Below, piece after piece: positions 1 to 64,000 of a stretch of DNA of 64,000 bases; the stretch's first letter is position 1, and each line of letters begins with the position of its first letter. Where the stretch lies: IMG/VR virus record IMGVR_UViG_3300035212_002019, positions 18,063 through 82,062 of that record. One strand, written 5' to 3'. The notes under the pieces were generated by a model. The model was not told the origin of the DNA and did no database searches. It was given only the letters and a program-made list of their open reading frames with translations. Origin of the DNA: a virus. Both the position numbers and the translations under genes were made by a program.

Positions 1-3000
1 CGATCTTATTGCTCCTTCATCATCAGCTCTAAATCCTAAGAATAATTCTAAAGGTTCTGGTGATGTTGATATATTTGTTTCGTCATCAATATAACTTAAT
101 GGGTAGTAAACCTCATCAAATATTGTTTGTTGATATTCCGGAGAATCTAATTTTGTTAAATCTTTATTAGGCTTTTTATTTAAAACAACCGTTGGTAAAG
201 GTTTAGGTCCTGTGTATGAATAACTACCTGAATTAGTTAACTGAGTTCCTGAGAAGTCATAAATAAAGAATTCTGGTGATACATCAGAATACCATTTCCA
301 ATAGTATTCGACTCTTGCCTCTTGAGAAAAATTCTCTCTTGGTTTTCTTAAATATTCTTTAGTTTTTAACCATAAACTATCATGTGGTACATAATCTGGA
401 TTTAATGTACCATATCTATTATCTTCTGATATAGGAACCGATGGTACTATTTCAGGTGTTATTGTGCTATTAAGTGTAACCTCAACCTCTATTATAGAAT
501 TTAATCCTGGTTGTATAGTCCAAATTGATTTTCTTTCAGGATTATAGATTATTCTATCAGTCATCGAAGTCATTGGATTGATATTAAGAGATGTTCCATC
601 TACTGGGTTAATAACCACTATAGCACTAGATCCTTTGGATGACATGTAAACACTTCCGTCATATTGATTTAATACTAAATAACCATAATTACCAAGATAA
701 GTTGTAAATCCTACATTATTTGTAGTTAAATCAATTCCTCTGAAAGCTGTTGATGAGTCAGATAAATCCATCTGACCAGTTAAATTATTAAATATAATGT
801 CTGAGAATCCAGTTACTGATACGCCTGATATAGAAACTGTTAATCCATTATCAATTTTCCAAAGATTTGATGTATCGTAAGCATAAACTGACTCATTTAC
901 TGGTTCATAAAATAAAGAACCCGTTAAACCTGATATGCCATAAGATGTTTGTATAGTTCTATTTGTATTTACTCTTATAACTTGACCTGATACTCCAAAA
1001 GTTTGAATATACATATCACCTTCAAATTCATTGAATGCCATTTTTCCGGTTGATACAACACCTGACGGGAAGTTTGTTGTAGATCCTGATAAAGTAGTAT
1101 AGTAATTGTTACTTGAGTTATAAATATCAACTGTTGGTGAATTTATAAAAGAAATATACATGTCACCATTTGATGTGTTAAATTTAACATCATCAATAAT
1201 CAATGATGTATTTGAGAATGTCATCGATTTAACTACTGTGTTTATTAAAGGGTCAATAGCGTAAATGATTTTATTAGAAACACAATATAAGTAGTTATTA
1301 ACTGGATTAAATTCCATTTTTTTACTTTGTGTATTTCCTGGTAAAGGAATATTTGTTAAGTAATCTGTTAAGAACGCATCCATTACTACAACCTCATCTC
1401 CAAAAGCATAAATTGCGTTAGATAATTGAACATAAGATATATCAACTAAATTATTAGTACCATTATATTGTTGTAGGTTATATGTATTTGTTGTGTAAAC
1501 ATTTGGATTATAGGCTAAACTAAACGCACTACTAAATTGTTGTAAATTAAATGGACCGCCACTTGAACCTCCAGTTGGTCCAATAATTGGATCACAAGCA
1601 GTTTGTCCAAATCCAATTTCAAATGCTAGTGTTATAAAAGCTGATGAGTTACAAGTGGGGTCTTTAGTGCCCCAGAATGGTCCTTGGTAACTTAAATTCA
1701 TAACTTCTGGATCTAAAAACTGAACATTAAACTCTGTATTATTCCAAGTGTGAAATGTGTTATTTATGGAAAATGCCATTCCGGTTGCGAAACCAGCATC
1801 TTCAAATGAATAAGTACCTGAAGCAGAATCTGGTAGTCTAACTTCATTAGATGTTATAACTACACCATTATTTCCTTTAATTTTTTTAGTAATTATATAA
1901 TCACTCATACCTGGTAAAGAACTCTTACCGGTTGTTATAGTATAATCTAGTCTTCTATCTAATTTTTTAACATCAAATTTTAATAAATTGTGTATATTAG
2001 TTACTAATATTCCATAATTTGCTAAGTATGATCCATGTTCATCTACCCAAGCTTGTAATGTAGCTGGTATATTAGGATATTGTGAATAAGTTCCTGTTAA
2101 ATATATTGTACTTTGGTCATAAGTATCACTATTGATTTCTAATGATAAGTAACTACCCATATCATTGAATAAAACTTTTGAGTGTTCTATGTAATAATTA
2201 GCAGTTGTTCCAACTTTAACATCATTTACATACATTTCAACATTTGGATATTCTGTGTGTAATTTTATTGAGTTGTAAAAAGGTGAAGTAAATGATCCAA
2301 TATATTGTAAATCGGCTATTATTCCTAATTTTTGAAGATTGATATAATTTCTTGTTAACCAAGTTCTAAGAGTTCTATCAATAGTTCTTACCATGTCTGG
2401 TCCGATACCACTATAAACCCATGCTATTTCTTCTTCAAATACTTGTTTATTTACTATTAATTTAAAACCATATTCATCTAAGTCAGTAAATACTATATTA
2501 ACTGAATGATTTGATGAGAAGTTATAATTTAATTCCTTTGTTAATGGTTCTGATACTTGAATTAGTCTTTCATATGTTTGTTTAATATTACCAATAGAAT
2601 ATGTTGGACCAACTGATCCTTGATAGTAATTTACCTCTACATATTTACTTGGATACATCAAATCAGCCTTCAATTGACCTTTTTCGTAAAAAAGTTCAAC
2701 ATTGAATGATTTTAAGTCACTTGCGTATTTTTCAGCAGCAGATGCTAAAGTCACTTGCGAGCTTTGTGTATAGCCGTGTGAGAAATAAAGTTTATCAGTA
2801 GTTAGATAAACTTGACAACTTGATAAGAATTCCGGAGTTATTTGTTGGTCAACTTTTACATGAGAAATTATATCTGTCCAATATGTTGGCTCATTTGTCG
2901 GTGTTATAAATTGTGTCGATTCTAAAGCAAAACTTTGAGTATAAGCTTGAATACACTCATATATTTTATTATTAAATAATACCTGAGATTTAACATCATA

Positions 3001-3996
3001 AAATGTTTGTTGACTATTTCCGTAAAATGTTGGAATACTAGCGACTGTAAAGAAATTTTGATTATTATTAGAGCCAATTACTTTAAATTCTCTACCTGAC
3101 TTTAAAACTTGTGGTACTAGTCCACCAAAAACTAATTTATTGATTTCAGGTGTAGACCAAGTTCCAGCAGTGTATTCAAATGATAATGAACCTTCATATA
3201 TTTTAGGTAAATCAGTTTTTGAAGCAACTTCTATAATCAAATCTTGATTATTATCTATATTTGAAGTGTAGTATTCAAAAAATCTAGTATCTGTTATTTC
3301 TTTTTCTAAAACAGTGACCGTTTTATTATTAAACTCACTATTTATAATATTAAGTTTTTTTCTTTTGTATAATTTATCATAAAAACTTGGTTCATTCCAA
3401 GCTGATAAATTATCTTTATAAGAACCATCTATGTAATTATAAACACCTATTGCGTTAATGGCTGATATAGATTTGCCTAAGTAAGTATCATTGTATATGT
3501 ATTCATTATAATAGTTAACTTCAAATGTGGCGTTATCCACAGAGCTTATAATCATTATAGCTCCTTTTTTTACAGATACAACGGTATATGTTTGTAATGG
3601 ATTAGTGAATTCTAAAAATGACGAATTGAATCTAATAATAGTTCCAATTGGAAAAAATATATCAAACTTTTCACCATAAATCCATTTTGAATAAAAGTTA
3701 GGATCGTTGTTAATAGGTTCAATCTTTGTTACGGATTGAGTAAAATATTTACCCTCGTAAAAGTCAAATCCAAATTCATTGAATAACTGAAATTTACTCA
3801 AATACATTTCACCTGGTTTTTCAAACTCAAAAGATGGAATCTTTTCTAATGTATAAATACCCGCAGTTTTAAACGTATCGTTTGAGTTCTCATGAAACAT
3901 TATAGATCCTTCGAATCTATCATTTATATCACTATAATTAAAATTTAAATTATCCCCTTCTTTATTGAAAAATAATAAGTTCTTATGATTTGACAT
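1..3996 (-). CDS. Giant virion/tail protein with propeller-like repeats (C-terminus beyond window)
   Basis: One frame stays open for all 1332 codons from an ATG at 3996-3994 to the window edge, so the C-terminus is missing. I recognise no close family. The second half has recurring short beta-strand units of the form G-D-M-Y-I-x-x-F, G-S-V-Y-M-S-S-K-G and N-N-Y-L-Y-C-V-S-N-K, each followed by a segment like I-D-P or V-I-N-P, as in YVTN/YncE-type beta-propellers. The N-terminal half looks like beta-rich structural protein. A late-type AT motif sits about 21 bases upstream of the start. Size, context and lack of catalytic motifs suggest a tail, fibre or baseplate-associated virion protein; this is inference. 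Confidence 0.7.
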   Translation of the reverse strand, partial: MSNHKNLLFFNKEGDNLNFNYSDINDRFEGSIMFHENSNDTFKTAGIYTLEKIPSFEFEKPGEMYLSKFQLFNEFGFDFYEGKYFTQSVTKIEPINNDPNFYSKWIYGEKFDIFFPIGTIIRFNSSFLEFTNPLQTYTVVSVKKGAIMIISSVDNATFEVNYYNEYIYNDTYLGKSISAINAIGVYNYIDGSYKDNLSAWNEPSFYDKLYKRKKLNIINSEFNNKTVTVLEKEITDTRFFEYYTSNIDNNQDLIIEVASKTDLPKIYEGSLSFEYTAGTWSTPEINKLVFGGLVPQVLKSGREFKVIGSNNNQNFFTVASIPTFYGNSQQTFYDVKSQVLFNNKIYECIQAYTQSFALESTQFITPTNEPTYWTDIISHVKVDQQITPEFLSSCQVYLTTDKLYFSHGYTQSSQVTLASAAEKYASDLKSFNVELFYEKGQLKADLMYPSKYVEVNYYQGSVGPTYSIGNIKQTYERLIQVSEPLTKELNYNFSSNHSVNIVFTDLDEYGFKLIVNKQVFEEEIAWVYSGIGPDMVRTIDRTLRTWLTRNYINLQKLGIIADLQYIGSFTSPFYNSIKLHTEYPNVEMYVNDVKVGTTANYYIEHSKVLFNDMGSYLSLEINSDTYDQSTIYLTGTYSQYPNIPATLQAWVDEHGSYLANYGILVTNIHNLLKFDVKKLDRRLDYTITTGKSSLPGMSDYIITKKIKGNNGVVITSNEVRLPDSASGTYSFEDAGFATGMAFSINNTFHTWNNTEFNVQFLDPEVMNLSYQGPFWGTKDPTCNSSAFITLAFEIGFGQTACDPIIGPTGGSSGGPFNLQQFSSAFSLAYNPNVYTTNTYNLQQYNGTNNLVDISYVQLSNAIYAFGDEVVVMDAFLTDYLTNIPLPGNTQSKKMEFNPVNNYLYCVSNKIIYAIDPLINTVVKSMTFSNTSLIIDDVKFNTSNGDMYISFINSPTVDIYNSSNNYYTTLSGSTTNFPSGVVSTGKMAFNEFEGDMYIQTFGVSGQVIRVNTNRTIQTSYGISGLTGSLFYEPVNESVYAYDTSNLWKIDNGLTVSISGVSVTGFSDIIFNNLTGQMDLSDSSTAFRGIDLTTNNVGFTTYLGNYGYLVLNQYDGSVYMSSKGSSAIVVINPVDGTSLNINPMTSMTDRIIYNPERKSIWTIQPGLNSIIEVEVTLNSTITPEIVPSVPISEDNRYGTLNPDYVPHDSLWLKTKEYLRKPRENFSQEARVEYYWKWYSDVSPEFFIYDFSGTQLTNSGSYSYTGPKPLPTVVLNKKPNKDLTKLDSPEYQQTIFDEVYYPLSYIDDETNISTSPEPLELFLGFRADDEGAIRS

Positions 3997-4017
3997 CTAT
4001 TATTATAAACTTTTACA

Positions 4018-4027
4018 TATATATTAA
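4018..4027 (-). promoter_or_regulatory. Late-type promoter motif for the giant virion gene
   Basis: On the minus strand this reads TTAATATATA, about 21 bases before the ATG at 3996. It matches the motif found ahead of most structural genes in the window. Confidence 0.5.
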
Positions 4028-4050
4028 TTTATCTTTTCTTAGTAGGTGAA

Positions 4051-4063
4051 TTTAATATATAAG
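4051..4063 (+). promoter_or_regulatory. Late-type promoter motif
   Basis: TTTAATATATAAG lies 23 bases before the ATG at 4087, back to back with the oppositely oriented copy at 4018-4027, so this short gap is a divergent promoter. Confidence 0.55.
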
Positions 4064-4086
4064 AGTATCAAAATAAACTAATAATT

Positions 4087-4485
4087 ATGAAACACATTAA
4101 AAAATTTAATGAAACCAAAAAAGAAGACAAGATTGAAGACCAAGAAGTTCTTTTTAATGCTGAAGTTTTAGTAGATAAAGATGAGAAACCATCATTTACG
4201 ACCGATGTCGAAGACCAAGAAAAAGTTAAAAAAGAATTTGATAAACTAAGAAAAGTTAAAAGCTTTGAAAACTTTACAATTGAAGTTGAGGTTGAGGTTA
4301 AACCTGAAGGTGAAGAAGAATCTGAAGAAGAATATAACACTCCACATTCTTTTGAACCTGAGCAAGAAGAAGAGGGTTGTGGTTGTCAAGACTGTGATTG
4401 TGGTTCTGAAGAAGAATCAAATCCAGAAACTGATGTTAAAGTTATGAATATAGCTGACTTTATGAACTCAATTGCTGGTCAATAA
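4087..4485 (+). CDS. Acidic Cys-rich protein with capsid-targeting-like N-terminus
   Basis: A 132-residue, strongly acidic protein. It begins MKHIKKFNETKK, one of about ten proteins here that share this kind of start. The middle is Glu-rich and a compact cysteine cluster (GCGCQDCDCG, around residues 97-106) could bind metal. The C-terminus (NIADFMNSIAGQ) is mildly hydrophobic. No enzyme motif is visible. It is the first gene of a short plus-strand run (4087-6331) behind a late-type motif. Likely an internal head protein, judged from the N-terminal peptide and composition only. Confidence 0.6.
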   Translation: MKHIKKFNETKKEDKIEDQEVLFNAEVLVDKDEKPSFTTDVEDQEKVKKEFDKLRKVKSFENFTIEVEVEVKPEGEEESEEEYNTPHSFEPEQEEEGCGCQDCDCGSEEESNPETDVKVMNIADFMNSIAGQ

Positions 4486-4500
4486 ATAAAAATATAATTT

Positions 4501-5262
4501 ATGAAAATTATTAAATTCACAGAATCTGTAAATATATCAGAATCTCTTAAATATCATTTAGAGAATAATAAACCTATTACTGAAAATATATTCAGACCGG
4601 GTTCTGATGCTTTCTATGAAGTAATCAAAGAAGCAAGAGAGTTATTTGATTTAGGTAGAGTTAATCTATGTGATGTTGATAAAGAATTATACGAATCAAC
4701 TGATATTGGTAAGTTTGGAATGTACAATGGTGAACTAGTTCCTTTAGATTTACCAATGGAATTTGTTGTTGAGACAAATCAACCAGCATTTTCTATACAT
4801 GATGTAACACCTGATTTCAAATATGATGTTATGGGTAAAATGGTTACAAATATTAAACCATTAGCTTGGGTTAAAAACGGAGAAGCGGCTTGTACTTCTT
4901 TTGAAGGAGAATTTGATGGTCAACCTTGTAAGTGTAAATATGATGATGGTCAAGATGCTTATGTATTTGAGGCTAAATATCACAATAAAGAAGTTAAGTT
5001 AAACTACCCAATGCGTGGTGGTTCTAAGAAGTATCAAGTTTATGTTAAGAATCCTAAAACTGGTAAGGTTAAAAAGATAGCATTTGGTGATGTTCATGGT
5101 GGATTAACAGCTAAAGTTAGTAATCCTAAAGCTAGAAAGTCATTTGCGGCTAGACATAACTGTGATATGAAGAAAGATAAAACTAAAGCAGGATATTGGG
5201 CTTGTAGAATTAATAAATATGGACACCTTTGGGGTGGTAAAACTTATCCCGGATTCTGGTAA
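4501..5262 (+). CDS. DUF5872-like phage structural protein
   Basis: A 253-residue protein starting MKIIKFTESVNISES, a variant of the shared N-terminal peptide. The C-terminal third (about residues 170-250) carries the pattern K-K-Y-Q-V-Y-V-K, then N-P-K-A-R-K-S-F-A-A-R-H-N-C-D and Y-W-A-C-R. This Cys/His/Arg-rich signature is common at the end of uncharacterised T4-like and cyanophage proteins (DUF5872-like, from memory). The Cys and His residues could form a metal site. Function is unknown; the neighbours and N-terminus suggest a virion or head role. Confidence 0.65.
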   Translation: MKIIKFTESVNISESLKYHLENNKPITENIFRPGSDAFYEVIKEARELFDLGRVNLCDVDKELYESTDIGKFGMYNGELVPLDLPMEFVVETNQPAFSIHDVTPDFKYDVMGKMVTNIKPLAWVKNGEAACTSFEGEFDGQPCKCKYDDGQDAYVFEAKYHNKEVKLNYPMRGGSKKYQVYVKNPKTGKVKKIAFGDVHGGLTAKVSNPKARKSFAARHNCDMKKDKTKAGYWACRINKYGHLWGGKTYPGFW

Positions 5263-5264
5263 TT

Positions 5265-6068
5265 ATGAAACACTTAAAAACATATAAAATATTTGAAAAC
5301 TTATTTTTCACAATCAGTGACGAGAGAAGAAAAAAGTTAATTGATTTTATAAATAGTAGTTTAGACGGAACTGATATGGATTTTTCTTCTTGGATATATC
5401 AAAATATAATTAGAGGAAAAGAAGAACATATAGAACTTAATAATTTTATTCAAAAATTATCCCCTAGTTGGAAAAAAATCCTTGATGAATACTTATCTAA
5501 GTATAAAAGTGGAGTAATGAAAATTGTACAGGATGATCAAAATGAGTGGTTTGGTGTAAATTATAACTCAAGTCTTAAACAAAAAGAAGTAATAGGTGAC
5601 CAGGAGATAACAAAAAACTTTTATGTAACATTTGAGAAAAGCGAAGATAACCTGAAAAGATGGTTCAATGGACTCGCAACTCTTATAAGTGACTTTTACA
5701 AAGCTTGTACAGAAGGTGAATTAAAAAACTCGGCAATTTCTTTCAAGTGTGGATATGATGCTAAACATTTTATTGAAGATAATGACCATCTAAAGTTTTA
5801 TTGGTATAAAGATGATGACAAAAATAAAGTATTAGAAGTATATAATAATTGGTTGAAGAAAACTGGTATACAAACTAAGAAAAGAGCTTATGATTTTGGA
5901 ATAGATACCGCAAAAGGTAGAGATAAAAATAGCTTTGGTCTAATGGTCGCAAATAAAGTGAATGATCAGTTTCAAAAACTTAAATCACAGTATGGGAAAA
6001 AGTTTACATCCGAACAATATGCGGATTACATAATAGATATGTTAAACAAAACAAAGTTTAAAATATGA
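5265..6068 (+). CDS. Unknown protein with head-targeting-like N-terminus; possible HopA1-like fold
   Basis: A 267-residue protein starting MKHLKTYKIFENLFF, one of the best examples of the shared N-terminal peptide. The rest (about 20-267) is a mixed alpha/beta domain. In its C-terminal half, N-S-A-I-S-F-K-C, then an acidic segment ending L-K-F-Y-W-Y, then N-S-F-G-L-M-V-A-N-K are spaced rather like the HopA1 effector family. That resemblance is weak and from memory. It starts 2 bases after the preceding stop and overlaps the next gene by 4 bases (ATGA), so the three are translationally linked. If the N-terminus is a capsid-targeting tag, this may be an injected effector. Confidence 0.55.
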   Translation: MKHLKTYKIFENLFFTISDERRKKLIDFINSSLDGTDMDFSSWIYQNIIRGKEEHIELNNFIQKLSPSWKKILDEYLSKYKSGVMKIVQDDQNEWFGVNYNSSLKQKEVIGDQEITKNFYVTFEKSEDNLKRWFNGLATLISDFYKACTEGELKNSAISFKCGYDAKHFIEDNDHLKFYWYKDDDKNKVLEVYNNWLKKTGIQTKKRAYDFGIDTAKGRDKNSFGLMVANKVNDQFQKLKSQYGKKFTSEQYADYIIDMLNKTKFKI

Positions 6069-6331
6069 TACTTCCTTTCCAAGAAACTAAATTAAGTGAT
6101 AATGAATTTATCAGAGTGTTCAGCCAAGATACCGATTCTGGCGAATATATGTGGCACCGTGATAGAGAAGATAGAATAATTGAATCTATTGGTGATACAG
6201 ATTGGAAAATACAAATAGATAATGAGTTACCTAAAGTAATAGATAAGGCATTTATACCAATGGGTGTTTATCATCGAGTTATAAAAGGTACAGGAGATTT
6301 GAAAATAAAGTTAATAAAAAACCCATCTTAA
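6065..6331 (+). CDS. Small cupin-like phage protein
   Basis: An 88-residue protein with E-Y-M-W-H-R-D-R-E-D-R early on, then a D-W-x-x-Q-x-D-x-x-L-P strand, then F-I-P-M-G-V-Y-H-R-V-I-K-G. This pattern of His/Glu residues on beta strands is that of small cupin-like proteins found widely in T4-like phages. No reaction can be assigned. The ATG overlaps the previous stop (ATGA), and its own stop codon lies in the stem of the terminator at 6317-6347. Confidence 0.6.
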   Translation: MILPFQETKLSDNEFIRVFSQDTDSGEYMWHRDREDRIIESIGDTDWKIQIDNELPKVIDKAFIPMGVYHRVIKGTGDLKIKLIKNPS

Positions 6332-6347
6332 AGATGGGTTTTGTTTT
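6317..6347 (+). terminator. Rho-independent terminator
   Basis: ACCCATCTT and AAGATGGGT form a 9-bp stem with a one-base loop, flanked by A-runs and T-runs. It ends the 4087-6331 operon and, read from the other side, faces the end of the gp47 gene. Confidence 0.8.
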
Positions 6348-7471
6348 TAGTCAGCTTTGACTTTATAATTTTCATTGTATATCTTAATGACTTCATCAAA
6401 TTCATTTACAATTCCTGATTTGAACTTATCATTATCATACTTTTGTTTCAAGATATACTCTTTAATATAATCTTCATATTCTAATTGAACAGATATTTCC
6501 ATTCCATTCTCGTCTAGTTCAACTTCTAATGATTCATTTACATCTTCACCATCAACTAACTCTTTGGTAATATCGTCAATATATTCTACAGAAGCAAAAT
6601 TACCTTTCTCCAACATAACTTCTAACTTTCTACGAAGCTTTCTGTTATTAATTAACAGGTTATTTGAGATAGCTAAATCAATATAATCTTTAGTTCCTCT
6701 TAATTCATCTAATTTGTCAATATCTTCTTCATTAGCAACTCTAAATTTTCTAAATATTGGAGAGTATGTGTTAGGTACAAAATCAATTTTATCACTACTT
6801 AGGTCGAGAATGGTGATACCTTTTTGGTCTCCCATATCATTTCTGTCCATTTGGTATGGAGAGCCTATAAACGAGAAATTTTCATTTGTTTGTCGAATGT
6901 GAATATGTCCACTAAAAACATGTTTGTATTTCTTAAACTCATCAACATCAATTTTATCAGCATTTCTATGTGCTACTGAATTTAAATGCATGCGGCAACC
7001 ATTTAAGTCAGAGTGACAAAATAAATAATCACCTTGGTTATTAGTGATTTCTTTAATCATATCTAATCTTTTTTCAGCCCAAGGCATTAGTACTAATTTC
7101 TGACCGTCCACTTCAATAGTAGTTGTATTAGTATAAACATTTACATTATTAACGTGGTTAAATAATCTAACCGAATTAATATCATTTGAACCTTTATTCC
7201 ATAAGTCGTGATTGCCTACAATAATATGTAGTGGAAGTATCTCAGACAACTCTAGGAGTATCTTCTCTGCTTTATATGAAGCAATGATAGGAATAGATGT
7301 TCTGTTGTCATATAAGTCACCACAGTGTATTAAAATATCACCTGGTTTAGCATTTTCTCTGATGTAAGGAATAAAAGAGTTATAGAAATAATCTTCCATC
7401 ATATCTAACCACTTATCTAAGTTATTAAGATATACTCCAAAATGCCAATCTGTTGTAATAAAAACTTTCAT
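6347..7471 (-). CDS. 47: SbcD/Mre11-like recombination nuclease (T4 gp47)
   Basis: A 374-residue calcineurin-like phosphoesterase. Metal-binding motifs are in order: T-D-W-H-F-G at the N-terminus (D7, H9), G-D-L-Y-D-N-R, G-N-H-D-L-W, F-C-H-S-D-L-N and S-G-H-I-H-I-R. This is the layout of SbcD/Mre11 and T4 gp47. In T4 the gp46/gp47 complex processes DNA ends in recombination-dependent replication and host DNA breakdown. The gp46-type ATPase partner is not in this window. The C-terminal 120 residues are acidic and helical, as expected of the partner-binding part. Confidence 0.85.
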   Translation of the reverse strand: MKVFITTDWHFGVYLNNLDKWLDMMEDYFYNSFIPYIRENAKPGDILIHCGDLYDNRTSIPIIASYKAEKILLELSEILPLHIIVGNHDLWNKGSNDINSVRLFNHVNNVNVYTNTTTIEVDGQKLVLMPWAEKRLDMIKEITNNQGDYLFCHSDLNGCRMHLNSVAHRNADKIDVDEFKKYKHVFSGHIHIRQTNENFSFIGSPYQMDRNDMGDQKGITILDLSSDKIDFVPNTYSPIFRKFRVANEEDIDKLDELRGTKDYIDLAISNNLLINNRKLRRKLEVMLEKGNFASVEYIDDITKELVDGEDVNESLEVELDENGMEISVQLEYEDYIKEYILKQKYDNDKFKSGIVNEFDEVIKIYNENYKVKAD

Positions 7472-7499
7472 TAAAAATTTCTTTTCTTTTTATATGAAA

Positions 7500-7847
7500 T
7501 TATTGTGATATTGTTTCTTTTCTTCTGGCTTCTCTGGCACATTTCTCACATCCACTACCAGCATATAAATGAGCATTTGGTGTTTGTTCAAACTCTTCGT
7601 GAACTGGACATATTATTTTAACTTTACTTCTACAGTTTTCATAAAGCACTAAGTCATAATTATATTTATTGTCATGTTTAATATTTGACTTTTCAACAAA
7701 ATCTTTACTTTTTTTACTTCTTCTATTAAGAGCCTTTAATTCTTTTGATATAGCCTTTTCTTTAGATTTACAGTTTTTATTACAAAACTTTCTATCTGGT
7801 CTACCCCAAATAATCTCTTTATTACAATATCTATAATTACAGTTCAT
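7500..7847 (-). CDS. Zinc-finger protein of the DUF723 type (homing-endonuclease-associated)
   Basis: A 115-residue basic protein with two Cys clusters: C-x4-C ... F-C-N-K-N-C at the N-terminus, and C-P-V-H-E-E-F ... G-C-E-K-C at the C-terminus. The segment K-H-D-N-K-Y-N-Y-D-L-V-L-Y and the I-C-P-x-H-x-x-F-E-Q-T-P-N-x-H motif are typical of DUF723-like modules found alone or fused to HNH/GIY-YIG homing enzymes in phages. No nuclease motif is present, so this is a DNA-binding fragment or a stand-alone finger. It lies 28 bases upstream of gp47 on the same strand. Confidence 0.65.
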   Translation of the reverse strand: MNCNYRYCNKEIIWGRPDRKFCNKNCKSKEKAISKELKALNRRSKKSKDFVEKSNIKHDNKYNYDLVLYENCRSKVKIICPVHEEFEQTPNAHLYAGSGCEKCAREARRKETISQ

Positions 7848-7925
7848 ATATTGTATTTATTAAAAAGTGGAAATGGCATTTTTTACAACATAATATTTTA
7901 AAATAGAGCTAAAGAGAGAACAAAT

Positions 7926-7942
7926 AAAAATATATAATTTAT
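7926..7942 (+). promoter_or_regulatory. Late-type promoter motif for tail tube
   Basis: AAAAATATATAATTTAT begins 37 bases before the ATG at 7963, in a 115-base intergenic gap with no other gene. Confidence 0.5.
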
Positions 7943-7962
7943 AAAAAATAATTAAAAAAAAT

Positions 7963-8583
7963 ATGCCATTACCACATTTTACTCAACTTTTGAACACAGG
8001 TTCACCAGGGGGTCCTGGTACGCTACCTGATGAAGTAGTATATCTTAATTTATTTGAGATTACCTTTGTATTACCTGTTATTTTACAGGCTCAAGGTAGA
8101 AACCCAATTTTACTTCTTCAAAATGCGTTGAATATTGATATGAACTTAACACAATTTGACGTTGGTGTTAAAGAACAAAGATTCAAGTATTCAACTCGTC
8201 AGTTCTTGACAACTCCAACTAAAACCGCTGGTGAATTTAACATCAAGTTCAATGTTAACGTTAACCAACAAGGTTCTATGGAGACTTGGAATGCTTTGAA
8301 GGCTTGGTACGATTTAGTATTTAACTCACAAAATGGTTCACTTCACTATAAAAGTGATATTATTGGAACTGTTATTGTTAACCAACACGATAAAAAAGGT
8401 GTTGTTTTAAGACGTGTTACTTTCCAAAACGTACAAATTAAACAATTAGCTGGTTACGCTTTAGACTGGTCATCAAACAACATTATTGAGTCATCTCAAG
8501 CTGACTTTATCTATGATTACTTTATTGATGAGTACATTGATAATAACTTTACTATCAATCCTCCAATTTTATCTGGATACTAA
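7963..8583 (+). CDS. 19: Tail tube protein (T4 gp19-like)
   Basis: A 206-residue protein from ATG 7963. It has the beta-rich layout of T4-like tube subunits: an N-terminal strand L-F-E-I-T-F-V-L-P, a central segment G-E-F-N-I-K-F-N-V-N-V-N, then an amphipathic helix M-E-T-W-N-A-L-K-A-W-Y-D and strands that include V-V-L-R-R-V-T-F-Q-N-V and G-Y-A-L-D-W-S-S. It forms the inner tube through which DNA passes. It is monocistronic, with a late-type promoter before it and two terminators after it, which suits a high-copy virion protein. The family assignment comes from the pattern and from the nearby sheath gene. Confidence 0.65.
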   Translation: MPLPHFTQLLNTGSPGGPGTLPDEVVYLNLFEITFVLPVILQAQGRNPILLLQNALNIDMNLTQFDVGVKEQRFKYSTRQFLTTPTKTAGEFNIKFNVNVNQQGSMETWNALKAWYDLVFNSQNGSLHYKSDIIGTVIVNQHDKKGVVLRRVTFQNVQIKQLAGYALDWSSNNIIESSQADFIYDYFIDEYIDNNFTINPPILSGY

Positions 8584-8600
8584 TAGAAATAATAAAATTA

Positions 8601-8630
8601 AAAACCCATCTTTTAAGATGGGTTTTTTTT
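8601..8630 (+). terminator. Rho-independent terminator after tail tube
   Basis: ACCCATCTT and AAGATGGGT pair around a TT loop and are followed by eight T residues. The stem is nearly the same as that of the terminator at 6317-6347. Confidence 0.85.
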
Positions 8631-8643
8631 ATGTCTAATAAAC

Positions 8644-8674
8644 AAAAAACCCACCAATTGGTGGGTTTAATTTT
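8644..8674 (-). terminator. Bidirectional terminator hairpin
   Basis: CCCACC and GGTGGG pair around AATT between an A-run and a T-run. On the minus strand it closes the gene that stops at 8673. Confidence 0.7.
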
Positions 8675-8927
8675 AATATTTCGGTATGCTATTTGACATA
8701 TTAGAAGCATTTCTCATCATTGAATTAGCATCAAAGTTTGGCATTCCTTTTTGCTGATCTTGTTCTTGTTTCTTTCTAGAGCTATCTTCCTCTTCAACAA
8801 TCTCATTAACCAACTTAATGTTTTCTTCAAACATCCAAAAGGGCCATTCATCCATAGCATATTCTTGTGTATGAAAGTGCTTTTGTAGTAATAACTTATT
8901 CTTTAATATATGCTTCAAAGGCATCAT
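8673..8927 (-). CDS. Small tail/baseplate assembly protein overlapping gp26-like gene
   Basis: The frame is open from 8990, but the tandem ATG ATG at 8927/8924 is the likely start, giving about 84 residues and a 32-base overlap with the upstream stop at 8896. The motif L-L-L-Q-K-H-F-H-T-Q-E-Y-A-M-D-E-W-P-F-W is like the short proteins that follow the gp26-type baseplate gene in other T4-like phages. The tail is Gln/Lys/Asn-rich. Its frame relative to the upstream gene would need a +1 slip for a fusion. Overlapping re-initiation is simpler. Confidence 0.5.
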   Translation of the reverse strand: MMPLKHILKNKLLLQKHFHTQEYAMDEWPFWMFEENIKLVNEIVEEEDSSRKKQEQDQQKGMPNFDANSMMRNASNMSNSIPKY

Positions 8928-9834
8928 GAATAACGAAAATACCTGACGCTCCGTTGGGAAATTGCATGTCTGTGTGGACCTCCTCACCACACGAACATTT
9001 TTTCTTCAATTCTTTGATACCAAAAGTCATTTTACCAACAGCCGCATTTAAGAATTGGAAAGAAATATCATCAATTTCTTCAAACTCTTTTAATTTAGAT
9101 TTGATACCTTCATAAGTAACAGAAGTTCTACCAGCTAACATAAAAGGAATAATTTTTAAGAAAGAAAGATTTGGAGTTCTTTTTTCATTATTTTCTTTTA
9201 AGATATAGTCAGTAAAAGCTTTTTGAAGACCAATATTTGGCGGAGTTAATTCAAACTCTTTACCATTTACTGTTGTAAAGTGATAAGATCTTGTAGAGTT
9301 ACTAAAGTATCTATCAAGTTTTTCATCGATCTCGTGGAATGAAAAATGGTCTCTTTTCAATTCTAATTGTAATTCTTCTCCACAACCACATTTTGTAGTT
9401 ACTGTTAATGAATTACCTTGTTGAAATGTTAATTCTCTAATTAAGAAAATTAAAAATAATCTATCTTGGTCTTTCACATCAAGATAAGAACCCATCTTAC
9501 CATCTGAATATTTAATTCTAACACAAGATTGAAGAATGTCATTCATTTTTTCAACGATATCGTAAAAGTTTTGGTCATCAACCATTGAGTAAGATTGAAT
9601 TTCTTTTACTTGAGCAGGTCTTACCATAAATACGGTACCTGTTGGGTAAAAAGTACCACATGGAAGTTCTTTAATATCAAAGTTAAAATATTGAAGATCT
9701 GTAGTTCTTGTATTGTCAATTTTTGGTTGCTCTACAAATGGAATATCAGAGTTGTTTTGATTTTTAGAAGATTCTAAATTACCAATATGTTTCTTTAAGT
9801 ATTCTTCTTCACTCATATTATTTTGTTCAGACAT
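8896..9834 (-). CDS. 26: Baseplate hub assembly protein, T4 gp26-like
   Basis: A 312-residue protein. After a polar N-terminus (1-50) comes L-P-x-G-x-x-Y-P-x-G-x-V-F-M-V-R-P-A-Q-V-K-E, then a helical segment ending in D-I-L-Q-S-C-V, then D-R-L-F-L-I-F-L-I-R-E-L. This is the order seen in the T4_baseplate family (gp26). Two CxC pairs, K-C-G-C-G-E-E (about 148-154) and K-C-S-C-G-E-E-V (about 279-286), could together bind one zinc ion. T4 gp26 helps assemble the baseplate hub. A TATAAATA-containing promoter lies 19 bases upstream. Confidence 0.6.
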   Translation of the reverse strand: MSEQNNMSEEEYLKKHIGNLESSKNQNNSDIPFVEQPKIDNTRTTDLQYFNFDIKELPCGTFYPTGTVFMVRPAQVKEIQSYSMVDDQNFYDIVEKMNDILQSCVRIKYSDGKMGSYLDVKDQDRLFLIFLIRELTFQQGNSLTVTTKCGCGEELQLELKRDHFSFHEIDEKLDRYFSNSTRSYHFTTVNGKEFELTPPNIGLQKAFTDYILKENNEKRTPNLSFLKIIPFMLAGRTSVTYEGIKSKLKEFEEIDDISFQFLNAAVGKMTFGIKELKKKCSCGEEVHTDMQFPNGASGIFVIHDAFEAYIKE

Positions 9835-9852
9835 ATAATGTTGTTATTTTTT

Positions 9853-9865
9853 ATTTATATATTCA
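9853..9865 (-). promoter_or_regulatory. Late-type promoter (contains the T4 late -10 TATAAATA)
   Basis: Reads AATATATAAATAA on the minus strand, 19 bases before the ATG at 9834. It includes the exact T4 late promoter core TATAAATA. Confidence 0.6.
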
Positions 9866-9905
9866 TAGAATAGTTACTCCTATGAATTTACCTTATGGTT
9901 ATAAC

Positions 9906-9942
9906 AAAAAAAAAGAGAAAAGTTTTCACTTTTCTCTTTTTT
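9906..9942 (-). terminator. Terminator after tail sheath
   Basis: AAAGAGAAAAG and CTTTTCTCTTT pair around TTTTCA, with flanking A-runs and T-runs, directly after the sheath stop at 9963 on the minus strand. Confidence 0.8.
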
Positions 9943-9962
9943 ATTATAAAATTTATTAATTA

Positions 9963-12900
9963 TTATCCGTTGATGAATCCACCCGCAGAGATAGCACCAG
10001 TTCTCAAGATAGTAATATTGTTTACAATAATACCCATACCCTTGATTGGTTCAACATATGTATCAAGAACACCAATTTGGTTATCAATGATTTCATTAGT
10101 GTTGTTTTCTTCATCCATTTTATTAAAGTAGTTGTATAAACCATTCTTACTTACATAAGTTTCACAGATAACGTCTGCTCTAAGTTTAATTTCTGCTCTA
10201 ATATCAGGTGTATTAAATTTCCATTGGAAGTCTAATAACATTCTTGACAATTCTCTTTCAAGTTCGATAAGAACTTCTCTAACGTGTAAGTATGAAAGAG
10301 CTGAGTCGTAAAGTGTTTGACCTGTATTTTCAGTTTCAATTACGTTTCCTCTGTTTCTCTTGAACACAATTGGGTTCATTTGAGCTTGGTTAATCCACTC
10401 GATATCAGTATTAGTGAAATCCATTTCAGTTGAAACTATATTAGTAATTCTACCATTAGTAACACCTGCTGCGATTGTCCAAGGAGTCATTCCACTTATA
10501 TTTGAAGTATGTTTTCTCATATAAGTTGTTCCTACCCATGCTGCTGGTGGAACTTCAATTGGTCTACCATTATCATTTACAGTTAAGTAAGGCATAAAGT
10601 AACCTACTGCTGTAGTACCTGCTCCGTCACCGAATGAATAAAGGAACGCAGGAGAGCTTTCTGGGTCACCACCCTTAGCAACGTACTCAAGTTGTAAAAC
10701 ACCTTCAGCATTTACGAAAGTAGGAGATGATGAGTTCTTAAATGATTTCATAGAAGGCATATTCAAGATTCCAAGAGCATCTAATCTTTCTCCACAGATA
10801 TCAACTAATTGTTGTTTAGATCTTTCAGTTAAACCAAGACCAAATGAGTCAATTAAATATCTGAAGTCGATTGCTTCTTTATTAGTAATTGCTTTGAATA
10901 AAGGAGTTCCTTTAGCAACTAAGTTAAGTATAGCATTTTGTCTAGTTTCAGTACCATCAGGTAAAGAAGCTTGTCTAATTCTAAATCCTTTAAGAGAGAT
11001 AGCTTTATAAGTAGTAGCGTAGTTATCAATAGGTGTGTATCTAGTTGTTTGATAATCACCACTATAGTTAGTTTTTTCAATTCTAGCATCACAAGTAACC
11101 TCTACTAATGTAGTATCACCAGCATATTGTTTTTTACTTAAAATTCTTGTAAGTTTTCTAGCAACTTCACCAGTTTGTAATACAACTGTTGGGTCAACAT
11201 AAGCGGCTAAGAAGTCACCAACTTTAACCTCAGTGTATCTAGAACCAGTAATAAGAATCTTATTAGGAACTTGAACATATCCTGTAGGAATTTCAATTTC
11301 AACAGTTTGTTTGAAGTTTGATTTAGCTGATTGTACATAGAATGTATTATTAGATACCGTATCAACTGCTTCAATAGATGTAAATCCTTCATCCATGAAA
11401 TCAACTTCTAATGTTCCGTTATTATTTAAGTACATTTTTAAGTAATGTTTCTTTAAGAAATCATAAATAGTACTTACATTTAATACTTCTTCGTAAGCAA
11501 CTTCTTCACTTACTTCATATGCCCAGTAGTAAGCTCCTACTGTACTTGTGTAACCAAGATTTGTAGCTAAAGTAGATGGGTTAGAAGCATTAGTAATTGT
11601 AAATGATCCAGTATTAATACTTGAATCAGGAACAATGAATTGATCATATGTAGCATATGATGGATTTGTATTTGAAGTAGTTTCAAATATTACATAGTTG
11701 TAACCAGCATATGATGAAGTAGTACCTGCGGCAATTTCACCATCTATGAAAATAACATTCATAGTTTCTTGTGCGGCTACTAAAGCTTGTGGTACTTTAT
11801 TAGCATAGAAGTAATCTCCTGTGTTAATAATACCGTCATAAAAATTAGAATAAAATTTAGAGTATCTAGCAACAACACCATCAGTCATAGACCAAACATT
11901 TGAAGTTGTGGATACTTTATCTGAGCCAAGTAAAAATTCATTATCTACTGTGTAGATTACAAAGTAACCATCAAGAATATCACTTAATTGAGCATCAGTT
12001 AAACCAGTATTTAAGATAAATGATTTATTAGATGTTGATGAGCTAACAATATTTGTAATTGTTATAGTAGATAAACTAACTTTATCAAACGCATGATTAG
12101 GTCCTAAACATAAAGTCATTTTATTTTTATTAGCAGAGTCAATTAAATCAACTAATCTATTGAATAATTTGAATCTTCTGTATTGTGCGTAATTTGCTAC
12201 AGAAGGTACAGTATTTGTATTTTCAAATGTAACTTTAATTACACCAGAATCTGGAGTACTTTGAGTTGCGATGTGATAATCATCAGAAGCACTAGTACCA
12301 AAACTAAAGTCTATGAAACCAACTGTGTCAATATTTACATCAGTAACTGTTACTGTTGGTGCTGCGATATCACCATTAGCCATATCAAATTCTACATAAC
12401 CTAATACGATATCACTTGCTGATACTGTAGGTTTTGTAGGTGTTGAACCATAAGCAACACCAGTTGTGTTAGATACTACAGATAATGAACCTGTTGAGTC
12501 TAAAACATAAGCTGATACAAATGATAATGTACCGTATGAAGCGCTATAATCACTAGCACTAATTGTTAATGTATTTCCAGTTACTGGAACCATTTTATCA
12601 CCAATTACAGCGAAAGCGTCAGCAGTAGCTGTGTAAGTTAATGCGATAGAAGCAGATGATGATGTTAAAGTATCTTTAGTTACATCATAAACAAATCCTT
12701 CACCAAACCAAGCAGTTCTGTTATCACCATTATCAATAACACCTGTTTCAGTTGGAACTAAACCAAATGCGTGAGGATCTTGGTTAATATAACCATTTCC
12801 TGTAAATACACCACCTAACAAGGCAGTTACGTTACCAGGTAAGTCTAAAGGCACTGCTGTGATTTCAATTGATTCAGCGATAGTTTCTTTATAAGATAAG

Positions 12901-13868
12901 AATTCTATTTCAGTTTCATTCACACCAGCAACTGTTTGTCCAACTAAGTCTAAAAGACCGTTGTAGTAATCTGTTTCAACTAAATCTGAGTTGAAAGCAC
13001 AGAATACTCCAGTTTTATCTGTATCTCTGTTAATTGTAGTTTCAATAAAAATATTAGTACCATTGGCATCTCTAAAATATGGAATTAAGGACAATCCTTC
13101 GTAATAAGCTAATAAAGTAACATTTCTATCATTAGCAAAGTTTCTAATTTGACTCTTAACAAGACCAGACGCATTGAAGTAAGCACTCCATCTATTATCA
13201 ATAGCCAAGTTTTGGTAGTCAGACCAGTCACCACCTACAACAATAACATCTACTAAATAGTCAGATGCGTAATCGTTAGCGTTAACATATGGCGGAAGTT
13301 TTTCTTGAGAACCATACCATTCGATTAAAGTTCTATCAAAACCAGTTCTAGCACTTTTCACAACAAATACAGTAACGAATCTGTCAGAAAGGTTAGTAAT
13401 ACTAAAAGCTCTTTCAGTATAACCAGCATTTGGTTTAGTTAAATTAATGAAAGACTCAGTATCTCTTTTCCAGAAACCTGTTGTATCGAAGAATCTTCTA
13501 TAAGCTCCATTTCTTTCGATATCATTAATATAACCAGATGATGATGATAATGATTTATACTCAATAGTATCTAATGTATCATCTGTGCTTAAAAGATTGA
13601 TAGCGAATACTGGAGCTGATTCCAACATTTTTTGAATAGTTCTGTGGAAAAATGAACCTTTTCTTTCTAATCCTCTATCAAGTTGACCAAAGATAGACTC
13701 TAAGTCATTGACTGTAGTAAGTCTAATAGGTGTATTTACTGGTCCCTTTTTTGAAACACCAATAACCATATTAGTAATACCCTCAACCACTGGAGTTGTA
13801 ATGATTGAATTGTCAAACTCTTCTATGAAGATTCCTGGTCTTTTGTATTTTCCAATTTGAATTGCCAT
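9963..13868 (-). CDS. 18: Contractile tail sheath protein (T4 gp18-like), double length
   Basis: A 1301-residue protein. The N-terminus (K-Y-K-R-P-G-I-F-I-E-E-F-D, then V-I-G-V-S-K-K-G-P-V-N-T-P, then F-G-Q-L-D-R-G-L) is the usual start of phage sheath proteins. The last 350 residues hold the conserved sheath core: Y-M-P-Y-L-T-V-N-D-N-G-R, P-P-A-A-W-V-G, then N-R-G-N-V-I-E-T-E-N-T and L-L-D-F-Q-W-K-F-N-T-P. T4 gp18 has 659 residues, so about 600 residues of beta-rich, Thr/Ser-rich sequence (roughly 350-950) are inserted and probably decorate the sheath surface. A late-type promoter is 24 bases upstream, and a terminator follows. Confidence 0.88.
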   Translation of the reverse strand: MAIQIGKYKRPGIFIEEFDNSIITTPVVEGITNMVIGVSKKGPVNTPIRLTTVNDLESIFGQLDRGLERKGSFFHRTIQKMLESAPVFAINLLSTDDTLDTIEYKSLSSSSGYINDIERNGAYRRFFDTTGFWKRDTESFINLTKPNAGYTERAFSITNLSDRFVTVFVVKSARTGFDRTLIEWYGSQEKLPPYVNANDYASDYLVDVIVVGGDWSDYQNLAIDNRWSAYFNASGLVKSQIRNFANDRNVTLLAYYEGLSLIPYFRDANGTNIFIETTINRDTDKTGVFCAFNSDLVETDYYNGLLDLVGQTVAGVNETEIEFLSYKETIAESIEITAVPLDLPGNVTALLGGVFTGNGYINQDPHAFGLVPTETGVIDNGDNRTAWFGEGFVYDVTKDTLTSSSASIALTYTATADAFAVIGDKMVPVTGNTLTISASDYSASYGTLSFVSAYVLDSTGSLSVVSNTTGVAYGSTPTKPTVSASDIVLGYVEFDMANGDIAAPTVTVTDVNIDTVGFIDFSFGTSASDDYHIATQSTPDSGVIKVTFENTNTVPSVANYAQYRRFKLFNRLVDLIDSANKNKMTLCLGPNHAFDKVSLSTITITNIVSSSTSNKSFILNTGLTDAQLSDILDGYFVIYTVDNEFLLGSDKVSTTSNVWSMTDGVVARYSKFYSNFYDGIINTGDYFYANKVPQALVAAQETMNVIFIDGEIAAGTTSSYAGYNYVIFETTSNTNPSYATYDQFIVPDSSINTGSFTITNASNPSTLATNLGYTSTVGAYYWAYEVSEEVAYEEVLNVSTIYDFLKKHYLKMYLNNNGTLEVDFMDEGFTSIEAVDTVSNNTFYVQSAKSNFKQTVEIEIPTGYVQVPNKILITGSRYTEVKVGDFLAAYVDPTVVLQTGEVARKLTRILSKKQYAGDTTLVEVTCDARIEKTNYSGDYQTTRYTPIDNYATTYKAISLKGFRIRQASLPDGTETRQNAILNLVAKGTPLFKAITNKEAIDFRYLIDSFGLGLTERSKQQLVDICGERLDALGILNMPSMKSFKNSSSPTFVNAEGVLQLEYVAKGGDPESSPAFLYSFGDGAGTTAVGYFMPYLTVNDNGRPIEVPPAAWVGTTYMRKHTSNISGMTPWTIAAGVTNGRITNIVSTEMDFTNTDIEWINQAQMNPIVFKRNRGNVIETENTGQTLYDSALSYLHVREVLIELERELSRMLLDFQWKFNTPDIRAEIKLRADVICETYVSKNGLYNYFNKMDEENNTNEIIDNQIGVLDTYVEPIKGMGIIVNNITILRTGAISAGGFING

Positions 13869-13891
13869 ATTTTTAATATTTTTTTTTATGT

Positions 13892-13909
13892 TATAGAGTA
13901 TATATAAAA
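13892..13909 (-). promoter_or_regulatory. Late-type promoter for sheath
   Basis: Reads TTTTATATATACTCTATA on the minus strand, 24 bases before the sheath ATG. The trailing ACTCTATA recurs at 34361 and 39590. Confidence 0.6.
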
Positions 13910-13935
13910 TGTAAAAAATGATATTTTTTCTATTT

Positions 13936-14496
13936 TCACTTCTCTTTTGAGATTTTCTTTATATTATCCATCATATTCTTCTCTACATCGAGCATTTTTT
14001 TATTTAATGATGATTGGGCATCAGATATTTCTTTGGTTAACGATGCTATAGAAGCAGCATTTGTTGATATTCTATTAGTTATATCAGTTATTTTGCCAGT
14101 AACGGCTTGCTTTGTAGAGTCATCCTTAGATAATTTTAATTCTTCACTAAAATCATCTTTTTTAACCTTATCATTCGCAATATCTTTTTGAATATTATTA
14201 ACTTTTCTTGTTAAACTAGCAATGTGTAGATACTCAACTAAGAAAGGATTTCTATCCTGACCTGGTAAGGCATCTATTTTACCAACAATCGATTCTATTT
14301 TCTTTTGTAAGTCAGCATCTATTTTGATTGTTAGATATGCGGTGTCTATTAGAGGCTTCTTTGTTTTATATTCAGTAAGTTGATTTTTAAGAGTTGTCAA
14401 CTTTTCTTTAGCCATTTTAATATCTGGTTGGTCTGTTATATTAACATCAAATTCAGCTTCTTCTAAAAAGATTCTATATGATTTTAGGTTCCTCAT
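13936..14496 (-). CDS. Coiled-coil protein with capsid-targeting-like N-terminus
   Basis: A 186-residue protein that starts MRNLKSYRIFLEEAE, very close in form to the capsid-targeting sequence of T4 internal proteins (MKTYQEFIAE). The remainder is helical, with repeated Lys/Asp/Ile heptad-like stretches, and no catalytic motif is seen. Its ATG touches the stop of the upstream 945-residue gene, so both are one operon. Likely an internal or core protein of the head. Confidence 0.6.
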   Translation of the reverse strand: MRNLKSYRIFLEEAEFDVNITDQPDIKMAKEKLTTLKNQLTEYKTKKPLIDTAYLTIKIDADLQKKIESIVGKIDALPGQDRNPFLVEYLHIASLTRKVNNIQKDIANDKVKKDDFSEELKLSKDDSTKQAVTGKITDITNRISTNAASIASLTKEISDAQSSLNKKMLDVEKNMMDNIKKISKEK

Positions 14497-17333
14497 TACT
14501 TTTTCTCCATTTTGGTTTTGGATATATTATCAGCACCCGAAACGGTCTTAAATCCTCCAATTGTTGAAATTCTATCTCCTATTTTTTTATTTAATACAAA
14601 TCTTGTTTTATCTGATGATGTTTCAACATCTTTTGTATTCTCATATAAAGTATAACAGTTTACAACACTAATACTTTCTGGTTTATCTGATAAAGTTGAT
14701 TTAGTATTTGCGTTATTTGATTTTCCATCAAACTTAGTTAAGTATGTTATCTCATAGTCTCCTGTTAACTTAAACTTACCATCTTTTCCTATTAGATTAT
14801 CAATTTTCTTTTTAGTAGCTTTTATTTTATAATCTAAATTTGATTCCTTGCCATCTTCATCTATTTGTTCTTTTCCTTGTTTATTCAAGAATATTTCTCT
14901 TGGAAGATCTCCTTTTGTTAATTTATTAGGTATTCCTGATTCTGTGATATATTTTTGAAAGAAGTAAAAAGATCTTGAATATGTTATATAAGCAATGTCA
15001 CCAACAACTTCTTGTATAAAGAAGTAAACCACACTTTTATTAGTTGATACAGCAAAGAATGATTTAGCTAAATCATCATTTGATTCAAATTTAATAGGAT
15101 CTTTTGTGAAAAGTAGATTTTTGGCTCCAGGTATAGAATCAGCATTTTTTGAATTGCCTTCTTGCTCTTCAGATCCTCCAAAGTTTGTTTTATTTGGATC
15201 ATCCTCTTTATAACCAAAGTACTGATCTAAAAATTTAGCTTGTAACCCTTTAGCATCTTTACCAGTTTTGTAAAGTTCATCACCATCAAGCATATCCGTC
15301 ATGAATTTACGAAGATTTGCTCCTGCTTTATCTATTAAGTCATTACCTACTTTTAATTTAGTACCAATGTTAAAAATTGGTTGATATTTTTTATCTCTTT
15401 GTATATCTAATACAGTATCTTCCCATTGATTAAAAATGGCGTTATTTCTATATGGTCCACCAGACTTGCCAGCAGTACTTGGATCACCTGATCCAAAAGT
15501 AGTATATTCCATAAACACACTATTTGATACTCTACCTCCACTTCTTCCAGATGGAATTACTTGTGTTGTGTGTATTTTATAAGCTCTATTGAAACACTTG
15601 ACAATATCTAAAACAGGATCAATTCCATTTATTACAATAGAATCTTTTCTTTCTTTTTCAATTTTATCAAATTTTTCTTTCATTTTAATAACTTCTGTTT
15701 TTTCCATTACAAAAGCCTTAATATCTATCTTTTTACTCCAATAGTCTTTAATTTTTTGAGATGTAGTCATTGTATCAGGAGCACCAACTTTTGATTCTTC
15801 CTCATTTTCTTCAGTCTCTTCACCTTCTTCAGCTTCTTTTAATAATGATATAAATTTATCATATTTAAATAAAGATGATTCTTTTTTAACTTCTTCTTTA
15901 GGTTTCTCTTCAGTTTTAACTTCAGCTTTTTTCTCAGTAGGTTTTATTGTCATTGTAGATTTAATTCCTTCTACAAATGCTTGTAAGCCTTTACCTGTTT
16001 CTCCTAGACCACCATATAATCCTTCTTTGTCAAATTGTAAAGCAGTTTTAGCAAATCTTGCTATTTTCTCAGCTACAACAATTTTTTTGTTTTTATCTGA
16101 GATTATTTCCATACTTTCTTTATACAAAGGAGTGCTAGAAGCATTTAATGTTTCTTTTTTATCACCAACTAAATATCTGTTGATTTCTGTAAAAAGAGAT
16201 TTAATAACTTCTTTGTTTTTAGAATCTAGTGATTTTGATGTTATATCATTTAAGAATTTAACATCTACACCAACGCCTTTATCTTTTGGTGATTCCAATA
16301 CTTCAATAGCTTTCTTTAACTTAGCAAAAGCTTGTGTTAGATGGTCTTCACCTCCTTTAATATTTGCTCTATCTGGACTTGCGCCATCACCAATAGCTTC
16401 TAATAAAGTATAACTTTCCATTACAAGAACTAAACCAGCAGGCATTGTTTGATTATCTTTTGGATATTTTGCCAATTGAGGGTTTTTAGCTCTAATATCA
16501 GCCGATGCTAATTTTTTTGAATTGGCTTTAGTATTCTTTTGAATCTTTTCAACAGTATCTCCGGCTACAGTAGTGTATGTTACTTTAGTACTTTGTCTAG
16601 TTTCTTTATTACTTAATGTCGTTGTTGCTAACTTAACCTCTTTGTAATGTGATAATATAGAAGTTAATGATTTTAATGTTTTGATCATAGTAGGATACAT
16701 GGATTCTGAAGAATTTGAGCCCTCTCCTTCTTTATCACCCTCTCCTTCTTTATCACCTTCTCCTTCACCTTCTCCTTCACCCTCTCCTTCTTCTTTATCA
16801 GCATCTGCTTCGGATTTTCCACCTTCATCATCCTTAAATTGTTCTAAGAATTTTAAAAATTCTTCTAACTGACTTATTAAACTATCTTTATTTTCAAAGT
16901 CTTCAAAGTTTTTAATATCTGAAATTGCTGCTTTTGTTAAATTTCTAATATCACCTACGCTAGCTTCTTCCTCTACAGCTTTTTGTAAACTATCAAGAAA
17001 AGAAAAAACAGTAAGTCTTTTGAATTCTTTTTTATCCTCTTCTGATAATTCAGCTTCAGCTGAACCACCTAAGAGATCATCAAACGCATATCTTAGTCTT
17101 TTAGCTACGCCTTTTATTCTAACAAGATTAGCACCAATCTTTGCTTTTCTAATAGTAGAGTTTATTAATCTACCTAGTAAAGAGTCACCCCAAGGTATAT
17201 CATTAGCAAATGGTCCGCTATTTTCAACGTCTTCATTTATTTTAACCAAATCTTTATCTTCTAAAGACTTATATTCATCTATTTTGTTTATGCTTCTTTT
17301 AAGGAACTCATCTCTATTACTAAGATACTTCAT
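14496..17333 (-). CDS. Large internal/structural protein with LysM-like domain
   Basis: A 945-residue protein starting MKYLSNRDEFLKRSINKIDEY. Residues about 175-210 are a low-complexity acidic EGEGEG/DKEGEG linker. Residues about 250-310 read T-Y-T-T-V-A-G-D-T-V-E-K-I-Q-K-N-T ... I-R-A-K-N-P-Q-L ... M-P-A-G-L-V-L-V-M, the pattern of a LysM peptidoglycan-binding domain. A second acidic/Lys-rich linker follows around 475-520. The C-terminal 420 residues are unrecognised. It sits upstream of a coiled-coil protein that has a head-targeting-like start. A virion protein that contacts cell wall at infection is plausible but unproven. Confidence 0.55.
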   Translation of the reverse strand: MKYLSNRDEFLKRSINKIDEYKSLEDKDLVKINEDVENSGPFANDIPWGDSLLGRLINSTIRKAKIGANLVRIKGVAKRLRYAFDDLLGGSAEAELSEEDKKEFKRLTVFSFLDSLQKAVEEEASVGDIRNLTKAAISDIKNFEDFENKDSLISQLEEFLKFLEQFKDDEGGKSEADADKEEGEGEGEGEGEGDKEGEGDKEGEGSNSSESMYPTMIKTLKSLTSILSHYKEVKLATTTLSNKETRQSTKVTYTTVAGDTVEKIQKNTKANSKKLASADIRAKNPQLAKYPKDNQTMPAGLVLVMESYTLLEAIGDGASPDRANIKGGEDHLTQAFAKLKKAIEVLESPKDKGVGVDVKFLNDITSKSLDSKNKEVIKSLFTEINRYLVGDKKETLNASSTPLYKESMEIISDKNKKIVVAEKIARFAKTALQFDKEGLYGGLGETGKGLQAFVEGIKSTMTIKPTEKKAEVKTEEKPKEEVKKESSLFKYDKFISLLKEAEEGEETEENEEESKVGAPDTMTTSQKIKDYWSKKIDIKAFVMEKTEVIKMKEKFDKIEKERKDSIVINGIDPVLDIVKCFNRAYKIHTTQVIPSGRSGGRVSNSVFMEYTTFGSGDPSTAGKSGGPYRNNAIFNQWEDTVLDIQRDKKYQPIFNIGTKLKVGNDLIDKAGANLRKFMTDMLDGDELYKTGKDAKGLQAKFLDQYFGYKEDDPNKTNFGGSEEQEGNSKNADSIPGAKNLLFTKDPIKFESNDDLAKSFFAVSTNKSVVYFFIQEVVGDIAYITYSRSFYFFQKYITESGIPNKLTKGDLPREIFLNKQGKEQIDEDGKESNLDYKIKATKKKIDNLIGKDGKFKLTGDYEITYLTKFDGKSNNANTKSTLSDKPESISVVNCYTLYENTKDVETSSDKTRFVLNKKIGDRISTIGGFKTVSGADNISKTKMEKK

Positions 17334-17355
17334 AAATTAATGTAATTTTTTCAAC

Positions 17356-17370
17356 ATATATATTAAAAAA
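17356..17370 (-). promoter_or_regulatory. Late-type promoter
   Basis: Reads TTTTTAATATATATG on the minus strand, 22 bases before the ATG at 17333. Confidence 0.55.
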
Positions 17371-17467
17371 CTTTTATTGAAAATTAGTTAAAATGAATAA
17401 TTATGATTATCTTTGTTTAAGATAATTGATTAAAATAGATTATAAAACAAAAAAATAATAAATAAAA

Positions 17468-17498
17468 TTTGTAAATTCACTAATTATCCTTATATTTG
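17468..17498 (+). promoter_or_regulatory. Host-type (Bacteroidetes) promoter
   Basis: TTTG at 17468-17471, 19 bases, then TATATTTG at 17491-17498. This is the Bacteroidetes housekeeping consensus TTTG-N19-TAnnTTTG. It lies 31 bases before the ATG at 17530. Confidence 0.7.
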
Positions 17499-17529
17499 TA
17501 TAACAAAATAACCACTAAAAGAAAATAAT

Positions 17530-18000
17530 ATGAAATTCGACATCAACAAAGTAATCTGTATCAGCTTAAAGTCTCACAACGATCAACAATTGAAAGCTAT
17601 CTCTGAAGTTTATAAATTAGATTTCAATGCTTTGATTATCGTCAAAGATTGTTCATCTAAAATCTGGGTTGAGGCAGGTGGTGATTGGGTAATTGCTGGT
17701 TGTGATATAGTAACTAATGAATTTAGTGTTTGTGAGAGATTTTGTCCAATCACAAAAAGAGAAAAAGACTCTTTGTTGAAAATTCAACCAATCAAAACTC
17801 CAAAGATGCCAAAAGCCACAAGAGTTGTTGATACTAAAGTTGATAACACTGTAGAAGTTTCTAATGTTTTCATCGAAGATTTAATCGCCGAATTCGACGT
17901 AGTTTTAGATGTAGACACTATCTTAGAAAAAATCAGTGCTACTGGTATGAAGTCTTTGACTAAAGCAGAATTAGACTTTTTGAATAGCCTTAGTAAATAA
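17530..18000 (+). CDS. Unknown protein with rhomboid-tail-like C-terminal motif
   Basis: A 156-residue protein, not recognised as a whole. Residues about 1-75 look like a small alpha/beta domain (V-I-C-I-S-L-K-S, W-V-E-A-G-G-D-W). The linker is basic and Pro-rich. The last 30 residues, with D-T-I-L-E-K-I-S-A-T-G-M-K-S-L-T-K-A-E-L-D-F-L, resemble the short C-terminal tail of Bacteroidetes rhomboid proteases (DUF6576-like, from memory), a motif of host flavour. It has its own host-type promoter and terminator, so it is probably expressed before the late genes. Confidence 0.6.
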   Translation: MKFDINKVICISLKSHNDQQLKAISEVYKLDFNALIIVKDCSSKIWVEAGGDWVIAGCDIVTNEFSVCERFCPITKREKDSLLKIQPIKTPKMPKATRVVDTKVDNTVEVSNVFIEDLIAEFDVVLDVDTILEKISATGMKSLTKAELDFLNSLSK

Positions 18001-18026
18001 AAAAAATCATTTTTTTCCATATTCTT

Positions 18027-18057
18027 AAAAAACCGGGCATATGTCCGGTTTTTTTAT
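18027..18057 (+). terminator. Rho-independent terminator
   Basis: AACCGG and CCGGTT pair around GCATATGT and are followed by T7, 27 bases after the stop at 18000. Confidence 0.85.
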
Positions 18058-18132
18058 TTTAAAATATATTTTTTTTTACCCACCTTTGAAATTTTAATAA
18101 AATCCACGATTGTCGATTTGATAATAAAAAAT

Positions 18133-18146
18133 TAGAATATATAAGA
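18133..18146 (+). promoter_or_regulatory. Late-type promoter
   Basis: TAGAATATATAAGA ends 21 bases before the ATG at 18168. Confidence 0.45.
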
Positions 18147-18167
18147 CATACAAATTCATATTTTATT

Positions 18168-18461
18168 ATGAGATATTCAGAACTAAATTATCGTGGTAAG
18201 ACTTACACAAGTGCTAATGAAATCAACGATATTCTCGTTAAAGAGAAATTCTACTGGCTTATTGACTCAGAGATTGAGAACGCTCAGTTAGAAATAAAAA
18301 ACAACACACTTATATGGAAAAATGGCAGTTTCTACACAGGAGATTGGTACTATGGTATTTTTAAAGATGGTAGCTTCTATGGAAACTGGGAAAATGGTAT
18401 ATGGGAAAACGGCAATTTCGGTGGTAAATGGCGCAGTGGTATTAATCTTACACAGATATAA
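18168..18461 (+). CDS. Small protein with W-x-N-G repeats (MORN-like)
   Basis: A 97-residue protein. From residue 43 it is a string of short Trp/Gly units: W-K-N-G-S-F, T-G-D-W-Y-Y-G-I-F, K-D-G-S-F-Y-G-N-W, E-N-G-I-W-E-N-G-N-F-G-G-K-W. These resemble MORN-type or phage W-x-G-x-F/W beta-strand repeats, which form extended beta sheets. The N-terminal 40 residues are unrecognised. It may be a small binding or scaffold protein. It is followed after 9 bases by the 18471 gene. Confidence 0.55.
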   Translation: MRYSELNYRGKTYTSANEINDILVKEKFYWLIDSEIENAQLEIKNNTLIWKNGSFYTGDWYYGIFKDGSFYGNWENGIWENGNFGGKWRSGINLTQI

Positions 18462-18470
18462 AAAATTAAC

Positions 18471-18941
18471 ATGATTACTATGAAGAGAAAAAGAATTACT
18501 CTTGAAAAACAACAAGAGAAGGAAATTTTGAATCAAAGAGAGTTAAGGGTTACTAAAGAAGGAAATGATTACTTCTTTGAAATCGGACCAGAAATGACAT
18601 CAGACGTAGCTGAAGCAGTTTCAATTCTAATGAGAAAAATTGACTGGAACGACCCTATTTGGAACACGACAATTGATAAAAAAATGATATATGAAAACAT
18701 AACCCCAGAAAAATCACTATACTGGTTATCTGGTGGATATAAAGAATGGAACACATTAGACCATTATAATAGACCTTGGTGTGATTGTTACTTAGAGTTT
18801 CAAGAAGAGTTTGGTTTTCTTATAGTAAATTTAGTTAAAAAATCAAAAACATTATTAGACGTAAGAAACGCATTTATGAAATACCTAAATCTACCAACAC
18901 TATATAATTTCGCAATAAGTAAAAATATGGTAAGAGTATAA
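18471..18941 (+). CDS. Hypothetical protein
   Basis: A 156-residue protein, not recognised. The N-terminus is very basic (MITMKRKRITLEKQQEKE). If translation starts at the second ATG (18480) the product is three residues shorter. The middle has several Trp residues (I-D-W-N-D-P-I-W-N-T and Y-W-L-S-G-G-Y-K-E-W-N) and a W-C-D-C pair. It follows the W-x-N-G repeat protein in the same operon and precedes a terminator. Confidence 0.55.
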   Translation: MITMKRKRITLEKQQEKEILNQRELRVTKEGNDYFFEIGPEMTSDVAEAVSILMRKIDWNDPIWNTTIDKKMIYENITPEKSLYWLSGGYKEWNTLDHYNRPWCDCYLEFQEEFGFLIVNLVKKSKTLLDVRNAFMKYLNLPTLYNFAISKNMVRV

Positions 18942-18965
18942 AAAATAGAAAAATATATATTTAAG

Positions 18966-18995
18966 AAATCCTGTCAGAAATGATGGGATTTTTTA
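18966..18995 (+). terminator. Terminator fused to a promoter
   Basis: AATCCTGTCA and TGATGGGATT pair (two G-T wobbles) around GAAA, followed by T6. The T-run leads straight into the late motif at 18996. Confidence 0.65.
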
Positions 18996-19010
18996 TTTAA
19001 TATATACTTT
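18996..19010 (+). promoter_or_regulatory. Late-type promoter abutting the start codon
   Basis: TTTAATATATACTTT is followed directly by the ATG at 19011. If transcription starts 5-7 bases after TATATA, the mRNA is leaderless. Confidence 0.6.
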
Positions 19011-19292
19011 ATGGAACAAATGAAAACAGTTTGTAGAAATCCTTGGTGTAAAGGACATTTCTATTATACAGAGTCAGATATGGTAGAAGTAAAAAGTGAT
19101 ATCAGAACATCTAAAATAAATGATGTTTTAAGTGAAGTTCAAAAAACTCCACCAAGTCAATGTCCAAAGTGTAGAAGCTTTGATAGTGAACTAAGTGGTG
19201 GTGTTGAGTGGAAAGATAAAGAATATGAAGGTAGTAGATTTGATGGCATGCCTCATCAACTTAAATATAAAGTAACAAATTATAAATTATAA
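19011..19292 (+). CDS. Zinc-ribbon protein
   Basis: A 93-residue protein with C-R-N-P-W-C near the N-terminus and C-P-K-C at about residues 53-56, which together form a four-Cys zinc ribbon. The remainder is charged. The stop overlaps the next ATG (TAATG), so it is coupled to the HAD-like gene. No specific partner is identified. Confidence 0.6.
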   Translation: MEQMKTVCRNPWCKGHFYYTESDMVEVKSDIRTSKINDVLSEVQKTPPSQCPKCRSFDSELSGGVEWKDKEYEGSRFDGMPHQLKYKVTNYKL

Positions 19293-20137
19293 TGAAAGCA
19301 CACTTTTTTGACTTAGATACAATATTGACAACTGATAATAAAGTTTGGTTAGTGGATAAGACTATTCCAAATATACCTATTATGAAAATATCACAAAGTG
19401 ATTTTAATTTAATTAAAAAAGGTATTTATAAAAGCCAAGGAAACTCTATAAATTTTAGTGGACACACTTATTGGTTACCAACAGATTTATTTGAGAAGAT
19501 AAAAATTAAAGCTAAAAATCACAGAGCCGATATTTCTAATTTAGCTTTTTCTTTACAAGAGTTTATGAATAAAGAATTAATTGAAAATTTAGATTATGAT
19601 ATTAATTTAGAAAATATTTTACATTTGAAAAATACAGATGATGATATTTATGTAATATGCTCAAAGAATACTAAGAGAAACTATGAGTTAATGATATCTA
19701 AAATAGAAGATAAATTAAAAGAAAATGGTCTAATTATTAAAAAGTTCTATTTTATATCAGAAACATTCTATAATAAAGTATCTGATGATATTTCTCATAA
19801 GAAAGTTAGATTATTATTACAACATATAGTTGGTCTTAAAACTGAAGGTGATAAGTTTACTGAAGAAAAGTTAGGTCAATATGATGAATTATTCTTCTAT
19901 GATGATGAAGAAAATGTTATTAAACTAGCAAAAGAATCTAATAAACTTTTAACTGTTTTGTTATCAAACACTGATAATAAATTAAAAGAAATTATTAAAG
20001 AAGATTTGAAATCTAAAAAATACACATTATATGTTAATTTAATAACTGGTAATAAAGTAAATAGATTTGTAACTACAAAAGTAGATATTCAATTTAGTAA
20101 TTTAATAACAGTGTTTGAAAGTTTTAAATGGAGATAA
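19292..20137 (+). CDS. HAD-like protein
   Basis: A 281-residue protein. It begins M-K-A-H-F-F-D-L-D-T-I-L-T, a HAD motif I (D-x-D). A strand V-I-C-S-K-N (about 127-132) fits motif II, and E-L-F-F-Y-D-D-E-E-N-V (about 208-218) fits the acidic motif IV. Motif III lysine is not clear. It is therefore probably a HAD-fold phosphatase or a relative acting on a nucleotide or RNA end. The insertion between motifs I and II (residues 20-110) is unrecognised. It ends against the convergent small-terminase candidate. Confidence 0.5.
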   Translation: MKAHFFDLDTILTTDNKVWLVDKTIPNIPIMKISQSDFNLIKKGIYKSQGNSINFSGHTYWLPTDLFEKIKIKAKNHRADISNLAFSLQEFMNKELIENLDYDINLENILHLKNTDDDIYVICSKNTKRNYELMISKIEDKLKENGLIIKKFYFISETFYNKVSDDISHKKVRLLLQHIVGLKTEGDKFTEEKLGQYDELFFYDDEENVIKLAKESNKLLTVLLSNTDNKLKEIIKEDLKSKKYTLYVNLITGNKVNRFVTTKVDIQFSNLITVFESFKWR

Positions 20138-20776
20138 TTATTTATCTTTCTCTTTACTAATCATAGCATTCTTAATTAAATCATTAAGCTTTCTATTATC
20201 CATTATTTCTCCACCACCTATTGACTCACCAGCCGATTCTTCAGCCGCTATATTTTGAGCTTTAATAACTTCTGGATTCTCAATTTCATTAAGACCTAAA
20301 TCTTTTCTTAGTCCTTTATAAAATTTCTCAAGTTCAGTTCTTTGTGTGGATGAGAATTTAGAGTTTTCTCTAATTTGACCAATTGTTTGATTGACAACTT
20401 CATGCATTCTAGCAGAATTATCTCCATTATCAACTTGTCTTAACTGTGATAAGAAGTTCTTTCTAGTCATTTTTGATAAGAAGATTGTTTCAGCATAAAC
20501 TTTAGCATCTTCTCTCATTTTATTTCTTATATAAGGATGTTCTTTTAATTGAGGTACATCACTTAAATATAAATCAATAAGTGATTCTAATACTTCCATA
20601 GACTGTTGGCTAGCAACTGTCATGTCTGAATCATAATCATATATTTCTATTTCACCTAAATCTGGTAAATCCTCAGGTCTAGCAAGGTGTTTACTTATAT
20701 CAAATTCGCCACTTTCCGATTGGATTTCATCGAATTCATCTTTGATTCTATTTCTTTCGTTCTCTGTTTTTGACAT
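20138..20776 (-). CDS. Candidate small terminase subunit (gp16-like)
   Basis: A 212-residue, mainly helical, acidic protein. It is divergent from the large terminase gene, with 49 bases between starts. The central region (V-A-S-Q-Q-S-M-E-V-L-E-S-L-I-D-L-Y-L, then a long helix pair) fits the ring-forming helical core of small terminases, with a Gly-rich loop and a basic tail at the C-terminus. Sequence similarity to T4 gp16 is not obvious to me, so this rests on position, size and helix content. A late-type motif lies at 20793-20806 on this strand. Confidence 0.4.
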   Translation of the reverse strand: MSKTENERNRIKDEFDEIQSESGEFDISKHLARPEDLPDLGEIEIYDYDSDMTVASQQSMEVLESLIDLYLSDVPQLKEHPYIRNKMREDAKVYAETIFLSKMTRKNFLSQLRQVDNGDNSARMHEVVNQTIGQIRENSKFSSTQRTELEKFYKGLRKDLGLNEIENPEVIKAQNIAAEESAGESIGGGEIMDNRKLNDLIKNAMISKEKDK

Positions 20777-20792
20777 AGAAGGCGGTTTTTTA

Positions 20793-20806
20793 CAATATAT
20801 ATTAAA
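20793..20806 (-). promoter_or_regulatory. Late-type promoter in the terminase divergent gap
   Basis: Reads TTTTAATATATATT on the minus strand, 17 bases before the ATG at 20776. The same AT-rich gap must also serve the plus-strand terminase gene. Confidence 0.5.
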
Positions 20807-20825
20807 AAATATCTTTTCCTAAAAT

Positions 20826-22973
20826 ATGGCATTTGCTCCACAACAAGAAAGACAAATGGTTTTTACAACCAAACTAGTAGAAGAGGCAACTGATAAGATT
20901 AATGATGGTATAGTCGTTAAACGATATCAAAATCCTTGGTTAAAGAGTGAAGTAGGCTTGAGAAGAGCCGGTGTTTCATTTAGGATGACTGCTGATGAAC
21001 AACAAGAGTATGTTAGATGTGCCTTAGATGTTCATTATTTTGTGGAAAAATATTGTAAAGTAAAACGAGAAGATGGCTCTATTGGCTCTATTAAGTTAAG
21101 AGATTACCAAAAAGAGATGCTTGATAGTTTTGTTAATAATAGATTTAGTATCTTAATGGCATCTCGTCAGGTTGGTAAAACAATCTCATCTTCTATTTTC
21201 ATGTTACACAAGATATTATTTGATAATGATAAGAATATAATGATTGTTGCTAACAAAGGCGATACGGCTGTTGAGATTGTTGATAAAATCAAATCTATTT
21301 ACTCTTTACTACCATTTTTCTTAAAACCAGGTATTAAAACTTGGAATCAGAAGTCGTTAACATTTGAGAATGGTTGTAGAATTAAAACATCAGCTAGAAC
21401 AAAGACTCCAGCGATCGGTTTTACTATTGACGTACTTTACTTAGATGAGTTTGCTCACATTCCTTCAAATATTATTGAACCATACTATACTGCTGCTTTT
21501 CCGACAACCGCTGCTGTTCAAAATTCAAAGATTATCATCACTTCTACTCCAAATGGTATGAACCTATTCCATAGGTTATTAACTGATGCTGAAAGACCTG
21601 AGGGTGATCCAATGAAGAATAACTATAAGCCAATGAGAGTTTACTGGTATCAAGTACCTGGTCGTTTTGTTACTTATATTAGATTAAATCCACATAAAAT
21701 GTATGAATATGGTGTAACTAAAGAAGAGATATTTGATTTAGTTAATCAGAAGTGGGGTAGTCAGACAAAAGTCTTTATGGAATATAATATGGACTTACTC
21801 AAAGATGTGATTAATATCTTTAATGATGATAAATGTACAGATGAAGATGTTAAGAAATTAACATTTATTGATAAGAATGGTTTTGAAGTTCCTATTATGG
21901 CTATTGCTGAGGTTACAACTTGGAAAGAAGAAGCTATAAAAGATATTGGTGGTGAGGATGCCTTCAACCAAGAGTATGGTTTAAGATTTATTAATGCTTC
22001 TAAATCATTATTGAATGAGGCAATTATTGATGAGTTATTGAAAAATAAAAAACATTATGTACATGAGCCTATATTCGAGTTTGATAAAAAACTAAAATTT
22101 AGTTATACTGATTTAAAATGGGTTGAGGATGATAATGTTTTTATACCATTAATGAGGAAAGATTATAAGATTGTAATATCTGTCGATATATCAGAGGGAC
22201 TTGGACAAGATTATTCTATTATAAACATATTTAGAGTTTCTGAGAAACCAAAAGATTTAACAGAATTACAAAAACCATCATATAAATCAATAGTTGATTT
22301 CTTTAGATTAGAGCAAATAGGTATTTATAGAAACAATTATATTTCTGTTAAGCAGTTAGCCGAATTACTTTATATGATTGTATTTGAATACTTAAATCCT
22401 GATAACTGTAAAGTAGTTGTCGAGTTGAATAACTATGGTAATACTTTATTTGCTGAGCTACCTCACGTTTTTGATGGTAATAATAATTATGGCTCTTCTG
22501 TATTTGTTAGATATAAACATAGAGCCGATGCTACTGAAGAAAAGGTGGGGTTAAAGGTAGGAGAAAATAAGAATCTCATGGTTAAAGATTATCAGGATCT
22601 CATGCAAACTAAAGGATTCGTTATTACTAATGAAGATAATATTAGAGAAATCACAACATTTGTTAAACATACTACATCAGCCGGTAACACAAGATATGCG
22701 GCAGACGTTGGTCATGATGATACTGTTATGACTATCGTAAATGCTACAACTGTTTTTAGTAGACACGATTTTTCTGAAATGATTGAAGAGTGGTCTAGTA
22801 AGTTTGTTGATAAAGAGTATATGAACTATGTTAGAGAGACACTAAAAGGAATAGATTATGTTGAGGGTGTTGATTATGGTCAAGTTTTGAAAATAAGAAG
22901 ACAACAAATGAATAGGTATAAAGCTAATAATAATGGCTTTGGTGGGAATGGAACTAACTGGTTTGGTAAATAA
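20826..22973 (+). CDS. 17: Terminase large subunit (T4 gp17-like)
   Basis: A 715-residue DNA-packaging motor. ATPase motifs: Walker A region M-A-S-R-Q-V-G-K-T (about residues 112-120), Walker B V-L-Y-L-D-E-F-A-H-I (about 206-215), coupling motif I-I-T-S-T-P-N-G. Nuclease motifs of the RNase H fold: S-V-D-I-S-E-G-L-G-Q-D-Y-S (about 453-465) and A-D-V-G-H-D-D-T-V-M near residue 634. The catalytic acids are present. T4 gp17 has 610 residues; the extra length lies mainly between the ATPase and nuclease domains. It pumps DNA into the prohead through the portal encoded at 34951 and cuts concatemers. Confidence 0.92.
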   Translation: MAFAPQQERQMVFTTKLVEEATDKINDGIVVKRYQNPWLKSEVGLRRAGVSFRMTADEQQEYVRCALDVHYFVEKYCKVKREDGSIGSIKLRDYQKEMLDSFVNNRFSILMASRQVGKTISSSIFMLHKILFDNDKNIMIVANKGDTAVEIVDKIKSIYSLLPFFLKPGIKTWNQKSLTFENGCRIKTSARTKTPAIGFTIDVLYLDEFAHIPSNIIEPYYTAAFPTTAAVQNSKIIITSTPNGMNLFHRLLTDAERPEGDPMKNNYKPMRVYWYQVPGRFVTYIRLNPHKMYEYGVTKEEIFDLVNQKWGSQTKVFMEYNMDLLKDVINIFNDDKCTDEDVKKLTFIDKNGFEVPIMAIAEVTTWKEEAIKDIGGEDAFNQEYGLRFINASKSLLNEAIIDELLKNKKHYVHEPIFEFDKKLKFSYTDLKWVEDDNVFIPLMRKDYKIVISVDISEGLGQDYSIINIFRVSEKPKDLTELQKPSYKSIVDFFRLEQIGIYRNNYISVKQLAELLYMIVFEYLNPDNCKVVVELNNYGNTLFAELPHVFDGNNNYGSSVFVRYKHRADATEEKVGLKVGENKNLMVKDYQDLMQTKGFVITNEDNIREITTFVKHTTSAGNTRYAADVGHDDTVMTIVNATTVFSRHDFSEMIEEWSSKFVDKEYMNYVRETLKGIDYVEGVDYGQVLKIRRQQMNRYKANNNGFGGNGTNWFGK

Positions 22974-22977
22974 AAAA

Positions 22978-22998
22978 AGACATACTAAAAGTATGTCT
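22978..22998. terminator. Bidirectional terminator
   Basis: GACATAC and GTATGTC pair around TAAAA between an A7 run and a T-rich end, separating the terminase gene from the convergent ClpS operon. Confidence 0.7.
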
Positions 22999-23090
22999 TA
23001 GAATTTTCCAAAGATTTGTCTATTCTGAACTTCATCAACATATTTTTGTATTTCTGCTAGATAGTTCCAAATATTTTTAAGGTATTTCAT
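22998..23090 (-). CDS. 30-residue micro-protein coupled to clpS
   Basis: The start ATG (23090-23088) overlaps the clpS stop as TAATG, and the frame stays open for 30 codons to a TAA at 23000-22998, next to the terminator. The peptide begins MKYLKNIWNYLAEIQKY and is amphipathic and helical, with a start that partly resembles the shared head-targeting peptide. The overlap and the position just before the terminator support real translation. It is too short for a family assignment. Confidence 0.45.
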   Translation of the reverse strand: MKYLKNIWNYLAEIQKYVDEVQNRQIFGKF

Positions 23091-23374
23091 TAGTTGTTTG
23101 CCTCCATCGTAGCACTTAGTCCAGCACTTCTGAGTTTATCTTTCATAGTTGCTATTGTTTCAATATCTCCGTATTTAACATCACACTTTCCATTGTAGTG
23201 AACAATATGAGCGCATTGAGTAGCTTGTTCGGTTTCATGCTTACATATCTTCATAAGACAAGTAATAACCCACTCAAATGTATTGTGATCATCATTGTGT
23301 AAAACCAGTTTGTATGGTTTAGATAAAATTTCTTCTACTTTAGAAGATGTTTTCTTTTTTGTAATTGTTGCCAT
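23090..23374 (-). CDS. clpS: ClpS, N-degron adaptor for the ClpAP protease
   Basis: A 94-residue protein, the usual ClpS size. After a basic N-terminal tail (1-17) it reads Y-K-L-V-L-H-N-D-D-H-N-T-F-E-W-V, the ClpS signature. N27, D28 and D29 would line the pocket that binds the N-terminal residue of substrates. C-A-H-I-V-H-Y-N-G-K-C matches the second conserved segment with its His. In bacteria ClpS brings proteins with destabilising N-termini to ClpA. No clpA/clpP is seen here, so it would act on the host protease, either to redirect it or to block it. It is in a small minus-strand operon behind the HAD gene and before a micro-ORF. Confidence 0.88.
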   Translation of the reverse strand: MATITKKKTSSKVEEILSKPYKLVLHNDDHNTFEWVITCLMKICKHETEQATQCAHIVHYNGKCDVKYGDIETIATMKDKLRSAGLSATMEANN

Positions 23375-23396
23375 AAATTGAATATTATATATTATT

Positions 23397-23915
23397 TTAG
23401 AAAATAGTTTCTTTTTTGTTTACAACATCAACTACTGTAACTTGAACGTGATGTTCTTCCGCCCATTCTTCAAATTTAACTAAGTGTTCTTGTCTATCAT
23501 CATACATAACAAATTCATGAACGCCAAGTTCTTCAATTTTTTCTTCAAATAATTTAGTTTTGAAGTGGTATGTATCACCGCCCCAGTTTAAATGAATTTC
23601 ATCAAATGATAGGTTATGTTGATTTAAAATAGTTTGGATATGACTAGACATACCTTCTTTCTTTTTAAGACGACCAGTTGCTAATATAACATAGTTTTCT
23701 GGATCAGATACGGCTTCTAAATATTTTTTATAAACCCATTGATTCAATGGAATGTTAAATATTTCAGGGTCAATACTTTCTGGACGACCCCACCAACCAC
23801 TATATGGCCAATCTGTTCCTGTTTTTTCCTTCCAGATTTTTTCGCCTTCTTCAGGTTTTGGTGTATGGAATAAAGTGTCATCAAAATCGAAAGATATTAG
23901 TCTTTTATACGTCAT
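23397..23915 (-). CDS. HAD-superfamily phosphatase of the RNA-repair-like type
   Basis: A 172-residue protein. HAD motif I is S-F-D-F-D-D-T-L-F-H-T-P (D9, D11). Motif II strand is Y-V-I-L-A-T-G-R. A Lys follows in H-F-K-T-K-L-F, and motif IV is F-V-M-Y-D-D-R-Q-E-H. The W-P-Y-S-G-W-W-G-R-P-E-S-I segment is typical of the HAD domain called Swiss-army-knife RNA-repair-like (PF10307, from memory). It could remove phosphates from nucleic-acid ends or nucleotides, working with ligases or kinases elsewhere in the genome. It lies 22 bases upstream of clpS. Confidence 0.65.
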   Translation of the reverse strand: MTYKRLISFDFDDTLFHTPKPEEGEKIWKEKTGTDWPYSGWWGRPESIDPEIFNIPLNQWVYKKYLEAVSDPENYVILATGRLKKKEGMSSHIQTILNQHNLSFDEIHLNWGGDTYHFKTKLFEEKIEELGVHEFVMYDDRQEHLVKFEEWAEEHHVQVTVVDVVNKKETIF

Positions 23916-24010
23916 AGTTTTTTAAATATTTACAAATATATATAAAATTTCTCAAAAATAAAAGGTCGGTTTGGTAAAATAATATATAATTCCAAAAATA
24001 ATAAGTTTTT

Positions 24011-24427
24011 ATGAAATTGGATATTAAATCAATTTTGATATTAATCTTACTTGGACTGACACTTTTATTTGGTTTTAAGTGGTTCTTCTCAGGTGATAAA
24101 GCATCAAAAGAAAGAGTTAAACAACTAGAGCAACAATTCAAAGAATTAGAAGCTCAAAAGAAAGCTGTTGATTTAGAAATCACCACTTGGAGAGCAAAAT
24201 CTGATAGTCTTAGACAATTAGACATTAAATTACAAGCTGAAATAACTAAACAAGAGGCTTTAACTAGAAAGGCAGAAGCTGAGGCTAACAAGTCTAAAGC
24301 TAACTTGAATAAGTTGAGAAGTGATTTAGCTGAAACTCAACATAAGATTGAAGAGATTAAGAATCATCCTCCTAATAGAACAGGAGATGCTCTTTTAGAA
24401 TCATTAAAAAATAAAACAAAACATTAA
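24011..24427 (+). CDS. Membrane-anchored coiled-coil protein, possible inner-membrane spanin
   Basis: A 138-residue protein. Residues about 7-27 are one transmembrane helix (S-I-L-I-L-I-L-L-G-L-T-L-L-F-G-F), followed by about 90 residues of continuous heptad-type coiled coil (Q-L-E-Q-Q-F-K-E-L-E and so on) and a short Pro-containing tail. Type-II topology with a periplasmic coiled coil is the plan of Rz-type inner-membrane spanins. The next gene starts one base after its stop. Function is inferred from architecture only. Confidence 0.55.
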   Translation: MKLDIKSILILILLGLTLLFGFKWFFSGDKASKERVKQLEQQFKELEAQKKAVDLEITTWRAKSDSLRQLDIKLQAEITKQEALTRKAEAEANKSKANLNKLRSDLAETQHKIEEIKNHPPNRTGDALLESLKNKTKH

Positions 24428-24428
24428 T

Positions 24429-24944
24429 ATGAAAAAGTTTTTATCACTTATAGTTGGTTTAGTGTTGAGTTTAAGTGCTTACTCACAATACTCACAGGCT
24501 AAAATAGATTACCCTAAATTTGAAACAGATTCAAATGGTCAACAAGTTATTGTAATGACTATTGAACAAGCTCAGTCACTTGATAATGGTACTGACTTAT
24601 TGGCTCTTTTAGAAAAACAAAGTACTCAAATTGGTCAATATGATTCAGTTTGTGTTAGAGTTATCAATGATAAAGAACAAGTAATTGCTTCTCAAAAATT
24701 GGAAATTGCTAAATTAAAAGAGTCTTTGAACAATAAAGACCAACAAATTAAATCATTACAAGGTGAAGTTGCTGCTTATCTTAAAAAGATTCTTATTTTA
24801 GAAGAACAAGTTGATAATAGACAACAAGTTATTGATGAAAAGAATCTACAAATAAGAAAAATGAAAACTAAAATGGTCTTTGGTGGTATCGGTGGAGGTG
24901 TCGCTATTATTGGTTTAGTACTCGGTTTATTACTAGTACACTAA
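24429..24944 (+). CDS. Exported coiled-coil protein with C-terminal membrane helix
   Basis: A 171-residue protein. The N-terminus K-K-F-L-S-L-I-V-G-L-V-L-S-L-S-A-Y-S-Q looks like a signal peptide cleaved near residue 20. Residues about 85-145 are a long coiled coil (heptads around K-E-S-L-N-N-K-D-Q-Q-I-K-S-L). Residues about 149-170 are a Gly-rich membrane helix ending in L-L-L-V-H. Together with the preceding gene it forms a two-gene unit of envelope proteins, so a spanin-like lysis pair or a superinfection factor is possible. No lipobox is present, so it is not a classical Rz1. Confidence 0.5.
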   Translation: MKKFLSLIVGLVLSLSAYSQYSQAKIDYPKFETDSNGQQVIVMTIEQAQSLDNGTDLLALLEKQSTQIGQYDSVCVRVINDKEQVIASQKLEIAKLKESLNNKDQQIKSLQGEVAAYLKKILILEEQVDNRQQVIDEKNLQIRKMKTKMVFGGIGGGVAIIGLVLGLLLVH

Positions 24945-24967
24945 TTGATAAAAAATGAGTTTTTTAG

Positions 24968-24986
24968 TTTAATATATAATCTATAA
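24968..24986 (+). promoter_or_regulatory. Late-type promoter
   Basis: TTTAATATATAATCTATAA lies 17 bases before the ATG at 25004. Confidence 0.6.
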
Positions 24987-25003
24987 AAAATATTCAAATA
25001 CAA

Positions 25004-25666
25004 ATGAAGCATATCAGAACATATGAAAACTATCGTATTAAAAAGAACAGAGAAGAAATCATTAAAGAATCGGTTCTTCAAGTAAACGATATTTACAAAG
25101 TAAAGACAATGATTGATATTCCTCAATCTTTAATCAATGCTTATGTGAAAAAAGTAAAAGACACTACAGGTAAAAACCTACGCACGTTCTTTGGTGATGT
25201 TGATATTGCTGAAGAAATTGTAAAGTTTATTAATATGGATAACTTAGATGTTGAGAAAATTCCTGGTGGTGCTTTAATGGGTGGTGGTCAATCACAAACT
25301 CAAACACAACCTCAGGCTCAACCTCAAGTTCAAGTAGAGGCTCAACCTCAAGCTCAAACTCAAGAAGCTCCTCAGGCACAAGCTCAACCAGCTCAAACTC
25401 AAGAAGCTCCTCAAGCACAAGCTCAAGAAGCTCCAGCACAAGGTGAATTTGAAGAACCTCAAGCACAAGCTCAACCTGCTCAAGGTCAGGCTCAAGAAGC
25501 TCCAGCACAAGGAGAAGAAGCTCAACCAGCACAAGGACAAGCTCAACCAGCACAAGGACAAGCTCAACCAGCACAAGGACAAGCTCAACCAGCACAAGGT
25601 GAAGAAGAAGAAAAAGAAGAAGGTGAAGAAGAAAAAGAAGAAGGTGAAGAAGAATTACCTCTTTAA
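25004..25666 (+). CDS. Head-type protein with Gln/Ala/Pro repeat tail
   Basis: A 220-residue protein starting MKHIRTYENYRIKK, a clear copy of the shared N-terminal peptide. Residues 15-90 form a small helical domain. Residues 95-195 are low-complexity Q/A/P/E sequence. Part of this is encoded by four near-identical 21-bp units that each give AQPAQGQ (25520-25603). The C-terminus is a Glu/Lys tract (G-E-E-E-E-K-E-E). Such disordered acidic tails suit a packaged or scaffold-associated protein. It has its own late-type promoter and terminator. Confidence 0.6.
   Translation: MKHIRTYENYRIKKNREEIIKESVLQVNDIYKVKTMIDIPQSLINAYVKKVKDTTGKNLRTFFGDVDIAEEIVKFINMDNLDVEKIPGGALMGGGQSQTQTQPQAQPQVQVEAQPQAQTQEAPQAQAQPAQTQEAPQAQAQEAPAQGEFEEPQAQAQPAQGQAQEAPAQGEEAQPAQGQAQPAQGQAQPAQGQAQPAQGEEEEKEEGEEEKEEGEEELPL
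25520..25603 (+). repeat. 21-bp tandem repeat, 4 copies, inside the 25004 gene
   Basis: The unit GCTCAACCAGCACAAGGACA(A) repeats four times; the last copy diverges at its end. It is coding (7 residues per unit) and has no spacers, so it is not a CRISPR. Confidence 0.85.
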
Positions 25667-25688
25667 TCTATAAAATATTCAAAGAATT

Positions 25689-25722
25689 AAAACCCATCAA
25701 ATATTTTGATGGGTTTTTTATT
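25689..25722 (+). terminator. Terminator running into a promoter
   Basis: AAAACCCATCAAA and TTTGATGGGTTTT pair around TAT and continue into the late motif at 25721. Confidence 0.8.
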
Positions 25723-25735
25723 TAATATATACTTT
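25721..25735 (+). promoter_or_regulatory. Late-type promoter abutting the start codon
   Basis: TTTAATATATACTTT is immediately followed by the ATG at 25736. It is identical to the copies at 18996 and 52587. Confidence 0.6.
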
Positions 25736-26347
25736 ATGAAATTCCTTAAAACATTTGAGAGTCATAGTAGTGGAACATTAATTATAGTTGATGTTCAAAA
25801 ATCATTTAGAAAGTTCTTTTCAGAAATGTATCTTAATGAATTAAAGAAGTATTGTAATAACTTTCAAAATGTTTATCAAATTTGGGATAATCATACAGAT
25901 GGTAAGAATGTAGATAAAGATTATTTATATGATGAAACACCTGTAATTCCTATTCATAAAGATCTTTATCATTTTACTAATCAAAAAGACCTTATTGAGA
26001 AAAGGTATAACTACAAAGTAGATGCTGATTTCTATAAAAAGATATTAGACAAAGATGTTTATCAAGAAATTTCTGATAAAGAAGATAAGAGTTTATTAAA
26101 GAAAGGTGATATATTCAATACTAAAGAAGGAACTATTATTACTTACATAAACAATAATCACGTTTGGTTTCACTGTCCTATAAAACTATATGAATTATTA
26201 AAGTCACTTAATGGTAAAGAAGTTACAATTGTCGGTGGTGCTGATTCTGAGTGTTTAGAAGATGTTGTTACTACTGCTGAGAGTTTAGGAGTTAAAATTA
26301 AAAGAGATTATAAGTATATTTATACTGCTAATAGTTGCCCTATTTAA
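25736..26347 (+). CDS. Isochorismatase/nicotinamidase-like cysteine hydrolase with head-targeting-like N-terminus
   Basis: The start at 25736 is chosen because the earlier in-frame ATG (25706) lies inside the terminator. The 203-residue product begins MKFLKTFES, the shared N-terminal peptide, joined directly to an isochorismatase-like fold: G-T-L-I-I-V-D-V-Q-K-S-F (D19), a Lys in I-E-K-R-Y-N-Y-K, and V-T-I-V-G-G-A-D-S-E-C-L-E-D-V with the candidate nucleophile Cys. The Asp/Lys/Cys triad order fits this family, whose members include nicotinamidases. The substrate cannot be told from sequence. The added N-terminus suggests the enzyme is packaged. Its 3' end overlaps the convergent GNAT gene by 8 bases. 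Confidence 0.6.
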   Translation: MKFLKTFESHSSGTLIIVDVQKSFRKFFSEMYLNELKKYCNNFQNVYQIWDNHTDGKNVDKDYLYDETPVIPIHKDLYHFTNQKDLIEKRYNYKVDADFYKKILDKDVYQEISDKEDKSLLKKGDIFNTKEGTIITYINNNHVWFHCPIKLYELLKSLNGKEVTIVGGADSECLEDVVTTAESLGVKIKRDYKYIYTANSCPI

Positions 26348-26738
26348 TAAAGTGTAGTAAATAAGGATCTTTTGAATCAGCAACTGTAGCACCACACCTT
26401 TGCCAGAACTTTTTACTATCCTTTGTACATCTTACAAAGACCTCATCTTCTAAATAAATGTCTAAAACTTTCTTAGCAAGATACTCACCTAATCCTTTAC
26501 CTCTCATATCTGAGAATGCTGACATTATTTCAGGTTTACCGTAATTCGAATTTGGATTAACTTCTATTTCAACTATAGGTTTGCCTTCGAGTCTTAATTG
26601 ATAAAAATCGGTTTCACCTTTTTTAGCACCAAATGATGGTTTAAATAAAGTTTTTTCACCTGAAGGAACTTTATAAAACTCCATGTTAGATATTAGTTCA
26701 TTATCAATATAAGACTCAAATGTTTTAATGTATCTCAT
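26340..26738 (-). CDS. GNAT acetyltransferase-like protein with head-targeting-like N-terminus
   Basis: A 132-residue protein starting MRYIKTFESYIDNE. The core shows the GNAT acetyl-CoA loop pattern S-D-M-R-G-K-G-L-G-E-Y-L (R/Q-x-x-G-x-G), followed by a helix and F-W-Q-R-C-G-A-T-V, the usual end of the fold. A GNAT enzyme would move an acetyl group from acetyl-CoA to an amine; the target is unknown. The N-terminal peptide is nearly the same as that of the convergent nicotinamidase-like protein (K-T-F-E-S), which argues that both carry a common sorting tag. Confidence 0.6.
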   Translation of the reverse strand: MRYIKTFESYIDNELISNMEFYKVPSGEKTLFKPSFGAKKGETDFYQLRLEGKPIVEIEVNPNSNYGKPEIMSAFSDMRGKGLGEYLAKKVLDIYLEDEVFVRCTKDSKKFWQRCGATVADSKDPYLLHFIK

Positions 26739-26753
26739 AGTCTATATATTTAA
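26739..26753 (-). promoter_or_regulatory. Late-type promoter abutting the start codon
   Basis: Reads TTAAATATATAGACT on the minus strand, directly before the ATG at 26738. Confidence 0.5.
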
Positions 26754-27124
26754 GTTACGACAGCATAAACCTCATAGTCTGCTATTTGAAAATTTATTTC
26801 CATGTACTCTTGATATCTTTCAGGATCCTCATAAAAATTAACTTCTAGTGTATAATTTATAGATTCTAGTTCGGTAATATATTCTCTTACTTGAGCTCTT
26901 AATTCACTTTCTATTGTTTCGGCTGATAGCCTTGTTTCGTGTAAATATTTTGGCAAATCACCTCCAAATTCAGGATCACAAAATAATTCACCTTTGTTTG
27001 TGAATATCATTAGTTCCCATTTTTGTATAATAACTCTAATAACATCATCTTCAATGATTTGGATATCATTAAATCTTGGATGTCCTGGGTAAATAATATA
27101 AAAGTCTGAAAAGTCAAAAGCCAT
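26750..27124 (-). CDS. 25: Baseplate wedge protein (T4 gp25-like)
   Basis: A 124-residue protein of the gp25/lysozyme-like baseplate family. The signature is I-F-T-N-K-G-E-L-F-C-D-P-E-F-G-G-D-L-P-K-Y-L, followed by a helix with E-S-E-L-R-A-Q-V-R-E-Y-I and a beta-rich C-terminus. The length matches T4 gp25 (132). It joins the wedge to the sheath's first ring. The start ATG directly follows a late-type motif. Only clamp-loader and enzyme genes are adjacent, so baseplate genes are scattered in this genome. Confidence 0.75.
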   Translation of the reverse strand: MAFDFSDFYIIYPGHPRFNDIQIIEDDVIRVIIQKWELMIFTNKGELFCDPEFGGDLPKYLHETRLSAETIESELRAQVREYITELESINYTLEVNFYEDPERYQEYMEINFQIADYEVYAVVT

Positions 27125-27138
27125 AACATATATATTAA
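27125..27138 (-). promoter_or_regulatory. Late-type promoter abutting the start codon of gp25
   Basis: Reads TTAATATATATGTT on the minus strand and touches the ATG at 27124. Confidence 0.5.
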
Positions 27139-27156
27139 TATATTATGGCTCTTTTG

Positions 27157-28119
27157 TTACAATAGTTTATCTCTGAATTTACCAATAATGGTAAGACCTA
27201 AAACAATTGGGTCTGTATTGGTTTCTAATTTAGATGAATAATCTGATATAATGAAATTACATTCAAATAGTTTATCTATATTTTTACTTTCTGATATAGA
27301 CCAATCAATAAATGGTTTTCCTAAAAGTCTAATCATTACATCAATCTTTTCAGCACCAAAGTTAGTCATCAAGAAGTGATAGATTTTCTCATAGTCTAAT
27401 GACTTATCATAGATACAAGAGTATAAATCTAATTTTACTTTATTAGATACATTGGATGAATTTTCACCTAAACTACCAGTTTCTAAATAGTTTTGAACTT
27501 CAACCATTATAGACCTAAAGTCTGGAAACTTTTTAGTAATAATAGAAGCTAAATCTTCTTTAGGAATCTCTTTACCTTCTTTGGGTAAAATTACATTATT
27601 GATTCTTTTATAAACTTCTTGTTTAAGATACTTCTCTTCTTCAAGACTTTGACAGTCAAAGTTGATTTGAGGAATTCTAGACTTAATACCATCAGAAATT
27701 TTATTTAAGTGATTGGTTGTGATAATGAATCTAACATTCTTATTATACTTTTCAATAAATGCTTTGAAGGCATCTTGAAATTGAGCCGACACTCTTTCAA
27801 ACTCATCTAAGAAGATGTATTTAATATCAGAGTCAGTCTCCATCATTGGTGTAAATTTACAGAAATCTTCGATCTCACTTCTTAACACATCAATAGATGT
27901 ATATAAAGATGAGTTTAATTCAAGATACGGCTTATCCTTTGTGTATTTACCAATAAGTATTCTAGCCAAACTGGTTTTTCCGGTACCAAAGTGACCGTAA
28001 AATATAAAGTTTTGGTTAACACCATTTTCAAAATGTTTTTTAATTCTAGGTAAAAGAATAACATCATCCATAGTTTTTGGACGCCACTTTTCCCATAAGA
28101 GTAATGATTTAACAGACAT
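27157..28119 (-). CDS. 44: Sliding-clamp loader ATPase subunit (T4 gp44-like)
   Basis: A 320-residue AAA+ protein. It begins with W-E-K-W-R-P-K-T-M-D-D-V, the usual clamp-loader start. Walker A is G-H-F-G-T-G-K-T-S (about residues 42-50). Walker B is I-F-L-D-E-F-E-R (about 105-112). Sensor 1 is I-T-T-N-H, and S-R-I-P-Q-I-N-F takes the place of the SRC motif (Cys absent). The family loads the gp45 clamp onto primed DNA. The clamp and the gp62-type partner are not in this window. Confidence 0.82.
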   Translation of the reverse strand: MSVKSLLLWEKWRPKTMDDVILLPRIKKHFENGVNQNFIFYGHFGTGKTSLARILIGKYTKDKPYLELNSSLYTSIDVLRSEIEDFCKFTPMMETDSDIKYIFLDEFERVSAQFQDAFKAFIEKYNKNVRFIITTNHLNKISDGIKSRIPQINFDCQSLEEEKYLKQEVYKRINNVILPKEGKEIPKEDLASIITKKFPDFRSIMVEVQNYLETGSLGENSSNVSNKVKLDLYSCIYDKSLDYEKIYHFLMTNFGAEKIDVMIRLLGKPFIDWSISESKNIDKLFECNFIISDYSSKLETNTDPIVLGLTIIGKFRDKLL

Positions 28120-28170
28120 ATTTATTCAATTAGTTAATAGGTATATAATCTCATGAAGAGAAAGTTTATA

Positions 28171-28186
28171 TTTAATATATACCGAT
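28171..28186 (+). promoter_or_regulatory. Late-type promoter next to start codon
   Basis: TTTAATATATACCGAT is followed directly by the ATG at 28187. Confidence 0.55.
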
Positions 28187-29245
28187 ATGATAGGAGAAAG
28201 ATTTAATTTTGAAGACGTATTTTTTAGAGATTTAACAGTTTGTGTTTTAGATACGTTAGAAGGACAAATAAAATGGATTAATAGATTTACATCTGGTGAT
28301 GTTTATGTTCAAGTTCCTTTTTATTACTCTTTAACAGGAGATGAAAGATTTCTTTTAGATTCATTTTCTGATGATATAGTTTCTGAAAATAGATTTGTTG
28401 AATTAAATACAGATATGATACCAAGAGGTCATTTAACTATGACCGGTTTCAATATTAAATCTGATGAATTTGCTAATCCTAATGTTTGGTTGAGAATGGT
28501 TGTTGAGAATGAAGTTGAGATTAGAAAAGTAATCGCTAAAGTTAGAGCAGTTCCTATTACAGTGAATTATGATTTAGAAATATTATTAAGTTCTGAGATA
28601 GACACATTCAAATGTTCTCAGGCTATTATGGATACTCTTTGGTTATATAAGTTTATGTACTTTGAGTATAACTTTATGAATATTGATGCTGTTATTTTAA
28701 TGCCTGATTCAAATCAAATTGAAATGTCTAGAGAAAAGAATTTAACATCTGATAATAATATCAAGATGAAAGTTTCTTTTACAGTTGAAACTTACTATCC
28801 CGCATTTAGAAGTGATAGAATTAATAGTACTGGTTATCCACAATCATATGGTTCAGGTATGAGTGATTTGAATGGATTTGCTCTTAATGGTGGTGTTTCT
28901 GATTATTTTCAACAACCTGGTATGCCAGGTGGACCTGGTGGTGCCAATCAAACACCTGGTGGTCCTGGTACTCCTGGTGGATCTAGAACTGACACTAGCT
29001 CTGGTGGTGGATTAGGCGTTAGAGATGTTCCTCCTTATGGCGCAACTACTAGTTTCTATAATACACAATCATCAGCATCTTCTCCTAGTGATGGATATGG
29101 ATCGTTTACTAACTCTGATTACTTGATTGTTTCTCCTAAGAGAACAAGATGGTTTAATAATATATTAAAAGCAAGAGAAAAAGCATCAGGAAATATAATA
29201 AATCCGAATGGTTCTCAAGGACCCGCAGACGCATCAAACCCTTAA
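28187..29245 (+). CDS. 15: Tail terminator / sheath stabiliser (T4 gp15-like)
   Basis: A 352-residue protein. Residues 1-215 follow the T4 gp15 pattern: V-Q-V-P-F-Y-Y-S-L (cf. RVPITY), M-I-P-R-G-H-L-T-M-T-G-F (cf. ILPRINLHL), V-P-I-T-V-N-Y-D-L-E-I-L (cf. MIYELSIF), and I-K-M-K-V-S-F-T-V-E-T-Y-Y-P (cf. EWSLTFEVNGWMYP). Residues 225-280 form a Gly/Pro-rich linker (G-G-P-G-G-A-N-Q-T-P-G-G-P-G). In T4, gp15 caps the finished tail and joins it to the head. Assigned from remembered T4 gp15 sequence. Confidence 0.6.
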   Translation: MIGERFNFEDVFFRDLTVCVLDTLEGQIKWINRFTSGDVYVQVPFYYSLTGDERFLLDSFSDDIVSENRFVELNTDMIPRGHLTMTGFNIKSDEFANPNVWLRMVVENEVEIRKVIAKVRAVPITVNYDLEILLSSEIDTFKCSQAIMDTLWLYKFMYFEYNFMNIDAVILMPDSNQIEMSREKNLTSDNNIKMKVSFTVETYYPAFRSDRINSTGYPQSYGSGMSDLNGFALNGGVSDYFQQPGMPGGPGGANQTPGGPGTPGGSRTDTSSGGGLGVRDVPPYGATTSFYNTQSSASSPSDGYGSFTNSDYLIVSPKRTRWFNNILKAREKASGNIINPNGSQGPADASNP

Positions 29246-29286
29246 TAATAAATAAATTTAAAAATGGTAAAAAATGACTTTTTATC

Positions 29287-29309
29287 TATAATATATAGAG
29301 TATATAAAA
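29287..29309 (+). promoter_or_regulatory. Late-type promoter
   Basis: The segment holds TATAATATATAGAG followed by TATATAAAA and ends 16 bases before the ATG at 29326. An AAAAAATGACTTTTT element is just upstream. Confidence 0.55.
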
Positions 29310-29325
29310 AAAAATATTTTAAAAT

Positions 29326-30609
29326 ATGAAGAATCTTAAACTTGAGTTATTTAACTTCAAAAAGGACCTTACTCTTGACCAGGAGGAAGTTTCTGTGATA
29401 GTTGAGGGACATATGAATGCTTGTAATCAGTTATCTGAAAAGCAAATCATAGTTTCTCTTAACGATAGACTTAAACCATACACTTATGATAAGAGCGTTA
29501 AATCTCTTTTAGAGAATCTTAATGATGATATGAAAAATTATGAATTATTATATGAATTAAAAAATTTATATAATGTTCTTAACTCTAAGAATCAAGGAGA
29601 ACTTTACAGACAACCTTTGAATGTTGTTCTTCAAACTATTAATTTAGAAACTGACCAAGATAGAATGTCAAAAATTCTTAATGAATTGGCTGTTTATGAC
29701 TGGGTTCCAGAAGTTAAGTTATTTGTTCATAATTTAACAAAATCACCTGAAAAAAGATCAAATCTTTTAAGTGGTGGTAAAGGTGAGTCTACATTCACTA
29801 TTGTTGAGCAAGTAGAAGATGGTCACGTTGCTTTAGTTAAAGATTCATGGTTCTTATTATCTGAAAATACAATTGAAAAAACATTATTAGAAAATCACGT
29901 TAAAGATGAAGAATCTTTAAAATCTTTAAGAATGTTAGAAACAGCAATGAAGTATGCTCAAGTTTCTGAAGATAGAGTTAACTTTAGAATTTCTGAATAC
30001 TTAACAATTGGTTTAGCTGTTGGTAAAAAATCTGGTCTTTATATCAACGATGATGAATTAAATGAAGAAACTACATTAGAATCTTTATTCTCTTCTCCAA
30101 TTATTCCAATCGTAAACAAAAATTTCTATCCTATTTTAGTTGAAGTTTCTAAAAACTTAGATAAATTTGTAGAGTTAGATGTTGTTAAAAAAGTTAACAA
30201 CTTAATCAACCCTTATTTAGAATTATTTGCTTTCAATTACAAAAACAATACTTTTGTTTACAGATGTGATGAAAGATATGGTAACTCATTCTTCAAATAC
30301 GAATCTGCTTTAGAATTAGTAAACGAAGTAAGAAACGAATTAAACTATGATTTAACTTATTTCTTTGAAAATAAATTAGATAAAGAATTAATCGTTAAAA
30401 GAAAACTTGAAGATAAAGAAAGAGAAATCACTTTGAAATTAGAAGATGTTAATTTCAATATCTCTAAAGTTAAAGGTTCTATCCAAATGATTGGTGAATC
30501 AGAAGTTTTAACTACAGCTCTTAAAAACTTAGAGAAAAGAAAAGACAACTTAGATACTGAATTACAAGCTACTAAAGAACTTCAATATAACGAAAGAATT
30601 AAACTTTAA
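29326..30609 (+). CDS. Unknown, probably abundant, coiled-coil-ended protein
   Basis: A 427-residue protein starting MKNLKLELFNFKKDLTL. No family is recognised. Residues 1-350 look mixed alpha/beta. The last 70 residues are a charged coiled coil (E-D-K-E-R-E-I-T-L-K-L-E, then L-E-K-R-K-D-N-L-D-T-E-L). Its own promoter, the following perfect terminator and the regular codon use suggest strong expression as a single gene, so a virion or scaffold-like role is likely. Confidence 0.5.
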   Translation: MKNLKLELFNFKKDLTLDQEEVSVIVEGHMNACNQLSEKQIIVSLNDRLKPYTYDKSVKSLLENLNDDMKNYELLYELKNLYNVLNSKNQGELYRQPLNVVLQTINLETDQDRMSKILNELAVYDWVPEVKLFVHNLTKSPEKRSNLLSGGKGESTFTIVEQVEDGHVALVKDSWFLLSENTIEKTLLENHVKDEESLKSLRMLETAMKYAQVSEDRVNFRISEYLTIGLAVGKKSGLYINDDELNEETTLESLFSSPIIPIVNKNFYPILVEVSKNLDKFVELDVVKKVNNLINPYLELFAFNYKNNTFVYRCDERYGNSFFKYESALELVNEVRNELNYDLTYFFENKLDKELIVKRKLEDKEREITLKLEDVNFNISKVKGSIQMIGESEVLTTALKNLEKRKDNLDTELQATKELQYNERIKL

Positions 30610-30626
30610 TATTAAATATTAATAAA

Positions 30627-30656
30627 AATCCTCAAAGAAATTTGAGGATTTTTTAT
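30627..30656 (+). terminator. Rho-independent terminator
   Basis: AATCCTCAAA and TTTGAGGATT pair perfectly around a GAAA tetraloop and are followed by T6. Confidence 0.88.
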
Positions 30657-30671
30657 TTTAAAATAAACTTA

Positions 30672-30717
30672 CATGTTACATAAACGTATAACATGAAAGG
30701 TCTCTAAAGTTAGAGCC
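30672..30717 (+). promoter_or_regulatory. Two tandem hairpins in the leader of the late sigma gene
   Basis: CATGTTA (30672-30678) pairs with TAACATG (30689-30695). GGTCTCTAA (30699-30707) pairs, with a one-base bulge, with TTAGAGCC (30710-30717). They fill the leader just before the ATG at 30739, with no T-run after them. Possible binding site or RNA-level control; no known riboswitch class is recognised. Confidence 0.4.
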
Positions 30718-30738
30718 TTAAAAAATAAGTATCAATGA

Positions 30739-31104
30739 ATGTACCTAAACAACAAAGACTTATACATTGAAGTAATAGTATCAAAAGCACAAGGCAAACT
30801 AACTAGAAACGCAGAGAAAATGTTAGAACTACTTGCCAAAAAAACAATCAAAAAAATGAGATATTGGTCTAATGATGATAAATTAGACTGTTACCAATCA
30901 GGACTATTAGATATGTTCCAAAACTGGTATAATTTTAATGAAGATAAATCTGTTAATGCCTTCGCATACTTTACAGAGGTCTTCAAAAGAGGAATTGCCA
31001 AAGGTTATAATGAACTTTACAAGAAAAAAGGCGATAACGAACACTTAATCAAATTAATTTCAATTGAAGGTTCAAACGATGGACAAGGACTCCACTCACT
31101 TTAA
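30739..31104 (+). CDS. 55: Late-transcription sigma-like factor (T4 gp55-like)
   Basis: A 121-residue protein. A helix ending K-K-M-R-Y-W-S-N-D-D-K-L-D-C-Y-Q-S-G-L-L-D is followed by N-F-N-E-D-K-S-V-N-A-F-A-Y-F-T-E-V-F-K-R-G-I-A-K. The last pattern matches the sigma region-2-like segment of gp55 (cf. NPFAYFTQI), which contacts RNA polymerase and melts the -10. T4 gp55 has 185 residues, so this is a short version. The recurrent TTTAATATATA motif elsewhere is the likely target. A second ATG four bases upstream (30735) is in another frame. Confidence 0.6.
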   Translation: MYLNNKDLYIEVIVSKAQGKLTRNAEKMLELLAKKTIKKMRYWSNDDKLDCYQSGLLDMFQNWYNFNEDKSVNAFAYFTEVFKRGIAKGYNELYKKKGDNEHLIKLISIEGSNDGQGLHSL

Positions 31105-31127
31105 TCTAAAAACATTTGATATAGTTA

Positions 31128-31241
31128 TGACACCAGCATTTAGTACTAGTAGCATACCTATAACTATATTTCCTTCAAGACAGAAAAGACGAAAGGAAAA
31201 AATTCAAAACATCTTTAAAATAAAAAATCCACTCAATTGAG
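31128..31241 (+). CDS. Possible 37-residue basic micro-protein
   Basis: An ATG 24 bases after the sigma-like stop opens 37 codons that end inside the terminator stem (TGA at 31239-31241). The peptide is Ser/Thr-rich, then very basic (P-S-R-Q-K-R-R-K-E-K-I). There is no ribosome-binding evidence and no family. Listed because it lies in the same transcript as the gp55-like gene. It could be chance. Confidence 0.25.
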
Positions 31242-31252
31242 TGGATTTTTAC
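31225..31252. terminator. Bidirectional terminator
   Basis: AAATCCACTC and GAGTGGATTT pair around AATT, with an A-run before and T-run after. It separates the sigma-like operon from the convergent glutamine synthetase. Confidence 0.88.
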
Positions 31253-31268
31253 TTTATAATCATTTATG

Positions 31269-32363
31269 TTATGCTTCTGTTGAAACCTCAAATTCAGAAT
31301 AAACTGTTTGTAACATTCTAAGTGATACTTGGTAAGGATCACAGTTAGAAGCTGGTCTTCTATCTTCAAAGTAGCCTTTTCCTTCAACAATTGCTTGTGC
31401 TGGAATTCTGATAGATGTGTCTCTTGTAGAGAAGCCGTAACTGAAATCATTGATACTTGATGTTTCGTGAGCACCAGTTAATCTTTGGTCGTTATGTAAT
31501 CCGTAAACCGCAATGTGTTCTCTTTGATACTTTTCTAATTTAGACATAGTTTCTTTAATGATGTCTAATCCGCCTTCTTCTCTCATTTCTTTAGTAGAGA
31601 AGTTAACATGACAACCTGTTCCGTTCCAGTCGCCTTTTAGTGGTTTAGGATGTAAAGAAACTTTAACATTATATTTTTCAGCAACTCTTTGTAACAAATA
31701 ACGAGAAACCCATAATTGGTCAGAACCTTCTAAAGCAGTAACTGGTCCAATTTGATATTCCCATTGTCCTAAAAGAACTTCAGCATTAATACCGGAAATA
31801 TCTAAACCAATTTCCATACACATATTCATATGTTCTTCAACAATGTCTCTACCAACTACATTATCAGATCCGATACCACAGTAGTAGTCACCTTGAGGTC
31901 TTGGTGTTGAATTTGGATCCAAAGTAAATCCTAATGGAATACCTTCACCAATGCCAAATGGAATCATTGGTTTGTGTGTAAGAGTGTATTCTTGTTCCCA
32001 GCCAAACCAAGGAAGTTCTAATTTATCACCTGAATTGATGCCCAATTCATTAACTTTTTCAGCTAATGTTCTTCTGTTGTTTGTTTCGTGTTGTGTTCCG
32101 TCTGGGTTAAGAACTTCACAGAAAACTAATTTGTTTAATCCTTTTCTAAATGGATCGTATGTTACAAATACGGGTTTTAATAAACAGTCTGTGTTTTTAC
32201 CTTTACCTGATTGTGCTTGTAACGTTGAACTTCCGTCAAATGACCATATTGAATAGTCAGAAGGATTCATAGAATTAATTTCTGAGGCGATTTTAGTTTT
32301 ACTTCTAAGTTGTTGAGGGTTTGAACCATCAAGCCAAATGTACTCTAGTTTGATATTACTCAT
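31269..32363 (-). CDS. glnA: Glutamine synthetase, type II
   Basis: A 364-residue enzyme that makes glutamine from glutamate, ammonia and ATP. The short length and motifs are those of the GSII (eukaryote-like) class: I-W-L-D-G-S-N near the N-terminus, G-W-E-Q-E-Y-T-L (metal Glu), I-N-A-E-V-L-L-G-Q-W-E-Y-Q-I-G-P, W-N-G-T-G-C-H-V-N-F-S, R-L-T-G-A-H-E-T-S-S-I, and Y-F-E-D-R-R-P-A-S-N-C-D-P-Y. All metal and substrate residues I can place are present, so it should be active. It stands alone between a terminator and a 82-base intergenic gap. As a phage gene it is an auxiliary metabolic gene, probably host-derived, keeping nitrogen supply up during infection. Confidence 0.93.
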   Translation of the reverse strand: MSNIKLEYIWLDGSNPQQLRSKTKIASEINSMNPSDYSIWSFDGSSTLQAQSGKGKNTDCLLKPVFVTYDPFRKGLNKLVFCEVLNPDGTQHETNNRRTLAEKVNELGINSGDKLELPWFGWEQEYTLTHKPMIPFGIGEGIPLGFTLDPNSTPRPQGDYYCGIGSDNVVGRDIVEEHMNMCMEIGLDISGINAEVLLGQWEYQIGPVTALEGSDQLWVSRYLLQRVAEKYNVKVSLHPKPLKGDWNGTGCHVNFSTKEMREEGGLDIIKETMSKLEKYQREHIAVYGLHNDQRLTGAHETSSINDFSYGFSTRDTSIRIPAQAIVEGKGYFEDRRPASNCDPYQVSLRMLQTVYSEFEVSTEA

Positions 32364-32445
32364 AAATGATTTGTTTTTTTTTATTTTATGTTTTTTACTA
32401 AACTTTGTTTAATTAGATCACTAAAATAAATACAAAAATTTAAAA

Positions 32446-32751
32446 ATGAATAAAGTAATATTACAACTTTGGGAAGAATCTAATACCAAAGAGGGATTTC
32501 TTAGTGATGGGTGTTCATTACATTTAAATGTTAAAGAAAGAGATATCTATGTATCTTCTATCTATGGAAGTCGAGATAATTCAATTATTCCTAATGAATA
32601 TGATAGAATTGTTGGAGAATGGATAGAAGTTTTTGTAGAAGATAAAATATTTAATATGATTATTGAAGAGAAGTCTGTTAAAATTAATGAATCAGCTTTT
32701 CAAAATTTATTAAAATTTGAAGAAATAATATTTAACACCGATACTATATGA
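32446..32751 (+). CDS. Hypothetical protein
   Basis: A 101-residue acidic protein, not recognised. A beta-rich core (Y-V-S-S-I-Y-G-S-R-D-N, then W-I-E-V-F-V-E) is followed by a helical C-terminus. Its stop overlaps the ATGATG start of the following membrane-protein gene, so they are co-translated. Confidence 0.5.
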   Translation: MNKVILQLWEESNTKEGFLSDGCSLHLNVKERDIYVSSIYGSRDNSIIPNEYDRIVGEWIEVFVEDKIFNMIIEEKSVKINESAFQNLLKFEEIIFNTDTI

Positions 32752-33095
32752 TGATTACCCTATTTTACCTAATATCTATTTTATTTGCTTTTAACGAAGT
32801 TTATTATGTTTTTAATAAAACTAGATTAGATATTAGTATCAAGTCTTTAGATGTTAAGTCTTTTAGTAGATTTGATATCTTACATTATGTCTTCAGACTA
32901 ATGTTTTGGATTTGGTTGATTATTGGTATTTGGTCATCTCAATCAAGTTTGTTTATATTTTTAACATTTTTACACTTACTTAGATTTCCATTCTATCATA
33001 TAAGTAGAAAACTTTACATTATATGGGATAATATTTTACCAAGTATCTCTATAATATTTATTTTAATTATACTTATTTATAAAATTAAAGGTTAA
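32748..33095 (+). CDS. Small integral membrane protein
   Basis: A 115-residue protein with about four hydrophobic segments: residues 2-20, 46-63, 66-84 and 94-112, joined by short basic loops (R-K-L). No family is recognised. It could alter the host membrane or block superinfection, but nothing in the sequence shows this. Its end overlaps the convergent gp4-like gene by 11 bases. Confidence 0.55.
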   Translation: MMITLFYLISILFAFNEVYYVFNKTRLDISIKSLDVKSFSRFDILHYVFRLMFWIWLIIGIWSSQSSLFIFLTFLHLLRFPFYHISRKLYIIWDNILPSISIIFILIILIYKIKG

Positions 33096-33612
33096 ATTTC
33101 TTTAGATGTTGTTCTGTTATGATAATAAATTCATAACCTTTCATATTACACCAATTAATCATAGTTTCCCATTTGTTCTTATTCTTGTAAGCCATTTTAA
33201 GGTCATACTCGAAGTTTTTTAACTTCTTCATTCCATTCTCAGGAACGACCAGGTTGCCTTCATTTAAGTCTTGAACCATCTTATACTCTTTGAATGGTTT
33301 AACCTCTACAACGACTTGTTTAAGTACTCCTTCAGAGTTTCTCATCTCATAATAGAAGTCTGGATAATAACAATGTTCTTTTACTTTAGTGTCACCATTA
33401 TCAAAGTGTGTCATTTGGTATGGTACTCTCATACACTCAGCACCCCATTTAGTAATAGTTTTATTATTATCTAACCAAGTCATTATCTTCTTTTCCCAAG
33501 AACTTCTATAATATACACCACCTTGTGTATTCAATTTAATTACTTTGTCTTTATACTTTGGTATATAGTTGCCTTGATTGTAGTTAGCATTATTTGGTTT
33601 TGAATTTAACAT
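33085..33612 (-). CDS. 4: Head completion nuclease-like protein (T4 gp4-like)
   Basis: A 175-residue protein. G-V-Y-Y-R-S-S-W-E-K-K-I-M-T-W-L-D (about 33-49), W-G-A-E-C-M-R-V-P-Y, Y-Y-P-D-F-Y-Y-E and V-V-E-V-K-P-F-K form the PD-(D/E)xK-like pattern of T4 gp4: the D in Y-P-D-F and the E-V-K are the catalytic set. T4 gp4 is needed to complete full heads before tail joining. Length and motif order agree with the family. Confidence 0.78.
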   Translation of the reverse strand: MLNSKPNNANYNQGNYIPKYKDKVIKLNTQGGVYYRSSWEKKIMTWLDNNKTITKWGAECMRVPYQMTHFDNGDTKVKEHCYYPDFYYEMRNSEGVLKQVVVEVKPFKEYKMVQDLNEGNLVVPENGMKKLKNFEYDLKMAYKNKNKWETMINWCNMKGYEFIIITEQHLKKFNL

Positions 33613-33624
33613 ACCTTGGATTAG

Positions 33625-33642
33625 TTTATTTTATATATAAAA
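33625..33642 (+). promoter_or_regulatory. Late-type promoter
   Basis: TTTATTTTATATATAAAA ends 14 bases before the ATG at 33657, inside the 5' end region of the divergent gp4-like gene. Confidence 0.45.
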
Positions 33643-33656
33643 GAAAACAGATTTCC

Positions 33657-34352
33657 ATGGGAGAATTAGTAGATAGAATAGGATTAAGAATGTTAGTTGA
33701 TGGTGATGGATTGGCTGATAACTTCAAAAACAATTCACTTTATTTTTATGAAAAATATCAAAAATCTGATAAAAGTGTAAAGTCTATTAGTGTTAGTGAT
33801 ATATTACCTGGTAATTTTTATCATTTTCATTATTTAGATGATTCCAATTGGATGAAGTGGTCTCCGATTTTTGTTACTAACTATAAAAAGATAAGCAATC
33901 AAATAATTATATTTGGTGTGAATTTTAACTTTATACCATTAGAAGTCAGAGCTTTTTTATTTGATAATTTTATGAAGGAAGAAGATTTTGAAAAAGATCA
34001 GCCATTAGCGGTTAGTTATGAGGGTATGTATGCTGAGTTAATTAAATATGGATTTGAATATGCTTTAGTCGAATATAATGCTTTACAAATTAAAATGGTA
34101 CATAGAATAGAAATGAATTCTGTTCCAAGATTTTTAATTGCTGGTCATCCTAAAAATAAATACGATCCAGGTAAATTATTTAGTATATGGCAAGCTAAGT
34201 TAAAGGATAAAGATAAAAGAAATCAAGAGATTATGAATTCAACAATAGATGACTTCTATGACACTAGAGGTGAGATTAATGAAAAGTATGTTTTGTTAAA
34301 AGACCATATTAAAAGAATTCAGACCAATTTGCGAAAATATGGTAATAGATAA
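33657..34352 (+). CDS. Possible gp2-like DNA end protector / structural protein
   Basis: The start at 33657 is preferred because the longer frame (33594) includes the promoter motif. The product is about 231 residues. The segment I-L-P-G-N-F-Y-H-F-H-Y ... S-P-I-F-V-T-N ... I-F-G-V-N-F-N-F-I-P-L-E-V-R-A-F-L is a pattern (P-G-x-x-Y-x-F-x-Y ... G-x-N-x-x-x-x-P-x-x-x-R) that I associate with T4-like phage head/DNA-end or baseplate proteins. T4 genes 2 and 4 are neighbours, and gp4 is the next gene here. The exact identity is uncertain. Confidence 0.4.
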   Translation: MGELVDRIGLRMLVDGDGLADNFKNNSLYFYEKYQKSDKSVKSISVSDILPGNFYHFHYLDDSNWMKWSPIFVTNYKKISNQIIIFGVNFNFIPLEVRAFLFDNFMKEEDFEKDQPLAVSYEGMYAELIKYGFEYALVEYNALQIKMVHRIEMNSVPRFLIAGHPKNKYDPGKLFSIWQAKLKDKDKRNQEIMNSTIDDFYDTRGEINEKYVLLKDHIKRIQTNLRKYGNR

Positions 34353-34370
34353 TAATATATACTCTATAAA
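34351..34370 (+). promoter_or_regulatory. Late-type promoter
   Basis: AATAATATATACTCTATAAA begins right at the previous stop and ends 14 bases before the ATG at 34385. Confidence 0.6.
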
Positions 34371-34384
34371 AATTACAATTTTAA

Positions 34385-34861
34385 ATGAGACATTTAAGAA
34401 AATTTGAAGAACTTGATTATTCTACATATATGAGTGCTGCTGATAAAATGGCTGGATATGGTCAAGTTAAGAAAGCAGAAGAAGTTAAATCACATGCTAA
34501 AAGCATGGCTATGATGCTTATCAAAAATATGGAGTTTGATATTTTAGTTGGTAATGTTAAAGAATTTCCAATGGCAAAATTTCATAGTGCTAGAATATTT
34601 AAATCAGGAACAGCTTGGACTCTTCAAGTTATGTTCGAATCTAATGGTGGTTATACACATAGTGTGATGTCCAAGGCTACACCTGAAGGTGAAATTAGTT
34701 GGCAAGAAGGTAATAAATTTATGAATAGAAAATCTACAATTAAGTTTAATCAACTTATTGAACAACTTTGTCTTTTTCAACCAGATTTTGTTGGATACTT
34801 AAAAGAGTATAGCTTAAATTCTGGTGATCTTAAATTAATACAAAGAACTTATTATTTATAA
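34385..34861 (+). CDS. Unknown protein with head-targeting-like N-terminus
   Basis: A 158-residue protein starting MRHLRKFEELDYSTY, one of the shared N-terminal peptides. After a helical segment (A-D-K-M-A-G-Y-G-Q-V-K-K-A-E-E-V) comes a beta-rich domain (T-A-W-T-L-Q-V-M-F-E-S-N-G-G-Y). No family is recognised. It is placed directly before the portal gene in the head region and has its own promoter and terminator. Confidence 0.55.
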   Translation: MRHLRKFEELDYSTYMSAADKMAGYGQVKKAEEVKSHAKSMAMMLIKNMEFDILVGNVKEFPMAKFHSARIFKSGTAWTLQVMFESNGGYTHSVMSKATPEGEISWQEGNKFMNRKSTIKFNQLIEQLCLFQPDFVGYLKEYSLNSGDLKLIQRTYYL

Positions 34862-34866
34862 TCTAT

Positions 34867-34894
34867 AAAAAACCTACTGACACCAGTGGGTTTT
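34867..34894 (+). terminator. Rho-independent terminator
   Basis: AAAACCTACTG and CAGTGGGTTTT pair around ACAC (one G-T wobble). Confidence 0.75.
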
Positions 34895-34917
34895 ACTCTT
34901 TTTGGAGGGACTTTGGA

Positions 34918-34933
34918 TTTTTAATATATAAAC
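34918..34933 (+). promoter_or_regulatory. Late-type promoter for portal
   Basis: TTTTTAATATATAAAC ends 17 bases before the ATG at 34951. Confidence 0.6.
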
Positions 34934-34950
34934 GAAATACTTATTAATAA

Positions 34951-36663
34951 ATGGCATCATATAATCAATTTAACGCAGGTTCAGGTCAAACAAATTTCGC
35001 CTACACCAACAGTGCTGTTGAGAATAAAGGACTTTTTAATAGAATTTTAAGAGGTTTATCATCTTATGGTATGAACTATGATGATATGATTGTTAGAAAC
35101 CAAGTTGGTATTGGTATTAACGAAGATCCATATGCGGCTAGAGGTAACTCAATGTATGACTTCTTCTCTCAAAGAGCCGTAGCTTCTGTCTTAAATAGAA
35201 AATCAATTCCTTACTTAGATAAAGCTTATGGTGATAAAAGAAGAATTTTAAGAGAATATTCAATTAAAGATGAAATTAGAGACTTTATTAGTTCATTAGC
35301 TGATGAAAGTATTGTTTATAATGATGAAAGAGATTTCTGTTCTCCTAAGCCTTTATCAAATGATTATTCACAAGAGATTAAAGATAAGTATCAAGAATAT
35401 TTTGAAAAGATTTATAATAAGTTTGGATTCTCTGATAGTATTACTGCCTGGAATATGATGAAAGACTTTTTAATTGATGGTTATTTAGCATTAGAAATTA
35501 TCTATGATGATAAGAAAAAGAATATTATTGGTTTTAACAGATTAAGACCAGATACTTTAGTTCCAGCATTTGAGCCATCTATTGGTCACTTATGGATTCA
35601 GTTTCCTGAAGATCCTCAATTGAGAAGAATCTTCTTAGATTCTCAGTTAGTTTATATTTCTTATTCATCTCAAAATGATTATTCAGAAACATCTTATGTA
35701 GAAGGTTTAATTAAACCATATAACCAATTAAAGATTCTTGAGCAAACAAGAGTAATGTTTAACATTATTAATGCTACAGTTTATCAAAAGTTTACTATTC
35801 CTATTAAAGGTTTATCAAGACAAAGAGCTGAAGAACAAATTGGTCAATTAATCAATGATTATTCAGAAGAAGTTGAATGGGATGATTCATTAGGTACATT
35901 AACTATCAATGGGGCTAAACACTTACCTTATAATAAACAAATTTGGTTCCCTGAAGGAGATGCTGGTACACCAGCTATGGAATTAGTTTCACCTGAAGGA
36001 CATAACTTAAATGAGTCGGATATGTTGACTTGGTTCTACAATGCCCTAAAAAGAGCTTCTAAGATTCCTTTCCAACGTTTTGATAAAGAAAATGGTGGTG
36101 GTAACTTAATCAATGACTCGGCTGATATGACGAGAGATGAGATTAAATTTTACAACTTTATTAATAGATTAAGAGCTAACTTCAAAGAACTTATTGTTAA
36201 GCCTTTGAAACTACAAATGTTAATTGAGTTTCCTGAGTTGAAAGAAGATGAGATTCTTATGAATCAAATTGATATTAACTTTAACTCAAATCAAGTATTT
36301 GAAGAATGGAAGAAATTAAATAACTTGGCTAAGAAAGCAGAAATATTTGGTACTTTAGTTGGAATTATGAATGGTGAAAAACCTTACTTCCACGTTGAGT
36401 ATTTAATTGATAATGTATTTAAATTGACACCAGAAGAAAAAGCTGAAAATCAAAAATACTGGGCTAAAGATGCTCTCGGTGTTGCTGGTGGTGGTGCGGC
36501 CGCTGGTGCTGAAGGTGGTGCTCCTGCTGAAGGTGCTCCTGCTGAAGGTGGTGAGGCTCCAGCTGAGGGTGGTGAAGCCGCTCCTGAGGCACAAGCCGCT
36601 CCTGAGGCACAAGCCGCTCCTGAAACTCCTCCTGCTGAAGGTGGTGGTGAATTTGAATTCTAA
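34951..36663 (+). CDS. 20: Portal protein (T4 gp20-like)
   Basis: A 570-residue portal subunit. The conserved central segment reads L-V-Y-I-S-Y-S-S-Q-N, then Y-V-E-G-L-I-K-P-Y-N-Q-L-K-I-L-E-Q-T-R, followed by P-I-K-G-L-S-R-Q-R-A-E-E-Q and L-P-Y-N-K-Q-I-W-F-P-E-G. That is the T4 gp20 order. T4 gp20 has 524 residues. The extra length is a disordered Ala/Glu/Gly/Pro tail (about 510-570, units such as G-G-A-P-A-E-G) coded by short repeats. Twelve copies form the ring through which terminase packages DNA. A late-type promoter and a terminator flank it. Confidence 0.88.
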   Translation: MASYNQFNAGSGQTNFAYTNSAVENKGLFNRILRGLSSYGMNYDDMIVRNQVGIGINEDPYAARGNSMYDFFSQRAVASVLNRKSIPYLDKAYGDKRRILREYSIKDEIRDFISSLADESIVYNDERDFCSPKPLSNDYSQEIKDKYQEYFEKIYNKFGFSDSITAWNMMKDFLIDGYLALEIIYDDKKKNIIGFNRLRPDTLVPAFEPSIGHLWIQFPEDPQLRRIFLDSQLVYISYSSQNDYSETSYVEGLIKPYNQLKILEQTRVMFNIINATVYQKFTIPIKGLSRQRAEEQIGQLINDYSEEVEWDDSLGTLTINGAKHLPYNKQIWFPEGDAGTPAMELVSPEGHNLNESDMLTWFYNALKRASKIPFQRFDKENGGGNLINDSADMTRDEIKFYNFINRLRANFKELIVKPLKLQMLIEFPELKEDEILMNQIDINFNSNQVFEEWKKLNNLAKKAEIFGTLVGIMNGEKPYFHVEYLIDNVFKLTPEEKAENQKYWAKDALGVAGGGAAAGAEGGAPAEGAPAEGGEAPAEGGEAAPEAQAAPEAQAAPETPPAEGGGEFEF

Positions 36664-36680
36664 AACTTATATAAAAAAAG

Positions 36681-36710
36681 AAAACCTCTCAAATTTGAGA
36701 GGTTTTTTTA
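36681..36710. terminator. Bidirectional terminator
   Basis: AAAACCTCTCAAA and TTTGAGAGGTTTT are contiguous and give a very tight stem, with T7 after it. Shared by the portal gene and the convergent RNase R operon. Confidence 0.85.
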
Positions 36711-37157
36711 TGCTGTCATTTTCGGATAAATAAAGTAGAAGGATTTAACTTGATTATCTACTATGTTTTGTTTGAGTTCTAGTTCAACTTCTGATTCAAT
36801 TAAGTCTCTAATAATTTTTCCCCATTCAGTGGTCATTGTTTTAATTGTTACTTCTAATTCTAAAACATTGTTACCTTTAAGTATGAATTTCATAAACTTT
36901 ATTGCTGATGATGCTTTTTTAAGAACATCGTAGTCATAAGCATCATCAACTATAACATTTACATACATAACACCGTGAGCGTGACCAGATATATCTAAAG
37001 TAAACTCAATTTTTTTATCTTCTAAAACAGAGTTTAATTTAATCTCTCTTTTATATTCAGACCAATTATTAAAATTAGATAATAATTTCTCGTATTGTTC
37101 CAAGGTATTATTATCTAATTCAATATTAAAAGACTTTGTTACACTCCACCCTTCCAT
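36708..37157 (-). CDS. Hypothetical protein downstream of RNase R
   Basis: A 149-residue protein; its ATG directly follows the RNase R stop. No family is recognised. It alternates strands and helices, with I-E-F-T-L-D-I-S-G-H-A-H-G-V-M-Y-V-N-V-I-V as the strongest beta segment. I checked it for SmpB features, because RNase R and tmRNA are both present, and found none. The tight coupling suggests a link with RNase R expression or simply shared transcription. Confidence 0.5.
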   Translation of the reverse strand: MEGWSVTKSFNIELDNNTLEQYEKLLSNFNNWSEYKREIKLNSVLEDKKIEFTLDISGHAHGVMYVNVIVDDAYDYDVLKKASSAIKFMKFILKGNNVLELEVTIKTMTTEWGKIIRDLIESEVELELKQNIVDNQVKSFYFIYPKMTA

Positions 37158-39038
37158 TTACAATATTGTAAAATCTATCTGTTTTCTTTCTAAGTCTACT
37201 GATTTAACTACAACTTTAAGAGAATCTCCTAATCTGATTTTTTCACCATTTTCGCTTGTTATTGTATAGTTAGCTGTATCAGCTGACCATTTTCCTTCAA
37301 GTGATTGGTATCTAACCATTCCTTCACATTTACTTTCAATCAATTCAACATACATGCCCCAATCAGTTACACCTGAAACGATACCATCAAATACTTTACC
37401 AATCTTATCTAAGAGATATTCAGCTTGTTTGTATTTAATTGAATCTCTTTGAGCTTTAGCAGCTACTAATTCTCTAGCAGAACACCATTTAGCTTGTTCT
37501 TCAATCTTACCAGGATTACCTTGAGTTTTCTTATCTAAGAAATCAAGTAATATTCTGTGTGTGATTAAATCTGGATATCTACGAATCGGTGAAGTAAAGT
37601 GAGAGTAGTGAGTAAATCCTAAACCATAGTGACCAATGTTCTTAATTGTGTAAGTTGCTTTAGACATACATCTAGTTACTAAAGTTTCAATCATATTTTC
37701 TTCAGGAGTATCTTTAATTTCTTTTAATAAAGAATTAAGTGATTTTTTAATTTCAGTTGAATCATCATATATCTCTATATCATATCCAAAAGTTTTACAA
37801 ACACCAACTAAAGCATTCAACTTCTCCATATTTGGAGTATCGTGAACTCTATAAACGTTTGCCCAACTAGCTTCTGATAAAGTTTTAGCAACTGACTTGT
37901 TAGCCAATAACATAAATTCTTCAATTAACTTGTTAGATTCTTTTTGTTCTTTGAAATAAACACCAATTGGTTTCTTATTATCTTCGGCTAATTTGAATTT
38001 AACTTCAATGCCTCCCATTTCAATAGAACCTTCTTTGATTCTTTTCTTTCTAATCTTTCTAGCTAAAGTATCAAGTAATCTAATTTCGGTTGAATAATCA
38101 CCTTCACTACCTTCAATTATTTCTTGGGCATCTTCATAAGCAAATCTTCTATCAGAGTGAATAACGGTTTTACCTTGCCAAGTATTTAAGATGTTACCAT
38201 CACCATCTAAAGTAAAGATAACAGAAAAAGCTAATCTATCTTCATGTGGTTTAAGTGAACATATACCATTACTTAAACGTTCTGGTAGCATTGGAACACA
38301 TCTATCAACTAAATATACTGATGTGGCTCTTTTGAAAGCCTCATCGTCTAATTTAGTTCCTGGTTTAACATAGTGACCTACGTCAGCAATGTGAACTCCT
38401 ATTTCAATTTTATTATCATTAATTATATTAACTGATAAAGCATCATCAAAATCTTTAGCATCAACTGGGTCAATAGTTAAAGTAGTAACACCTCTCATAT
38501 CTTTACGAGAAGAAATTTCCTTTTCAGTAATAACTTCAGGTACTAACATTGATTCGTTAATAACTTCTTGAGGAAATTCAACAGGTAGTCCATATTCGAA
38601 CATAATTGAATTCATCTCAGCATTGTTATCACCGGAATCTCCTAAAACTTTAATTATTTTTCCTTGTGGTGATTTTGTATCTTCCCACTTTATTAACTCG
38701 ATTACAACTTTTTGGTCGTGTTCGGCTTTTAATCCACCTTTAATATAAAAGTCTACTGGAATTTTATTACTATCAGGAACTACGAATATAGTTTTCTTCC
38801 CAATTTGTACTTTTCCAACAAACTCTGTTTTAAATCTTGAAATAACTTCAATAACTTTTCCTTCTAACTTTTTTTCAGCTTTGAATATCTGAACTTTTAC
38901 TTTATCTAAATGTAATGAGTTAGTCGTGTTTTTCTTGTAAATGAAGATTTCTTTATCTTCTACTAATAAGGACGCGTTACCACTTGTTGAGAATTCAATC
39001 TGTCCTTCGTAAACATCCCCTTCTTTTAATTCTATCAT
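37158..39038 (-). CDS. rnr: RNase R (RNB-family 3'-5' exoribonuclease)
   Basis: A 626-residue enzyme. N-terminal cold-shock/OB-like segments (1-150) are followed by the RNB catalytic domain: T-L-T-I-D-P-V-D-A-K-D-F-D-D-A-L-S-V (four Asp at about 188-199), G-V-H-I-A-D-V-G-H-Y-V, Y-L-V-D-R-C-V-P-M-L-P, and H-F-T-S-P-I-R-R-Y-P-D-L-I-T-H-R. An S1 domain closes the protein (F-D-G-I-V-S-G-V-T-D-W-G-M-Y-V-E-L, about 548-626). It lacks the long basic tail of E. coli RNase R (813 residues). RNase R degrades structured RNA and, with tmRNA-SmpB, removes nonstop mRNA. It is in an operon with a zinc-finger gene upstream and a hypothetical gene downstream. Confidence 0.92.
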   Translation of the reverse strand: MIELKEGDVYEGQIEFSTSGNASLLVEDKEIFIYKKNTTNSLHLDKVKVQIFKAEKKLEGKVIEVISRFKTEFVGKVQIGKKTIFVVPDSNKIPVDFYIKGGLKAEHDQKVVIELIKWEDTKSPQGKIIKVLGDSGDNNAEMNSIMFEYGLPVEFPQEVINESMLVPEVITEKEISSRKDMRGVTTLTIDPVDAKDFDDALSVNIINDNKIEIGVHIADVGHYVKPGTKLDDEAFKRATSVYLVDRCVPMLPERLSNGICSLKPHEDRLAFSVIFTLDGDGNILNTWQGKTVIHSDRRFAYEDAQEIIEGSEGDYSTEIRLLDTLARKIRKKRIKEGSIEMGGIEVKFKLAEDNKKPIGVYFKEQKESNKLIEEFMLLANKSVAKTLSEASWANVYRVHDTPNMEKLNALVGVCKTFGYDIEIYDDSTEIKKSLNSLLKEIKDTPEENMIETLVTRCMSKATYTIKNIGHYGLGFTHYSHFTSPIRRYPDLITHRILLDFLDKKTQGNPGKIEEQAKWCSARELVAAKAQRDSIKYKQAEYLLDKIGKVFDGIVSGVTDWGMYVELIESKCEGMVRYQSLEGKWSADTANYTITSENGEKIRLGDSLKVVVKSVDLERKQIDFTIL

Positions 39039-39051
39039 ATAGGTATTCTAT

Positions 39052-39447
39052 TTAAGAAACCTCATTTTGTTTATCTCTTTTTGATATATTATCTACACCA
39101 TACTTCTCTATAAGCGTATTTTTCATTTTACTAAGAACTTTTTTATTCTGTATTGGATAGTCAACTCCAAAGTTTTTTCTTAATGTTTCTTTTCTTTTTG
39201 ATTCAGAACATTTTCTACAATAATATTCTCCAAAGTTGTTATCATATTTAACATAGTTTTTGAATATTACTTCTTTTTCGATTCCACAACCGTCACACTT
39301 ACATTTTATTTTATAATGTGATCCTTTTGACATTAATTCAATTGGTATTTTAATAATCTCTCCAATTGCTACATCATATCCTAAATCATCATAGTACTGA
39401 TAATTCGACTCATTAATTTTTATCTCTATCTCTCTTGTAAGGATCAT
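39052..39447 (-). CDS. Zinc-finger, homing-endonuclease-like DNA-binding protein
   Basis: A 131-residue protein. It has K-I-K-C-K-C-D-G-C-G and Y-Y-C-R-K-C-S-E (a four-Cys finger), followed by R-K-N-F-G-V-D-Y-P-I-Q-N-K-K-V and K-Y-G-V-D-N-I-S-K. These paired x-Y/F-G-V-D motifs are repeats common in phage homing-endonuclease-associated proteins. No nuclease active site is seen. It lies 13 bases before RNase R on the same strand. Confidence 0.6.
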   Translation of the reverse strand: MILTREIEIKINESNYQYYDDLGYDVAIGEIIKIPIELMSKGSHYKIKCKCDGCGIEKEVIFKNYVKYDNNFGEYYCRKCSESKRKETLRKNFGVDYPIQNKKVLSKMKNTLIEKYGVDNISKRDKQNEVS

Positions 39448-39580
39448 AAAAAACCGCTCAATTTCTTTTATTTATTAAAAATCACTTCTCTCCTCCATGG
39501 TTTTATACATGTTAAACCCAGCCTGAAACCTATCACTACTATAAAAAATCCACGTTGAAAAAAAGACGGTTTCTTACTGA

Positions 39581-39600
39581 TTATATATACTCTATATTTT
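39581..39600 (+). promoter_or_regulatory. Late-type promoter for the prohead protease
   Basis: TTATATATACTCTATATTTT ends 18 bases before the ATG at 39619. An AAAATCCACGTTGAA element lies about 35 bases upstream of it. Confidence 0.6.
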
Positions 39601-39618
39601 AAAAAATAATAAACTTAA

Positions 39619-41742
39619 ATGAAACCAGTATTAATTATAGAAAATTCACAAAACTCTCTTATTAGAGAGAACAATGGTTCAACTAAGAAGGATTACATTC
39701 TAGGTGGTACGTTCACAGAGTTCGGTGTTAAAAACCGTAATGAAAGAATTTATACTGCTGATAAATTTCTTCCAGCTTTAAATGAATTAAATGAAAGAAT
39801 GAGCAGTTTAGGCGTTGTTTACGGTGAGTTTGATCACCCAGATGTTTTTGACACATCTCTTTCAAGAGCATCACACATTATCACAAAAGCTAATTATGTA
39901 AAAGAATCAAATTTAGTTAATGGTGAAATTAGATTACTAAACACTTATTGGGGTAAAGAAGCAAAGGCATTAGTTGATGACGGATGTCCTGTTTTCGTTT
40001 CTTCAAGAGCCGCTGGTATCACTGAATCAGATGGTACTGTTTCATTGAAAAAATTATTTACATATGATATCGTTGCTGATCCAGGTTTTGCTTCTGCTAA
40101 AATGTCGGTTAAGAATATCAACGAATCATTAGGATATAATGAAAACTCTAACTTTAGGATATATGAAATGTCCGATGAGTCCAAAATAAATCAACTATTT
40201 GATATGAACAAAAATGAATTTGTTACAAAGCAACAATTAACTGAATATTCTCAGTATTTAGTTAAAGAACTAGCTTCTACAAAGAAAGAAGTTAAAGGTG
40301 CTCTTACTAAAGGTAATTTATCTCCAAAGAAAATGGAGCAACTTTTAGAGTACTATGAAGAGTTAAATTCTACTAATTCTCAAGTTGTTAAATATTTAGA
40401 TTATTTGGCTGAAAAAGTTCAAATTATGGTTAATGAAAACAAGTCGTTAAAGGAAACTACTGACAAACTTATTAAACATAATGACTATTTAGCTGAAAAT
40501 TTAGAAAAAGCTGTTAACTACTCTGAATACTTAGCTGAAAACTTAGACAAAAATATTGAGTATTCTGAATACTTAGCTGAAAATCTTGATAAGAACATTT
40601 CTTATTCAGAATATATCGCTGAAAATCTTGATAAGAACATTTCTTATTCTGAATACTTAGCTGAAAACTTAGACAAAAATATTGAGTACTCTGAGTACTT
40701 AGCTGAAAATCTTGATAAGAATATTGCTTATTCAGAATATATCGCTGAAAACTTAGACAAAAATATTTCTTACGCAGAATATATTGCTGAGCACGTTGAT
40801 AATTCAATTGCTTATTCTGAATACTTAGCTGAACACGTTGAAGGTAACATCGCTTACTCTGAATACATTGCTGAACATTTAGATGATAATATTGCTTACT
40901 CTGAATACATTGCTGAAAATCTTGATAAATCAATTAACTACCAAGGTTTAATCGTTGAAAAATTAAATTCAAGAAAATTAAATGAATCAATGAGTGAAGA
41001 AGAAGAAGCTTTCCCATCATTACAAGCGGCAGGTTTTGAAAATACTCAAGAAGATGAGAATGAAGAAGAAGAAAATGAAGAAGAAGCATACAATGGTATT
41101 GCTTCAGCTCATGAAGAAGAAGCATATAATAAAGAAGAAGAAGATGAAGACTGTGGTCCATCTGCTACTGAAGAAGAAAATAATGATGAAGAAGCTCATG
41201 ATTACAAAGTAACTGGTAACAGTGATTCTGAATTATCTGAGTCAATCAACAAATTAATAGAAGAAGCTAAAAAACGTAAAGTTTCTGAATCAACTGACTT
41301 GAATTTCTTAAAATTCTTAAACAAGTCACAAGTAGATAGTTACTACGCTTTGTCTGATGAAGACCAAGAGGCTGTTAAATTTCACATAAACGAAAGAAAT
41401 TACTTCACATCTAAAGATGTGTTAAGCCTAATCGCAGAAGCGCTATCATCAAAGAATGAATCTCTTGAAGAAAGAGTAATCAGATTAATGCCTGAAAACA
41501 CTAAGGCTATCTGGAGTCAAATGAATGAATCTGCTAAAAAATCTATCTTATCACAAGCTAGACTTTACCCAGCTGAAGTTTTAATGACTGAATCACAAGT
41601 TGAGCATTTCTGGTTAACTAGAAAGCTTAAAACAAACGAGTCTGTAACTAAAAAGTTAGTAGCTCATGAAAGTTTAATACAAGAAGATAAACTTTCTGAT
41701 AATGACGTTACTGCGATTATGGAAAGATTCAAAAACATTTAA
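39619..41742 (+). CDS. 21: Prohead protease fused to a repeat-rich scaffold-like region (T4 gp21 + gp22-like)
   Basis: A 707-residue protein. Residues 1-170 are a gp21-type serine protease: Y-G-E-F-D-H-P (H73), V-F-V-S-S-R-A-A-G (S128/S129), F-T-Y-D-I-V-A-D-P-G-F (D150 region). Residues 200-286 are helical. Residues 287-440 contain eleven 14-residue repeats of YSEYLAENLDKNIE type, each with an L-A-E or I-A-E. An acidic region (455-520) and a helical C-terminal domain follow. T4 keeps gp21 and the gp22 scaffold separate. Here one polypeptide seems to join them. It precedes the capsid gene in the T4 order. Confidence 0.8.
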   Translation: MKPVLIIENSQNSLIRENNGSTKKDYILGGTFTEFGVKNRNERIYTADKFLPALNELNERMSSLGVVYGEFDHPDVFDTSLSRASHIITKANYVKESNLVNGEIRLLNTYWGKEAKALVDDGCPVFVSSRAAGITESDGTVSLKKLFTYDIVADPGFASAKMSVKNINESLGYNENSNFRIYEMSDESKINQLFDMNKNEFVTKQQLTEYSQYLVKELASTKKEVKGALTKGNLSPKKMEQLLEYYEELNSTNSQVVKYLDYLAEKVQIMVNENKSLKETTDKLIKHNDYLAENLEKAVNYSEYLAENLDKNIEYSEYLAENLDKNISYSEYIAENLDKNISYSEYLAENLDKNIEYSEYLAENLDKNIAYSEYIAENLDKNISYAEYIAEHVDNSIAYSEYLAEHVEGNIAYSEYIAEHLDDNIAYSEYIAENLDKSINYQGLIVEKLNSRKLNESMSEEEEAFPSLQAAGFENTQEDENEEEENEEEAYNGIASAHEEEAYNKEEEDEDCGPSATEEENNDEEAHDYKVTGNSDSELSESINKLIEEAKKRKVSESTDLNFLKFLNKSQVDSYYALSDEDQEAVKFHINERNYFTSKDVLSLIAEALSSKNESLEERVIRLMPENTKAIWSQMNESAKKSILSQARLYPAEVLMTESQVEHFWLTRKLKTNESVTKKLVAHESLIQEDKLSDNDVTAIMERFKNI
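40477..40938 (+). repeat. 42-bp coding repeat, 11 copies, in the protease-scaffold gene
   Basis: Eleven consecutive 14-codon units (consensus YSEYLAENLDKNIE) with wobble differences between copies, so selection is on the protein. A degenerate twelfth copy follows (YQGLIVEKLNS). Some neighbouring copies are nearly identical at DNA level, which indicates recent duplication. Confidence 0.9.
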
Positions 41743-41784
41743 TCTATAAAAAATCCACACTTGAAATTATTGAAATTTTGAAGG

Positions 41785-41800
41785 ATAATATATAGATAAA
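41785..41800 (+). promoter_or_regulatory. Late-type promoter for major capsid
   Basis: ATAATATATAGATAAA ends 23 bases before the ATG at 41824. An AAAAATCCACACTTGAAA element lies about 35 bases upstream, as at 39546. Confidence 0.6.
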
Positions 41801-41823
41801 CACAAAAAAAAATTAAAAAAATT

Positions 41824-43539
41824 ATGTCACACATTAGAATAGACAAATCAAAAGCAGTTAAGAAATGGGCTCCAGTTTTGGAAAACATGGGTGTAACTGA
41901 AGATAGAGTAGAATGGATGTCAGAAATGGCTGAGTATCACTCAATCAATGAGAATGCGTATGTAAACGCATCAAACGTAGCAGGTATGGGAGCTGTATTG
42001 AATCCAGTTGTTGGTTCATTAGCTGGTAATCCTGGTAACTACTCAAATGCTTACGGTAACGTAGCAGGTTCTGGAGACGTAGGTCAAAACTTACTTCCAG
42101 TAGCTATGAAAATTGCTGCTCAAACAATCGGTTTAGACTTAGTAGCTGTTAAACCAACTCCAGGTCCAAAAATCGATTTATTATACATCGATTTCCAATA
42201 CGATGATGTTAATAACTTAACAGATGGTTATGAAAAGCCACAAGTTTTCAAATTATATGCTAGTAACATTACTGACATCAATGCTGTTATTGCTGCTGAC
42301 GTTGCTGGTACAGATAGAAATGGTTATACTTTAGCTCCGTTACAACAAACAACTGGTGGATTACAAGGTGGTAGATTATTCTACGGTATCACTGCTTCAT
42401 CAGCATTTGTAAGTAACACTTTACCAGCATCTAAAACAAATGTAGTTGAATTCTTAGGTTTCTCTCGTATCGATGGTTACCCAATGTTCAGAGTATTCAG
42501 ACAAGCAAATACATCAGGTAACATTTCTGTTCCTCATACATTTGTTGCTGCTGACAACACATTTGCTGCTACAGGTAGTATGCTTTCTCAAATTTTAGGT
42601 TTAGCTGGTTTAGTTCCTAACGCAGGAACAAAAGAAGTTCAATTGATCTCTGCTTTAGAAGATCATATCCCAGGATTCACATCTAACTGGACTGCTGCTT
42701 CAGGTGGTGCTTTAGGTAACTATCCAATGGATCGTGCTTCTGATGATAACAGTTATGCTGGTGTTATCGGACCAAAAATCTCTTCTAAAACTGTAGCAGT
42801 TGGTACTATTGAAGTATCTTCAGCTCTTAGAAGAACTGAAATCGAAGATATCAAAGCTAACACAGGTATGGATATCGTTCAAAAAATGGAGTCTATCCTT
42901 GTTAACGAATTGTCTCAAACAATTTCTAAACAAATCGTTGCTAAAATCTTCGAAATGGGTGCTCTTAATGCTGTTAATGCTCCTGCTGCTCCAGCTGGTT
43001 CTGCTAACAGTGGAGGTACTATCTTCGATTTGAACACTGCTTATGCTGCTACTACTTATGTTGGTGGTGAAACTACTCACGCTGTTCAACGTAAGTTAAT
43101 CACTAAGATTGCTCACGCTTCTAACTACATTGCTACTGAAGGTCGTGTAGGTCCTGCTCAATACCTTATCACAAACGGAGGTCTTGCTGCTGCTTTACAA
43201 GATATCGCTGGTTACACAATTAACCCAGTTAAATCTAAATTAAACGGACAAGGTCAATTATACCCTGTAGGTTCAATCGGAGACATCTCTATCTATGTAG
43301 ATCCATATATGAGATATAACGATAACAGAATCGTATTAGGTCGTAAGAACAACCCTGACCAACCAGGTATCATTTTCGTACCTTACTTAATGGCTCAGTC
43401 TATCTCAGTTATCTCTGAAGCTACATTCGCTCCAAGAATGTTGTTACGTTCAAGATATGCTGTAACTGAAGTTGGTTGGTTCCCACAAAAACAATACATG
43501 ACTATTACAGTTACTGACGCTGCTCAGTTATTAAACTAA
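41824..43539 (+). CDS. 23: Major capsid protein (T4 gp23-like)
   Basis: A 571-residue HK97-fold capsid protein. N-terminal residues 1-43 (to Y-H-S-I-N-E-N) look like the cleaved propeptide; I-N-E fits the T4 protease rule (I/L)-x-E. Then come N-L-L-P-V-A-M-K-I-A-A-Q-T-I-G-L-D-L-V (cf. gp23), the spine-helix segment I-K-A-N-T-G-M-D-I-V-Q-K-M-E-S-I-L, and the P-domain motif E-G-R-V-G-P-A-Q-Y-L-I-T-N. T4 gp23 has 521 residues. Codon use is richer in C-ending codons than most genes here, as expected of a very highly expressed protein. Confidence 0.9.
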   Translation: MSHIRIDKSKAVKKWAPVLENMGVTEDRVEWMSEMAEYHSINENAYVNASNVAGMGAVLNPVVGSLAGNPGNYSNAYGNVAGSGDVGQNLLPVAMKIAAQTIGLDLVAVKPTPGPKIDLLYIDFQYDDVNNLTDGYEKPQVFKLYASNITDINAVIAADVAGTDRNGYTLAPLQQTTGGLQGGRLFYGITASSAFVSNTLPASKTNVVEFLGFSRIDGYPMFRVFRQANTSGNISVPHTFVAADNTFAATGSMLSQILGLAGLVPNAGTKEVQLISALEDHIPGFTSNWTAASGGALGNYPMDRASDDNSYAGVIGPKISSKTVAVGTIEVSSALRRTEIEDIKANTGMDIVQKMESILVNELSQTISKQIVAKIFEMGALNAVNAPAAPAGSANSGGTIFDLNTAYAATTYVGGETTHAVQRKLITKIAHASNYIATEGRVGPAQYLITNGGLAAALQDIAGYTINPVKSKLNGQGQLYPVGSIGDISIYVDPYMRYNDNRIVLGRKNNPDQPGIIFVPYLMAQSISVISEATFAPRMLLRSRYAVTEVGWFPQKQYMTITVTDAAQLLN

Positions 43540-43560
43540 TAGTAATATTGGAAATATTGA

Positions 43561-43587
43561 AAAAAGACCCTTTATGGGTCTTTTTTC
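43561..43587 (+). terminator. Terminator after capsid gene
   Basis: AAAAAGACCC and GGGTCTTTTT pair around TTTAT, followed by more T. Confidence 0.85.
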
Positions 43588-43605
43588 TTTTTAAACAATT
43601 TCTAA

Positions 43606-43619
43606 TTAATATATACAGT
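43606..43619 (+). promoter_or_regulatory. Late-type promoter abutting the start codon
   Basis: TTAATATATACAGT is followed directly by the ATG at 43620. Confidence 0.55.
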
Positions 43620-44324
43620 ATGAAATATTTACTAATTGAAAATAGAGGTGATGATTCTGAAGATCGTGAAGATAAAGATATCATTATTAAGTATTTTGAT
43701 GACTTAAATGATGTTTATTCATATATCTGTCATGAATTAATATATGAGGATTTAGATATAGAAGATTTTAACAATGATCCTTATAGTGGGGTAGAAGAAA
43801 GAATTGAAGAACATGGTTCTAGTTATTATATTTTTGAAGGTGAAAACGAGATAATGTCATTAAAAATAGGTAGTATAAAGGATGGTGATTGGAATAAATT
43901 CACTAATTTTTGTTTAGGTGGTATAAAAGAAAGTAGAATAATGAATTATAAATCATTTAATGAGTCTAAAAAAGATAAATTCCCTAATATTCAAAAATTA
44001 GAAATAGAAGGATTTGTTGTTTATGTTGGTAAAGATGCTAAATCTAATGACCATTTGACATTTAATGTTGCTGATAAAGAAGATATTTGGTTCCATGTTA
44101 AAGGTGTTCCTGGTAGTCACGTTGTTATTCGTGTAAGAGAAAATTTACCTACAGAAACTGTTATTAAATCTGCTGCTCAATTAGCTAAAAAGAATAGTAA
44201 AGGATCTAAAGAATCTAGTGTAACTGTTGTTTATTGTCAAAGAAGATTTGTAAAGAAAGAGTCTGGTATGAATGATGGTCAAGTTAAAGTGGATTATACA
44301 AATTCATATCAAATTGTAGTTTAA
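43620..44324 (+). CDS. NFACT-R (RqcH/Rqc2-type) domain protein
   Basis: A 234-residue protein; the start at 43620 is chosen because the longer frame (43548) covers the terminator and promoter. Residues about 122-234 match the NFACT-R domain of RqcH/Rqc2/FbpA: F-V-V-Y-V-G-K-D-A-K-S-N-D-H-L-T-F, D-I-W-F-H-V-K-G-V-P-G-S-H-V-V-I, A-A-Q-L-A-K-K-N-S-K. In RqcH this domain takes part in ribosome-associated quality control. The NFACT-N and coiled-coil parts are absent. Residues 1-107 are an acidic unknown domain. An internal in-frame ATG (43941) would give a product starting MNYKSFNESKKDKF, which itself resembles the shared head-targeting peptide. Confidence 0.75.
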   Translation: MKYLLIENRGDDSEDREDKDIIIKYFDDLNDVYSYICHELIYEDLDIEDFNNDPYSGVEERIEEHGSSYYIFEGENEIMSLKIGSIKDGDWNKFTNFCLGGIKESRIMNYKSFNESKKDKFPNIQKLEIEGFVVYVGKDAKSNDHLTFNVADKEDIWFHVKGVPGSHVVIRVRENLPTETVIKSAAQLAKKNSKGSKESSVTVVYCQRRFVKKESGMNDGQVKVDYTNSYQIVV

Positions 44325-44327
44325 TAT

Positions 44328-44341
44328 TTAATATATATAAC
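44328..44341 (+). promoter_or_regulatory. Late-type promoter
   Basis: TTTAATATATATAA(C) ends 20 bases before the ATG at 44362. Confidence 0.6.
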
Positions 44342-44361
44342 ATAATAAAATAAATTAAAAA

Positions 44362-45717
44362 ATGGCAGATACTAATGAACCTGTAAGAGTTAAATTTTCC
44401 GAAGAACTTCATGATTTATTAAAAGTTTTAGAAGATGAGAATAGTTATATCGCATTTGAAATGCTTTGGCTAAATGAACCTAATTCTAAATATCATAATG
44501 GTTTAGGAATTACTGATGTTAATATATCTAAGACAAAATCTTGTTTAGATGTTACATCTAGAGGTAAAGTACACCCTATGAAAATAGAAAATTTTATTAA
44601 ATTTTACTTTAAAAATTATTTTCAAACTGCTGATATTCAAGATTTTATTGAACAATATGATATATTAGCAGGTGGTGGATCTGTTGAAAGTATTGCTGTT
44701 AATAGAATTACACCAGAGCCTTTTAGTTATAACCCTAAAGACGTTAGAAGTACATTTATTTCATTAGTTACTAAGACATATCCTCACGGACACGAAGAAG
44801 AAGTAATGGCTTTTATGCCTAAATTGGATAAAGATATTGTAGGTAACTATTATAAGATTATTGGCGAGAATTCAACAACAATGTTTACGTCTCACTTAGA
44901 TACTGCTGATAGAAAACAAGGCATTACTAAACTTCTTTCTAAGAAAGATGATAAAGGTGATGAAATTATCTATACAGATGGTTCTACTATATTAGGTGCT
45001 GATGATAAATCAGGTGTTGCTGTTATGCTTTATATGATGGCTCATAATGTACCAGGTCTTTATTACTTCTTTATGGGTGAAGAAAGAGGTGGTATTGGTT
45101 CAGGTTTATTATCTTCAGTGTATGAACAAGTTGAATATCTTAAAAATATTAAGAGATGTGTTTCTTTTGATAGAAGAGATGTTTGTTCAGTTATCACTTC
45201 TCAATTAGGCAGAACTTGTTGTTCTGATCAATTTGGAACTGCTTTGGCTAAACAATATAATTCACACGGTCTTAATTTATCATTAGATCCAGGTGGTATA
45301 TACACAGATTCTGCTTCATTTATTGACCAAATTCCTGAATGTACTAACATTTCAGTTGGTTATTATAGTGAACATACTGGTAAAGAAAGACAAAATATCA
45401 ACTATTTAGAAAGACTTGCTAAAGCTAGTGTAAAAGTAAATTGGGATTCATTACCAACTACTAGAAAGATAGGAATTGATGAAGAAACTATTAGAAAATA
45501 TGGTAAGTTAATTAGTGATATAAAAGCAACACCATTTGGTATTGATGTTAAAATAGCATCTGATAGAGCTACTACATTTATTCAATGTGATTTAGAAGAA
45601 GGTTATATTGATGAAACATATGAGGCTTTAACAACATTACAATTCTTATTAAACAAACACAAAGTAAGTCAAAAGGTTTATTTTGACGCAGAATACATAA
45701 AAATAGATTTACTATAA
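44362..45717 (+). CDS. M20/M28-like zinc aminopeptidase with N-terminal extension (paralog 1)
   Basis: A 451-residue protein. Residues 1-125 are an extra domain. From 126 it is a peptidase: K-T-Y-P-H-G-H-E-E-E-V, M-F-T-S-H-L-D-T-A-D (H178), G-A-D-D-K-S-G (about 212-218), F-F-M-G-E-E-R-G-G-I-G (about 236-246), S-F-D-R-R-D and Y-S-E-H-T-G. These are the metal-binding His/Asp/Glu/Asp/His set and catalytic Glu of the clan MH peptidases. It could trim peptides or amino-acid conjugates. A shorter paralog lies at 61736. Its stop overlaps the next ATG (TAATG). Confidence 0.75.
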   Translation: MADTNEPVRVKFSEELHDLLKVLEDENSYIAFEMLWLNEPNSKYHNGLGITDVNISKTKSCLDVTSRGKVHPMKIENFIKFYFKNYFQTADIQDFIEQYDILAGGGSVESIAVNRITPEPFSYNPKDVRSTFISLVTKTYPHGHEEEVMAFMPKLDKDIVGNYYKIIGENSTTMFTSHLDTADRKQGITKLLSKKDDKGDEIIYTDGSTILGADDKSGVAVMLYMMAHNVPGLYYFFMGEERGGIGSGLLSSVYEQVEYLKNIKRCVSFDRRDVCSVITSQLGRTCCSDQFGTALAKQYNSHGLNLSLDPGGIYTDSASFIDQIPECTNISVGYYSEHTGKERQNINYLERLAKASVKVNWDSLPTTRKIGIDEETIRKYGKLISDIKATPFGIDVKIASDRATTFIQCDLEEGYIDETYEALTTLQFLLNKHKVSQKVYFDAEYIKIDLL

Positions 45718-46166
45718 TGAAACTTAAAAAATTTAATCAATTATTTGAACGTGAGGGTTTTGATGATATCGATGGATATGATTATGAAGATGATTACGAT
45801 TATTCAAGAGAAGATGAATATAAAGGTGATGATGATGATGATTCAGATGATGATATGTCACATCTTTGTTATCTTTTAAGATCCATGTTTAATAATAGTA
45901 ATGTAGATGTTAATGTTGAAAATAGTGGATTGGATTTATCTATTACAGCTCAATTTGCTAGAAGAGAATCACTTAGTGATATTGTTAAAGTATTTGAAAT
46001 TGTTAGAAAAATTAAAAAAGACGTTTTAGCTCAATATTCTTCTTCTTATGAAATATGGGAAACTAAAACAGGTACGCCTATGATTACATTTGAATTTATG
46101 TTAGAAGACGATGATGATAAAGATGGTGTAGTTGCTGATGATAAGAACGATGATTATCCTTGGTAA
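45717..46166 (+). CDS. Acidic protein with head-targeting-like N-terminus
   Basis: A 149-residue protein starting MKLKKFNQLFEREG, then an Asp/Tyr-rich stretch (residues 16-47) including a run of Asp. A small folded domain (about 48-130; S-H-L-C-Y-L-L-R-S-M-F and L-D-L-S-I-T-A-Q-F-A-R-R) follows, and a second Asp-rich tail ends in D-D-Y-P-W. No family is recognised. The TAATG overlap with the peptidase gene suggests joint production and perhaps joint packaging. Confidence 0.6.
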   Translation: MKLKKFNQLFEREGFDDIDGYDYEDDYDYSREDEYKGDDDDDSDDDMSHLCYLLRSMFNNSNVDVNVENSGLDLSITAQFARRESLSDIVKVFEIVRKIKKDVLAQYSSSYEIWETKTGTPMITFEFMLEDDDDKDGVVADDKNDDYPW

Positions 46167-46184
46167 TTTTTAAAATTTCTAAAC

Positions 46185-46218
46185 TTTTTGCTATTTTAGA
46201 ATATTATATATATATTTG
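46185..46218 (+). promoter_or_regulatory. Host-type promoter of the tmRNA gene
   Basis: TTTTTG (46185-46190), 20 bases, then TATATTTG (46211-46218), the Bacteroidetes consensus. Transcription would start about 20 bases before the mature 5' GGGG, leaving a short leader for RNase P. Confidence 0.7.
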
Positions 46219-46241
46219 TAGAATATAACACACACACACTT

Positions 46242-46621
46242 GGGGATGTTTTAGAATTGATTTGCGGAATGGTGGTGATTATGTCAGGTATCGGTTGGTT
46301 AAGTATCCGATTAATAAATTAAGTAACAAATTTGTAAACGGCAACGTTAATGAAGTAGCAAGCAATGAAGATTTAGTATTTGCGCTACAAAACAACATGA
46401 TCTTGGTAGAAGATCTAGCAACTGTCTAACAACAGTTACTATCAAAAAATTCTCCAACTTGTATCACACAAGAATAAAATGGTGAAACGGTTTTTTGTTA
46501 CTTGTTAGAGTTTCTCAAAAAAAGTAAATAGTTTGTAAGTTTAGAAAAATTTACTAAGCCTGTGAATGAATAATTATTAACAACTGAAAAAGACACGTTG
46601 GGCAGTACAACGTCATCTCCA
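46242..46621 (+). ncRNA. ssrA: tmRNA (ssrA) with an unusual 29-codon tag
   Basis: A 380-base gene with tmRNA architecture. The 5' GGGGATG (46242-46248) pairs with CATCTCC (46614-46620) as a 7-bp acceptor stem, followed by A46621. TTTTAGAATTGATT resembles the conserved 5' segment TTCTGGATTCGAC. ACTAAGCCTGTGA (46553-46565) matches the conserved ACTAAGCxTGTAG. A T-arm-like hairpin CGTTG/CAACG (46596-46612) has a 7-base loop, but its loop GGCAGTA is not the canonical TTCRANY. The resume codon is GGC at 46340 with T(-5) and A(-4) conserved. The tag runs 29 codons to a TAA at 46427-46429, which lies in the loop of hairpin AACTGT/ACAGTT (helix 5). Two H-type pseudoknots follow: CTTGT/ACAAG with TCAC-GTGA (46458-46485), and TTTTTTG/CAAAAAA with TTACT-AGTAA (46491-46527). 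CCA is not encoded. Confidence 0.85.
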
Positions 46622-46625
46622 CAAG

Positions 46626-46653
46626 AACAAAGACCAGTAATGGTCTTTTGTTA
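46626..46653 (+). terminator. Terminator of the tmRNA gene
   Basis: AACAAAGACC and GGTCTTTTGTT pair around AGTAAT, five bases after the tmRNA 3' end. Confidence 0.75.
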
Positions 46654-46696
46654 TTTTAAATAGGTAAACTTTATTCCTTTCGTTAATATAATAAGT

Positions 46697-47200
46697 ATGA
46701 TTGATAAATTTGAAGGTCGTTATAGATTCTTATCCAACTTCTACCCTTGTACAATAGAACATCAGGGTATTACTTACCCATCTGTTGAGAACTTTTATGT
46801 TGCTATGAAAGTTAATGACCAACAATTAATTAATGGTAAATATTACACACCAGGTGACTTTCGTGAAATGATTGCTAGAATTTCTAATCCTGCTGAAGTT
46901 AAGAAGATTGGTTCTAAAATAAAATTAAGAACTGGTTGGGATGAAAAGAAATTAGAAGTAATGAACTGGGCTGTTCGCCAAAAGTTCAAAGATGAAACTT
47001 TATCTGAAATGTTATTATCTACTGGTGACCAAGAGTTAATTGAAGGTAACTGGTGGAAAGATTATTTCTGGGGAGTTTGTAATGGTAAAGGTGATAATAA
47101 TCTTGGTAAAATTTTAATGACTGTTCGTGAAGAAATTTCTTTACAAAATCAAAAACCTTCAATCGAAGATATAATAAAAGACAAAAATAAATTAAATTAA
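46697..47200 (+). CDS. NADAR-family N-glycosidase (YbiA-like)
   Basis: A 167-residue protein that matches NADAR from end to end: F-L-S-N-F-Y-P-C-T-I-E-H-Q-G-I-T-Y-P-S-V-E-N, I-K-L-R-T-G-W-D-E-K-K-L-E-V-M, L-L-S-T-G-D-Q-E-L-I-E-G-N-W-W-K-D-Y-F-W-G-V and N-L-G-K-I-L-M-T-V-R-E-E. Known members cleave N-glycosidic bonds, in riboflavin-pathway intermediates (YbiA) or in ADP-ribosylated guanine. In a phage the latter would undo DNA ADP-ribosylation by DarT-type defences; this is inference. It is followed two bases later by the DNA methylase gene. Confidence 0.85.
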   Translation: MIDKFEGRYRFLSNFYPCTIEHQGITYPSVENFYVAMKVNDQQLINGKYYTPGDFREMIARISNPAEVKKIGSKIKLRTGWDEKKLEVMNWAVRQKFKDETLSEMLLSTGDQELIEGNWWKDYFWGVCNGKGDNNLGKILMTVREEISLQNQKPSIEDIIKDKNKLN

Positions 47201-47202
47201 TA

Positions 47203-48186
47203 ATGAGTGTAATTTCATATTTCGGAGGTAAGTCCTCAAATGTTTTCATTGAGTTTATTAACTCAAAAATTCCTAAAGATGGTAGCATAAAAACCTACAT
47301 AGAACCATTCTCTGGCTCTATGGGAACGTATATGGACGACCCAAACCTAAAGTTTGATGTAGTTGTTTATAATGATAAAAATCGTCACCAGACGAATCTA
47401 TACAAGTGTTGTGCTCAACCAGAAGAATTCGTTAAGTATTTAGAAGCTTTGAAAAGAACTTTACTTCATACCGATGAAACTGATCCATTGAAGAAGTGGG
47501 ATTTCTATAAAGAGATTTACAAAAGATATATTAAGAACGATTTCTTAGATAATATGAATTTTGAGATTGGTGATTTCAAAAAAGCGTCTATCTATGCTTT
47601 CTTAATTACATCAGCTCATAACTCGGTTTATCCTCGTGGTGCTGGTTTCAATGGTTATAAGAAAGATAAAGACCGTTTGAAGTTAGAAGTTCTTATTGAT
47701 AAATTGAAAAAGAACAAGTACACATCTAAATTGGCTACTATTACAGACTTCTATAACATTGATTTTGAAGAGTTAATCAATCAATATGATGCTGAAGATA
47801 CTTATTTGTATTTGGATCCTCCTTATCACAGACCTGATGAGAATGGCGATGATGATGCTAAGAGATTATCTTGGTATGGTGCTGACAAAGAAGGTATGTT
47901 TGGTCCGGCTTCACATAGAAGATTGTTAGATTTAATTAAGAAATCAAAATCTCGTTGGTCATTATCTTATTACTATTTTCCTTTATTAGAAGAATTGTTA
48001 CCAAGAGACCAATATATCTGGACTGAGAAAGAAGTATTTAGAAGTTCAGCTCAAGGTGGTAATAACTCTGAGGGTAAAGGTGAACAAGCTAAAGGTGTAG
48101 AGTTATTAATTTTAAATTACGATCCAGTTACTGGTAAAAAATTAAACATTCAAGATGAACTATCCGCTACCGAGACAGAGATATAA
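47203..48186 (+). CDS. dam: DNA adenine N6-methyltransferase (Dam, D12 class)
   Basis: A 327-residue protein. Motif I region is Y-F-G-G-K-S (6-11) and Y-I-E-P-F-S-G-S-M-G (about 32-41). The Y-N-D-K-N motif comes next, and the catalytic motif IV is Y-L-Y-L-D-P-P-Y (about 200-207). This is the D12-class order of Dam and phage T4 Dam. It transfers methyl from SAM to adenine, protecting phage DNA from restriction or marking it. The C-terminus overlaps the next gene by 32 bases in another frame. Confidence 0.88.
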   Translation: MSVISYFGGKSSNVFIEFINSKIPKDGSIKTYIEPFSGSMGTYMDDPNLKFDVVVYNDKNRHQTNLYKCCAQPEEFVKYLEALKRTLLHTDETDPLKKWDFYKEIYKRYIKNDFLDNMNFEIGDFKKASIYAFLITSAHNSVYPRGAGFNGYKKDKDRLKLEVLIDKLKKNKYTSKLATITDFYNIDFEELINQYDAEDTYLYLDPPYHRPDENGDDDAKRLSWYGADKEGMFGPASHRRLLDLIKKSKSRWSLSYYYFPLLEELLPRDQYIWTEKEVFRSSAQGGNNSEGKGEQAKGVELLILNYDPVTGKKLNIQDELSATETEI

Positions 48187-48355
48187 GCATTATAAAGGTG
48201 GTACTTATGAAGTAATTACTTTAGCCACTCATACGGAAACAGGAGAAAAGTTAGTAGTTTACAAGTCTATCAACTTTGGTTCTATTTATGTTAGACCATT
48301 AGATATTTGGAACTCAACTTCTGAACATGGTCAAAAAAGATTTGAATTAATATAA
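48155..48355 (+). CDS. DUF1653 family small protein
   Basis: A 66-residue protein. R-Y-K-H-Y-K-G-G-T-Y-E-V-I-T-L-A-T-H-T-E-T-G-E-K-L-V-V-Y and Y-V-R-P-L-D-I-W-N cover the whole of DUF1653, a small beta-barrel-like domain of unknown function that is common in bacteria and phages. It overlaps the dam 3' end by 32 bases and its stop overlaps the next ATG (TAATG). Confidence 0.8.
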   Translation: MNYPLPRQRYKHYKGGTYEVITLATHTETGEKLVVYKSINFGSIYVRPLDIWNSTSEHGQKRFELI

Positions 48356-48579
48356 TGGCAATAGCTTGTAATCCTAGTGTATTTAATATAAATAACGCTT
48401 CAAATTCAACAGCAATTAATGTTGATTCAGATGGTTGTACAGTTATTAGTAAGTTGGTTCTATTAGATGAGAAGACTGGTAATAAATGGCAAATTAAAAT
48501 ATCAGATGGTGAGCTGATAGCTGAGCCACTTGAATTAGAAGATAAAAGAGAATATAAACTAAATAAAATACTAAAATGA
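48355..48579 (+). CDS. Small hypothetical protein
   Basis: A 74-residue acidic protein. S-K-L-V-L-L-D-E-K-T-G-N-K-W-Q-I-K-I-S-D-G-E-L-I-A-E-P looks like a short beta-meander. Not recognised. It is linked by overlaps at both ends (TAATG before, ATGA after), so it is part of the dam-DUF1653 operon. Confidence 0.55.
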   Translation: MAIACNPSVFNINNASNSTAINVDSDGCTVISKLVLLDEKTGNKWQIKISDGELIAEPLELEDKREYKLNKILK

Positions 48580-49124
48580 AAAAGTACAAAGTTTCCATCT
48601 ATGGATATGGAGCAGAAGTAACAATTGGTTCTGTTGATGAAGAACAAAAAGAAATTCTTAATAACCCTGATAAAGAGTTATGGGAAATTGCGGCTAATGA
48701 TTTAGAAGAAACCGGTGGTTGGTATGAAGTAGATGATCAATATCACAGATGGGGTGCCTCTGAAACATTTACAGTTCATATTCAAGATGAGAATGGTGAT
48801 ACATTATATGAGATTAGCTCTGATGATATTCATCAATTTGACACTGAAGAATTTGAATTAGTTGATTATGAGTGTATTGAAGTTGATGAATCTAAAGATT
48901 TGTTGATGTGTGCTTCATTTGAAAAAGGTAGTTTCTTTGAAGGTGATATTGAAACTGAAGAGTTTGATATTACTAAACTTAAAATCAAGATTGAGGGTGA
49001 AGTTGGTATTGAAGAATATTACTTTGGAGATATTGTAGCCGGTGTTTACTATGATGATGAGGAAGTAGATAACTACGGTGGTAGTACTAACGGTAAGTCA
49101 TTTGATGTTACTAAGAACTTTTAA
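48576..49124 (+). CDS. Acidic hypothetical protein
   Basis: A 182-residue protein, strongly acidic (many D/E, few K/R after residue 10), beta-rich by eye. The segment E-T-G-G-W-Y-E-V-D-D-Q-Y-H-R-W-G-A is its most distinctive. Not recognised. It is the last gene of the NADAR-dam operon, followed by a terminator. Strong net negative charge would suit a DNA mimic, but no known mimic family is recognised. Confidence 0.5.
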   Translation: MKKYKVSIYGYGAEVTIGSVDEEQKEILNNPDKELWEIAANDLEETGGWYEVDDQYHRWGASETFTVHIQDENGDTLYEISSDDIHQFDTEEFELVDYECIEVDESKDLLMCASFEKGSFFEGDIETEEFDITKLKIKIEGEVGIEEYYFGDIVAGVYYDDEEVDNYGGSTNGKSFDVTKNF

Positions 49125-49130
49125 AAAGAA

Positions 49131-49159
49131 AAAATCTCAGAGAAATCTGAGGTTTTTTT
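49131..49159. terminator. Bidirectional terminator
   Basis: CTCAG and CTGAG in an A-run/T-run context (AAAATCTCAG ... CTGAGGTTTTT). Shared by the convergent genes ending at 49124 and 49162. Confidence 0.7.
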
Positions 49160-49161
49160 AA

Positions 49162-49458
49162 TTATTTACTAAAATTTTCAAATGTTTTAATTCGCTCATT
49201 TGATTCTTCAAACTCTTCAATAGCATCAATCTTATCTTCTATTTCAGCTGGACTTAAATCATCCATCTTACGAGTTGTGTGGTTGAATTTATATCTTGAG
49301 TTAGCCATATTCTTTTGTTGATCATCAGTGTTAGGCTTGTTTTGTCTATCCATTTTCTCCAACTCTTCTTTTTCAGCATTAGGATTAGCTGAGAAGTCTT
49401 TGAAGTTAACTACTTTTCTATTTACATTGAATGTAGGTGTGTTATCTTTATAAGTCAT
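49162..49458 (-). CDS. Small polar protein with a targeting-like motif at its C-terminus
   Basis: A 98-residue, Asn/Lys/Glu-rich protein of low complexity. Its last ten residues, RIKTFENFSK, match the shared head-targeting peptide (K-T-F-E) but at the wrong end. An internal N-F-K-D-F-S also resembles it. No enzyme motif. It could be a scaffold or adaptor that displays the same signal. Low certainty. Confidence 0.5.
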   Translation of the reverse strand: MTYKDNTPTFNVNRKVVNFKDFSANPNAEKEELEKMDRQNKPNTDDQQKNMANSRYKFNHTTRKMDDLSPAEIEDKIDAIEEFEESNERIKTFENFSK

Positions 49459-49524
49459 TTTATAGAATTACTTTTTTGTATATATTAATTGTCAAATCTC
49501 ATTTCTTTCATTTTAGAGAGCCGG

Positions 49525-49540
49525 TTTTTTATATATACTT
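49525..49540 (+). promoter_or_regulatory. Late-type promoter
   Basis: TTTTTTATATATACTT ends next to an ATG at 49541 that opens only a 14-codon frame. The main gene starts at 49582. Confidence 0.5.
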
Positions 49541-49581
49541 ATGATAAAAAACAAAAATCAAAAAGAGTGTATAATAAAGAT

Positions 49582-50922
49582 ATGAGTAAATTAGTAACGT
49601 TAAACGGAAATAATGATCAAGAACTTCTAAGTTCTATCTTTGACAATGAAATTGTTGTATTTGAAGATATTCAAGGATCAAAAATATGGGTTAATTGGGA
49701 TGGTAAAGAATTTACTATTAAACCAAAGTCAATGAGTAGTGAGAAACTTAATCTCGTTGATTTGGCTATTCAAAACTATTATAATCCAGGTATTAAATAT
49801 TTAGAATCATTAGATGTTAGAGTTAAATCGTTGTTAAATAAAAAATGGTGGTTTTGTTTTGAATATTTCCCAGATGAACAGCCCGCTAATATTGGATATG
49901 ATAGAGTTCCTAAGAATCATTTAGTTTTGACTGCTATTAATAAAGGTGGTAAGTATGACTTTAGTATTGAAGAGTTAGATGAGTATGCTAGATTATTTGA
50001 TGTTGATATGTTACCAATTGTTTTTCAAGGTAAATTAACTGAAAGAATGATTGAGGCTATTAAATACTTTATTAACACAAGTGAAGATGACTTAGAATAT
50101 GTATTTGGTGAAAAGTCGTTTTCTTTTTTCTTCTACAGAATATTAAATCCAAGTTCTACTAACTCGTTCTTAATGAAAGATGAAGATTATCAATCAAATC
50201 TTGAGAAACTTATTGTAAGAACTAAAAGTGGTGATATTTCATTTGAAATATTAAATCCTTTATACAGAAGAATAAGTGATAGTAACTCAACAGAATTTGT
50301 TGAAATTTATACACTTATATTAGTTAACTTCTTAAACTTCTGTCAATCATTTAACTTAGATGAAATTAAATTAAAAGGTGAAAGAAGAGATGAAGTTTAT
50401 ATTTATCTAATGTCTAAACTATTCAATGTTTATGTTTCTGAAGTTAAACAAGATTTATTAGACTTTGACTTTGTTGTTCCTGAATTCTTTGATAAAGAAA
50501 AGTTCAAAATTAATACAGAATTAATTCCTAATAAATTAACTAAAGACTATATTAAAGAGTCTGACAAGTTAGAATATATCTTTAAGGTTATTCTTGGTTC
50601 ATTTAACAAGAAAAGAAAGAAAGCAATTGGTGTATTTACCGATAATACAGTTATCTTATTTAACACATTTGTCAATGATATTAATGTTTATATTGAAAAG
50701 TATCTAAATAAAGTACACGAGGTTGAATTAACAAGAGCTGGATTACTTGATTTTGGTGACTTCTTTGAGATTCAATATGACCAAGATGGTGAAGGTGAAG
50801 TTTATCCTGATGTTTATTCAGAGTTTGAAAAAGGAACACCTGAAGAAAAGAAGAAAAAAGGTAAAGGTGGTAAAGGTTTACCCGTACCAGAAGAAGGACC
50901 GTCTAAAACTCCTACTAAGTAA
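49582..50922 (+). CDS. Degenerate nucleotidyltransferase (RNA/DNA ligase)-like protein
   Basis: The start at ATG 49582 is chosen because the upstream TTG frame (49489) spans the promoter. The product is 446 residues. V-V-F-E-D-I-Q-G-S-K-I-W-V-N-W-D-G lines up with ligase motif I (E-K-x-x-G-S), but the nucleophile Lys is replaced by Asp. W-W-F-C-F-E-Y-F-P-D-E-Q looks like motif III. E-K-L-I-V-R-T-K-S-G and S-F-E-I-L-N-P-L-Y-R-R stand where motifs IV and V would be. So it looks like an inactive relative of phage RNA ligases, perhaps with a structural or binding role. The C-terminus is basic and Gly/Lys/Pro-rich. The stop overlaps the next ATG. Confidence 0.45.
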   Translation: MSKLVTLNGNNDQELLSSIFDNEIVVFEDIQGSKIWVNWDGKEFTIKPKSMSSEKLNLVDLAIQNYYNPGIKYLESLDVRVKSLLNKKWWFCFEYFPDEQPANIGYDRVPKNHLVLTAINKGGKYDFSIEELDEYARLFDVDMLPIVFQGKLTERMIEAIKYFINTSEDDLEYVFGEKSFSFFFYRILNPSSTNSFLMKDEDYQSNLEKLIVRTKSGDISFEILNPLYRRISDSNSTEFVEIYTLILVNFLNFCQSFNLDEIKLKGERRDEVYIYLMSKLFNVYVSEVKQDLLDFDFVVPEFFDKEKFKINTELIPNKLTKDYIKESDKLEYIFKVILGSFNKKRKKAIGVFTDNTVILFNTFVNDINVYIEKYLNKVHEVELTRAGLLDFGDFFEIQYDQDGEGEVYPDVYSEFEKGTPEEKKKKGKGGKGLPVPEEGPSKTPTK

Positions 50923-51134
50923 TGAACTCAATTGATATTAATATGAGAAGTGTTCAAGTTGAAACTAAAACAAGAGCGCTTAGATCTACTTGGACTCGTG
51001 AATTGGCAACTGATTTAGATTCATATCATAATATTGATATTGAAAAGGAACTTTCTCATCTTTTGAAAGAAGAGCTTCGTAAACAACGAGCTTCTAGTAG
51101 AAAAAAATCAATCAATAAAATCTTCCAAAATTAA
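50922..51134 (+). CDS. Capsid-segment-like small protein
   Basis: A 70-residue protein. V-E-T-K-T-R-A-L-R-S-T-W-T-R-E-L-A-T-D-L-D-S-Y-H-N-I-D, followed by E-K-E-L-S-H-L-L, closely follows one segment of gp23-type capsid proteins (T4: S-R-Q-L-K-A-A-Y-S-I-E-L-A-Q-D-L-R-A-V-H-G-M-D-A-D-A-E-L). The phage's own capsid protein (41824) has only a diverged version of this segment. So it may be a small capsid-derived piece or an assembly cofactor. A basic tail closes it. Confidence 0.5.
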   Translation: MNSIDINMRSVQVETKTRALRSTWTRELATDLDSYHNIDIEKELSHLLKEELRKQRASSRKKSINKIFQN

Positions 51135-51165
51135 GAACATAAACTTGGAATTTCATATAATTTAT

Positions 51166-52401
51166 ATGACAGTTTCAAGTGTAATTAAGCTCAGTGATAT
51201 AGAGTCCTATTCTTCAATTAAGAAGAATTTAGAGGGTAAGAAATGTAGCTTACAGTTTCTACCGGTTTCGTTAGAAACAATTTCAAAACAAAAGAATTTT
51301 ATTTATAAAGGTCAAAAGTTGAAGTCAGCTTATTTGATTGATATTATTCATAATTTAATTCTAAAGTATTATTTCAAAAAAGAAAATAAATTTCATTTAA
51401 TGTCTCCTATTTTAAAGGAGAAGTATGGTTATTTATATAACTACTATATGGATTTTCTTACAGAGAATAAAATTATTATTCTTTTAGCAAAACATCAAAA
51501 GGGTAAAAGTGCTAGAGTTTATGCCATTAATGAATATATTCTTAGAGGTAGTATTATTAGATTTAATAATAGTGATAGGACTTTACTTAAAAAGTATAAA
51601 GCAAAGGTAGCTCAGATAGTAGAAGATAAATTAGAAAACTCACTCATTGATAATGATATAAAGATTAAGTTAGTCGATGATTTATTTAAGATTCAAATTG
51701 AATTTGATAGGTCAATATTTTATTTAGACTCCTTAAAAAGTGATGATATTGATATTTATAATAGAAATAAATATTCAGTTGAGTGTATTAATGATAAACA
51801 CATATTTTATCATTTTGATAGTTATGGTCGCATGCATACTAACTTTACTATATTAAAGTCTTTTATTAGAAAGAATTGTCTATTAATTAATGATGAAGAA
51901 ACTCATGAAATAGATATTAAAAACTCACAACCTCTTTTCCTAACTAAATTGATTCAAGATTCCGGTACTAAATGGGTTAATCAAGAAGAATTTGAACTAT
52001 TCAAAAATCTTACTATTAATGGTACTTACTATAACTATATAATGGATCACCTTAAAACAAAAGATAGAGGTATGGTTAAAGAATTAACATATAAAGTACT
52101 ATTTGGTAGAAATGGTGTTAATAGTAAAGCCGATAAGATATTTAGTAGTCTTTTCCCAACTATACATTATTTTATTAAATTGTATAAAAAAGAACACGGA
52201 GATTATAAAGTATTGGCTTATGAATTACAAAAGTCTGAGAGTAATCTTATTTTTAATAAAATTATTAGACAAATAATGACACTTTATCCAGAAATAAATT
52301 TAGTTACTGTACACGACAGTATAATTATACCAAAGTCTTATAAAGATTCGGTTTGGGCAATTTTTCAAACCAAACTTTATGAAGAATTCGGACTTATTTA
52401 A
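51166..52401 (+). CDS. Family-A-polymerase-like palm protein
   Basis: The start at ATG 51166 is preferred to the TTG at 51145. The product is 411 residues. The C-terminal half carries three polymerase motifs in order. Motif A is E-I-D-I-K-N-S-Q-P (D250). Motif B is R-G-M-V-K-E-L-T-Y-K-V-L-F-G (R301, K305, F313-G314), exactly the R-x3-K-x7-[YF]-G of PolA. Motif C is V-T-V-H-D-S-I-I-I (H383-D384). HDS rather than HDE is as in T7-type RNA polymerase. There is no exonuclease domain. The N-terminal half is helical and basic. It could be a minimal DNA or RNA polymerase or a primase-like enzyme. This rests on motif reading. Confidence 0.5.
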   Translation: MTVSSVIKLSDIESYSSIKKNLEGKKCSLQFLPVSLETISKQKNFIYKGQKLKSAYLIDIIHNLILKYYFKKENKFHLMSPILKEKYGYLYNYYMDFLTENKIIILLAKHQKGKSARVYAINEYILRGSIIRFNNSDRTLLKKYKAKVAQIVEDKLENSLIDNDIKIKLVDDLFKIQIEFDRSIFYLDSLKSDDIDIYNRNKYSVECINDKHIFYHFDSYGRMHTNFTILKSFIRKNCLLINDEETHEIDIKNSQPLFLTKLIQDSGTKWVNQEEFELFKNLTINGTYYNYIMDHLKTKDRGMVKELTYKVLFGRNGVNSKADKIFSSLFPTIHYFIKLYKKEHGDYKVLAYELQKSESNLIFNKIIRQIMTLYPEINLVTVHDSIIIPKSYKDSVWAIFQTKLYEEFGLI

Positions 52402-52426
52402 GAAATAAAAACTTATATATAAATTT

Positions 52427-52576
52427 ATGAAACAATATCATTTAAAATCTAAAATTTCTGAAGAATCTTTTGCCAAATTTGTAGCATCATCTTTAGAAGA
52501 AGCCATTGAGTACTTTTCAAGATTAAAAAAATTATCTAAAAAAGACTTACTTAATATCTACGCCGTTACAGATTAA
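52427..52576 (+). CDS. 49-residue small protein
   Basis: ATG 52427 opens 49 codons to a TAA at 52574-52576, in the gap between the polymerase-like gene and the next promoter. The peptide begins MKQYHLKSKISEESF and is helical and Lys/Glu/Ser-rich (F-A-K-F-V-A-S-S-L-E-E-A-I-E-Y-F). The upstream AACTTATATATAAATTT is promoter-like. Not recognised. Confidence 0.5.
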   Translation: MKQYHLKSKISEESFAKFVASSLEEAIEYFSRLKKLSKKDLLNIYAVTD

Positions 52577-52586
52577 GTATATTATT

Positions 52587-52601
52587 TTTAATATATACTT
52601 T
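52587..52601 (+). promoter_or_regulatory. Late-type promoter abutting the start codon
   Basis: TTTAATATATACTTT is followed directly by the ATG at 52602; identical to the copies at 18996 and 25721. Confidence 0.6.
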
Positions 52602-53141
52602 ATGACAGGATTGGAACACAAGGATGCCTCATTTATTCTACTATCATCTACACGTTTAGATGACATGATATCTATTTTATATGCCAAAGAATATCAAGTA
52701 TTACCCATTAAAGGTTACTACAAGGGTCAATATGAAGACTCTGTAATGGCTTATGGTAAAGTAGATAATGATACTTTAAGAAAAGATGTTCTTTTTCTTT
52801 TAAATCATTTCCATGAAGAATGTGCTATTATTAAATACACTGAAGAAACTAATGCTAAAAAGATATTTAAAGATGGATCTGAGATACCTATGGGTATTGT
52901 AATGTATAATACAGATTCTGATAATATGTCTTATTTACATAATGGTACATCATTCTCATTTGTTGAATCTAAAAGATATTGGAGACCAACTAAAAAAGAA
53001 GATTTCAGAGTTGGTATGCTAGTTGAATATTTCAATAATAATAAGTGGTTTGAAAAGCTTGTTGAGAATCCTAATGATGAATATGAAAAACTTTATAAAC
53101 TACTTATAAAGTATGATAAAGTTAGAGTTCCTTCTAAATAA
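52602..53141 (+). CDS. Hypothetical protein
   Basis: A 179-residue protein, not recognised. F-I-L-L-S-S-T-R-L-D-D-M-I-S, then G-Q-Y-E-D-S-V-M-A-Y-G, G-T-S-F-S-F-V-E-S and a charged helical C-terminus. It has its own promoter with the start codon abutting it. Its 3' end overlaps the convergent capsid-related gene by 8 bases. Confidence 0.5.
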   Translation: MTGLEHKDASFILLSSTRLDDMISILYAKEYQVLPIKGYYKGQYEDSVMAYGKVDNDTLRKDVLFLLNHFHEECAIIKYTEETNAKKIFKDGSEIPMGIVMYNTDSDNMSYLHNGTSFSFVESKRYWRPTKKEDFRVGMLVEYFNNNKWFEKLVENPNDEYEKLYKLLIKYDKVRVPSK

Positions 53142-53913
53142 TTTCAAACCAATTTATAATCTTAGAATAATTAGGAGTTTCTTTTAAGAAATATCTCATG
53201 TCATTTGGACAGTTAATTACATTTAATCCATTCTCAGTTTTCTGAGCATTTCTCATCATAATAATCTTATTTGATTTGATATAAGGAGAAGGTATAACAT
53301 TCATACCATTTATATTTCCATCCACAACACCATCTTTTATATCAGACATCATCATTCCATTAGACATCAGAAGATATTTATAAGCATCTAAACCAACTAT
53401 AATAGTATTGGCTGGTCCTGTTCTTCCGGTTGATGATATTAGATTACTGGTCATCATTAATCTTGTTATAACTTTTCTTGATGTTGATGACTCATTTTCA
53501 TAATCTGTTAGATTAGGATCTTTTTGAATAGAAACATTCAAATTTTGAGGAATATTCATTGACTTTGATGTTAATGATTCTAATGTCATCATAACATCAT
53601 TGTAAATATCAAATAAGTCTAAATAGGTTTTACCTTGAACATTAATAGAGTTAAGTTTAGGAGTTATAGTCATCATATAACTTTCGTTATCTAATGGATT
53701 TGAAAACGGTTCTCTATTTTTGAACTCTTCTACTTTACCTTCTACAATAGCATCAATCGCAAGTTCACGATTCTTTCTTTTTAATTCTCTTTGATATTCT
53801 TCACTGGGTACTTCATCCCAATCTATAAAAGTCATTACACCTTGTGGCAAAGAAGGCTTTGTAGATTCTATATAGTTACAGATTTTCTCTAAATCTTTAG
53901 ATGAAATTATCAT
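53134..53913 (-). CDS. Capsid-related (gp23 P-domain-like) protein
   Basis: A 259-residue protein. The C-terminal half contains S-S-T-G-R-T-G-P-A-N-T-I-I-V-G-L-D-A-Y-K-Y-L, then G-M-N-V-I-P-S-P-Y-I-K-S-N-K-I-I-M-M-R. This parallels the P-domain stretch of the phage's own capsid protein (E-G-R-V-G-P-A-Q-Y-L-I-T-N and Y-V-D-P-Y-M-R-Y-N-D-N-R-I-V-L-G). The usual N-terminal capsid regions are missing. It could be a diverged capsid paralog used as a vertex or decoration protein. The ATG lies within the end of the upstream glycosyltransferase gene (overlap 17 bases). Confidence 0.5.
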   Translation of the reverse strand: MIISSKDLEKICNYIESTKPSLPQGVMTFIDWDEVPSEEYQRELKRKNRELAIDAIVEGKVEEFKNREPFSNPLDNESYMMTITPKLNSINVQGKTYLDLFDIYNDVMMTLESLTSKSMNIPQNLNVSIQKDPNLTDYENESSTSRKVITRLMMTSNLISSTGRTGPANTIIVGLDAYKYLLMSNGMMMSDIKDGVVDGNINGMNVIPSPYIKSNKIIMMRNAQKTENGLNVINCPNDMRYFLKETPNYSKIINWFEII

Positions 53914-54661
53914 ATTTATTCTTCATTCCAATTTTTGGCAATTGGTTAAGAATAACCTTTTGTAACTGAGATTTATCCATTTGAGAGGTTTTAGTTAGTA
54001 AATCTAAATTTCTTTGATACCACTTCATATCTGGCATTCCTCTTTCATGATATAAATGAAAACATTTAGATTGTAGCTCAGTCCAAGTTAAGAATTGTTT
54101 AACCTTTATTGATTGAAAGTCATCTTCACCACCCCATCCTATAAAATCTTCATTCCAACCAGCTATTCTTTGAATTGCGTCTCTTCTAAAAATACAAATA
54201 CCGCCACATAAAGGTACTTTTTGTATATCAGTCTCACCTCTACCTGGTCTGTTAATTTGAAGAAGTTGTTCTAGTGATAAATTACTTTCCTGTTGTGTTA
54301 AATCAATTACTGTATGATATGGATTACACATTTCAAATTCATTCATCGATTCTAAACCTCTTATAAAAGAGTTTGGTTCCATTATTAAATCTGAATCACC
54401 AAATACAATTATGTTTGATGTTGAATGTTTTAAACCTACATTAAATGCTAGTGATTTATTAAAAGGTAAATTTGATCTTGTAAAGATATGTTTTGCTTTG
54501 AGATCTAGATGAGATATTTTAGAGTGTGTGTCCTGTTCTACAACAATTACTTCGACTCTAGCAAAGCCATTAATCCAGTCAAGTACTCTTCTTAAATTTT
54601 GTAACCTTTCTAAACTATGTCTATAGGCTATGATAAATGTAAATGTATAATTTGAATTCAT
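53897..54661 (-). CDS. GT-A glycosyltransferase
   Basis: A 254-residue protein. N-terminal strand T-F-I-I-A-Y-R-H-S, V-I-V-V-E-Q-D, N-V-G-L-K-H-S, V-F-G-D-S-D-L-I-M (the metal-binding D-x-D) and G-W-G-G-E-D-D-F-Q (the catalytic acid region of the galactosyltransferase-like C-terminal module). It should move a sugar from a nucleotide-sugar donor onto an unknown acceptor, perhaps phage DNA, virion protein or host surface glycan. A TATAAATA promoter lies upstream at about 54676-54688 on this strand. Confidence 0.75.
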   Translation of the reverse strand: MNSNYTFTFIIAYRHSLERLQNLRRVLDWINGFARVEVIVVEQDTHSKISHLDLKAKHIFTRSNLPFNKSLAFNVGLKHSTSNIIVFGDSDLIMEPNSFIRGLESMNEFEMCNPYHTVIDLTQQESNLSLEQLLQINRPGRGETDIQKVPLCGGICIFRRDAIQRIAGWNEDFIGWGGEDDFQSIKVKQFLTWTELQSKCFHLYHERGMPDMKWYQRNLDLLTKTSQMDKSQLQKVILNQLPKIGMKNKYDNFI

Positions 54662-54752
54662 TAAAGAATATTATTTTTTATTTATATCAAATAGAATCTA
54701 TTTGTTTAGTGTATAAGTATTGATACTTTATATATAAGTAATATAAAATGTT

Positions 54753-55427
54753 ATGAAAACAAACCGTAAAAATAATTTAATTTTAAACTACTATAAAGAT
54801 GAAGTAGAAGATAGAAATTTAGAACTATTAACTTGCTTTGTGAAAAATTTAAATAATGATTATATTCATAATATAGTTGTTATTTCAAACGAAAATGATT
54901 ATTACTCATTAAATACAAATTTAGTAGATAATAAAAATAAAATTATTCCTATATTAACTGAAGTGAGACCGACCTATAATGATTACTTTTCAATAATAAG
55001 AAATCTATTTAATGATGATAATAACATAAATATCATATCAAACTTGGACATTATAATTCCACAAGAAACATTATATAGCGAAGTATCAAAAACAATAAAT
55101 GATTATATAGATAGTAAAACTTGTCTAGCTTTATCTCGTTGGGATATACAAGAAGACAGCACTTATGTTCATTTTGATAGATCTGATTCTCAAGATACCT
55201 GGATTTTTCTTGGTGGTATTCCTAACATTGATGGTGCTGATTTTACTCTTGGTAGATCTGGTTGTGATAATAAAATATCATATCTTCTTGATGAAAGTGG
55301 ATACTTTGTTATAAACCCCTCAAAGACATTAAAAACATATCATTTACATTTAACAAATATTAGAAATTATTTAAAGGTTGTTGATATAATACCACCACCA
55401 TATAAGCTATTACAAACAACTTTTTAA
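54753..55427 (+). CDS. Glycosyltransferase-like protein
   Basis: A 224-residue protein. I-H-N-I-V-V-I-S-N-E-N, I-N-I-I-S-N-L-D-I-I-I-P, A-L-S-R-W-D-I-Q, S-Q-D-T-W-I-F-L-G-G, and L-G-R-S-G-C-D-N-K-I follow the order seen in a family of short GT-A-like proteins of phage and bacterial polysaccharide clusters. N-L-D stands where D-x-D would be. The activity is uncertain. It is the only plus-strand gene in the glycosylation block. Confidence 0.55.
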   Translation: MKTNRKNNLILNYYKDEVEDRNLELLTCFVKNLNNDYIHNIVVISNENDYYSLNTNLVDNKNKIIPILTEVRPTYNDYFSIIRNLFNDDNNINIISNLDIIIPQETLYSEVSKTINDYIDSKTCLALSRWDIQEDSTYVHFDRSDSQDTWIFLGGIPNIDGADFTLGRSGCDNKISYLLDESGYFVINPSKTLKTYHLHLTNIRNYLKVVDIIPPPYKLLQTTF

Positions 55428-55428
55428 G

Positions 55429-56436
55429 TTAAGATATACTGGTAAAAAAGTCGGCTAGTTTTTTAATATACTCTTTGCCAAATTTATCTCTCACATATTC
55501 TTTCCCTTTTTTGGCAATCATGTAACCTTCATCACTTTCTATCCATTTTCTGTAAAACGAATCATCTTTTATAAGACCATTTTCGTCAAAACAAGGTATA
55601 TAATGGACATATTCTATTAAACCTAATTGTTCTTTTAGTAGCGGATTTGGTTCAAAAAATCCAAGACAGCCACACATTAGCACTTCAATATGTTTTGCTA
55701 ATAAAAAATCTATAGGAAAAGCATGATGACCTACAAAAGCACCTTTATATTTAGATATTTCGTTATAATAGTTTAACTCCGTCATGTGTTCGTTATTTTC
55801 ATACCCAGGATGTTCTATTTTGTATATTAAATCTTTAAACAAATCAGTTTTTCTTAATTTATCAAACTCCATTCTTGATTCATATCCATGATATATTGCT
55901 CCTGATAAAACAATCCCATTCGTTCTTTTATGATAATCATAATCAATTAAAGTGTATTTTTTCTCGTCTAAAAAATAAAAGAAATCTATTATTTTTTCAT
56001 CATAATCATTTATTCCTAGATTCTTAAAGTATATAGAGGATGGTGTTATAACATAATCTACATCTTTAATATAAAATGGATCATATTTTTCTGAAAATTT
56101 TTGTACACTTAATTCGTTTCTATTTATGAAGTTAGCAAAATAATGAAGATCATCTTGCCACATAACTTTTTTAATATCTTTTCCAAACTGTATCGCGGGT
56201 AACCATCCATTTGGATGTATTCCAAATATTATAAAGTCTTTTTTATCTTCAATCTGTTCTAAAAATTCAATTTCTGTCTTATTTAAAACTTCTTTAATAT
56301 ATTTTGATGTTATTATTTCAATTCCTCTTTCTTCAAATATTTTTATTACAGATTCATCATAAAACATCTTTATTAAATATCTAATAAGACCTGAGACATT
56401 ATAGTTGTCACTTTCACTTAGTACAATTAGTTTCAT
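55429..56436 (-). CDS. GT-B-like glycosyltransferase
   Basis: The start at 56436 (MKLIVLSESDNYNVSGLIRYL) is preferred over 56469, because a small gene ends just before it at 56441. The product is about 335 residues. The start is a Rossmann strand followed by a V-S-G-L loop. V-M-W-Q-D-D-L-H-Y, Y-V-I-T-P-S-S-I-Y, I-V-L-S-G-A-I-Y-H-G-Y and V-L-M-C-G-C-L-G-F-F-E-P-N-P follow. The last region is where GT-B enzymes bind the sugar nucleotide. The donor and acceptor are unknown. Confidence 0.6.
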   Translation of the reverse strand: MKLIVLSESDNYNVSGLIRYLIKMFYDESVIKIFEERGIEIITSKYIKEVLNKTEIEFLEQIEDKKDFIIFGIHPNGWLPAIQFGKDIKKVMWQDDLHYFANFINRNELSVQKFSEKYDPFYIKDVDYVITPSSIYFKNLGINDYDEKIIDFFYFLDEKKYTLIDYDYHKRTNGIVLSGAIYHGYESRMEFDKLRKTDLFKDLIYKIEHPGYENNEHMTELNYYNEISKYKGAFVGHHAFPIDFLLAKHIEVLMCGCLGFFEPNPLLKEQLGLIEYVHYIPCFDENGLIKDDSFYRKWIESDEGYMIAKKGKEYVRDKFGKEYIKKLADFFTSIS

Positions 56437-56440
56437 GTGT

Positions 56441-56608
56441 TTAGTATATTTTATATATTTTTCTTCCATTTAATTCGTATAGATATTCAATTTCATTTTT
56501 ATTTGTCTCAATTTTGACAAAATCTATAAACTCTTCAGGTGTTAAATTTAAAAATGCTGACTCCATTTGTGATTCATCTGTTGAGTGTACACTTAGACCA
56601 ATTTTCAT
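56441..56608 (-). CDS. 55-residue small protein in the glycosylation operon
   Basis: ATG at 56608-56606 opens 55 codons to a TAA at 56443-56441. It overlaps the end of the 174-residue gene by 35 bases and ends 4 bases before the GT-B start, so it fills the gap exactly. The peptide begins MKIGLSVHSTDESQ and then contains L-T-P-E-E-F-I-D-F-V-K. It is acidic and helical. Not recognised. Confidence 0.5.
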   Translation of the reverse strand: MKIGLSVHSTDESQMESAFLNLTPEEFIDFVKIETNKNEIEYLYELNGRKIYKIY

Positions 56609-57098
56609 GTACTCTAAATACTTTAACCGGTATAGTTTTAAAATTTAATATTTTTGATATACATAATCTATGAGTTCCGTTTTTAGCAAATAAAAAACCA
56701 CCTTCTCTATCAATTGATACGCAAATATCGTCTTCTTCGTAATATCCTTTTGGTATCTCACCTGTTTCCTTCATATAGTTATAAAGATCTTTTAAGTATT
56801 CTCCTCTTTTTAGTATTAATTCAATTGAATCACAATTCCACACTGGATTTCCACTATTCAGACTCTCTAATAAATTATTATATAATTCAGTTTCTATCCA
56901 AGGAGTTTCATTTTTTAGAAAATCAAATAAACTTTTATATATCATTAGTTCACTAAAATCTACCACATTAAGATCCCAATCTCCATTTTCTGTACATGTT
57001 TCTATAATAGAATTTTTATTATCTATATTATAGAATGGGCCACCGCCATCAATATTTGATTTTTTTATCTTTGATGGGTTTATAAAAAGTGTTTTCAT
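56574..57098 (-). CDS. ParB-like-fold protein of glycan clusters
   Basis: A 174-residue protein. The C-terminal part, with V-S-I-D-R-E-G-G-F-L-F-A-K-N-G-T-H-R-L-C-I-S-K-I-L and I-P-V-K-V-F-R-V-H-E-N-W, is the ParB/sulfiredoxin-like pattern (x-D-G-x-H-R) often found next to glycosyltransferases in surface-polysaccharide loci. Its role there is not established. The ATG overlaps the stop of the upstream 1211-residue glycosyltransferase (ATGA). Confidence 0.6.
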   Translation of the reverse strand: MKTLFINPSKIKKSNIDGGGPFYNIDNKNSIIETCTENGDWDLNVVDFSELMIYKSLFDFLKNETPWIETELYNNLLESLNSGNPVWNCDSIELILKRGEYLKDLYNYMKETGEIPKGYYEEDDICVSIDREGGFLFAKNGTHRLCISKILNFKTIPVKVFRVHENWSKCTLNR

Positions 57099-60000
57099 TT
57101 TTTTACATAATTTTTATTCAGTATTTCAGGACTGATTGGTTTATTGTTATTTGTAATAAATTTGAATTCTTTTTTTGAAACCAAATTTTCTATTCTTTCG
57201 AAATTATTATCTTTAATTAAAAAGTTTTTTTCTCTATTTCTTAAAGGTGATTCATTTGATATGCTAGTCATAGCACCCATGAGCGCAAATAGATTAATAT
57301 CACTTGGATCTGATTTAAATATTTCCATTAATTTAGCTGGTAGTTCATCTAACCAATTATATTTGAACACTTTCCATTTTTCCATTAAATCAAAATATCT
57401 TTCATATATTAATTGTTCTGTCCATTTTGGGCTATGTTGACCAACAACCTCAGGGCACATTAGTGTTTCAAATCCGTCATTTTGTAACCTTGACATTTGT
57501 TCAACTTCACAAGATATTATTTCTAAATTGTATGGGTATTTTTTTAAGATGGTGTGTTTGTAGCCTTTTATACCGTAGATATCAAAATCTAAATGAACAT
57601 CATTTAACATATGAGTAACTGTACTTATATTTTCTTCAGTTTTTATTAACCTGTCATATATTTTTTCAATTGTATCTTCATATAAAATCATATCTTCATC
57701 AACTTGTATGTAGTAATCTGTTTTACAATCATCTATCATTTTTTGAAATGCTTTAGACATTGGTGCTATGTCTTTTATTTCGATTAAATTAAATTTCACA
57801 GTTTGGTTTAATAAAGATTTTAAACAATCTTCATAATTTGGATTTTGACCACATCTTATTATAAATACTGTTAAGTACTCTGATAAATCTTTAGAACTAT
57901 TTGTAAATAAATTTGACTTTTCTTTTGATAAAATATTTAAGAAGAAGTTAGCAAATTTGTTGGCGGTTTTTTTGTAAGTAAAGTTTTCTAAAACAACCTC
58001 TCTTGCTTTTTTACCAACTTCTTTACATTCCGTTCTATTATTTTTAAGATTATTAATTATTCTAATAAAGTCTTCTTTACTCTCACCTGTAAAACAAGGT
58101 ATTAACTTAGATAATTCATTATCATTTCTAATTAACATTGGAACCTCACAAAGACCTGCTTCTAAAAAAGTTTGTGGACCACCTTCTGATGTACTAAAGT
58201 TTATACATATATCAGCCTTATTATAATAATTAACAAGATCGTCGTTATTAACGTTTGTACAGGTTATTAATTTTATATCAGCCTTGTTACAAATTTCAAC
58301 TATATCCTCATAGTTTTTTACCTTTCTGTTAGTGTTACCTACAAAGATTGCCGTAAATTCATTTTCTTTTACATTATCTATATGATAGAATTTTTCTTCA
58401 TCAGCAGAATCGTGTATTATAGTTTGTGGATAATCCTGAGGTAAAAATTTACATATAGAATTCTTTAAATAGTTATTAACAAAAACACCACCTCTACTTG
58501 CCTTGAAAAACTCAGAGATTTTTTCTTCACTAAAATATGAATTTTCTAGCCAAAAAGCTGAGTAACATCCTCTGATCACATTATCACCATCTGGTATACA
58601 TCTTTCAGCTTCCCACATTACAAATATTAAATCCCATTCATCTGATATAACGTTATCTCTTTTTTGATGTATATCTCTAGCGTACTTTATAGTGTATTCT
58701 ATTTTATCTGGATATGGATTATATTTAACTACTGATTTTGCTATATTATCAAATGCCCAATCTTTTACATCTGGTAATAATAGAATTTTTTTCTTTTTTA
58801 TAATATTAAAATTTGAAAGATTCCATCTTACTAAATTTGAATATGTGACTATATTTTTTGATTCTCTTATATCAGAGCTTTCAACATCAGATATCACTAT
58901 ATTTGGATAGAATGTATAGCACTTACCGTAATTATTTGATTGTATCTCGGATAATAAGTTATCTACAGATTTTCTTTTTGTTTCTAATAGATTTATCACA
59001 TCGTCATATATTGATGATTCAATCGCATAAGCAAAGGTCCCTAGCGTGTTCTTACACAAGTAGAAACAATCTTTTTCTTCAATTCCGCTCCAGTTGAATT
59101 GACTAGCCCCTAAATAAACAATACTCCAATCTATTTTTGATATTTTTTTGATACTTTCTGTAAAGTCTTTACTAAATGTTATATCATCTTCAAAAATTAA
59201 TATTCTTTTATAATTATTTATTTTTGCTGTTTTAATCAATTCTATGTGTGATAGTAGACAAGCTAGTGAGTTTTTATTTTCAATTAAGCCATTTAAACTA
59301 GCACTTTCACCGGTTAGTCTATTCGGATTATATTTATTTAGTATATTATTAAATTCTTCATCACTAATTGTCAGACCATTTATTGCTTCAAATCTTTCAA
59401 CTTCTATTAAGTTTTCATTAAATAATTTTTCAACTCTTTCCCATCTATCTTTTTTATTTTGTAAATTAATACAATAGATTTTATCAAAGTATTTATTTAT
59501 ATCAAATGATTGTTCGGTTTCATTCAAAAATAATTCATTTTCTATAAATCTTTTAGTTTTTCTACCTTCCCAGTTTTGACATGTTTGACCAAGATGTAGA
59601 ACGGTCGTATTTAATTCGGTCTCGTTTTTATTAAATGTGTCTCTGAATATAATATCACTCCAGGCAGCATCATTTGAGTTTTCTGGAAAAATATTTGATT
59701 TTTTTTGAAATTTTTTAATATTAAACATTTGAAAGTATCCAAATCCTTTGGCTCTTTCTAATCTTCCTACATCTTTATTATTTAGAAAATCTAAAAATAG
59801 TTCATAACTATCAAGTATTAGTCTTTTACAAACTATTAAATTTTGATGAATTAAATTTGTTTTTTCTAATACTTCTAAGAAATCATCTTGTAAATAAATA
59901 TCAGCATCTAATAGTAAAATCCATTCTGGATTTTTTAAAGATTTTATACCTTCATTTATTGCTTTACCTTTATTGAAGATAGCTCCGTCTTCATACATTC

Positions 60001-60730
60001 TTTCCGTTATAATACAATTTGCTCCAAATTTTTTACATAATTCTTGACAGATTATATCATTTTTTGATGTTACGACAGTTACGTTTGAAACTTTTGTCGT
60101 ACTTTTAAGAGTTATTGACATAAAATCATTGTAGTTAACTGATACTATAATAATGTCTAATTTAATATTTGTTTCATTTGATAACTCTTTTCGTCTTTTG
60201 TTTAAGTAAGACTCCTTTCGTCTCACATTTTTTTCTAACAAACTTCTTGATATATTTGGTTGTCTTTTTTCGGGTATTATATTATCTTCATTCTTTATTA
60301 ATAGATTTTTTATTTCTATTAAAATTTTATTATTTGATGTGTTTATTCTTAATATACTATCTATGTTATCGCCCATTTCTAACTCAGTATTTTTATTAAA
60401 AATATAACAACCGTCATCTATTTTAATAGTTTTGTCTACAGGTGTTTCCAAATTTATTAGACTATTATTGAATTTAATAAATGGATTTGAGAATATAAAT
60501 ACATCATCATTATAAATTCTTTTACAATATTCAATTATTTCTCTATCTGTATAGCCATTTTTAATAACTAACTTAACTTTATTGTTTTTTGGTAATACAA
60601 TATTTGTATTATTATAAAAAACAACTATATTTGATATAAAACTAATATCTGAATTGCTGATTAAACATTCGATTAAATCTTTTTTATAGGCTTCGTTGGC
60701 AAATGGTGTTACTTTATTAATAAGAATCAT
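57095..60730 (-). CDS. Four-module glycosyltransferase (GT2 + GT25 + GT-B + GT2)
   Basis: A 1211-residue protein. Residues about 1-185 are a degenerate GT-like region. Residues 193-410 are GT2 type: I-I-I-V-S-V-N-Y-N-D, L-L-L-D-A-D-I-Y-L. Residues about 415-640 are GT25 type: Y-C-I-N-L-Q-N-K-K-D-R-W, S-L-A-C-L-L-S-H-I-E, I-F-E-D-D-I-T. Residues about 660-960 are GT-B/GT4 like: T-A-I-F-V-G-N-T-N-R-K and N-F-S-T-S-E-G-G-P-Q-T-F-L-E-A-G-L. Residues about 970-1180 are GT-A again: Y-I-Q-V-D-E-D-M-I. One chain could build a short oligosaccharide in steps. Sequence is more A/T-rich than the virion genes. The acceptor is unknown. Confidence 0.75.
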   Translation of the reverse strand: MILINKVTPFANEAYKKDLIECLISNSDISFISNIVVFYNNTNIVLPKNNKVKLVIKNGYTDREIIEYCKRIYNDDVFIFSNPFIKFNNSLINLETPVDKTIKIDDGCYIFNKNTELEMGDNIDSILRINTSNNKILIEIKNLLIKNEDNIIPEKRQPNISRSLLEKNVRRKESYLNKRRKELSNETNIKLDIIIVSVNYNDFMSITLKSTTKVSNVTVVTSKNDIICQELCKKFGANCIITERMYEDGAIFNKGKAINEGIKSLKNPEWILLLDADIYLQDDFLEVLEKTNLIHQNLIVCKRLILDSYELFLDFLNNKDVGRLERAKGFGYFQMFNIKKFQKKSNIFPENSNDAAWSDIIFRDTFNKNETELNTTVLHLGQTCQNWEGRKTKRFIENELFLNETEQSFDINKYFDKIYCINLQNKKDRWERVEKLFNENLIEVERFEAINGLTISDEEFNNILNKYNPNRLTGESASLNGLIENKNSLACLLSHIELIKTAKINNYKRILIFEDDITFSKDFTESIKKISKIDWSIVYLGASQFNWSGIEEKDCFYLCKNTLGTFAYAIESSIYDDVINLLETKRKSVDNLLSEIQSNNYGKCYTFYPNIVISDVESSDIRESKNIVTYSNLVRWNLSNFNIIKKKKILLLPDVKDWAFDNIAKSVVKYNPYPDKIEYTIKYARDIHQKRDNVISDEWDLIFVMWEAERCIPDGDNVIRGCYSAFWLENSYFSEEKISEFFKASRGGVFVNNYLKNSICKFLPQDYPQTIIHDSADEEKFYHIDNVKENEFTAIFVGNTNRKVKNYEDIVEICNKADIKLITCTNVNNDDLVNYYNKADICINFSTSEGGPQTFLEAGLCEVPMLIRNDNELSKLIPCFTGESKEDFIRIINNLKNNRTECKEVGKKAREVVLENFTYKKTANKFANFFLNILSKEKSNLFTNSSKDLSEYLTVFIIRCGQNPNYEDCLKSLLNQTVKFNLIEIKDIAPMSKAFQKMIDDCKTDYYIQVDEDMILYEDTIEKIYDRLIKTEENISTVTHMLNDVHLDFDIYGIKGYKHTILKKYPYNLEIISCEVEQMSRLQNDGFETLMCPEVVGQHSPKWTEQLIYERYFDLMEKWKVFKYNWLDELPAKLMEIFKSDPSDINLFALMGAMTSISNESPLRNREKNFLIKDNNFERIENLVSKKEFKFITNNNKPISPEILNKNYVKK

Positions 60731-60733
60731 ATT

Positions 60734-60749
60734 TGTTATATATAAAAAA
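60734..60749 (+). promoter_or_regulatory. Late-type promoter in a divergent gap
   Basis: GTTATATATAAAAAAA lies 20 bases before the ATG at 60770. The same 39-base gap also holds TTTTATATATAACAAAT on the minus strand for the gene starting at 60730. Confidence 0.45.
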
Positions 60750-60769
60750 ATATTGTTTTTAACAGAAAA

Positions 60770-61171
60770 ATGGAGAAAAAAGTAGGAAGAATTGAAAATA
60801 TTTCTTTTCCGGAACTTAAAATAGAAAAGATAAAGGCAAAAGTAGATACTGGTGCTTATGGAGTTGCTTTACATGTTGATAGTATAAAACTTGAAGATGG
60901 TAAGTTATATTTTACAGTTGGTGATGAAGAGTTTTCTTATAATAAATTCAAAACTATTATAGTTAAAAATTCATTTGGTAAAGTTCAGAAAAGATTTTCT
61001 ATATTTACTAAATTAACAATTGGTGATTCAATATATAAATTTTATGTATCTTTAACAGATAGAAAAAAAATGAGATATCCTGTTTTAATAGGTAGAAGAT
61101 TCCTTTACAAATTCAACTATTTAGTTGATGTAACAAAAAAGAATATAAATGATAGAAATAAAAAGGTGTAA
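60770..61171 (+). CDS. Retropepsin-like (ATP-dependent zinc protease family) protein
   Basis: A 133-residue protein. It starts K-V-G-R-I-E-N-I-S-F-P-E-L, then I-K-A-K-V-D-T-G-A-Y-G-V-A-L-H, then I-V-K-N-S-F-G-K-V-Q-K-R and L-T-D-R-K-K-M-R-Y-P-V-L-I-G-R-R-F-L, ending F-N-Y-L-V-D-V. This is the full pattern of the PF05618-type family, which has an aspartyl-protease (D-T-G-A) fold and is often fused or linked to RimK-like ligases. Targets are unknown. It overlaps the next gene by 23 bases. Confidence 0.75.
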   Translation: MEKKVGRIENISFPELKIEKIKAKVDTGAYGVALHVDSIKLEDGKLYFTVGDEEFSYNKFKTIIVKNSFGKVQKRFSIFTKLTIGDSIYKFYVSLTDRKKMRYPVLIGRRFLYKFNYLVDVTKKNINDRNKKV

Positions 61172-61679
61172 TTATATTACCGGAAATCCTTCAGACGTTT
61201 CTTATGCTGTTAAGAAAATAGTTGACTTCTTAGATATGGAGGGTAGAAATCCGGTCTTATTTTGTAAACCAAGAAGTTCAAACTCTACTGCTACTACACT
61301 TAAATATTTAATGGAACCTAAAATAAACTTCAATAATATTGAAGATTTTACAGAAGTATTAAATAATAAAGGTAATCTATTTAGAGTTGATTTATTAGTA
61401 TTCGATTTTTGGCATTTGAGTGTTTCTTCAATAATAGAATATAAACAAGTTATTGATAAATTAAATATTGATTATATAATATTAGCCAAAGAGTATCATT
61501 ATAAATCATCTGAGGATGTTAATGATTATCATGTTAAAATTGAATCTAGAGAATTATATCACAGTGAATACTCAATAACTGATAAAATATCTGGATGGAC
61601 TTCAAACTTAGAAAATTTATCAAAATCTTACATTCGTAATAAAAAAATTGACGATATTTTCAATAAAAATGATGAATAA
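61149..61679 (+). CDS. Hypothetical protein
   Basis: A 176-residue protein starting at ATG 61149 in a different frame, within the end of the retropepsin-like gene. A possible Rossmann-like order (G-R-N-P-V-L-F-C-K-P-R-S-S-N-S, then V-D-L-L-V-F-D-F-W-H-L, then Y-I-I-L-A-K-E-Y) suggests an alpha/beta fold, perhaps a degenerate P-loop domain without the G-K-T. Not recognised. Confidence 0.5.
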   Translation: MIEIKRCNYITGNPSDVSYAVKKIVDFLDMEGRNPVLFCKPRSSNSTATTLKYLMEPKINFNNIEDFTEVLNNKGNLFRVDLLVFDFWHLSVSSIIEYKQVIDKLNIDYIILAKEYHYKSSEDVNDYHVKIESRELYHSEYSITDKISGWTSNLENLSKSYIRNKKIDDIFNKNDE

Positions 61680-61680
61680 T

Positions 61681-61711
61681 TTTGTAATTGTTAATAAGTT
61701 GTTTATATTTG
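61681..61711 (+). promoter_or_regulatory. Host-type promoter
   Basis: TTTG (61681-61684), 19 bases, TATATTTG (61704-61711): a perfect Bacteroidetes consensus, 24 bases before the ATG at 61736. Confidence 0.75.
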
Positions 61712-61735
61712 TATAATAAATATAATTATACATTC

Positions 61736-62830
61736 ATGAGAATACGCAGAAAGTTTTTACAACTTACGAAATACACTTATCCACACGGCACAGAGGGATT
61801 TTTAAAATCATATCTTCCGGAAGGTACTAAAAAAGATGCCTATGGTAATTTTTACTACCTAATTGGTGAGGATCCTACAACAATGTTTACTTGTCATTTA
61901 GATACTGCTTGTTCTAAACAAGTAAAAGTAAATCATGTTCAAACACAAAATATAATTAAGACTGACGGTTCTTCTATTTTAGGAGCCGATGATAAAGCAG
62001 GAATGGTTGTTATTCTTAATATGATTGAGAATAAAGTTCCAGGTCTTTATTATTTCTTTATTGGCGAGGAAGTTGGTTGTGTTGGTTCTAGTAAATTAGC
62101 TCAAAATTGGGTAAATAGTGAATTCAGTTATACTATTTCTAAAGTTGTTTCTTTTGATAGAAGAAGTACCGGATCTGTTATTACACATCAATGGTATGGT
62201 CGTTGTTGTTCTGATGAATTTGCTGATGAATTATCTTTTAGATTAAATGGAACCGGTCAAAGATTAAAACTTGAACCAGATGATACGGGTGTTTTAACAG
62301 ACTCTGCCCAATTTATGGATATCGTACCAGAGTGTACTAATATTTCAGTTGGTTATATGTATGAACATACAACCGGTGAGTATCAAGATATTGAGTTTCT
62401 ACAAAGACTTTGTAAAGCTGTTTGTTTAATTGATTGGGAATCACTTCCTGTTGAAAGAAATCCATATGATATTTCAAATGAAGATGATGATGATGATGAT
62501 TTAGAATTTTCAACAGATGATGAAGTTTATTCAGAAGAATACTATTCTTACTTTTCGGTAAATGGTAAAACAAAGAAAATGTATATTGCTACTGATTTGA
62601 TAAAAAAAGAAACTGAATTAATCAGAAATTATTTAACAAATAATGGTTATGGTGATATGTATGGTATTACCTGGAATGGTCATAAGTGTTATGCTCAAAA
62701 TGAAACAAATTGTTATGACTTTGTTGGCTCTCGTACAGATTTTATGGATGTGATATCTGAATTGTGTTCAGTTCCTTTGAATAAGATTAAAGAGAAATTG
62801 AGAAATGATATTAGTCATTTAGTATTCTAA
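61736..62830 (+). CDS. M20/M28-like zinc aminopeptidase (paralog 2)
   Basis: The start at 61736 is chosen because the longer frame (61688) lies over the promoter. The product is 364 residues: T-Y-P-H-G-T-E-G-F, M-F-T-C-H-L-D-T-A (H54), G-A-D-D-K-A-G (about 83-89), F-F-I-G-E-E-V-G-C-V-G (about 108-118), S-F-D-R-R-S and Y-E-H-T-T-G, so all metal and catalytic residues are present. It lacks the N-terminal domain of the 44362 paralog and has a different C-terminal part, with an acidic run (E-D-D-D-D-D-D-L). Host-type promoter here against a late motif there implies different timing. Confidence 0.78.
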   Translation: MRIRRKFLQLTKYTYPHGTEGFLKSYLPEGTKKDAYGNFYYLIGEDPTTMFTCHLDTACSKQVKVNHVQTQNIIKTDGSSILGADDKAGMVVILNMIENKVPGLYYFFIGEEVGCVGSSKLAQNWVNSEFSYTISKVVSFDRRSTGSVITHQWYGRCCSDEFADELSFRLNGTGQRLKLEPDDTGVLTDSAQFMDIVPECTNISVGYMYEHTTGEYQDIEFLQRLCKAVCLIDWESLPVERNPYDISNEDDDDDDLEFSTDDEVYSEEYYSYFSVNGKTKKMYIATDLIKKETELIRNYLTNNGYGDMYGITWNGHKCYAQNETNCYDFVGSRTDFMDVISELCSVPLNKIKEKLRNDISHLVF

Positions 62831-62832
62831 AT

Positions 62833-62862
62833 AAAAAAAGAGAACTTAAAGTTCTCTTTTTT
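62833..62862. terminator. Bidirectional terminator
   Basis: AAAAAGAGAACTT and AAGTTCTCTTTTT pair with almost no loop. It ends the peptidase gene and faces the convergent 61-residue gene. Confidence 0.85.
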
Positions 62863-62863
62863 G

Positions 62864-63049
62864 TTATCCTAATATTAAACCAGGTGCTTTATATTGTTTT
62901 TGAGAAACTATCTCTAACATTTGATTAGTTGATAATTCATTTGGATTCCAACCTTTGTTTTTAGAGTATTCGTGTAAAAACTTTTCTCTTAACATGTTTA
63001 TTTCTTCTTGAGATAAACTGGAATTCTTGATTAATTCTGAATCTTTCAT
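62864..63049 (-). CDS. Small helical protein
   Basis: A 61-residue protein, Lys/Glu/Ser/Asn-rich: S-L-S-Q-E-E-I-N-M-L-R-E-K-F-L-H-E-Y, then G-W-N-P-N-E-L-S-T-N-Q-M-L-E-I-V, with a short hydrophobic end (A-P-G-L-I-L-G). It looks like two helices. Not recognised. It is 15 bases downstream of the membrane-protein gene on the same strand and before a terminator. Confidence 0.5.
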   Translation of the reverse strand: MKDSELIKNSSLSQEEINMLREKFLHEYSKNKGWNPNELSTNQMLEIVSQKQYKAPGLILG

Positions 63050-63064
63050 AATTTTATTTAATTT

Positions 63065-63493
63065 TTATAATAAAAATAGGTATATAAATATTTGAGCTAA
63101 AACTCCAATTACCATACCTAATGTTCTTTTACTGTATGTAGTTAGTGGTGTGAATCTTGGAAATGTTTTAGACTCATCTTTCCATCTTTTTGGATAAGAT
63201 CTTCCATCTAATTTATTTCTTGTATAGTAATAAGTTCCATTGTGAAAGAAATTAAACATTAAGAATATACAAGCCAAACAAAGTAGTGAAAACCAACCAA
63301 GTGTGTGTACCATGAAACCACCAGTTATTAACATAACTAAAACTCTTTGTAGGTTAAAGATAGGATTTATATCAAAATCACATACTCTTCTACTGTTATT
63401 TTCATAGTGCCAGTAGAAACCTTCTCTTACTCCTTCTGTTAGTGCGTAACCAACCCAAATCAAATTTGTTAATATAAGTGTTATTAGTATCAT
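63065..63493 (-). CDS. Small integral membrane protein
   Basis: A 142-residue protein with hydrophobic segments at about 1-18, 50-64, 66-82 and 124-142. A hydrophilic loop with a Y-Y-Y-T-R-N-K patch and W-K-D-E lies between the third and fourth. No family is recognised. Upstream on this strand is TTTATATATACAATAAAT (about 63503-63520), a late-type motif. Confidence 0.55.
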   Translation of the reverse strand: MILITLILTNLIWVGYALTEGVREGFYWHYENNSRRVCDFDINPIFNLQRVLVMLITGGFMVHTLGWFSLLCLACIFLMFNFFHNGTYYYTRNKLDGRSYPKRWKDESKTFPRFTPLTTYSKRTLGMVIGVLAQIFIYLFLL

Positions 63494-63508
63494 ATACCTA
63501 ATTATTTA

Positions 63509-63539
63509 TTGTATATATAAATTTTTATTTGTATCTTTG
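63509..63539 (+). promoter_or_regulatory. Host-type promoter almost touching the start codon
   Basis: TTG (63509-63511), 20 bases, TATCTTTG (63532-63539). The ATG at 63544 is only 4 bases further, so the mRNA is probably leaderless or starts at the second ATG (63553). Confidence 0.6.
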
Positions 63540-63543
63540 TTCC

Positions 63544-64000
63544 ATGTTAGAAATGAAAGGCATATTAGAATTCGACCCAGTTAACGTCACCAAGAAGCAC
63601 TTAGCACAGTCTTCTTGGAAGAGAACTGCTATGGTTAGATTTGACTGTGAACTTTATGCTTACTACTCTTGGTTCTTAGAAAAAAGATTCAACTTAAAAC
63701 TAAACAAACCTTTAAGAGGAACTCACTTAACTATCATAAACGATAGATTTGAGTCTGATGAATTATATGCTCAAGCTCGTCAGTTATTTCACGGTAAAGA
63801 AATCACTGTAAAATATGATCCTGCTTTAATTCGTGCTAATCACAAAGGTCACTGGTGGATTGGAGCTGATAGTAATGACGCTAGAAACATTAGAAGTGTT
63901 ATTGGATTAGATCCTAACCCTTACTTTGGTTTTCACATCACTGTTGGTTTGGCAACTCACTTACAATTAGAACACTCTAAATATATCTTAGACCAATGTA
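63544..64000 (+). CDS. 2H phosphoesterase, T4 57B/Acb1-like (anti-CBASS candidate; cut by window edge)
   Basis: At least 152 residues, still open at the window end. Two H-x-T motifs of the 2H phosphoesterase fold are present: G-T-H-L-T-I (H61, T63) and F-H-I-T-V-G (H131, T133). The 70-residue spacing is very close to that of T4 57B, the founding Acb1. There the two H-x-T motifs cut cyclic di- and trinucleotides made by CBASS defence. Length is also close to the T4 protein (about 152). Other 2H enzymes act on RNA ends, so the substrate is inferred. A host-type promoter, hence early expression, fits an anti-defence role. Confidence 0.6.
   Translation, partial: MLEMKGILEFDPVNVTKKHLAQSSWKRTAMVRFDCELYAYYSWFLEKRFNLKLNKPLRGTHLTIINDRFESDELYAQARQLFHGKEITVKYDPALIRANHKGHWWIGADSNDARNIRSVIGLDPNPYFGFHITVGLATHLQLEHSKYILDQC

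Follow-up and report, generated by a model that had tools for sequence, protein, structure and literature searches.

The window, i.e., the whole stretch of DNA that was analysed, comprises 64 kb of a virus record of 82,062 bases. Twenty of its open reading frames were scanned for domains, and genes for a terminase, a portal protein, a head maturation protease and a Gp23-type capsid protein were identified. A blastn search with the stretch retrieved two very large genomes, LR745206 (634,780 bases, 82% over 91%) and LR756502 (642,428 bases, 73.6% over 91%). Al-Shayeb et al. (PMC7162821) assign genomes larger than 634 kb to the Mahaphages, a clade for which they predict Bacteroidetes as hosts. 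The window is a fragment of such a Mahaphage-type huge phage, and it contains a true, divergent phage tmRNA gene. The gene and its surroundings are organized as follows:

43548-44324, + strand: NFACT-R domain protein, directly behind the capsid gene and two genes ahead of the tmRNA (7/7 loci)
46187-46218, + strand: promoter match TTTG-N20-TATATTTG (motif search of the window)
46242-46621, + strand: mature tmRNA from the first acceptor base through A73, the discriminator (22-sequence alignment and 40 distinct mature homologues; predicted ends)
46242-46248, + strand: acceptor 5' strand GGGGATG, including G3 of G3-U70 (alignment, covariation)
46253-46254, + strand: D-loop A18 G19, canonically G18 G19 (AG in 22/22 and 40/40 distinct members)
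46266-46288, + strand: 5' strands of helix P2, pairing with 46559-46585 (covariation helices 2-4)
46290-46327, + strand: pseudoknot PK1, 46290-46294/46307-46311 and 46298-46301/46324-46327 (covariation helices 5 and 6)
46340-46429, + strand: tag frame GNVNEVASNEDLVFALQNNMILVEDLATV and stop codon TAA (open in 22/22 and 40/40 distinct members)
46416-46441, + strand: P5 hairpin, stop codon within the loop (folded sequence by sequence)
46458-46485, + strand: pseudoknot PK2, 46458-46462/46468-46472 and 46464-46467/46482-46485 (covariation helices 7 and 8)
46498-46527, + strand: hairpin of the PK3 region, 46498-46503/46522-46527 (covariation helix 9; weak, one double change)
46537-46552, + strand: hairpin of the PK4 region (covariation helix 10; double changes at three pairs)
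46553-46563, + strand: conserved ACTAAGCCTGT box (sequence; the extended box finds many ARAGORN-called phage tmRNAs)
46595-46613, + strand: T arm with a 6-bp stem and the 7-nt loop GGCAGTA, i.e., G54 G55 C56 A57 G58 T59 A60 (covariation helix 11)
46614-46621, + strand: 3' strand of the acceptor, CATCTCC, followed by discriminator A73 (alignment, covariation)
46629-46648, + strand: intrinsic terminator (terminator search)
46697-48186, + strand: NADAR protein, then D12-class DNA methyltransferase, adjoining the tmRNA (domain scan)

This anatomy agrees with the initial annotation, which had proposed a phage-encoded tmRNA with a 7-bp acceptor stem (46242-46248/46614-46620, seven pairs, one of them G3-U70), an ACTAAGC-type box (46553-46563), a resume codon GGC with T(-5)/A(-4) (found at 46340), a tag of 29 codons (46340-46426, stop codon at 46427-46429), a stop codon inside a hairpin loop as in helix 5, two H-type pseudoknots (PK1 and PK2, both with covariation), a terminator (46629-46648), and the non-consensus T-loop GGCAGTA (46601-46607). 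The CCA end is not encoded by the gene. The proposed host-type promoter applies to the window but does not extend to the family as a whole. The motif TTTG-N20-TATATTTG, which we take to be a Bacteroidetes-type promoter, matches seven times in the window versus 2.59 expected matches, and at least seven were present in 3 of 100 shuffled sequences. Among the 39 distinct members with enough upstream DNA, both boxes are present in 22 and the TAnnTTTG box in 26; a deviating AT-rich core is seen in the remaining 13. A terminator-like hairpin follows the tmRNA in 38 of 39 distinct members (by our own criterion, without a shuffle control).

The gene order upstream of the tmRNA (Gp23 capsid protein, NFACT-R protein, a 451-aa ORF, a 149-aa ORF) is identical in all seven loci compared, five of which had originally been found via the 149-aa protein. 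The NADAR and methyltransferase genes follow downstream in five of the seven loci, and the other two end too soon. NFACT-R is a domain of RqcH, and its gene may connect the locus with ribosome quality control in a second way.

Standard gene finders miss this tmRNA gene. ARAGORN called no tmRNA gene in the window, no Rfam family matched within the window at the gathering threshold, and the tmRNA model RF00023 (gathering threshold 47 bits) had no match across the 82,062-base record even at E values up to 10. Fourteen Rfam matches below cut-off on 46150-46720 (E up to 10) were taken as chance, among them a 7.5-bit match of alpha_tmRNA upstream of the gene. ARAGORN also made no call in the 14 family loci on which it was run, nor in L168. 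The initial annotation had suggested the Rfam tmRNA model and ARAGORN as a check, and had regarded the lack of a match as an argument against a tmRNA; precisely this outcome was obtained. Canonical phage tmRNAs related to the family are detected by both programs, and the variant T-loop and elbow are presumably the cause of the misses.

Relatives were collected via the neighbouring protein (13 loci), an ACTAAGC pattern (figures hold among the matches listed), a pattern for the core of the tag (29 stretches), and a T-arm pattern in viral contigs (57 stretches). Three of the 57 (L226, L229, L251) have fewer than five of the six stem pairs and are chance matches, and the same applies to all 11 T-arm matches in a cellular genome collection, none of which has at least five of six pairs. 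From 42 strong profile matches plus the window, 40 sequences could be cut at full length (not L163, L176 and L159), which yielded the first set of 22 distinct mature RNAs. The wider set was drawn from the window plus 65 loci (66 sources in total, some contigs contributing several loci) and comprises 40 distinct mature RNAs. A DNA search of seven huge-phage records retrieved, among the matches listed, only short weak matches beyond the family loci of LR745206 and G005. The family profile is also matched by canonical phage tmRNAs (for L113 the match spans positions 70-462), in a set chosen by a 17-base pattern inside this profile.

A structure of 11 helices and 59 pairs including two pseudoknots was written on the alignment of the 22 distinct homologues, partly from an RNAalifold prediction. 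Standard pairs make up 96.8% of its 1291 cells. Double changes occur at 18 pairs, versus 7.7 (sd 1.3) after shuffling and 2-6 when the structure was slid along the alignment; the slid control favours a structure drawn from the same sequences, and relatedness is not accounted for in the shuffled one. The alignment has a covariation score of 0.211 versus 0.125 for shuffled alignments. At least one pair with a double change is present in 10 of the 11 helices, including PK1, PK2, the T arm and P2; helix 3, a part of P2, has none among the 22 sequences. For example, PK1 pair 61/87 is seen as CG, UA, UG and AU, four of the six stem pairs of the T arm show double changes, and in L134 the acceptor pair A5-U68 is replaced by G5-C68. 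The invariance of the acceptor is partly due to construction, because the extraction patterns fix a part of it, and two sequences misaligned there (L005, L151) count against the structure. Covariation among related phages was another check named in the initial annotation, and its result is strongly positive.

The acceptor retains G3-U70 and the discriminator A73, the identity elements for alanine, and PK1 is located upstream of the resume codon, as is characteristic for tmRNAs. The third hallmark, a stop codon in the P5 loop, is predicted in 21 of the 22 distinct members, L134 being the exception. It is weaker in the wider set: under a strict rule, which asks for two or more unpaired stop bases within the hairpin, 28 of the 40 members pass; in 10, part of the stop codon falls into the stem, and no such hairpin is seen in L232 and L238.

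The corner of tRNAs is held together by U54-A58, G18-U55 and G19-C56 (PMC7912444), and contact between the D- and T-loops of tmRNA has been described as a requirement for SmpB binding (PMC3968760). In the family, A18 and G55 are present in 22 of 22 members that had been found without fixing the T-loop, and in all 40 members of the wider set, for which the patterns fixed G55 and left position 18 as A or G. Positions 54/58 are G/G in 38 and U/A in 2 of the 40 distinct members, whereas G19, C56 and R57 are retained throughout. The resulting T-loops are GGCAGTA, TGCAATA and similar ones, combined with a D-loop AG, and thus the family has neither the consensus T-loop TTCRANY nor the D-loop GG. We did not count the consensus elbow as a defining feature of a tmRNA, because the contact partners have changed together. 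An additional A...U between T stem and acceptor is invariant in the 22 members and forms a putative pair, so that 13 stacked pairs are possible versus 12 in canonical tmRNA. U54 and U55 are the usual sites of m5U and pseudouridine, respectively. The loss of U55 in 40 of 40 members and of U54 in 38 of 40 removes both modification sites.

The comparison of positions 18 and 55 was extended to 70 distinct other phage tmRNAs that could be parsed after retrieval with the ACTAAGC pattern (among the matches listed; 14 of 116 occurrences were left unparsed). Those with U55 have a D-loop GG, among the matches listed, and 13 of them were re-read by eye. Fourteen tmRNAs had appeared to combine A18 with T55; by eye, 13 of these have an A that precedes the GG, and L132 is ambiguous. 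Outside the family G55 was found only in L064 and L130 among the matches listed, in both cases together with A18. Their tags, read by eye, are GEQISTFTFDDAMAFVGEYDYALAA and ANDNDNISFAQAA, and tags and sequences look unrelated to those of the family. Therefore, the A18/G55 exchange would probably have arisen independently more than once. Judged from these co-changes, the T-loop is rebuilt and not decayed. The initial annotation had suspected that it might alter the handling by SmpB or EF-Tu, but a simple impairment is probably not the case, as the D-loop has changed as well and A18 is present wherever U55 has become G55. An additional observation concerns the tmRNA of a 636-kb phage (L197, LR756504). 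Its T-loop is odd, with an 8-nt or a 6-nt reading, and no D-loop GG could be seen by eye; it is possibly a third solution of the elbow.

The tag of the window has 29 codons, as does the tag of every distinct member of the first set (22 of 22). In the 40-sequence set 35 tags have 29 codons, four have 27 and one has 28; three starts were read individually (L223 with 28 codons, 24 by script; L231 and L233 with 29, 34 by the longest-start rule). All 40 distinct members have A or V as the final tag residue and none ends with AA, the proteolysis tag ending (L)AA being absent. Hence, the long tag without LAA that had been noted at the outset is a family trait. Broken tag frames in relatives had been named as an argument against a functional tag, and not a single one was found. 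In contrast to the open tag frame, the other two frames of 17 distinct tags contain 3-7 (+1) and 1-3 (+2) stop codons. Frame retention is clear. Selection at the protein level is only suggested: pN/pS is 0.62 for 17 distinct tags, a value as low as this being reached in 51 of 300 column shuffles, and 0.64 for 25 distinct 29-codon tags (27 of 300 shuffles), with 0.76 and 0.77 in the other frames.

It has been reported that phage DS6A encodes a tmRNA that consists only of the tRNA-like domain (PMC4131195, PMC11915505). This precedent and the weak protein-level selection could be taken to indicate that the RNA of the huge phages binds SmpB, AlaRS or stalled ribosomes without tagging, and thereby inhibits or titrates trans-translation of the host. 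We regard such a decoy as improbable: the family RNA shares the phage-encoded tRNA-like domain with DS6A, but it has a full mRNA-like domain, which the DS6A RNA lacks, with an open tag frame in all 40 members, PK1, and a stop hairpin in most of them. In addition, the large contigs of the clade bring their own SmpB (see below), which would be superfluous for a decoy.

The canonical phage tmRNA L113 has a tag of 31 codons, GKTINSEDMMSIPTSITSRVFEAETELALAA, read by eye, which starts with GKT.N.ED as in the family and suggests that the LAA end may have been lost within the family clade. The loss of this end, together with the invisibility to standard models, would also be expected for a relic, i.e., a canonical phage tmRNA that is decaying toward loss. 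However, compensatory changes in 10 of 11 helices, the paired change at 18/55, the complete absence of broken frames among 40 distinct members and the terminator in 38 of 39 make a relic hardly credible. A rescue function of the family tmRNA is very likely.

SmpB (PF01668) is encoded by all five contigs of the clade with at least 385 kb, namely LR745206, LR756502, G001 (476 kb), G005 (385 kb) and G006 (436 kb), and therefore the partner protein of a tmRNA is present at the gene level. It was found in none of the six shorter clade contigs searched, fragments of 82-242 kb that include the window's 82-kb record. The SmpB of G001 aligns with solved SmpB structures almost from end to end, including the tail. 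RF00023 yields nothing above its cut-off in LR745206, LR756502, G001 or G005, so the family RNA is the only tmRNA found in them. We infer that the window's phage itself also encodes SmpB. The proposal of a phage-encoded tmRNA is thus backed by homologues, covariation, frame retention and the SmpB gene in the largest relatives.

Genes for Clp proteins were also found. Among four clade contigs of at least 385 kb that were searched, all four encode a Clp ATPase and three encode ClpP. ClpP (PF00574) is present with two copies in LR745206, three in LR756502, one in G001 and three in LR756504, while the PF00574 search revealed none in G005 or LR756501; LR756501 and LR756504 lie outside the variant clade. 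ClpP does not track the tag end, because G005 lacks it and LR756504, with the tag end AVAA, has it. One ClpP of LR756502 (L214) passes the NCBI ClpP equivalog cut-off and the others score lower. The strong ClpP genes are unlikely to encode prohead proteases, in view of L214 and of a head maturation protease that the window's phage encodes separately (39619-41742); the short copy of LR756502 (L216) is ambiguous in this respect. An ATPase with a ClpB_D2-small domain is present in all six huge-phage records searched. The ATPases of LR745206, LR756502 and G001 (L218, L219, L220) have two AAA modules, a UVR motif and a GVGF loop, and no Clp_N was among the 25 families listed for them; by inference from these motifs the three would be ClpC-like. 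Four of six huge-phage records also encode a factor-type GTPase of 665-726 aa, which by its size is EF-G-like and not EF-Tu.

Taken together, the locus can with considerable confidence be explained as a one-piece tmRNA of a Mahaphage-type huge phage that would serve trans-translation with a phage SmpB, possibly also with a phage ClpP. The explanation builds on homology, conserved structure, alanine identity elements, the open tag frame and the relatives' genes for SmpB, ClpP and Clp ATPase, from which we predict transcription, charging, the SmpB partnership, tagging and the acting protease. The tmRNA would be transcribed in the infected cell, the leader would be removed and CCA added, and the RNA would be charged with alanine via G3-U70/A73. 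The phage's own SmpB would bind to the elbow held by A18/G55, G19-C56 and mostly G54/G58, and the charged tmRNA would enter a stalled ribosome. A tag of about 29 residues would be translated up to the stop codon in the P5 hairpin, and the tagged product would be handed over to a Clp protease, possibly phage ClpP with a ClpC-like ATPase.

The initial annotation had considered that products tagged without LAA may escape ClpXP. This found no support, as A and V, the terminal residues of the tags, are both small, and ClpXP has been reported to still degrade the AAV variant of ssrA, an artificial tag, in Escherichia coli, albeit more slowly (PMC9382460). A more specialized version would be that only phage ClpC-like/ClpP proteins recognize the tag and that host ClpXP is left aside. 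The presence of ClpP in LR745206, LR756502, G001 and LR756504, Clp ATPases in six of six records, and the motifs of the three ATPases that were read would be in line with such a private route, and a precedent is found in Mesoplasma florum, where Lon reads the organism's own long tag (PMC9382460). However, the Clp genes are linked neither to the tmRNA nor to the tag end, LR756504 has ClpP without the elbow variant and G005 with the variant shows none, and hence the route seems rather unlikely. Equally doubtful is a completely orthogonal pathway, in which the elbow (A18/G55, G54/G58 and the extra stacked pair) would be read by the phage SmpB and not by that of the host, and the tag of 27-29 residues would be directed to phage ClpP and the ClpC-like ATPase without N domain.

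The preferred explanation, a tmRNA of the phage for trans-translation, can be compared with known systems. The family shares with canonical tmRNA (ssrA, RF00023) the acceptor with G3-U70/A73, the T arm, P2, PK1, PK2, the ACTAAGC box, the resume codon with T(-5)/A(-4), the stop codon in the P5 hairpin and the SmpB gene in large relatives. It differs by A18/G55, mostly G54/G58, the tag of 27-29 codons ending with A or V, and its invisibility to RF00023 and ARAGORN. Long-tag phage tmRNAs such as L063 (24 codons) and L113 are similar in tag length, the ACTAAGC.TGTGAATGA box and the 3' region, but TTCRA T-loops are present in 86 of 95 distinct box-bearing stretches (among the matches listed), with a D-loop GG where readable. 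The ARAGORN-listed phage tags mostly end with AA, unlike those of the family; exceptions exist, such as L114, an ARAGORN-called tmRNA with the long tag ANAYNTEDMMSIPTSITRSAVVEEIELMELV without AA end. The tmRNAs of Lak phages and other Mahaphages are likewise found in huge-phage records that also hold SmpB, but the RF00023 cut-off is reached by those of Lak-A2, Lak-C1, Lak-B5 and the 636-kb phage. The tmRNA of Mesoplasma florum also has a long non-LAA tag, but this ends with NYAFA, is read by Lon, and is bacterial (PMC9382460).

Phage tmRNAs, including intron-bearing ones, have been described previously (PMC4131195, PMC9004378, PMC11915505), with 402 phages reported to contain tmRNA genes (PMC9004378). 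Al-Shayeb et al. (PMC7162821) assigned tmRNAs via ARAGORN and mention tmRNA and SmpB of huge phages in general terms; the words Clp, protease and T-loop are absent from the main text of that article. In the open-access literature, no title among the matches listed concerns the A18/G55 elbow or these hidden tmRNA genes.

The elbow contacts 18-55 and 54-58 are regarded as nearly invariant, and the family indicates that a natural tRNA-like molecule can replace them as coupled sets, which apparently happened more than once. For the phage SmpB genes the family RNA is a putative partner that is invisible to an ARAGORN-based survey, and searches with a consensus T-loop undercount phage tmRNAs. The family could also supply an orthogonal tmRNA/SmpB pair of natural origin, and the role of long phage tags becomes testable.

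Further peculiarities were observed in huge phages. The tmRNA of a 735-kb phage (L193, LR756501) scores below the RF00023 cut-off, and its T-loop is the site of a group I intron; the tag, read by eye, is GDYKMNAEDMMSIPTSLTGKVATESFVEDLVLA, with 33 codons and no AA end. A group I intron is likewise present in L027, a short distance downstream of the tmRNA box. Fifteen of 129 ARAGORN-called tRNAs from fetched stretches of G001, LR745206, LR756502 and LR756501 (L198-L205, L181) have the T-loop ATCGTNA, i.e., A54/U58 replacing U54/A58; ARAGORN may miss further variants. None of 147 tRNAs in 11 other phage loci has this loop. In some cases, such as tRNA Phe (gaa) of G001 and LR745206, copies with the variant and with the canonical T-loop are present in parallel.

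Follow-up and report, generated by a model that had tools for sequence, protein, structure and literature searches.

The window analyzed here is a stretch of 64,000 nucleotides from an 82,062-base IMG/VR virus record, and it carries T4-type virion genes (terminase, portal, Gp23-like capsid, and tail sheath) together with a clamp loader and SbcD. Among its genes is one for a polymerase-like protein (Table 1), which starts with an ATG that is also the start in close homologs; an alternative TTG at 51145 would add seven amino acids. In a comparison with the homolog at locus L005, differences at the first, second, and third codon positions number 37, 14, and 134, respectively, and because they fall mostly at third positions, the gene is under purifying selection.

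Downstream of a terminator-like hairpin (49128–49159), the upstream neighbor, a short Gp23-like piece, and the polymerase gene follow one another head to tail. The upstream neighbor is syntenic in most relatives (64–90 per cent identity), and the gene order, including the gene downstream of the polymerase, is preserved in most close relatives; around more distant phage homologs, the neighbors are not conserved. Neither the upstream nor the downstream neighbor could be convincingly assigned to a family by Pfam or PHROG. The Gp23-like ORF directly precedes the polymerase gene and is kept beside it in many loci. A complete capsid gene lies elsewhere in the window (41824–43539), and an ORF on the minus strand (53134–53913) is weakly capsid-like. 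Since this ORF and the Gp23-like piece are both conserved near the polymerase gene in many relatives, they are not random debris.

Three further ORFs of the window were recognized by eye: a short ClpS-adaptor-like ORF on the minus strand (PYKLVLHNDDHNTFEWVI; 23090–23374), an NADAR/YbiA-like ORF on the plus strand (46697–47200; phrog_1017 match at 5e-43), and a glutamine synthetase-like ORF on the minus strand (31269–32363). Because glutamine synthetases have been reported in moraphages (PMC12619734), the window is perhaps derived from a moraphage-related lineage.

Table 1. Features of the polymerase locus, in window coordinates.
Feature	Position	Strand	Basis
Upstream neighbor, no known family, 477 aa (TTG) or 446 aa (ATG)	49489–50922	+	Opens the likely transcription unit
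70-aa protein resembling an inner segment of T4 capsid protein Gp23	50922–51134	+	PF07068 132–182, E = 2.5e-11
Family-A-like (TV-Pol-type) polymerase gene, 411 aa, without exonuclease domain	51166–52401	+	ORF, homologs, model, fold search, profile alignment
Probable winged-helix DNA-binding domain, residues about 54–121, predicted	51325–51528	+	Separate AlphaFold model, Foldseek
Hairpin DSYGRMHT with invariant Arg222	51817–51840	+	Arg in 37/37; aligned with PolA GRLSS, template-contacting Arg
Motif A EIDIKNSQPL, predicted catalytic Asp250; Gln255 where PolA has the steric-gate Glu	51907–51936	+	Aligned with PolA ADYSQIELR
Motif B/O helix R301-x3-K305-x7-F313-G314	52066–52107	+	Helix 301–313 in model
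Q355-x2-E358-S motif	52228–52242	+	In register with the PolA 'MQGTAADI' helix
Motif C TVHDSI, predicted catalytic Asp384	52306–52323	+	D384 in 37/37; strand pair in model
Downstream gene, 179 aa, no known family	52602–53141	+	Syntenic in nearly all close relatives

Polymerase motifs and predicted fold

The original prediction, made from the sequence alone, described a minimal family-A-like polymerase without an exonuclease, and the motifs on which it relied are present exactly as described: motif B (RGMVKELTYKVLFG, beginning at residue 301), D250 (within EIDIKNSQP), and H383-D384-S385 (within VHDS). The pattern R-x3-K-x7-[FY]-G arose by chance in 0.55 per cent of 200,000 shuffles of the protein, and the same pattern followed by HD[SE] 50–130 residues downstream in a fraction of 9e-5 of 200,000 shuffles. 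Conservation is the stronger proof that the motifs are real. In an alignment of 37 polymerase homologs that extends to below 20 per cent identity, R222, D250, Y289, K305, E358, and D384 are invariant, Q255 is identical in 36 members, and Q355 in 35, whereas H383 is found in 32 and is replaced by Phe in the remainder. Likewise, the window protein has the R-x3-K-x7-F-G of PolA, as claimed, but across homologs the 'R' of this motif is either Arg (32/37) or Lys (three more members), that is, one of the two in 35/37. The template Arg R222 (GRxHT) and Q355/E358 are conserved motifs beyond those originally listed.

Carrying over the E. coli PolA numbering through the alignment, we take R222 to correspond to R668, D250 to D705, Q255 to E710, R301 to R754, K305 to K758, Y309 to F762, F313 to Y766, Q355 to Q849, H383/D384 to H881/D882, and S385 to E883. 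Judged by these aligned positions, the window protein has the complete set of family-A catalytic residues, while Gln255 and Ser385 stand in place of the Glu residues that PolA has for sugar sensing and in motif C.

Family assignment required a profile that included divergent members. Scanned against Pfam, NCBIfam, and PHROGs, the window protein matched no family and no exonuclease family; alone, it had no match to PF00476 at an E-value of 10, thus lying below the Pfam gathering score, and none in a sequence search of the PDB. Twenty-five homologs scanned against families gave stray weak matches only, including one member with a match to a PHROG 'DNA polymerase I' at 0.002. A ribosomal protein returned by a profile search of the PDB was judged spurious. 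The profile of the 37 members, however, aligned with cellular PolA over 186 columns (hhalign; P-value = 9.9e-6, probability 82 per cent), with GR, motifs A and B, the Q-helix, and motif C in register, compared with a P-value of 0.93 for the reversed PolA profile used as a control. A narrower homolog profile gave a P-value of 0.016, and the signal became clear once divergent cellular members were included.

The AlphaFold model of the window protein (built with 39 sequences; mean pLDDT of 90.2) contains a winged-helix-like N-terminus and a polymerase-like part, and nothing else. In the latter, helices 163–173, 180–188, and 195–209 are predicted, hairpin strands 215–217 and 223–225 flank the region of R222, and D250 and D384 lie at strand ends. 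A predicted structure had been proposed as a check of the family-A reading, and the confident model indeed best matches family-A DNA polymerases: they occupy the top 12 ranks of the PDB fold search (probability 0.99–1.00), led by apicoplast DNA polymerase and followed by Aquifex and Bacillus Pol I (E-values of 3e-4 to 2e-3), with human mitochondrial RNA polymerase at rank 13. The TM-scores of these matches are mostly 0.3–0.44, and hence they indicate a fold class and not a close superposition; the low values may reflect either a domain arrangement unlike that of known PolA or poor superposition. Together, the fold matches and the in-register PolA alignment through motifs A–C bear out a minimal family-A-like polymerase without exonuclease. 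Its likeness to cellular DNA polymerase I (Klenow, PF00476) extends over all of the aligned motifs and includes the best solved-structure matches, but the window protein has neither a 3'-5' nor a 5'-3' exonuclease, and differs from it in Gln for the steric-gate Glu, HDS for HDE, and Phe at the Tyr766 position.

Among viral models, the fold search returned the 403-residue A0A8D9FR19 ('Putative DNA polymerase I [uncultured marine phage]' in BFVD/UniProt; 45 per cent identity, TM-score of 0.93), followed by other phage polymerase-like proteins of 400–450 residues. A0A8D9FR19 is a close relative of the window protein, although its polymerase label is a name only; with one relative deposited under such a name, the kind is already known.

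The original prediction also allowed for a single-subunit RNA polymerase, which would serve phage transcription or make RNA primers. T7-like RNA polymerases share the superfamily palm and the HDS of motif C with the window protein, and Gln in place of Glu at the steric gate could admit ribonucleotides. Against the 37-member profile, however, they matched over 32 columns at motif C (HDS) alone (hhalign; P-value = 0.054), far less well than PolA, and DNA polymerases rank first in the fold search. Furthermore, a protein of 411 residues (883 in T7-like enzymes) is too short to include the promoter-binding N-terminal domain of these RNA polymerases. PF00940 had no match in the genomes of relatives, but the controls were unmatched too. 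We therefore regard a transcribing RNA polymerase as very unlikely.

The extreme divergence of the family, and the replacement of the motif C His by Phe in a few relatives, would fit a catalytically dead descendant of a family-A polymerase with a structural or regulatory function. We consider this highly improbable, given that both Asp residues, Lys305, and Arg222 are invariant in 37/37 members and that the gene is under purifying selection. The retention of all catalytic positions in the most divergent members supports an active polymerase.

For the N-terminal region, residues 24–152 were modeled separately (AlphaFold; pLDDT of 93), and their elements follow the order helix-strand-helix-helix-strand-strand, which is that of a winged helix. 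The best Foldseek matches of this model are winged-helix regulators; because these weak matches reach an E-value of 0.05 only, we call the N-terminal winged helix probable.

Relatives in phages and mobile elements

Relatives of the polymerase are encoded at 57 IMG/VR loci (58–100 per cent identity), and an alignment-based scan of IMG/VR confirmed 132, the best 80 of which reach down to 39 per cent identity. Among annotated phage records, matches were found in uncultured huge phages only (595–735 kb; 35–70 per cent identity). The gene is present in 12 of the 13 contigs of at least 80 kb that have a close terminase, the remaining one being a 113-kb fragment. In a study of moraphages, the VOGs listed for large aquatic phages include one called 'DNA polymerase I' (occurrence 28; PMC12619734), which could be the family of the window gene or a different one.

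A scan of cellular genomes yielded 22 relatives (24–42 per cent identity), mostly from Bacteroidota, Ignavibacteria, and Verrucomicrobiota; in a sample of one phylum, 13 of 198 genomes have a relative, with several copies in one genome. At loci of cellular relatives, a tyrosine integrase lies in the flanks in 14/25 cases and an AlpA-like helix-turn-helix protein nearby in 7/25 (examples of the flank families were checked with Pfam). Many of the cellular kin thus appear to reside in integrase-bearing elements, mostly of Bacteroidota. No mobile element was recognized around the phage polymerase gene. Near two cellular relatives, we noticed by eye a Sak4-like P-loop ATPase (L403, 3649–4530; L404, 7722–8588), which could be a partner for replication or recombination in the elements of these cells.

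In the phylogenetic tree, most phage proteins and two MAG contigs form one clade (support of 100/100), whereas the protein of phage record LR756511 is placed, weakly, among the cellular mobile-element proteins. This separate grouping hints that phages may have acquired the polymerase gene twice.

These features recall the transposon/virus polymerases (TV-Pols), which were described in integrase-bearing mobile elements (Iyer, Abhiman, and Aravind 2008; PMC2579912). Like TV-Pols, the window protein is a minimal family-A core in the 400–600-residue range, has no nuclease, retains the invariant hairpin Arg, the two Asp residues, and the RxxxK fingers, and has cellular kin that appear to lie, in part, in integrase-bearing elements of Bacteroidota. 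TV-Pols also have an RRM-like palm for the two Asp residues, preceded by a thumb of two antiparallel helices, and are linked to elements with an integrase, resolvase, or transposase or to a D5 helicase. It differs from them in that no linkage to a D5 helicase was found for its family, its N-terminus is predicted to be winged-helix-like and not all-helical, and it belongs to huge T4-like phages with their own replicase. The family HMM found no match in Microcystis phage Ma-LMM01, the one published TV-Pol candidate compared. In that phage, BAF36121.1, picked by its motifs, is the probable TV-Pol, and since its relatives in IMG/VR are all at least 84 per cent identical, they gave no useful profile. 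With no D5 helicase and no match in Ma-LMM01, 'TV-Pol type' here denotes a mode of working and not formal membership.

Replication context and probable role

The expectation that the polymerase would be additional to a family-B replicase held in 14 of 15 records of relatives, which have PolB; the exception, LR756511, has Pol III alpha in a 1183-residue frame. The polymerase is not the replicase, since it occurs alongside replicases of two unrelated types. DnaB-type helicase matches were found in 11/11 records (10 over the cut-off), and 8/11, among them every one of the five huge phage records, also have a gp61-like primase (probed with phrog_47, as DNAG_N is too weak for gp61-like primases). 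Because a primase is usually present, the polymerase is not the sole source of primers, and priming by it is unnecessary for replication. The presence of PolB or Pol III alpha, a DnaB-type helicase, and a gp61-like primase in the same phages argues that the polymerase is accessory. Judged by match coordinates, its gene lies about 25 kb or less from the helicase gene in 8/11 records, an association that is weaker than it looks because the phages are kin; in three records, of 436, 508, and 735 kb in length, the helicase match is far from it.

In most larger records, PolB is split into two distant genes (covering about 18–165 and about 124–452 of PF00136; L032, L058, L059, L061, L131, L136, L137, and others). 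In LR756511, a 428-residue PF00476-positive gene directly follows the homolog with a 4-base overlap (L062, 7602–10048); its exonuclease part is seemingly degenerate, and the homolog alignment showed no similarity to this gene as a single sequence.

We think it probable that the window protein is an active, template-directed, exonuclease-less family-A polymerase of the TV-Pol type, which would most likely work as an accessory primase-polymerase or gap-filler. The probable N-terminal winged helix would hold DNA, and residues from about 160 to 411 would form the thumb-palm-fingers unit, in which Asp250 and Asp384 would be the two metal ligands, Arg301/Lys305 would bind the nucleotide, and Arg222 would contact the template. 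We infer that catalysis proceeds in this way and, from the nearest kin, that the enzyme would be DNA-using, with dNTPs chosen over NTPs. It would make or extend short pieces of DNA at sites of replication or repair, beside the separate replicase, and priming, restart, or gap filling are its most likely roles in vivo.

How far this activity would include priming separates two narrower readings. SCC elements encode a characterized TV-Pol, CcPol, which elongates primers using dNTPs and, in combination with MP, carries out priming (PMC7581432); pairs of PolA and SSB occur widely (PMC10061031). By description, CcPol resembles the window protein in being an exonuclease-less family-A polymerase with conserved neighbors in one likely transcription unit. 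A primase-polymerase proper, whose winged helix would bind specific DNA and which would make primers de novo, possibly at a phage origin and perhaps with the upstream or the downstream neighbor as a partner, is thus a serious candidate, though we stop short of calling it likely. Its conserved phage neighbors and DNA-binding-like predicted N-terminus agree with it, and by analogy the upstream or the downstream neighbor could be to it what MP is to CcPol. On the other hand, the locus has no recognizable MP/SSB-like or D5-helicase partner (D5_N was found in none of 16 genomes or records), a gp61-like primase is at hand in most records, the neighbors vary around more distant phage homologs, and the winged-helix assignment is weak. 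A repair or translesion DNA polymerase, which would only extend 3' ends (in gap filling or damage bypass) and never prime, seems a somewhat doubtful possibility. Many repair polymerases likewise have no exonuclease, and coexistence with differing replicases and with a primase would suit such an enzyme, but no repair genes were recognized adjoining the polymerase gene, and its TV-Pol kin are tied to the replication of mobile elements (PMC2579912).

The most specific version of the accessory reading strikes us as rather unlikely: that huge T4-like phages have taken from mobile elements of Bacteroidota a winged-helix family-A primase-polymerase that begins new DNA chains at one particular site of the phage, without relying on either the gp61-type primase or the replicase in use, be it PolB or Pol III alpha. 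A survey of 224 jumbo phages listed five types of DNA polymerases (PMC7824862), and the exonuclease-less family-A type, widespread and present in phages of up to 735 kb, is absent from that list; under the specific reading, it would be a further type outside the five. The gene makes testable the reason why some huge phages retain two unrelated polymerases. It also supplies more enzymes for asking how a family-A polymerase begins a chain without a primer, while the steric-gate Gln and the HDS in place of HDE offer a natural test of sugar selection.
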